Source: Nitrospira sp.
GTDB taxonomy: Bacteria > Nitrospirota > Nitrospiria > Nitrospirales > Nitrospiraceae
Assembly (NCBI GenBank): GCA_024998705.1
Contig: JACOEF010000488.1
Coordinates: 1 to 17,133 of the forward strand
Direction of reading: 5' to 3'
Length of the DNA stretch: 17,133 nucleotides
Positions 1 to 17,133 of this stretch are shown piece after piece. The notes below the pieces were generated by a model. That model made no database searches. It saw nothing but the letters and a program-made list of their open reading frames with translations, and was not told where the DNA came from. The first letter of the stretch is position 1; every line of letters starts with the position of its first letter. Position numbers and translations under genes: made by a program.

Positions 1-26
1 CCTAATGGAATTGGTTGAATGCTTCT

Positions 27-34
27 GCTATGAT
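27..34 (+). promoter_or_regulatory. Candidate extended -10 promoter element
   Basis: TGCTATGAT matches the extended -10 consensus (TGnTATAAT) at all positions but one. The sequence 16-18 bases upstream is a poor -35 box, which is tolerated at extended -10 promoters. It would give a leader of about 55 bases before the small gene starting at 95. The window edge limits what can be seen upstream. Confidence 0.3.
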
Positions 35-94
35 CCGGAGCGGATTTGGGTCAGGGATGAGATGTTGAGGCTCAGGCTCACGACGGAGGACGCT

Positions 95-268
95 ATGAAT
101 ACTCCACGACTCGATCTGCCGCTGAAGACTGCCGCCCCGAGCTCCCGTTGCCGCCATAGCCGTCTCGTCGACCGTGTCCTCACAGCCACAGGTGAGGAGA
201 CCGGCACCGTCCGTTGCCTGGAATGCGGCGCAATCATTCCCGATCCGGTTCCTGCTTCGCCGCAATAA
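95..268 (+). CDS. Small (57 aa) hypothetical protein, putative zinc-binding
   Basis: A short open frame with a clear Shine-Dalgarno (GGAGGA at 85-90, four bases before the ATG at 95). An in-frame ATG at position 5 lacks such a site, so the inner start is preferred. The product has a CRH near residues 19-21 and a C-L-E-C-G knuckle at residues 41-45, preceded by a TGEETGTVRC stretch. The Cys/His set looks like a minimal zinc ribbon, but this is inferred from spacing only. There is no signal peptide or membrane segment, so it is probably cytoplasmic. The function is not recognised. The next gene faces it from the opposite strand. I am fairly sure it is a gene because of the ribosome site and the ordered Cys pair. 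Confidence 0.6.
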   Translation: MNTPRLDLPLKTAAPSSRCRHSRLVDRVLTATGEETGTVRCLECGAIIPDPVPASPQ

Positions 269-371
269 TGTTCCTCCCCGATTTCAACGGTAGTCCCTCC
301 CTTTCTGCACGAGTTCCGGCCGTCTCCCTGCGCTGCCAGAACCATCCGCCGTGCCGCCGGCCCGCTTCTCG

Positions 372-452
372 TTACGGCCAATAATTGGCGCGTGCCTTGA
401 CGTAAGCGAAGACGATATCTCGCCGCGCAACCATGCCGATGAGTTTCTGGTC
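372..452 (-). pseudogene. Remaining C-terminal end of the CBS2 domain, behind the in-frame stop
   Basis: Immediately after the TAA at 453-455 and in the same frame, the minus strand reads DQKLIGMVARRDIVFAYVKA and ends NYWP followed by TAA at 372-374. This is the expected closing part of a CBS domain (the LIGMVARRDI strand-helix). With the stop codon as residue 119, the ancestral protein would have about 145 residues, a usual length for a stand-alone CBS pair. There is no start codon or ribosome site for independent translation. Confidence 0.75.
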
Positions 453-809
453 TTATACGACCGGGAGGCGGATCAAGTGCCGTTCCTGGAGAACATGAAT
501 CAGGCTCATCAGCGGCATGTCTTCGGTGGTGGTGATGACGTCGCGAGTCATGATCTCCGAGACGGATACTTCGCGCAAGTCCTTTCCCTGCTCGACGGCT
601 TTCAGCAGATCGAACTCTGTGAGCAACCCTCGCAACGTGCCATTTGTCTCGGTGACCGGGACACTCCCGAAATTGTGCTCGCTCAAGAGTTCTGCCACGG
701 CCATGGCGCTGGATGACGGGCTGACCGTGACGACGGCATCCTCCATGATCTGACGGACGATCAGTGTTTTAGGGTCGCAGGCGTGGACGAAATATTCTGT
801 GGCTCTCAT
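453..809 (-). CDS. Two-CBS-domain protein, truncated by an in-frame TAA
   Basis: The ATG at 809 has a near-perfect Shine-Dalgarno (GGAAGGAGGG) upstream. The first CBS domain is complete (about residues 17-72, IMEDAVVTVSPSSSAMAVAE to FDLLKAVEQG). The second begins near residue 83 (VSEIMTRDVITTTEDMPLMS). The frame then stops with TAA after HLIRLPVV at residue 118, just before the last strand and helix of CBS2. The missing piece follows in the same frame (372-452). CBS pairs of this kind bind adenine nucleotides and regulate partner proteins; without the end of CBS2 the Bateman fold should be damaged. It stands alone, and no partner gene is adjacent. The stop may be a real nonsense mutation (TAC or TAT to TAA is one base) or a sequencing error. 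Confidence 0.8.
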   Translation of the reverse strand: MRATEYFVHACDPKTLIVRQIMEDAVVTVSPSSSAMAVAELLSEHNFGSVPVTETNGTLRGLLTEFDLLKAVEQGKDLREVSVSEIMTRDVITTTEDMPLMSLIHVLQERHLIRLPVV

Positions 810-1258
810 AGGACCCTCCTTCCGTACCGCCGGGAGTGAAGTGATAGGACTCTATGATGCAGGTGGGACTTCCCTCTTCGAATGGGAGCAAGCTTGGTGC
901 CATTGCCGGTCTCGTTACAACTGCCGTACGGAAGAGAGATCGACCGCGTGGATCTTGAAAGTTGTGAGCGAACCATTTGAAAGCATGGCGGTCCTATCGG
1001 ACATACGTGGGTGCGCATGACACGACGATCAGGAGGTAGTCGCTGGTTCCTTGCTGTGTGGGCAGGTGATGTGGATATTTGCGCCAGGGCTCAGTGGCGG
1101 GGCTGAGGAAATTCTCCGCAGTCTTATGAGCCCCTCAAACCGCTGTCGATAGGTGAGGCCCGTCCGAAGTGCCGATCACAACGGGAAGACGGTTGGCACG
1201 CCTGTTGCGCCTGATGAGGACGAGCTTAACGGCAACCTGAGGCAGGTTGGAGGACATG
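810..1258. other. Non-coding stretch, nothing recognised
   Basis: About 450 bases between the divergent CBS gene and the small lipoprotein gene. Open frames on both strands here are short, lack ribosome sites and show no protein-like pattern. No tRNA, terminator with a T-run, or convincing promoter was found. The segment next to 810 must hold the promoter of the minus-strand CBS gene, but I could not identify a good -35/-10 pair. Confidence 0.4.
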
Positions 1259-1429
1259 ATGCGTGTCGCACGGAGCATCGTCGTTCTGTTCGCTCTCCTG
1301 GGAGGTTGGTTGGTGGCCGCCTGTGCGCCGCCGACGCCAAAAGCCGAACCGTTTGCGCCGCAAACTGTCGAGCGGGAGGGGGTTACTCCGGCTCACGATC
1401 AGGATCGGTCCGTCCAGCAGAGGGCCTAG
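1259..1429 (+). CDS. Very small lipoprotein (56 aa)
   Basis: The start is ATG 1259 (ATG 1256 is also possible), after GTTGGAGG at 1246-1253. The product has a basic N-terminus (MRVAR), a hydrophobic core and a lipobox LVAAC, so Cys21 should be lipidated. Only about 35 residues remain after it, rich in Pro, Ala and Gln, with no recognisable domain. Small lipoproteins of this type sit in the envelope as short tethers or as cofactors of larger complexes; no specific function can be assigned. It ends 34 bases before the flavodoxin-fold gene, so the two may be co-transcribed. Confidence 0.55.
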   Translation: MRVARSIVVLFALLGGWLVAACAPPTPKAEPFAPQTVEREGVTPAHDQDRSVQQRA

Positions 1430-1463
1430 GGCCTCTGGAGGCAGAAGGTGTCCTTGAGGCGCC

Positions 1464-2051
1464 ATGGGTAAGTTCATCACCATCATTCAGGGCCATCCCG
1501 ATGCGCAGGCTCGCCATTTTTGCCACGCCTTGGCGGACGAATACGCCAAGGGCTGCGAAGATGGCGGGCATGAAGTGAGACGTATCGAGGTGGCCCAGCT
1601 GGATTTTCCGTGGTTGCGGACGAAGGAGGAGTTTGAAAAGGGCGTCCCGTCTGATTCAATTAAGCAGGCTCAGGACACCATCCGATGGGCGGATCATCTG
1701 GTGATTATCTATCCCCTCTGGCTCGGGTCGATGCCGGCGCTCCTCAAAGCGTTTTTCGAACAGGTCTTTCGTCCCGGCGTGGCCTCCGAGTATCCAGCGC
1801 ACGGGACGATGGCGAAGAAGCTCTTTACGGGCAAGTCGGCGCGCATCGTGGTGACCATGGGCATGCCCGCGTTGGTGTATCGATGGTTCTTTCTGGCCCA
1901 TAGCCTAAAGAGTCTCGAACGGAACATTCTCGCTTTCTGCGGTATCAGGCCAACGCGTGCGACTCTGATCGGTCAGGTGGAAGGCATGAATGAGCACCAG
2001 CGGGCGGGCTGGTTGGATGAGATGAGGGGCTTGGGCGATAGAGGGACGTGA
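1464..2051 (+). CDS. NAD(P)H:quinone/FMN oxidoreductase, flavodoxin-fold (Flavodoxin_2 family)
   Basis: A 195-residue protein of the usual length for this family. It begins with the strand GKFITIIQGHPD (residues 2-13), followed by the phosphate-binding loop region, and has the family signature HLVIIYPLWLGSMPALLKAF at residues 78-97 with FEQVFRPG after it. This is the FMN and substrate pocket motif of the NQO1/MdaB/YwrO/KefF group. Such enzymes reduce quinones or other electrophiles by two electrons at the expense of NAD(P)H. A Shine-Dalgarno (TTGAGG) lies five bases before the ATG. There is no signal peptide, so it is cytoplasmic. Some relatives (KefF) regulate potassium efflux channels, but no channel gene is adjacent. 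The family call is firm; the substrate is unknown. Confidence 0.85.
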   Translation: MGKFITIIQGHPDAQARHFCHALADEYAKGCEDGGHEVRRIEVAQLDFPWLRTKEEFEKGVPSDSIKQAQDTIRWADHLVIIYPLWLGSMPALLKAFFEQVFRPGVASEYPAHGTMAKKLFTGKSARIVVTMGMPALVYRWFFLAHSLKSLERNILAFCGIRPTRATLIGQVEGMNEHQRAGWLDEMRGLGDRGT

Positions 2052-2110
2052 GCGCGCCCCGTTGATTATCGATATACCGGCCTATGTCCAGGTGGGAAGG
2101 AGGAGGACTC

Positions 2111-2746
2111 ATGTCGCGGATCAAAGCACTCAGAGCATCGATCGAGAGTAAACTCGATGCGTTGGAACAGCAGGCGCTGGCGCTGGAAGCGCAGCTCACG
2201 CAGGGCAAGGATCAGGCGGTACAGCGGTTGGAGCAGGGCAAACAGCAGTTGCGCGAGGTGGTCACGTCGGTGCAAGCCGACCTTCGTGAGTCGAAGGAGC
2301 TCGCCGAGCATGTGAAGGCCGATGTGCAAACCACGCTCGACCATCTGCTGGTGCAATTGGCCTTGGGCAAGGCCGATGCGCGTGATGCGTTTGAAGAACA
2401 GCGGACGCAGATTTTCAAAGCCCTGAGCGAGTTTGAAACCATCGCCGACCAGAAATTGACGGGAATGGCAGTCGACTCGGGTCGGCTGTGGGACGAGCTT
2501 GTGAGGCGGTCGAATCACCTTGAGGCGGAGTTCGATGCCCTCACACACCGTTTTCTGGCTGAGGGGAAACAGCAGCTCACGATGGCCGAGGCCACTAAGG
2601 AAGAGTTGTTGCAGAAGTTGCGCGCCTATCGAGATGATCTCCGGGTAAAGCGTCAGATGGTACGAGCCAGGGCCGATACGTTTGAACTCGACCTGCGGGA
2701 AGGGCTGGAGCAGATTAAGACAGCATTTCGTAGACTATTTGATTAG
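2111..2746 (+). CDS. Coiled-coil protein, hypothetical (211 aa)
   Basis: The ATG at 2111 follows a strong AAGGAGGAGG; an in-frame ATG at 2084 lies upstream of that site and is rejected. Nearly the whole product is predicted amphipathic helix: a long run of Leu/Ala/Gln/Glu/Lys heptads (LDALEQQALALEAQLTQGKD near residues 15-34) with few Gly or Pro, ending in a basic-aromatic tail (TAFRRLFD). There is no signal peptide, membrane segment or catalytic motif. It could be a structural or membrane-associated amphipathic-helix protein of the apolipoprotein/phasin kind; this is only a resemblance in composition. It follows the quinone reductase by 59 bases on the same strand, so co-transcription is possible. 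Confidence 0.75.
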   Translation: MSRIKALRASIESKLDALEQQALALEAQLTQGKDQAVQRLEQGKQQLREVVTSVQADLRESKELAEHVKADVQTTLDHLLVQLALGKADARDAFEEQRTQIFKALSEFETIADQKLTGMAVDSGRLWDELVRRSNHLEAEFDALTHRFLAEGKQQLTMAEATKEELLQKLRAYRDDLRVKRQMVRARADTFELDLREGLEQIKTAFRRLFD

Positions 2747-3012
2747 TCGATATGCTTGATGCCCCGGCCTTCTTCCCCTCCGGGCTTCAACCCTGCCCGC
2801 CTTCCAATCAAGATACCGTTGGGCATGATGTGTGCCGGGTGGCCGACGCCATGCGGAGCAAGCGCTCTTAGAAGGTACCCTCAGGTCTGGTGGATGTCGA
2901 CGTCGGTGCTGCTCACCTCATGCAGTGTTCCCTGGCGCTCATCGTTGAAATAAGATCGGCCTTCTGAGCCAAGGTAACCAGTCGTCTATTTGTCCCCAAG
3001 TCCTTGCAGGAA

Positions 3013-3044
3013 AACCGGAACCATTTCCATTTCCATGTCCGGTT
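3013..3044. repeat. Inverted repeat flanking a CCATTT tandem
   Basis: AACCGGA (3013-3019) and TCCGGTT (3038-3044) are perfect reverse complements separated by 18 bases. The interval consists of the repeated hexamer CCATTT-CCATTT-CCATG. It lies 50 bases upstream of the -35 box at 3094, a suitable place for an activator site, and is not followed by a T-run, so it is not a terminator. Whether it is functional is unknown. Confidence 0.35.
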
Positions 3045-3093
3045 GTTGATGGCTTTGATCGAGGCTCCCGAGACCATCCCGTTTCTGAATAGA

Positions 3094-3122
3094 TTGACAC
3101 GGCCTGTTCCACCGCGTAGCTT
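3094..3122 (+). promoter_or_regulatory. Candidate sigma-70 promoter for the O-methyltransferase gene
   Basis: A perfect -35 box TTGACA (3094-3099), a 17-base spacer and TAGCTT (3117-3122), which keeps the three most conserved -10 positions (T1, A2, T6). Transcription would begin near 3129, about 30 bases before the ATG at 3159. Confidence 0.45.
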
Positions 3123-3158
3123 CTTTTTCATTTGTTCATTCATCGAAAGGTCCACATC

Positions 3159-4172
3159 ATGGCTACTCGGCAATTGGTTCCTGATCAGATCCTGCAACTT
3201 GGACTTGGGTTTTTGGGTTCGAAGACGCTGCTGACCGCGGCGGAGTTGGGTCTATTCACCGAACTCGCCAAACGGTCGCTCGATGCCAAGGTGCTGGCGA
3301 AGCGGTTGGAACTTCATCCGCGAAGCGCCAGGGATTTCTTCGATGCCTTGGTCGCCCTGGGGATGTTGAAGCGGGTGGGCACGCGGTACACCAACACGCC
3401 TGAGACGGCCTTGTTTCTGGATCGCGCCAAACCGTCTTATGCGGGCGGCATGCTGGAGATGTGCAACGCCCGGCTCTATGGCTTCTGGGGTTCGCTCACG
3501 GAAGCGCTCCGGACAGGGAAGCCGCAGAATGAGATGAAGACAGGGGAAGATTTCTTCGGCACGTTGTATGCCGACCCGCAGCGGTTGAAAGGGTTTCTCA
3601 AGGCCATGACCGGACTCAGCCAGGGCACGGCGCGGGTCATTGCCGGGAAATTTCCCTGGAAGAAGTATGGCTCCTTCGCCGATATCGGGTGTGCGCAGGG
3701 CGGGGTAGCGGTGGAGATCGCACTGGCGCACAAGCATCTGTCCGGGCAGGGGATGGATCTGCCGGTCGTGCGTCCGATTTTTGAGGCCTACGCGAAGTCC
3801 AAGAAGCTGGAGAAACGGCTTACGTTTCACGCGGGCGATTTTTTCAAGGATGCGTTTCCGAAGGCCGATGTGTTCATCATGGGGCACATCCTCCATGATT
3901 GGAACCTCAACGAGAAGCGGATGCTGTTGCGTAAAGCCTATCAGGCGCTGCCGTCCGGCGGGGCGTTGATCGTGCACGAGGCGCTGATCGACGATGCCCG
4001 CAAAGAGAATGCGTTCGGATTGTTGATGAGCCTGAACATGCTGATCGAGACGCCGGGCGGATTCGACTTCACCGGCGCAGATTGCATGCAGTGGATGAAA
4101 AACGCCGGCTTCAAGCGAACCAAGGTGGAAAAACTGGTCGGGCCGGATTCGATGGTGATCGCGATCAAATGA
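3159..4172 (+). CDS. SAM-dependent O-methyltransferase, acetylserotonin/hydroxyneurosporene type (Methyltransf_2 family)
   Basis: A 337-residue protein of normal family length. The N-terminal part (about residues 15-85) is the winged-helix dimerisation domain: it has the [11 protein letters not shown] and [20 protein letters not shown] pattern and the [14 protein letters not shown] wing. The catalytic Rossmann domain follows, with SAM motif I at residues 175-182 (DIGCAQGG, in place of the usual D-x-G-G-G-x-G), an acidic residue after strand 2 (QGMD, 197-200), and HILHDWNL at 243-250, whose histidine matches the catalytic base of this family. ATG 3159 is chosen for its GAAAGG site; an upstream TTG would add nine residues of unconvincing sequence. 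These enzymes methylate hydroxyl groups of small molecules; the substrate is not visible here. It is flanked by its own candidate promoter and a downstream terminator. Confidence 0.88.
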
Positions 4173-4228
4173 CGACGAGGTGCGACGAGCAGCGGTCAGC
4201 GTGCCGCGAGATTCTCCATCCCGACATC

Positions 4229-4258
4229 TTGACAAGGAGGAACCGAGAAGCGTAGCGT
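4229..4258 (+). promoter_or_regulatory. Weak candidate promoter upstream of the terminator
   Basis: TTGACA (4229-4234) is followed, after 18 bases, by TAGCGT (4253-4258), a partial -10 box. If active, transcripts would start near 4265 and reach the terminator at 4304-4343 after about 80 bases, producing a short RNA or an attenuated leader for the gene at 4395. The -35 match may be chance. Confidence 0.2.
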
Positions 4259-4303
4259 CTCCCCGTTCGACAATCTACGAGGCCAAAGAGCGTTCCGCTC
4301 CAG

Positions 4304-4343
4304 AGCCCGAACGACCCGTTGCTGGGTGGTTCGGGCTTTTTTA
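4304..4343 (+). terminator. Rho-independent terminator
   Basis: AGCCCGAAC pairs perfectly with GTTCGGGCT. After one G-G mismatch a further four-base stem (ACCC/GGGT) closes a six-base loop, and the hairpin runs into six T residues (4337-4342). This is a textbook intrinsic terminator in the + direction. It lies about 130 bases after the O-methyltransferase stop codon and about 50 bases before the next gene, so it separates the two transcription units or attenuates the second. Confidence 0.85.
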
Positions 4344-4394
4344 TTGTCCACAGCCATGGGCGACGCAGTCCCATGCATGTCGATGAGGTACTCC

Positions 4395-5261
4395 ATGTCT
4401 CGACAGTTTGTGCTCCGGTATTCGCTGATCCTTGCCGGTTGGTTGGCGCTGTGCGTGCCCGCGAGTGATGGCAATGTGGAATATGCCGTCATCGACGTGT
4501 CGGACGGGGGCACGATCAAGGGGCAAGCCATCTGGAAAGGGGCGATCCCCGATGTTCCACCGCTGAAGGTCTTTGCCGACCTCGATACCTGCGGAACGGA
4601 GGTGCCGTCGCCGGTCCTCCGGATCGATCCGGCCACCAACGGGCTCCAGGACGTGCTCGTGTACCTCGAGCGGGTGGAGCGGGGGAAAACGGTTGAGCCG
4701 GCCTACCGGCTTGCGATGGGTGCGCATAAGGGAGAGGCCACATCGAAGTCCTGCCAGTTTCAACGCCCGGTGTTTCCGTTCGTTCGGACCTCGCCCGTTG
4801 CGCTGATCAATTTCGAGTCGGTGCTCCACAACCCGCACTTCTTCAACGACAAGCATGGCAGTCTCTTCAACCTCGCGATGCCGACCCCGGATCGGGAACT
4901 GACGACGACGTTGCTCCGCGCGCGCGGCGTCGGGTTGCGATTGCAGTGTGATGTGCATGTTCATATGAACGCCTGGGCGGCGGCATTCGACCATCCCTAT
5001 TTCACCGTGACCGATGAGCAAGGACGCTTCGAAATCGGCGGTATTCCGCCGGGCTCGTACACGCTGGTCGCGTGGCATGCCGGCTACAACATCGTGAAGT
5101 TCGCCGCCTCCCGTCCGGTGTACGACGAGCCTCATGTCATCAGACAGGCTACGACGATGTCACCCAACGGGCAGGCGGAATACCGGTTTGAGTTTCCTGT
5201 CCGGCCGGTGGAAGTCGACTGGAAAATCGCCGGCGGGGACGGAGAACTTCCACCGGAATAA
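4395..5261 (+). CDS. Secreted protein with cupredoxin-like copper motif and carboxypeptidase-regulatory-like domain
   Basis: ATG 4395 is chosen among several in-frame ATGs because GAGG sits six bases upstream and it gives a clean signal peptide (basic start, LILAGWLALCVPA), for a 288-residue precursor. The central part contains LHNPHFFNDKHG (residues 144-155) and CDVHVHMNAW (185-194). A His-Asn pair followed by C-x2-H-x2-M is the ligand order of plastocyanin-type copper sites. The next part, PYFTVTDEQGRFEIGGIPPG then SYTLVAWHAGY (201-231), is the signature of the transthyretin-like carboxypeptidase regulatory fold. Two more Cys (66 and 120) could form a disulfide. It should be periplasmic. 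It is 51 bases upstream of the cytochrome-porin gene and probably co-transcribed, which suggests a role in electron transfer. The domain call is solid; copper binding is inferred. Confidence 0.75.
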   Translation: MSRQFVLRYSLILAGWLALCVPASDGNVEYAVIDVSDGGTIKGQAIWKGAIPDVPPLKVFADLDTCGTEVPSPVLRIDPATNGLQDVLVYLERVERGKTVEPAYRLAMGAHKGEATSKSCQFQRPVFPFVRTSPVALINFESVLHNPHFFNDKHGSLFNLAMPTPDRELTTTLLRARGVGLRLQCDVHVHMNAWAAAFDHPYFTVTDEQGRFEIGGIPPGSYTLVAWHAGYNIVKFAASRPVYDEPHVIRQATTMSPNGQAEYRFEFPVRPVEVDWKIAGGDGELPPE

Positions 5262-5312
5262 CGGACTGCCGGCACGTGATGCTGCATGACTCGCAGAAGG
5301 GAGAGAGATGTG

Positions 5313-6779
5313 ATGAAGATGTCGAAGTTTCGCGCAAGGACCGCCATCGTGATGGTCCTCGCCCTGATCGCGCTGATGAGTTATGAACTGAGTGGTCTTG
5401 TGCCGCGAGCCGATGCGATCCCCGCCTTCGCCCGAAAATACGATTTCAAATGTAACGTGTGTCACGTGCCGGGTTTCCCGAAACTGAACGACTTCGGCAA
5501 CCTGTTCAGGGATCGTGGCTATCAGCTGGGGTCGGATGCGGACTCGCCGGTCTATGAGGGGATCGGAATGGGCTATTGGCCGGTCTCGCTCCGGACGACC
5601 GTCGGGTATCAGGCGGCGAGTGTGCGGACTGACGGGAGCGGCGTGACGACCGGCGGCTTCGGGTTCACCGGACTGGACCTGTTGAGTTTCGGCACGCTGG
5701 ATCGCAATCTGTCCTTCGGTGTCGTCTTTACGCCCGGACTCGGCAGTGCGGGTTTCGGGACAGGCGCATCGGACGGCGACCTGGAGAGCGCGTTTGTCCG
5801 TCTCATGCGGCTCGAACGGTTCCTGGGCGTGAAGAGCGCCAGCGGCGATTACCTGTTGAACCTCAAAGTCGGAAAATTCGAACTCGACCTTCCATTCAGT
5901 GAGAAACGTAGCCCGACGCTGAACACTACCTTTTCAATGTACCACTATATGCCGGGAACGCCCTACGCGGCGACCATCGGCGGGACTTCCACCAGCTCAT
6001 ATCTCAACCCCAATACCTTTGCCATCGGCGAGAATCAGCCCGGCGCAGAACTGTCTGGCATCAAGAAGACTTCCGTCACCGACGGCTATTTTCGATACTC
6101 CTTCTCCGCCCTGGCGACAAACAGTTTTTCTGGCCCCCTGAGCGGCTGCGCGTCCGGCACCACTTGCGGAACGGGCGGGAGGAACGTCAACTTCTACGGC
6201 CATGTCACGCAATCCTTCGGCGGGTACGGCATTGTGACGGGACAGCGGATCGGACTGTTCGGCGCCTACGGTACGGCACCGACGCTGGTCAATCCGACGT
6301 GCCCGACCTGCCAGGCTGTGGCCGGGAGCGGCCAACCGTTCAGTCGTCTGGGGGTGGATGTCAGTCTGACGCTGAACGGGGAATGGAACCTCTTCGGCGC
6401 CTGGATGTGGGGCAACGACAGCAAGAATATGTTCGTGTCGCAGGGGATTGCCGATGCGCAGAATGCCTCCTGGAGCGGCGCGTTTGTCGAACTGGATTAT
6501 GCGCCGGCCCTGTTACCATTGTTTGATATGCCGGATTGGTTTTTTGCCTACCGGTATGATCTTATTCGCAACAATCGCCAGGGTGATCCGACGTTTGCCA
6601 AGAATTATAACAACGTCGATTCCCATACCGTGTTGGTCCGCTACTTCATTCATCATTCAGCCAGGACCGACTTGGCCATGCATGCCGAGTACAATACCTA
6701 CCGTACGACCGGCGTTGGAGTGAACGGCGGCGATCTCGTGGGCCAGACGATGTTGGTCGGGTTTGATTTTGCCTACTGA
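5313..6779 (+). CDS. Cyc2-like outer-membrane monohaem cytochrome c fused to a porin
   Basis: The ATG at 5313 follows GAAGGGAGAGAG; the 488-residue precursor has a signal peptide ending near ADA (residues 33-35). Directly after it comes IPAFARKYDFKCNVCH (36-51), one c-type haem site, then FPKLNDFGNLFRDRGYQ. This N-terminus resembles that of Cyc2-family Fe(II)-oxidising cytochromes (x-PAFARQ-x-C-x2-CH-x-PALN-x-FG). From about residue 80 to the end the sequence alternates hydrophobic and polar residues with Gly/Tyr/Asn-rich loops and ends in an aromatic (GFDFAY), as outer-membrane barrels do. The family role of Cyc2 is to carry electrons from outside into the periplasm. Unusual are four extra Cys in two loop-like segments (CASGTTC and CPTC, about residues 280-340). 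It could instead belong to a related, uncharacterised haem-barrel family with another electron donor. Confidence 0.8.
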   Translation: MKMSKFRARTAIVMVLALIALMSYELSGLVPRADAIPAFARKYDFKCNVCHVPGFPKLNDFGNLFRDRGYQLGSDADSPVYEGIGMGYWPVSLRTTVGYQAASVRTDGSGVTTGGFGFTGLDLLSFGTLDRNLSFGVVFTPGLGSAGFGTGASDGDLESAFVRLMRLERFLGVKSASGDYLLNLKVGKFELDLPFSEKRSPTLNTTFSMYHYMPGTPYAATIGGTSTSSYLNPNTFAIGENQPGAELSGIKKTSVTDGYFRYSFSALATNSFSGPLSGCASGTTCGTGGRNVNFYGHVTQSFGGYGIVTGQRIGLFGAYGTAPTLVNPTCPTCQAVAGSGQPFSRLGVDVSLTLNGEWNLFGAWMWGNDSKNMFVSQGIADAQNASWSGAFVELDYAPALLPLFDMPDWFFAYRYDLIRNNRQGDPTFAKNYNNVDSHTVLVRYFIHHSARTDLAMHAEYNTYRTTGVGVNGGDLVGQTMLVGFDFAY

Positions 6780-6811
6780 TCAGTGAGGCGGGAAGAAAGG
6801 CGGTGCTCCAC

Positions 6812-7636
6812 ATGGCAAACCGGGGCGTTCGATGGCCCGGTGCTATTGCGTGTTTGGTTGCTTGCATGGCTCTGGGTTGTTCGACTGTGAGATCGGCTCA
6901 TGAAGATCCCTGTTTCTCATGCGACGACCAGCGGCTGGTGCGACTCGTGCCGCGCGCGACCCTCGCGTCGAACGCTCAAGGGAGGCCATTTCAGCATCCA
7001 TTCGATTTGACGCAGGCGGAGTGGGAAACAACGTTAGGCAGCGTAATGGTACGTAGCGTTCACAGCCCGCTGCTCGGACCATCATACCAAGGGACCACCG
7101 AGCCGGTCTTTTCCGAGGAGGAGGTGCGATACCTGGGAGTATCGCTCCGGCACGCGTTTCAGCAGGCAACGGCGCAACAGCAGGTCGCCTTCGCGCTGGC
7201 GAGGGTGTCTGACGCGGGTATGGAGCAGTTGACCTCCGGGGCTTGGTTTGTCGAAGCGGGGAGAATCTACCTTCGCTTAGCCAATTGCCGCGTCACGGTC
7301 ACGATGCCGTCGATCCGGAAACAGATCCGGATCAATCCCCTGTTCGCGCAGGCCGGGGCATTTTACGATTTGGTGCCGGGGGAGCGGCAGGCGTTGGTGA
7401 CTCCTGCACGGGATAGCGGCAATCCGTTTCGGCCGGCTCCGGCCGAACTGGAGATCAATTATCGCGGCATGACCGGGCAGGTGCAGGAGCCGGCCTCTTC
7501 CGGCCATACGTCACCGTCGGCTCCAGCCAGGCCCCTGGAGGAGCAACTTGGCTTGTTGAAGCGCCTTCATGAGCAGGGCCTGATTACGGAAGAGGAGTAT
7601 CGAGCCAAGAAGCAACAACTTCTGGATCGGCTGTGA
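6812..7636 (+). CDS. Outer-membrane-type lipoprotein with C-terminal SHOCT domain
   Basis: ATG 6812 is chosen (AGGCGG eight bases upstream); a GTG at 6803 is a possible alternative that adds three residues. The N-terminus is a lipoprotein signal with lipobox MALGC (Cys23), followed by a CFSC pair at residues 34-37. The middle region (about 60-215) has no domain I recognise. A Pro/Ser-rich linker leads to LEEQLGLLKRLHEQGLITEE at about 241-260 and YRAKKQQLLDRL, a typical SHOCT domain (short oligomerisation helix pair). The gene starts 32 bases after the cytochrome-porin stop codon, so it is probably in the same operon and may be an accessory or assembly factor of that system. The lipoprotein and SHOCT calls are firm; the function is unknown. 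Confidence 0.75.
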   Translation: MANRGVRWPGAIACLVACMALGCSTVRSAHEDPCFSCDDQRLVRLVPRATLASNAQGRPFQHPFDLTQAEWETTLGSVMVRSVHSPLLGPSYQGTTEPVFSEEEVRYLGVSLRHAFQQATAQQQVAFALARVSDAGMEQLTSGAWFVEAGRIYLRLANCRVTVTMPSIRKQIRINPLFAQAGAFYDLVPGERQALVTPARDSGNPFRPAPAELEINYRGMTGQVQEPASSGHTSPSAPARPLEEQLGLLKRLHEQGLITEEEYRAKKQQLLDRL

Positions 7637-7758
7637 GGGTGAGGGTCTTTTCGGCTGAGCCGGAAGATGGCCCGATGATTGGCAGTAGAGAAATCTGATT
7701 TGTGCCTGCCCCTTCGGGTAAGATGCGGGGGAATGAATGCCCATGCGAAAGGAATCTC

Positions 7759-8568
7759 ATGAGCATGCCTCCCGCTCCGGTCTCTTCGCAGTGGTCCCTT
7801 CCCAAGCAGGATGACTGGTCGACTCCGTTTGCAGAAGTGTTGCTTGAACAACTCGATCTGCGCCCTGGCCTCACGATTCTTGATATCGCCTCACGGCACG
7901 GTATTCCCGCCTTCTATCTAGCCGAGCAGGTCGGCAAGACCGGCACCGTCGTCGGCATCGATGCCAGTCGGAGTCAGATCGCGAGTGCCCGTGCTGTCCA
8001 GCGAGACGAGCTTCCCTGGCTGCGCTTTGAATGTCTGGATATGCGCGCCCTGCCGGCATCGTTCCCCACGTTTCAACGTGTCACCGGCAATCTCTCCGTC
8101 ATGTTCCTGCGCCCGAACCGCTTTGAGGCGCTGCGCGGATTGGTCGAACATCTGGAGCCGGGCGGCCAGCTTGTGCTGACGTTTCCCTCTCTGGGCACGT
8201 TCGATTCCATCTGGAAGCGGATCGATGAGGAAATGGACCGATACGGACTTGTCATCGAACGGGAGCGATTGGCGGCCCATGTGGCGGAACGGCCTTCGGC
8301 GGCAGAGGCGCGCGGATGGTTGGATCGGCTGGAGATGGAACGGATCGCCGTCGTCGAGCGGCCGCTCGAGGTGGCGAGCGGATCCGGTCAACGGTTTCTC
8401 CAGCATCCATTGCTGCGGGGCGGCTTTCTGGACGATGCCTATGAATGTTTCGACGATCAGCGGGTGGCGGAAGAGGTGATGACGCGAGTATCGCTGGACC
8501 TGGAGCGCATGAGGCCGTTGATTGCACAACGATGCGCCCTCAGGGGCTGGAAGAGCAAGAACGGATGA
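7759..8568 (+). CDS. Class I SAM-dependent methyltransferase-like protein
   Basis: ATG 7759 has AAAGGA five bases upstream; earlier in-frame starts give an unlikely Cys-rich N-terminus. The 269-residue protein has a UbiE/Coq5-like Rossmann domain: ILDIASRHGIPAFYLAEQVG at residues 40-59 for motif I, TVVGIDASRSQIASARA (63-79) with the ribose-binding Asp68, and EPGGQLVLTFP (133-143) for the strand-5 region. Motif I has ASRHG where the family has a Gly-rich GxGxG, so cofactor binding may be altered. The C-terminal part (about 170-269) is specific and holds GQRFLQHPLLRGGFLDDAYE (210-229). The substrate is not predictable. It lies 122 bases after the SHOCT lipoprotein gene and 43 bases before the Slp gene. 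Confidence 0.72.
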   Translation: MSMPPAPVSSQWSLPKQDDWSTPFAEVLLEQLDLRPGLTILDIASRHGIPAFYLAEQVGKTGTVVGIDASRSQIASARAVQRDELPWLRFECLDMRALPASFPTFQRVTGNLSVMFLRPNRFEALRGLVEHLEPGGQLVLTFPSLGTFDSIWKRIDEEMDRYGLVIERERLAAHVAERPSAAEARGWLDRLEMERIAVVERPLEVASGSGQRFLQHPLLRGGFLDDAYECFDDQRVAEEVMTRVSLDLERMRPLIAQRCALRGWKSKNG

Positions 8569-8611
8569 GCCTCGGATGGTCACCGAAAGATGAGATCGCA
8601 GGGAGGATGAC

Positions 8612-9154
8612 GTGAACGCTCAGATCACTCGAGCGCTGTTCGGAGTGCTGGGAATTTCCGTTGTGATGGGCTGCAGTCCCTTGCCTTCTCGATATATTCA
8701 ACAGGCGGAGCCTGGAGTCACCTTGACCTCCCTGACAAAGTCCCGGGAGGGCTATCAGGGGAAGACGGTGATTTTGGGTGGTGTGGTGGTCGACCAAAAG
8801 CAGGATGGCCAGCGGCTGTGGCTGCATTTGAAAAATCGCCCGTTGGACAAGGACTACCGACCCCATCGCCCGACCGTTAACGACGGGCCGGAAGCGGGAT
8901 ACTATTGGGTTGTGGTGCCGAACGCATCGACGTTGCCTCCCAAATGGAAGCAGTGGACACGGGTGACGGTAGTTGGGCGGGTCACGGATTCGAACGAGGT
9001 CGGATCGTCGATCGAGCCGACCTCGGAACCGGTGCTCAGTTTCTTGTTTATGCGAGGGTGGACGATGGGGCAGTCCAGTCAAGGCCGCGTGTGGGAAGAA
9101 TCGGTGGATGCAAACTATTTGCTCTCCGTGCCGGAAGGTCTCCACGGGGAGTGA
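8612..9154 (+). CDS. Slp-family outer-membrane lipoprotein
   Basis: The GTG start at 8612 is set by GGGAGG at 8601-8606, and the ATG at 8607 is out of frame and stops at once. The 180-residue product has a lipobox VVMGC (Cys21). It continues with the features of Slp (starvation-inducible lipoprotein) proteins: YQGKTVILGGVVVDQKQDGQ (about residues 49-68), a following LWLHLKNRPLD strand, GYYWVVVPN, and RVTVVGRVTDS. The fold is a small beta-barrel resembling an OB domain, attached to the outer membrane. In E. coli the family is tied to stationary phase and acid stress; the biochemical role is not known. It is in the same direction as the methyltransferase upstream, and converges with the TerC gene 77 bases downstream. 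Confidence 0.82.
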   Translation: MNAQITRALFGVLGISVVMGCSPLPSRYIQQAEPGVTLTSLTKSREGYQGKTVILGGVVVDQKQDGQRLWLHLKNRPLDKDYRPHRPTVNDGPEAGYYWVVVPNASTLPPKWKQWTRVTVVGRVTDSNEVGSSIEPTSEPVLSFLFMRGWTMGQSSQGRVWEESVDANYLLSVPEGLHGE

Positions 9155-9231
9155 GGGGGCACAGATGCTGCGACGCAGCCTCACCCGCCTGCCAGGTCGA
9201 CAGCACGCAGCCCTCTCAGAGATCGGCAGTG

Positions 9232-9987
9232 TTACGACCGTCGCTCTTCCGCATACCGGCTGTGGAGTTTGATGGGCGCGGCTCGTTTTTTCCGCATGCG
9301 AATATTCAGCATTTCGACCGTCACGGAAAAGGCCATGGAGAAGTAGATATAACCCTTCGGCACATGGACGTCGAATCCTTCGACCATCAAGGTCACGCCT
9401 ACCAGAATCAGGAACGAGAGGGCCAAAATTTTGATCGTGGGGTGTTCATCCACAAAATCCCCGATGGTCTTTGCCGCCATCAACATCACCACCACCGCAA
9501 GAATGATCGCGACCGCCATAATCGACACATGTTCGACCAGGCCGACGGCCGTAATGACCGAATCCAACGAAAAGACGATGTCCAGCAGCGCAATCTGAAC
9601 GAGCACCATGCCCAGGCTCGCTGCGGCGGTCGTCGTCTCGCCGCCCTCGATACCCTCCAGGCTGTTGTGAATTTCGTGTGTGGCCTTGGCCATGAGGAAC
9701 AGGCCGCCTCCGACTAGGATGAGATCCCGACCTGAGATGCCGTGCCCGAAGATCGTCACCCATGGATGGGTCAGTCCCATCACCCATGAAATGGAAAATA
9801 AGAGTCCCAGGCGCGCCATCATTGCCAGGCCCAGGCCCACTTGGCGTGCGACGGCGCGCTGATGCTCGGGGAGTCGTCCGACGAGGACGGAGAGGAAGAT
9901 AATGTTGTCGATCCCCAGCACGATTTCCAGCGCGGTCAAGGTCCCCAGGGCGATCCATATTTGAGGATCGGCAAGCCAGTCCAGCAT
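9232..9987 (-). CDS. TerC-family integral membrane protein
   Basis: The 251-residue protein starts at ATG 9987, which has GGAG six bases upstream; upstream in-frame TTG (10017) and ATG (9999) have no ribosome site. It carries the TerC signatures ALEIVLGIDNIIFLSVLVGR (19-38), with the membrane-embedded acidic residues Glu21 and Asp27, and DIVFSLDSVITAVGL (136-150). Seven or so hydrophobic segments are visible. The family includes Mn2+ exporters (MeeF/Alx type) and membrane proteins associated with tellurite resistance; the acidic intramembrane residues suggest divalent-metal transport. The C-terminus is short and basic, without the CBS or CorC domains found on some relatives. I looked for an Mn2+ riboswitch of the yybP-ykoY type upstream and did not recognise one. 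Confidence 0.88.
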   Translation of the reverse strand: MLDWLADPQIWIALGTLTALEIVLGIDNIIFLSVLVGRLPEHQRAVARQVGLGLAMMARLGLLFSISWVMGLTHPWVTIFGHGISGRDLILVGGGLFLMAKATHEIHNSLEGIEGGETTTAAASLGMVLVQIALLDIVFSLDSVITAVGLVEHVSIMAVAIILAVVVMLMAAKTIGDFVDEHPTIKILALSFLILVGVTLMVEGFDVHVPKGYIYFSMAFSVTVEMLNIRMRKKRAAPIKLHSRYAEERRS

Positions 9988-10196
9988 CAGCGGCTCCATT
10001 CGTGAAAGAAAAGGCAAACGAGTCGATCGGACATGCGAGGATGTGCGGCATCGAGACGTGTTGAGGAAGTCTACCGTTCCGGGCGGGGCTGCGCAATAAA
10101 AACCAGTCGATGGACGACGTTGTGCGATCCGGTGGATTGATCGGGGAGAGGTCCCTGGGCGGCCTTTCCCGCAGGAAGGGGCTGGGTCAGGGCGGG

Positions 10197-11243
10197 CTAG
10201 ACCGGCTCATCGGGTCGGGAAGTGCGGTGTTGCAGCGATTCGAGGAACAGCAGGTTCAGGTCCTGGGTCATCAGGTTGACGTGGGTTTTAAGCAGGCCCA
10301 GCATCTCAGCGCGATGTCGCAATTCGTTGCTCCGGTAGACCCCCCCTCCGCCAAAATACAGCTCGGTCAGACGTTGCTCCTGCCTCGAGCCGGGTTTGCC
10401 CAGACGGTTTCGCCATTGTCCAATGATATTGTCACGCCGGCTCCGCTTGCCGTTCGGGCGTGCCGGCCTGCTCAGATAGTGCCAGACCGATTGCGGAAAC
10501 TGCTGCCAGGTGGGCTCCCCTCGCCACACGTCTGTCATGAGATTCCGTCCGTGTTTGAACTCATAGGCTTGATCGCCGCCCAGTGCGGCCACGCCGAATC
10601 CCAAGGCGGCCACACTGCCGGAGAGATCGATCAGGCCGGATAGAATCTCCGACCCCAGGAGCAGAAACGTTCCCGCAAACACTCCGGAGATGGAGTCGGC
10701 CAGAATGGCCATGATGGTGCGTCCCTGCTGGATGTCGTTTCGTATTTCTTCAAGCTGCGAGGCCAAGTCCTCCGCTCGCGCTTTTTCGCATTCCAGCTCG
10801 GCGGCGATGCTATTGGCCTCAACCAGTGCAAGGAGCAGGCGATCGGATAATTCCTGCCGTACGGCCAGGGAGCGTAATGAGGCGCTATCCAATCCCTGTG
10901 ACATCTCGTCTTCCAGCAGTTGGAATTCCGCGAGGAGACCATGTACGCCGATGATGGCGGCGACCTCCCTGGCTCGCGGCGAGAAACGGGAGGGGCGGAT
11001 CGGTTCGGTCACGGCGGGGGTTGTGTGGGTGTCGACCCGATGGGTCTGGCCGGTATCCGGCAGGATTGCGATTTCGGTAGGCGGACCGGTCGTAGGGACG
11101 CAATGACTTTCCGTGATCTCATCGTCGTCATCGTCCGTCCTGATCTGAAGTCCTCCGGCGCAGCCTTGCAGGCCTGTGAGGAGCAGACAGCAAGCAAAAA
11201 TTCCGAGACGGGTTCGATATGAACGAGATGTATGCTCTGGCAC
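10197..11243 (-). CDS. Unrecognised lipoprotein with coiled coil and hydrophobic segment
   Basis: The frame is open much further upstream, but the first sensible start is GTG 11243, which gives a lipoprotein signal with lipobox LTGLQGC (Cys28). No Shine-Dalgarno is visible, so the start is uncertain. After a Pro/Thr/Asp-rich linker (about 35-90, including DDDDDE) comes a long Leu/Glu/Ala helical region (about 104-175). Then comes a hydrophobic, Gly-rich stretch (176-223, with GVFAGTFLLLG and VAALGFGVAALGG) able to cross or insert in a membrane. A basic, aromatic tail follows (WRGEPTWQQFPQSVWHYLSR). The order suggests an envelope protein with a helical stalk and a glycine-zipper-like hairpin. 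I do not recognise a family. It is downstream of the CBS gene on the same strand but 500 bases away. Confidence 0.6.
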   Translation of the reverse strand: MPEHTSRSYRTRLGIFACCLLLTGLQGCAGGLQIRTDDDDDEITESHCVPTTGPPTEIAILPDTGQTHRVDTHTTPAVTEPIRPSRFSPRAREVAAIIGVHGLLAEFQLLEDEMSQGLDSASLRSLAVRQELSDRLLLALVEANSIAAELECEKARAEDLASQLEEIRNDIQQGRTIMAILADSISGVFAGTFLLLGSEILSGLIDLSGSVAALGFGVAALGGDQAYEFKHGRNLMTDVWRGEPTWQQFPQSVWHYLSRPARPNGKRSRRDNIIGQWRNRLGKPGSRQEQRLTELYFGGGGVYRSNELRHRAEMLGLLKTHVNLMTQDLNLLFLESLQHRTSRPDEPV

Positions 11244-11431
11244 GGTAGCCGTTCGTATGAGGGACGGGTTAAGTTGCAGCCGGTGTCGATGGATACCAGC
11301 GTAGGAAATGTCCGCGGCGTTTGCCCTGACAGGTTTCCGTGCACGCGACCGAATGTATTCCCGCGCGAGGACGGAACACCTTGCGCGGATGGTGTCGTTC
11401 ACCATCGCAGCGGAGCACCCACGTCTTTCCG

Positions 11432-11460
11432 ATAAAATTACCAAGGAAATATGAAGGCAA
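11432..11460 (-). promoter_or_regulatory. Candidate promoter for the coiled-coil lipoprotein gene
   Basis: On the minus strand TTGCCT (11460-11455), a 17-base spacer and TTTTAT (11437-11432). Each box matches four of six consensus positions, and they lie in the only A+T-rich patch of the region. Transcription would start near 11425, leaving a leader of about 180 bases before GTG 11243. Confidence 0.35.
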
Positions 11461-11480
11461 CATGAAGCGAGAATGAACTG

Positions 11481-11498
11481 TCGCTGAACCTTCAGCGA
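11481..11498. repeat. Perfect 8-base dyad (possible operator)
   Basis: TCGCTGAA-CC-TTCAGCGA. The arms are exact reverse complements around a two-base centre. The dyad lies 20 bases upstream of the -35 box of the minus-strand candidate promoter, a position suited to a dimeric regulator. The two-base loop is too tight for a stable hairpin, which favours a protein-binding site over an RNA structure. Confidence 0.4.
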
Positions 11499-11522
11499 GG
11501 AAGAGAGGGGCAGCGGATCTGA

Positions 11523-11577
11523 CGGGCTGGGCATGTACTGCACAGCCCGCCTCGCACGCATCTCCGTACGAGGCGGG
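11523..11577. repeat. Two overlapping, mutually exclusive hairpins
   Basis: Stem A: CGGGCTG (11523-11529) with CAGCCCG (11543-11549). Stem B: CCCGCCTCG (11546-11554) with CGAGGCGGG (11569-11577), loop of 14 bases. Bases 11546-11549 belong to both stems, so only one can form. No T-run follows on either strand, so neither is a standard intrinsic terminator. High G+C makes such pairings likelier by chance. Confidence 0.3.
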
Positions 11578-11617
11578 AGGTCTGAGCGAGGCGGCATGCC
11601 TGAGCGAGGCAGGATGC
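11564..11617. repeat. Three degenerate 18-base tandem repeats
   Basis: Units 11582-11599 (CTGAGCGAGGCGGCATGC) and 11600-11617 (CTGAGCGAGGCAGGATGC) differ at two positions. A third unit, 11564-11581, matches the first at about 12 of 18 bases, centred on ACGAGGCGGGAGG. Its core also forms one arm of stem B of the adjacent hairpin. The 18-base period keeps any reading frame, so it could be slippage in non-coding DNA or a former coding repeat. Confidence 0.45.
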
Positions 11618-11749
11618 CAGAGATCGACACTCTCCTCATGGCCTGAGGCTGCTTCGGGGCAACCTCCGGAGCTGGAGACTCGGCCGGGGCCACGTTCAAG
11701 CCGGTCCTTCGCGTGGGAGCGTGACGTACGCGATGTCCGACCTGCTCGG

Positions 11750-12604
11750 TTATGAGCCCGAGCCCCGCTTCAAAAAGTCCGGGCGATCACGGATCGCGAC
11801 CATCTTCACCAAGTCGCGGATGGAGAGGACCCCGACAACCTTCTCATGTTCGGTGACGGCCAGATGGCGGACTCGTTTCGCGGACATCCGTTCGCTGGCA
11901 TCGCGGATGGTGCGATTGATGTCGATGTCGAGGAGCGGCGAATTCATGAGCGCCCCCACGCGCAGGGTCTGCGGATCGAGTTGGTAGGCCAGCAGTTTGC
12001 GCACCAGGTCACCTTCGGTGATGATCCCCACGAGTTCATCGGCTTCCACCACAAACAGCGCCCCGATGTGTTTGTCCGCCATTCGTTGCGCGGCGTCGAG
12101 GGCTGTTTCGTCGCTGCCGATGGTTTCGATGGCGGTCTTCATCAGGACACTCAACGGACGGTAGACATTGGTGAGCGCCTGCACCGGCCCGCCGTCTGCA
12201 TCCACGAAGTGTCTCACCAAGTCGCGTATCGAAATGATCCCGAGCACGTCCGTGCCTTCGGTCACGACTAGGTGTCGTATGTTTTTGTGTTGCATCAGAT
12301 GGCTGGCATCGACCATCGGACGATTCGGCGCGATGGTGATGAGCGGGCTACTCATGATGTCGGCCATGCTGGTTTGAGCGGGAACGCGACCCGGCGCCAA
12401 CACCTTGGCGACGAGGTCGGTTTCGGTGACGATGCCCGCAATCCGGCAATCGTTGTGCGGGCGGTCGAAACATTCGATCAGCACCGAGCCGACGCTGCGC
12501 GTCCGCATTTTGGTGGCCACGGTCACGACGGAGGTATCCTGCGGAACGACCTCCAATTGGCGATGCATGTAGTCACTGACGTGCTGGCCCGATACGGTCG
12601 TCAT
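11750..12604 (-). CDS. Four-CBS-domain regulatory protein
   Basis: The start at ATG 12604 is preceded by AAGGAG. The 284-residue protein is made of four CBS domains, two Bateman modules: about residues 9-68 (VSDYMHRQLEVVPQDTSVVT onward), 80-134, 152-206 and 216-270. Repeated closing motifs are GIVTETDLVAKVL, GIISIRDLVRHFV, GIITEGDLVRKLL and GVLSIRDLVKMVA. No catalytic or DNA-binding domain is fused. Such proteins bind AMP/ATP or S-adenosyl compounds and act on partners. It is 90 bases downstream of the P-type ATPase gene on the same strand, so it is probably the last gene of that operon and a candidate energy sensor for the pump. All four domains look intact. Confidence 0.88.
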   Translation of the reverse strand: MTTVSGQHVSDYMHRQLEVVPQDTSVVTVATKMRTRSVGSVLIECFDRPHNDCRIAGIVTETDLVAKVLAPGRVPAQTSMADIMSSPLITIAPNRPMVDASHLMQHKNIRHLVVTEGTDVLGIISIRDLVRHFVDADGGPVQALTNVYRPLSVLMKTAIETIGSDETALDAAQRMADKHIGALFVVEADELVGIITEGDLVRKLLAYQLDPQTLRVGALMNSPLLDIDINRTIRDASERMSAKRVRHLAVTEHEKVVGVLSIRDLVKMVAIRDRPDFLKRGSGS

Positions 12605-12693
12605 AGGAGCTCCTTATCTTCAACATGAATGTCTCTCGGCGTTGCGCACAGGCTCGATTGTCTCCCATCGAGCACCATCAATCCAGCCCTACG

Positions 12694-15492
12694 TCACGTT
12701 TCCCGGTTGGCTTGCAGCGGGAGTCGCGTCCCTATTCGCCCGCGGAGGAACTTCTGCAGCTCGTCTGCCAGGAGCAGGCCGATGGCCCCGAGTGCCAGCG
12801 GTCCGAAGATCCAGGCCGGGAGCGAAGCGGTATCGAAAACCAGATGTCCGACCGGGCTATAAGTCATGACGAGCAGGATGCTCAGTTCGACGGCGACCCC
12901 CACCAGGATCAAGGGATTGCTGAACCAGCCGAGCCGAAACGCCGAAATGCGGTCGGACCGGCAGGCAAAGACATTCGCGACCTGTGCCGCCACGATCCCG
13001 ACGAATGTGACCGTGGTCGCTTCCTTGTATAAGGAAGAATTCCAAGCGAGCGGAACTCCCCAGCTCCAACCCTGGCTATATAAATAGAGAAAAAACCCTC
13101 CCATGGCAATGCCGGCTTCGATCAATCCCAGAAAGGCGTAGGCTCTCAGGAGCACATCCCTGCTGAGCAGCCGCTCGGTCCTGGGCCGTGGAGGGTCATC
13201 CATCACTCCGCCTTGCGGCCGCTCTGCGGCCAACGCCAGCGCCGGGACCATGTCGGTTCCCAAATCGACGGCGAGGATTTGCGGGACCGTCAAGGCCAGC
13301 GGGATCGACGACAGTCCAAACGCCAGGTAGGGCACGACCTCCGGGACGTTGCTGGCCAGTACGTAGGTCACGAATTTGCGGATGTTCGTAAAGACGGCTC
13401 GGCCCTCTTCGATGGCATTGACGATGGTGGCAAAATTATCGTCGAGCAGGATCATGGAAGCCGTTTCTTTGGCGACGTCCGTGCCGGTGACTCCCATGGC
13501 GATGCCGATGTCCGCCTTTTTTAACGCCGGCGCGTCGTTTACCCCGTCGCCGGTCACGGCGACCACTTCTCGCATCTCTTTGAGCACCGAGACGATGCGC
13601 AGTTTATGCCGAGGCGCCATGCGGGCGAAGATTGGGTCCAGTTCGCCGGGAACGGTGGGGGTGAGCAGTTGGCGCAGTCGATCGTCGCTGAAGGTGTCGA
13701 TGGGTGCGCCTTCGATCCCCGGTACGAAATGGCCCGGTAGCGTGGAGATCGTTTCCGGAGCCAGTCCGACCTTGCGTGCGATGGCCAATGCCGTCAGGGG
13801 ATGGTCGCCGGTAATCATCATGACGCGGACCCCGGCCCGCCGGCATGTTGCGATGGCGGCCGGTACTTCGCGATGCGGCGGATCCATCATGGCCACGAGT
13901 CCGAGAAATGTCAGTCCCTGTTCTACCGTATCGGCCTCTAACTGCTCGACGCCGCGTTCGACTTCTCGCATGGCCCCGGCCAGCACCCGGTACGCCTGCT
14001 GGGCGAAGGCCTGACTCTGGGCCAGCACCTTTTTGCGTCCGTCGACGGTGAGTTCGGCGGACGTGGCTGATCCCTGCTGCAGGGTGCACAAGGGCAAGAC
14101 CGATTCCGGCGCGCCTTTGGTGAAGGCGAGCAGCCGACCTTCGTTCCAATGCAGTGTCGTCATCCGTTTGCGATCGGCATCGAAAGGGATTTCGCCCATG
14201 CGCCGGAGCGGCGGGCGATGGAGGAGTCCGTGGTCCGCGGCAAACTCCAGCAGCGCTGTCTCAGTGGGATCACCGGTGGTGCGGCTGCGACCGTCGGGGT
14301 GGCGCGTGCGCTTCGCGTTATTGCAATGGACCATGGCGTCGAACAGGGGACGCCAGCGTTCGGATTCGGCGGCGGTGATGAGGCGGTTTCTCGTGAACAA
14401 ACAGCCCTCCCGCGATTCGACGATGAGGTCGTCCACGTAGAGCTTGTCGAGCCGCATCCGGTTTTCCGTCAGCGTGCCGGTCTTGTCGGTGCAGATCACG
14501 GTCGTGCACCCCAGCGTTTCGACGGCCGCGAGGTGTTTGATGAGTGCGTTGCGCGCAGCCATACGCTGACTGCCCATTGCGAGGGCGAGGGTGACGGTCG
14601 GCAGCAGTCCTTCCGGCACGTTGGCGACGATGATGCCGATGCCGAAAATCGCGCTGGTCCAGAAGCTCAATCCCATCCCGACGCCGATGATGAAAAAGAC
14701 CAGACCCATCAGGACGGAGAGTGCGGCGACGACGTGCGTGACCTTCACGATCTCCTGTTGGAGCGGGCTCAAGCCGGTCTGAACGGTTGTCGTCAGATGC
14801 GCGATTTTTCCGAACTCGGTGTTGAGGCCGGTGGCAAACACCACGCCCTGGCCATGGCCGGAGAGGACTGTGGTTCCGGCAAAGGTCAGATTCGCGATGT
14901 CGAGTGGATGCCCATCCGTGATGGGATCAGCCGTCCGGTGTTGTGGCTTTGATTCACCGGTGAGCGAGGAGTTGTCGACGCGCATGCCGACGGCTTCGGT
15001 GAGTCTCGCATCGGCGGGAATCTGTTCGCCTTCTTCCAGCACGAGCACATCGCCCGGCACCAGTTCGCTGCGGGCGATCTGTTGCTGTTGGCCGTCGCGA
15101 AGAACCCAGGCTTTAGCCGGCAGCATGTTGCGCAAGGCCTGGACCGCGCGTTCGGCCTTATACTCCTGCAGGAAGGCGAAGATGGCATTAATGAGAATCA
15201 CGCCGAGGATGGCCCACCCCAGCGTCGCCATGCCGGTTCCTGACTGGAAGGCGTCGGCGAGGAACGCCAAGCCTGCCGCTACCCACAGGAGCAGCGCCAG
15301 GAAATGCGTGAACTGACGCGCAAAGCGGCTGATGAGCGGCATCCCGCGCAGCGCGTGCAGACTATTCGGCCCGTACCTGAGGGTTCGTCGCCGGACGTCG
15401 TCCGCCGAGAGGCCCTGCGGGGTGGTGGCGAGTGCGCGGTACACCTGGCTGGGTGCCAGGCGGCAAATCTCTAACGCAGTCAGTTCAGGCAC
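12694..15492 (-). CDS. P-type cation ATPase with Na+/K+-ATPase-like (P2C) signatures
   Basis: GTG 15492 is preferred over ATG 15528: GAGG lies five bases upstream, and the start overlaps the USP gene by only 8 bases, giving 932 residues. Motifs in order: N-terminal cation-ATPase domain, SSLTGES (175-181), IVANVPEGLLPTVTLALA in M4 (288-305), CTDKTGTLTENRM (334-346, phosphorylated Asp336), KGAPE (459-463), TGD (561-563), TGDGVNDAP (647-655), YVLASNVPEVVPY in M5 (710-722) and VDLGTDMVPALALAAE in M6 (742-757). M4 VPEGLL, the M5 SN-x-PE and M6 DLGTDMVP are the ion-site motifs of animal Na+,K+-ATPase rather than of SERCA. This predicts ATP-driven Na+ and/or K+ transport at the plasma membrane. No beta subunit gene is present. 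Ca2+ transport remains an alternative. Confidence 0.88.
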   Translation of the reverse strand: MPELTALEICRLAPSQVYRALATTPQGLSADDVRRRTLRYGPNSLHALRGMPLISRFARQFTHFLALLLWVAAGLAFLADAFQSGTGMATLGWAILGVILINAIFAFLQEYKAERAVQALRNMLPAKAWVLRDGQQQQIARSELVPGDVLVLEEGEQIPADARLTEAVGMRVDNSSLTGESKPQHRTADPITDGHPLDIANLTFAGTTVLSGHGQGVVFATGLNTEFGKIAHLTTTVQTGLSPLQQEIVKVTHVVAALSVLMGLVFFIIGVGMGLSFWTSAIFGIGIIVANVPEGLLPTVTLALAMGSQRMAARNALIKHLAAVETLGCTTVICTDKTGTLTENRMRLDKLYVDDLIVESREGCLFTRNRLITAAESERWRPLFDAMVHCNNAKRTRHPDGRSRTTGDPTETALLEFAADHGLLHRPPLRRMGEIPFDADRKRMTTLHWNEGRLLAFTKGAPESVLPLCTLQQGSATSAELTVDGRKKVLAQSQAFAQQAYRVLAGAMREVERGVEQLEADTVEQGLTFLGLVAMMDPPHREVPAAIATCRRAGVRVMMITGDHPLTALAIARKVGLAPETISTLPGHFVPGIEGAPIDTFSDDRLRQLLTPTVPGELDPIFARMAPRHKLRIVSVLKEMREVVAVTGDGVNDAPALKKADIGIAMGVTGTDVAKETASMILLDDNFATIVNAIEEGRAVFTNIRKFVTYVLASNVPEVVPYLAFGLSSIPLALTVPQILAVDLGTDMVPALALAAERPQGGVMDDPPRPRTERLLSRDVLLRAYAFLGLIEAGIAMGGFFLYLYSQGWSWGVPLAWNSSLYKEATTVTFVGIVAAQVANVFACRSDRISAFRLGWFSNPLILVGVAVELSILLVMTYSPVGHLVFDTASLPAWIFGPLALGAIGLLLADELQKFLRGRIGTRLPLQANRET

Positions 15493-16390
15493 GCCATCCT
15501 CGCACGATGAGTACCGAACAGGGGGCATACTTCAGCAGCGTTTCCGAGACGCTGCCCAATTGAAGCCGTTCGGACCCCGTCAAGCCTCGTGAACCTGCCA
15601 CGAGCAGATCCGCCTTGTTTGAGGTGGCCTGTTGGAGGATCGTGTCGGTCACATGATCGACCTGTACCCGAGTCGTGACGGCACAACCTTCGGCCAGGAA
15701 CCGATCGCGTAAGTTCTCTACCACCTGTTCCGCGGCCTGGCGCTTCGGGGCCGAGATCTGCTCCACCTGGTCTTTCGACAGATACTTGGTCGCGAGTTCC
15801 GTCATGGCCGGTTCGACGACCGACAGCACCGTGACGTGCGCGGATTCCGGAAGAAAGCGCTGGCACAGAAATCGACAGGCACCTTGTGAGTGTTTCGAGG
15901 CATCAGCCGCAAAGAGGACGTGGGAGAGGGTCGTGAGCGGCCGCTTCACGACCAGTACCGGGCAGGCAGCCAAGGCACTGACTTTACGGGACACACTGCC
16001 CAGAAGGTAATGTTCGGCGTCGCTCAGGCCGCGCGAGCCGAGGACGAGCAGGTCGGCTTTCTTCTGTTTGGCCAGCTTCGTGATGGTATCGGCGACGCGG
16101 CCATGGGCAAGGATCGTGTCGATGGACGTGCGGGGTTTGGTGGCGGCTTGTTGTAGGGCAATTTTTGCCAGGCCTTCGAAGCGGCGCAGAATCTGATCGC
16201 CGGCCTTTGTCATGGCGGCGACGGCCTGCTTCGAAAGTGCGGCATGTTTACGGGCGGCGGATTTCAGCGATGCGCTGTCCCCGACATGGACCAACGTCAC
16301 GGAGTCGGGCGGGCGGCTTGCGACTGCTTCCAGTACCTGTACACTCCACTCGGCGAACTCCGACCCATCCACCGCGATCATCATCTTCAT
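15485..16390 (-). CDS. Tandem universal stress protein (two USP domains)
   Basis: The start is ATG 16390 (MKMMIAVDGSEFAEWS), with a GGGAG site upstream; an ATG at 16522 in frame adds 44 residues of non-USP-like sequence. The 301-residue protein has two USP domains: about 1-150 and 156-298. Each has the nucleotide-binding loop G-x2-G-x9-G-S: GSRGLSDAEHYLLGS at 118-132 and GSRGLTGSERLQLGS at 266-280. Both loops are complete, so both halves may bind ATP. Family members act in stress and energy-limited physiology, often by regulating transporters. The P-type ATPase gene starts inside its last codons, an arrangement that implies translational coupling and a shared operon. Confidence 0.9.
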   Translation of the reverse strand: MKMMIAVDGSEFAEWSVQVLEAVASRPPDSVTLVHVGDSASLKSAARKHAALSKQAVAAMTKAGDQILRRFEGLAKIALQQAATKPRTSIDTILAHGRVADTITKLAKQKKADLLVLGSRGLSDAEHYLLGSVSRKVSALAACPVLVVKRPLTTLSHVLFAADASKHSQGACRFLCQRFLPESAHVTVLSVVEPAMTELATKYLSKDQVEQISAPKRQAAEQVVENLRDRFLAEGCAVTTRVQVDHVTDTILQQATSNKADLLVAGSRGLTGSERLQLGSVSETLLKYAPCSVLIVRGWRA

Positions 16391-16698
16391 GTGTGCGTCT
16401 CCCAGGTTATCAGCGCTCTGCTCTGGAATGAGGTCTGCATCGGATATGCCTAAATGCTGCTCAATGTTGGGACGGTAATTCACTGCGATGCCAGGCGGTT
16501 GACAGGTTTGTCGGGGACTCATGGGGCGCAGTTGCGGCGTTTTGCAGCAGTGAGGAGGGCGATATTGGGGTAATTGGCATCAGTCAGAAGGGAGCCCGGA
16601 ATGGCGATGGGCGGTGGATTGGCGCCTGTCAATGTCGGTTGATCAGTCAGCGTTCAGGCATCACGATTGCGTGAGGACGCAGTAGGGAGGAACGGGCA
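16391..16698. other. Intergenic region between divergent genes
   Basis: About 310 bases between the USP gene (-) and the secreted-protein gene (+). It must carry promoters for both directions. A TTGACA at 16499-16504 has no acceptable -10 box 16-18 bases downstream, so no promoter is claimed. A 9-base direct repeat ATCAGTCAG occurs at 16580-16588 and 16642-16650. The + gene has GGGAGG at 16685-16690. Confidence 0.4.
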
Positions 16699-17133
16699 AT
16701 GGATGAGAGGCGAGTCGTTGCGAGGCTGAGTGGGATCGCGATAGTGGGTCTGTGGCTGGTCGGGGCGGAGCCAGTGACCGGAGGAGTGACGGCAGGTGTG
16801 GCTCCAGGCGGTGATGCGATCGAACTGGAGATCCCCACCGACGTCGGCACACAGAAAGAAACTCTCCCGCTGTACCATCGCGGAAAGATCCGCTATTTCA
16901 GCGCCGGCATCGGCCAGGTCGAGCGTGAGGCTACGTACCCTCCCTTTCCCTTGAAGCTGGTGTTTACAGCCGGCGGGAAGCCATTTGTCACAGGTGTGGA
17001 GATCGTACTTCGTCACAGTACGGGCGCGATGGTGTTGACGGTTCCCCGGGAGCAGGTGACGGGCCCCTGGCTGTTTATCGATGTGCCGGATGGTACGTAC
17101 GAAGTGGCGGCCACGTTGGGCGGTCAGACACAG
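16699..17133 (+). CDS. Secreted carboxypeptidase-regulatory-like protein, 3' end outside the window
   Basis: ATG 16699 follows GGGAGG with eight bases of spacing. The frame is open to the window edge (145 codons, no stop). The N-terminus has a basic part and a hydrophobic core (IAIVGLWLVGA), consistent with a signal peptide. The mature part includes IRYFSAGIGQVERE, FPLKLVFTAGGKPFVTGVEI and GPWLFIDVPDGTYEVAATLG. The last is the strand pattern of small transthyretin-like, carboxypeptidase-regulatory domains. Proteins of this type I recall as about 150-170 residues, so the gene may end shortly past the edge. It is divergent from the USP-ATPase operon. Function is unknown; export to the periplasm is likely. 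Confidence 0.65.
   Translation, partial: MDERRVVARLSGIAIVGLWLVGAEPVTGGVTAGVAPGGDAIELEIPTDVGTQKETLPLYHRGKIRYFSAGIGQVEREATYPPFPLKLVFTAGGKPFVTGVEIVLRHSTGAMVLTVPREQVTGPWLFIDVPDGTYEVAATLGGQTQ

Follow-up and report, generated by a model that had tools for sequence, protein, structure and literature searches.

The Nitrospira sp. DNA analyzed here (contig JACOEF010000488.1; 17,133 nucleotides, hereafter the window) carries three adjacent genes, P1, P2 and P3, which probably constitute an operon that moves electrons across the outer membrane, from the haem of P2 to the copper of P1; we hold this reading with moderate confidence. P2 would form an outer-membrane porin barrel with one c-type haem in its N-terminal segment, and a small reduced donor, by analogy with Cyc2 most plausibly Fe2+, would enter the pore to reach the haem. 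The electron would then go from the P2 haem to P1, a putative periplasmic type-1 copper protein, and on to the respiratory chain, P1 standing where related genera have a one-haem cytochrome c. P3 may be an accessory envelope protein tracking P2.

Organization of the Gene Cluster

The original prediction described three same-strand genes with gaps of 51 and 32 bases, and the open reading frames agree with it (Table 1). P1 and P2 are 51 bases apart; the gap between P2 and P3 is 23 bases if P3 starts at GTG 6803 and 32 bases, as predicted, if it starts at ATG 6812. A gene for an O-methyltransferase lies upstream, and genes for a methyltransferase and a Slp-type lipoprotein lie downstream.

The hairpin preceding P1 is very stable (−28.3 kcal/mol, z −5.87; 0 of 200 shuffles equally stable), which suggests that P1-P2-P3 begin a new, separate transcription unit. 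This hairpin was not picked up by the consensus terminator scan (loop limit 8). A promoter scan of the window gave no hits, the five terminator-like sites found in it were all intragenic, and an Rfam scan of the window returned no family at gathering score.

Table 1. Genes, predicted domains and sequence features of the P1-P2-P3 cluster (positions in the window).
Feature	Position	Strand	Size or residues	Description
Hairpin	4302..4339	+		Terminator-like, followed by T-rich tail; 5′ of P1
P1	4395-5261	+	288 aa	ORF; secreted cupredoxin, apparently inserted in a transthyretin/CarboxypepD_reg-like domain
P1 transthyretin-like domain, first half	4494..4688	+	~34-98	Boundary approximate
P1 cupredoxin domain	4689..4991	+	~99-199	Amicyanin profile match, E 4.5e-8
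P1 copper ligands	4827, 4947, 4956, 4965	+	His145, Cys185, His188, Met191	Putative type-1 copper site
P1 transthyretin-like domain, second half	4992..5216	+	~200-274	
P2	5313-6779	+	488 aa	ORF; Cyc2-like monohaem cytochrome-porin
P2 Cyc2 motif, haem motif and PKL	5415..5486	+		AIPAFARKY, CNVCH (5451-5465), PKL
P2 predicted porin barrel	5586..6773	+	92-487	17 strands in model
P3	6803-7636	+		ORF; SHOCT protein, lipobox-like ALGC, N-terminal CxxC (6911-6922)

The Putative Copper Protein P1

P1 had been described as a secreted protein with a C-x2-H-x2-M motif and a fused transthyretin-like domain. The motif is indeed present, as CDVHVHM, and a cupredoxin fold is predicted around it, but the transthyretin-like domain appears to be split, with the cupredoxin inserted into it and not simply fused alongside. 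Alignments made with VIA-align to the structures 6hif_Y, 3is0 and 3kpt_B span residues 34-274, yet use 82-98 positions. Pfam CarboxypepD_reg matches P1 below its cut-off, through the profile positions 30-62 only, at residues 202-234; the polysaccharide lyase domain fn3_3 matches residues 201-231 above its cut-off.

His145, Asn146, Cys185, His188 and Met191 are invariant among 66 aligned sequences, the window included, and the four copper ligands are also invariant in 18 divergent aligned sequences. P1 possesses the two features by which type-1 copper cupredoxins are recognized, the His-Cys-His-Met ligand set and the (predicted) cupredoxin fold, and would probably be loaded with copper at this site; the same ligand set is found in amicyanin-type electron carriers. 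No NCBIfam family was found for P1 or P2, and rusticyanin is absent among the matches listed for P1 in the fold and profile comparisons. A PDB sequence search with P1 alone produced no more than NOMO2 (0.026) and a further chain (0.68), both of which were rejected.

The Predicted Cytochrome-Porin P2

Passages of PMC8406198 define Cyc2 by a motif AXPXFAR[Q/K][T/Y] upstream of a single CXXCH, a PXL four residues on and a length of at least 365 aa. P2 has all of these: AIPAFARKY is followed after 3 residues by its single CXXCH, CNVCH, and after another 4 (VPGF) by PKL, in a protein of 488 aa. The text of the definition places the motif 5 residues upstream of CXXCH; the spacing is 3 in P2 and likewise 3 in the reference Cyc2 L153. 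Cys47, Cys50 and His51 are invariant in 88 aligned sequences (window included), and P2 would carry its c-type haem here. Judged from the alignments, the conservation of the motif residues in P1 and P2 is far beyond chance.

The predicted structure also contains the porin-type barrel (~16 strands) characteristic of Cyc2. The model of the barrel is closest to OprP/OprO in Foldseek, and structure comparisons also gave PorB. Motif, length and predicted barrel together bear out the original description of P2 as a Cyc2-like monohaem c cytochrome fused to a barrel. That description further envisaged a haem peptide plugging the barrel; residues 30-41 and 47-58 of the haem segment have pLDDT under 50, so the barrel part stands but the plug is not demonstrated by the model. 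No Pfam family was found for P2, and a PDB sequence search with P2 alone yielded only haemagglutinin chains (E 0.1 or worse, residues 384-470), which we take as chance matches.

Profile comparison with ten reference Cyc2 proteins, proposed with the original prediction, revealed similarity only over 67 columns at the cytochrome end. The Cyc2 criteria also include a blastp match to a Cyc2 at 1e-5 or better in a database search; comparisons of P2 with one protein at a time gave E 5e-8 (L153) and 1e-11 (L126), again at the cytochrome end only and as single-pair rather than database values. In a FastTree phylogeny with some long branches, P2 is placed outside a 49-row clade (support 100) containing all ten references, and outside Cyc2 Cluster 1 of neutrophilic iron oxidizers; the rows of this tree do not include Acidithiobacillus Cyc2 or Leptospirillum Cyt572, and 11 odd-numbered loci (L163-L183) were thinned out. 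Given this position, both the donor and the direction of electron flow are put forward as proposals. The sequence itself does not tell which way electrons move, and P1 might instead reduce the P2 haem and electrons might pass outward; we consider such export very improbable, as the Cyc2 proteins studied so far are, according to PMC8406198 in the part available, iron oxidases. The low-pLDDT haem segment, the tree position and the 67-column similarity each count against inward transfer to P1 as well.

P3 and Co-occurrence within the Genus

P3 contains a SHOCT domain, which scores 34 bits and so exceeds the cut-off of 27, and an N-terminal CxxC conserved in 16 of 18 aligned members. Its earlier labelling as a SHOCT lipoprotein is right as to the domain; the lipoprotein part is tentative, with a clear candidate signal mainly in the genus, where a lipobox-like GC is seen by eye in the window and most rows, and it is unclear in many rows of other genera.

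Among 29 genomes of the genus, P2 is found in 23 (E 1e-60 or better), 22 of them at ≥80% identity, and P1 also in 23 (E 1e-40 or better). In all 22 genomes with P2 at ≥80% identity, P1 lies on the same strand 14-93 bp upstream, measured between match ends. Downstream of P2, P3 (1e-30 or better) is present in all but one of these 22; in the exception, G342, P2 is at a contig end. Our neighbour survey uses an overlap rule that omits P1 in L047 and L208 and P3 in L045, L047 and L062, though all of these are present. The original prediction was staked on the three genes occurring together in related genomes, as they do. One further genome, G326, carries P1 (70%) and a P2 of just 52% identity on separate contigs, this P2 lying next to a cytochrome c; the case counts against our main reading.

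The three genes could be mere neighbours without a common function. P1-like proteins are common, 143 of 295 Nitrospirota genomes having at least one match and often several, and other genera have P2 paired with P3 but lacking P1. Against this, adjacency holds in 22 of 22 genomes, P1 and P2 are both missing from the same six of the 29 (G018, G112, G123, G338, G344 and G346), and distant members of the two families meet repeatedly, the P1-neighbour state changing at least 11 times on the tree (102 scored rows). We find a chance association hardly credible.

Genes Preceding P2 outside the Genus

Fifteen loci of the window type were found outside the genus (L050-L064). P1 is upstream of P2 in none of them, and L053 has P1 after P3. 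Ten of the 15 (L050-L055, L057, L059, L061 and L062) have a one-haem cytochrome c before P2, whose end lies between 4 bp within P2 and 196 bp ahead of it; the one of L053 matches Pfam Cytochrom_C. No cytochrome c stands beside P2 in the seven genus loci surveyed. The periplasmic carrier next to P2 thus seems, from these gene orders, to have been exchanged between genera, a cupredoxin in one and a one-haem cytochrome c in the others, and that carriers of two types take up this position speaks for a role in electron transfer. A loss of the sister-type cytochrome c from the genus is not borne out: each of the family's 118 genomes gives a match (1e-10 or better), in many of them at around 45-52% identity.

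A copper protein and a cytochrome c share one carrier role in the known exchange of plastocyanin and cytochrome c6. Unlike in that case, the exchange proposed here is read from gene position only.

Distant Loci and Sensor Genes

Cyc2-like and P1-like genes are joined again in distant paralogous loci. The commonest arrangement is Cyc2-like gene, dihaem cytochrome c, cupredoxin and histidine kinase, as in L073 (the second locus of G055), or a permutation of it. The kinases show weak Cache matches; L068 has a methyl-accepting chemotaxis protein (MCP) where the kinase normally sits, and in L079 the usual cytochrome position is occupied by a P3-like gene. Pfam was run on selected proteins of these sister loci, and the remaining cytochrome and kinase labels come from phmmer. 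In L117, the Cyc2-like gene at 9859-11328 encodes a canonical FARQT motif, groups within the clade of the references and has a cupredoxin gene as its immediate neighbour.

A same-strand P1-family gene lies within 3 kb of 11 of the 35 Cyc2-like genes in loci L085-L121, which were drawn from the P2 list (rough chance figure 0.5%); L122, L124 and L123, the last with a Cyc2-like gene and no P1, are outside this count. For named genomes the count covers 80 of 562 confirmed stretches; these 80 contain 82 Cyc2 genes, 36 of them near contig ends, and four of the 82 have a P1-family gene within the same distance and on the same strand (L187, L190, L192 and L194, all Nitrospirota). Cyc2-like genes with A.P.FAR have P1 within 3 kb in 28 of 53 cases versus 3 of 27 for those without the motif, in mixed locus sets of which set C was partly picked because a P1 match had already been seen nearby and set A, the remaining listed class-level P2 places, includes three (G256:C87, G197:C21 and G272:C4) noted beforehand as having P1 near.

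Because kinase and MCP genes adjoin these sister loci, redox or metal sensing is the main alternative to electron transfer: the cytochrome-porin would sample an extracellular redox species, and a sensor kinase or chemoreceptor, encoded elsewhere in the case of the window, would receive the signal from the cupredoxin. A kinase or MCP is present in 20 of the 32 tree rows with a P1-like neighbour versus 16 of the 70 without (102 rows), although these are counts from related rows, and an independent-pairs test of the two traits was uninformative (median p 1). An iron-sensing role of Cyc2 has been raised for Sideroxydans in passages of PMC12016527. However, neither the window nor any of the other six genus loci in the survey has a kinase or MCP gene next to P1-P2-P3, and we regard sensing as possible but unlikely for this cluster.

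Some P1 relatives have no Cyc2-like gene in the stretch examined, an observation that counts against our main reading. Their neighbours are Alginate_exp barrels in G214 and G070, an MCP in L210 and L211, and, for L209 and L212, cytochrome c genes, with a multicopper oxidase nearby in L212. The Alginate_exp barrels and the multicopper oxidase, together with the full set of four ligands read in P1, are compatible with metal homeostasis, P2 being an iron or copper entry pore with a redox haem and P1 serving copper delivery or detoxification. We consider this improbable, since the ligands are those of amicyanin-type electron carriers and, in ten of the 15 loci described above, the slot holds a cytochrome c with one haem instead of any metal carrier. 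Electron transfer from P2 to P1 remains our preferred reading.

Comparison with Known Systems

Parts of the published record already cover some of this ground. Cyc2 homologues have been reported in Nitrospirales (PMC9040806), and the cyc2 genes of Nitrospirae are described as remote from their counterparts in Zeta- and Betaproteobacteria (PMC7329443). Leptospirillum Cyc572 reportedly groups with homologues from Nitrospira and Acidobacteria (PMC10654088). Like Cyc2/Cyt572 of iron oxidizers, P2 combines AXPXFAR[Q/K][T/Y], CXXCH, PXL, a length over 365 aa and a predicted porin-type barrel; unlike the ten references, it lies outside their clade, and it resembles them in the cytochrome segment only.

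Electron transfer from Cyc2 to the blue copper protein rusticyanin is established, in the relevant passages of PMC10654088, for the rus operon of Acidithiobacillus ferrooxidans (Cyc2, Cyc1, rusticyanin), where a periplasmic blue copper acceptor is likewise encoded near Cyc2. The original prediction, which knew of no described arrangement with a dedicated periplasmic copper acceptor, fused to a transthyretin-like domain, encoded next door, was therefore too wide in calling it undescribed. The present cluster differs in that the cupredoxin of P1 lies inside an apparently split transthyretin-like domain and P1 directly adjoins P2; no oxidase genes are found within the window.

Slit_1816 of Sideroxydans lithotrophicus ES-1, as described in part of PMC12016527, is a cupredoxin with adhesin- and polysaccharide-lyase-like domains that is higher on magnetite. 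It resembles P1, with its fn3_3 match, in having extra domains, but it sits with multicopper-type proteins and not beside Cyc2. Matches to the P1 family were found in three of ten genomes (two Nitrospira and, partially, Mariprofundus micogutta) and in none of five Sideroxydans genomes, ES-1 not knowingly among them, so we claim no homology with Slit_1816.

In the open-licence literature, judged mostly from listings, we recognized no description of a split-domain cupredoxin partner, of the carrier exchange or of a kinase-linked form. These three are what we present as new; Nitrospirales Cyc2 homologues and the pairing of Cyc2 with rusticyanin are already published.

Implications for Nitrospira

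Nitrospira are known for nitrite and ammonia oxidation. Their genomes carry conserved cytochrome-porins, for which P1 provides a concrete partner to test, making it possible to ask whether these nitrifiers take up outside electrons or sense the extracellular redox state. The split-domain cupredoxin could also flag such systems in cases where similarity to Cyc2 is on its own a weak guide. More speculatively, and with considerable doubt, the cupredoxin-in-transthyretin proteins of Nitrospiria may form a family dedicated to serving Cyc2-like conduits of the outer membrane as relays in the periplasm. They would be exchangeable for cytochrome c and, in sister loci, connected to histidine kinases and chemoreceptors, which would let the bacteria read the redox state outside the cell by way of a haem in the outer membrane and respond to it.

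P2 and possibly altered gene copies

The cytochrome-porin P2 carries a cysteine pair, Cys330-x2-Cys333, that is invariant among 88 aligned sequences. In the predicted structure it lies in the loop joining strands 311–322 and 341–354, and strand counting suggests that this loop is probably extracellular.

The P2 gene of genome G197 (locus L057) is split across two reading frames, reflecting either real damage or an assembly error; the cytochrome c and P3 (SHOCT protein) genes still adjoin it. G246, a genome of the window's genus in which P1 (cupredoxin) adjoins P2, contains a 62% match to the one-haem cytochrome c that precedes P2 in 10 of 15 window-type loci outside the genus. This match, with two in-frame TGA codons marked, is possibly a relic.

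Further from the three genes, the window holds long ORFs whose translations, judged by eye, resemble a membrane protein of the TerC type, CBS-domain proteins, a P-type ATPase for cation transport and a universal stress protein.

Neighbours of P1-family cupredoxins

At L117, a P1-family cupredoxin gene immediately adjoins the gene for a Cyc2 whose motif is the canonical FARQT and which the tree places inside the clade holding all ten reference Cyc2s. P1 relatives (~48% identity) in L205, L206 and L207 are followed by a gene for a large protein, with an Alginate_exp barrel match in L205 and L207, the two examined.

The second locus of G055 (L073), a genome of the window's genus, encodes a Cyc2-like protein, dihaem cytochrome c, cupredoxin and histidine kinase, in that order. 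This kinase is of the hybrid type, carrying both receiver and Hpt domains; its Cache matches are weak. This order is conserved in L072, L074, L078, L080, L090, L102 and L104–L106, the dihaem cytochrome c position being unlabelled in L104. At L068, consecutive Cyc2-like, dihaem cytochrome c, cupredoxin and methyl-accepting chemotaxis protein genes suggest a possible role in redox taxis.

Coordinates of the features discussed
Feature	Location	Strand
P2 cysteine pair	window 6300–6311	
Long ORFs	window 9232–17016	mostly −
Split P2	L057:6141–7935	
Cytochrome c match	G246:C1:364730–365086	
Cupredoxin and Cyc2	L117:9088–11328	−
Kinase-linked row	L073:1538–7470	
Chemoreceptor-linked row	L068:6635–11658
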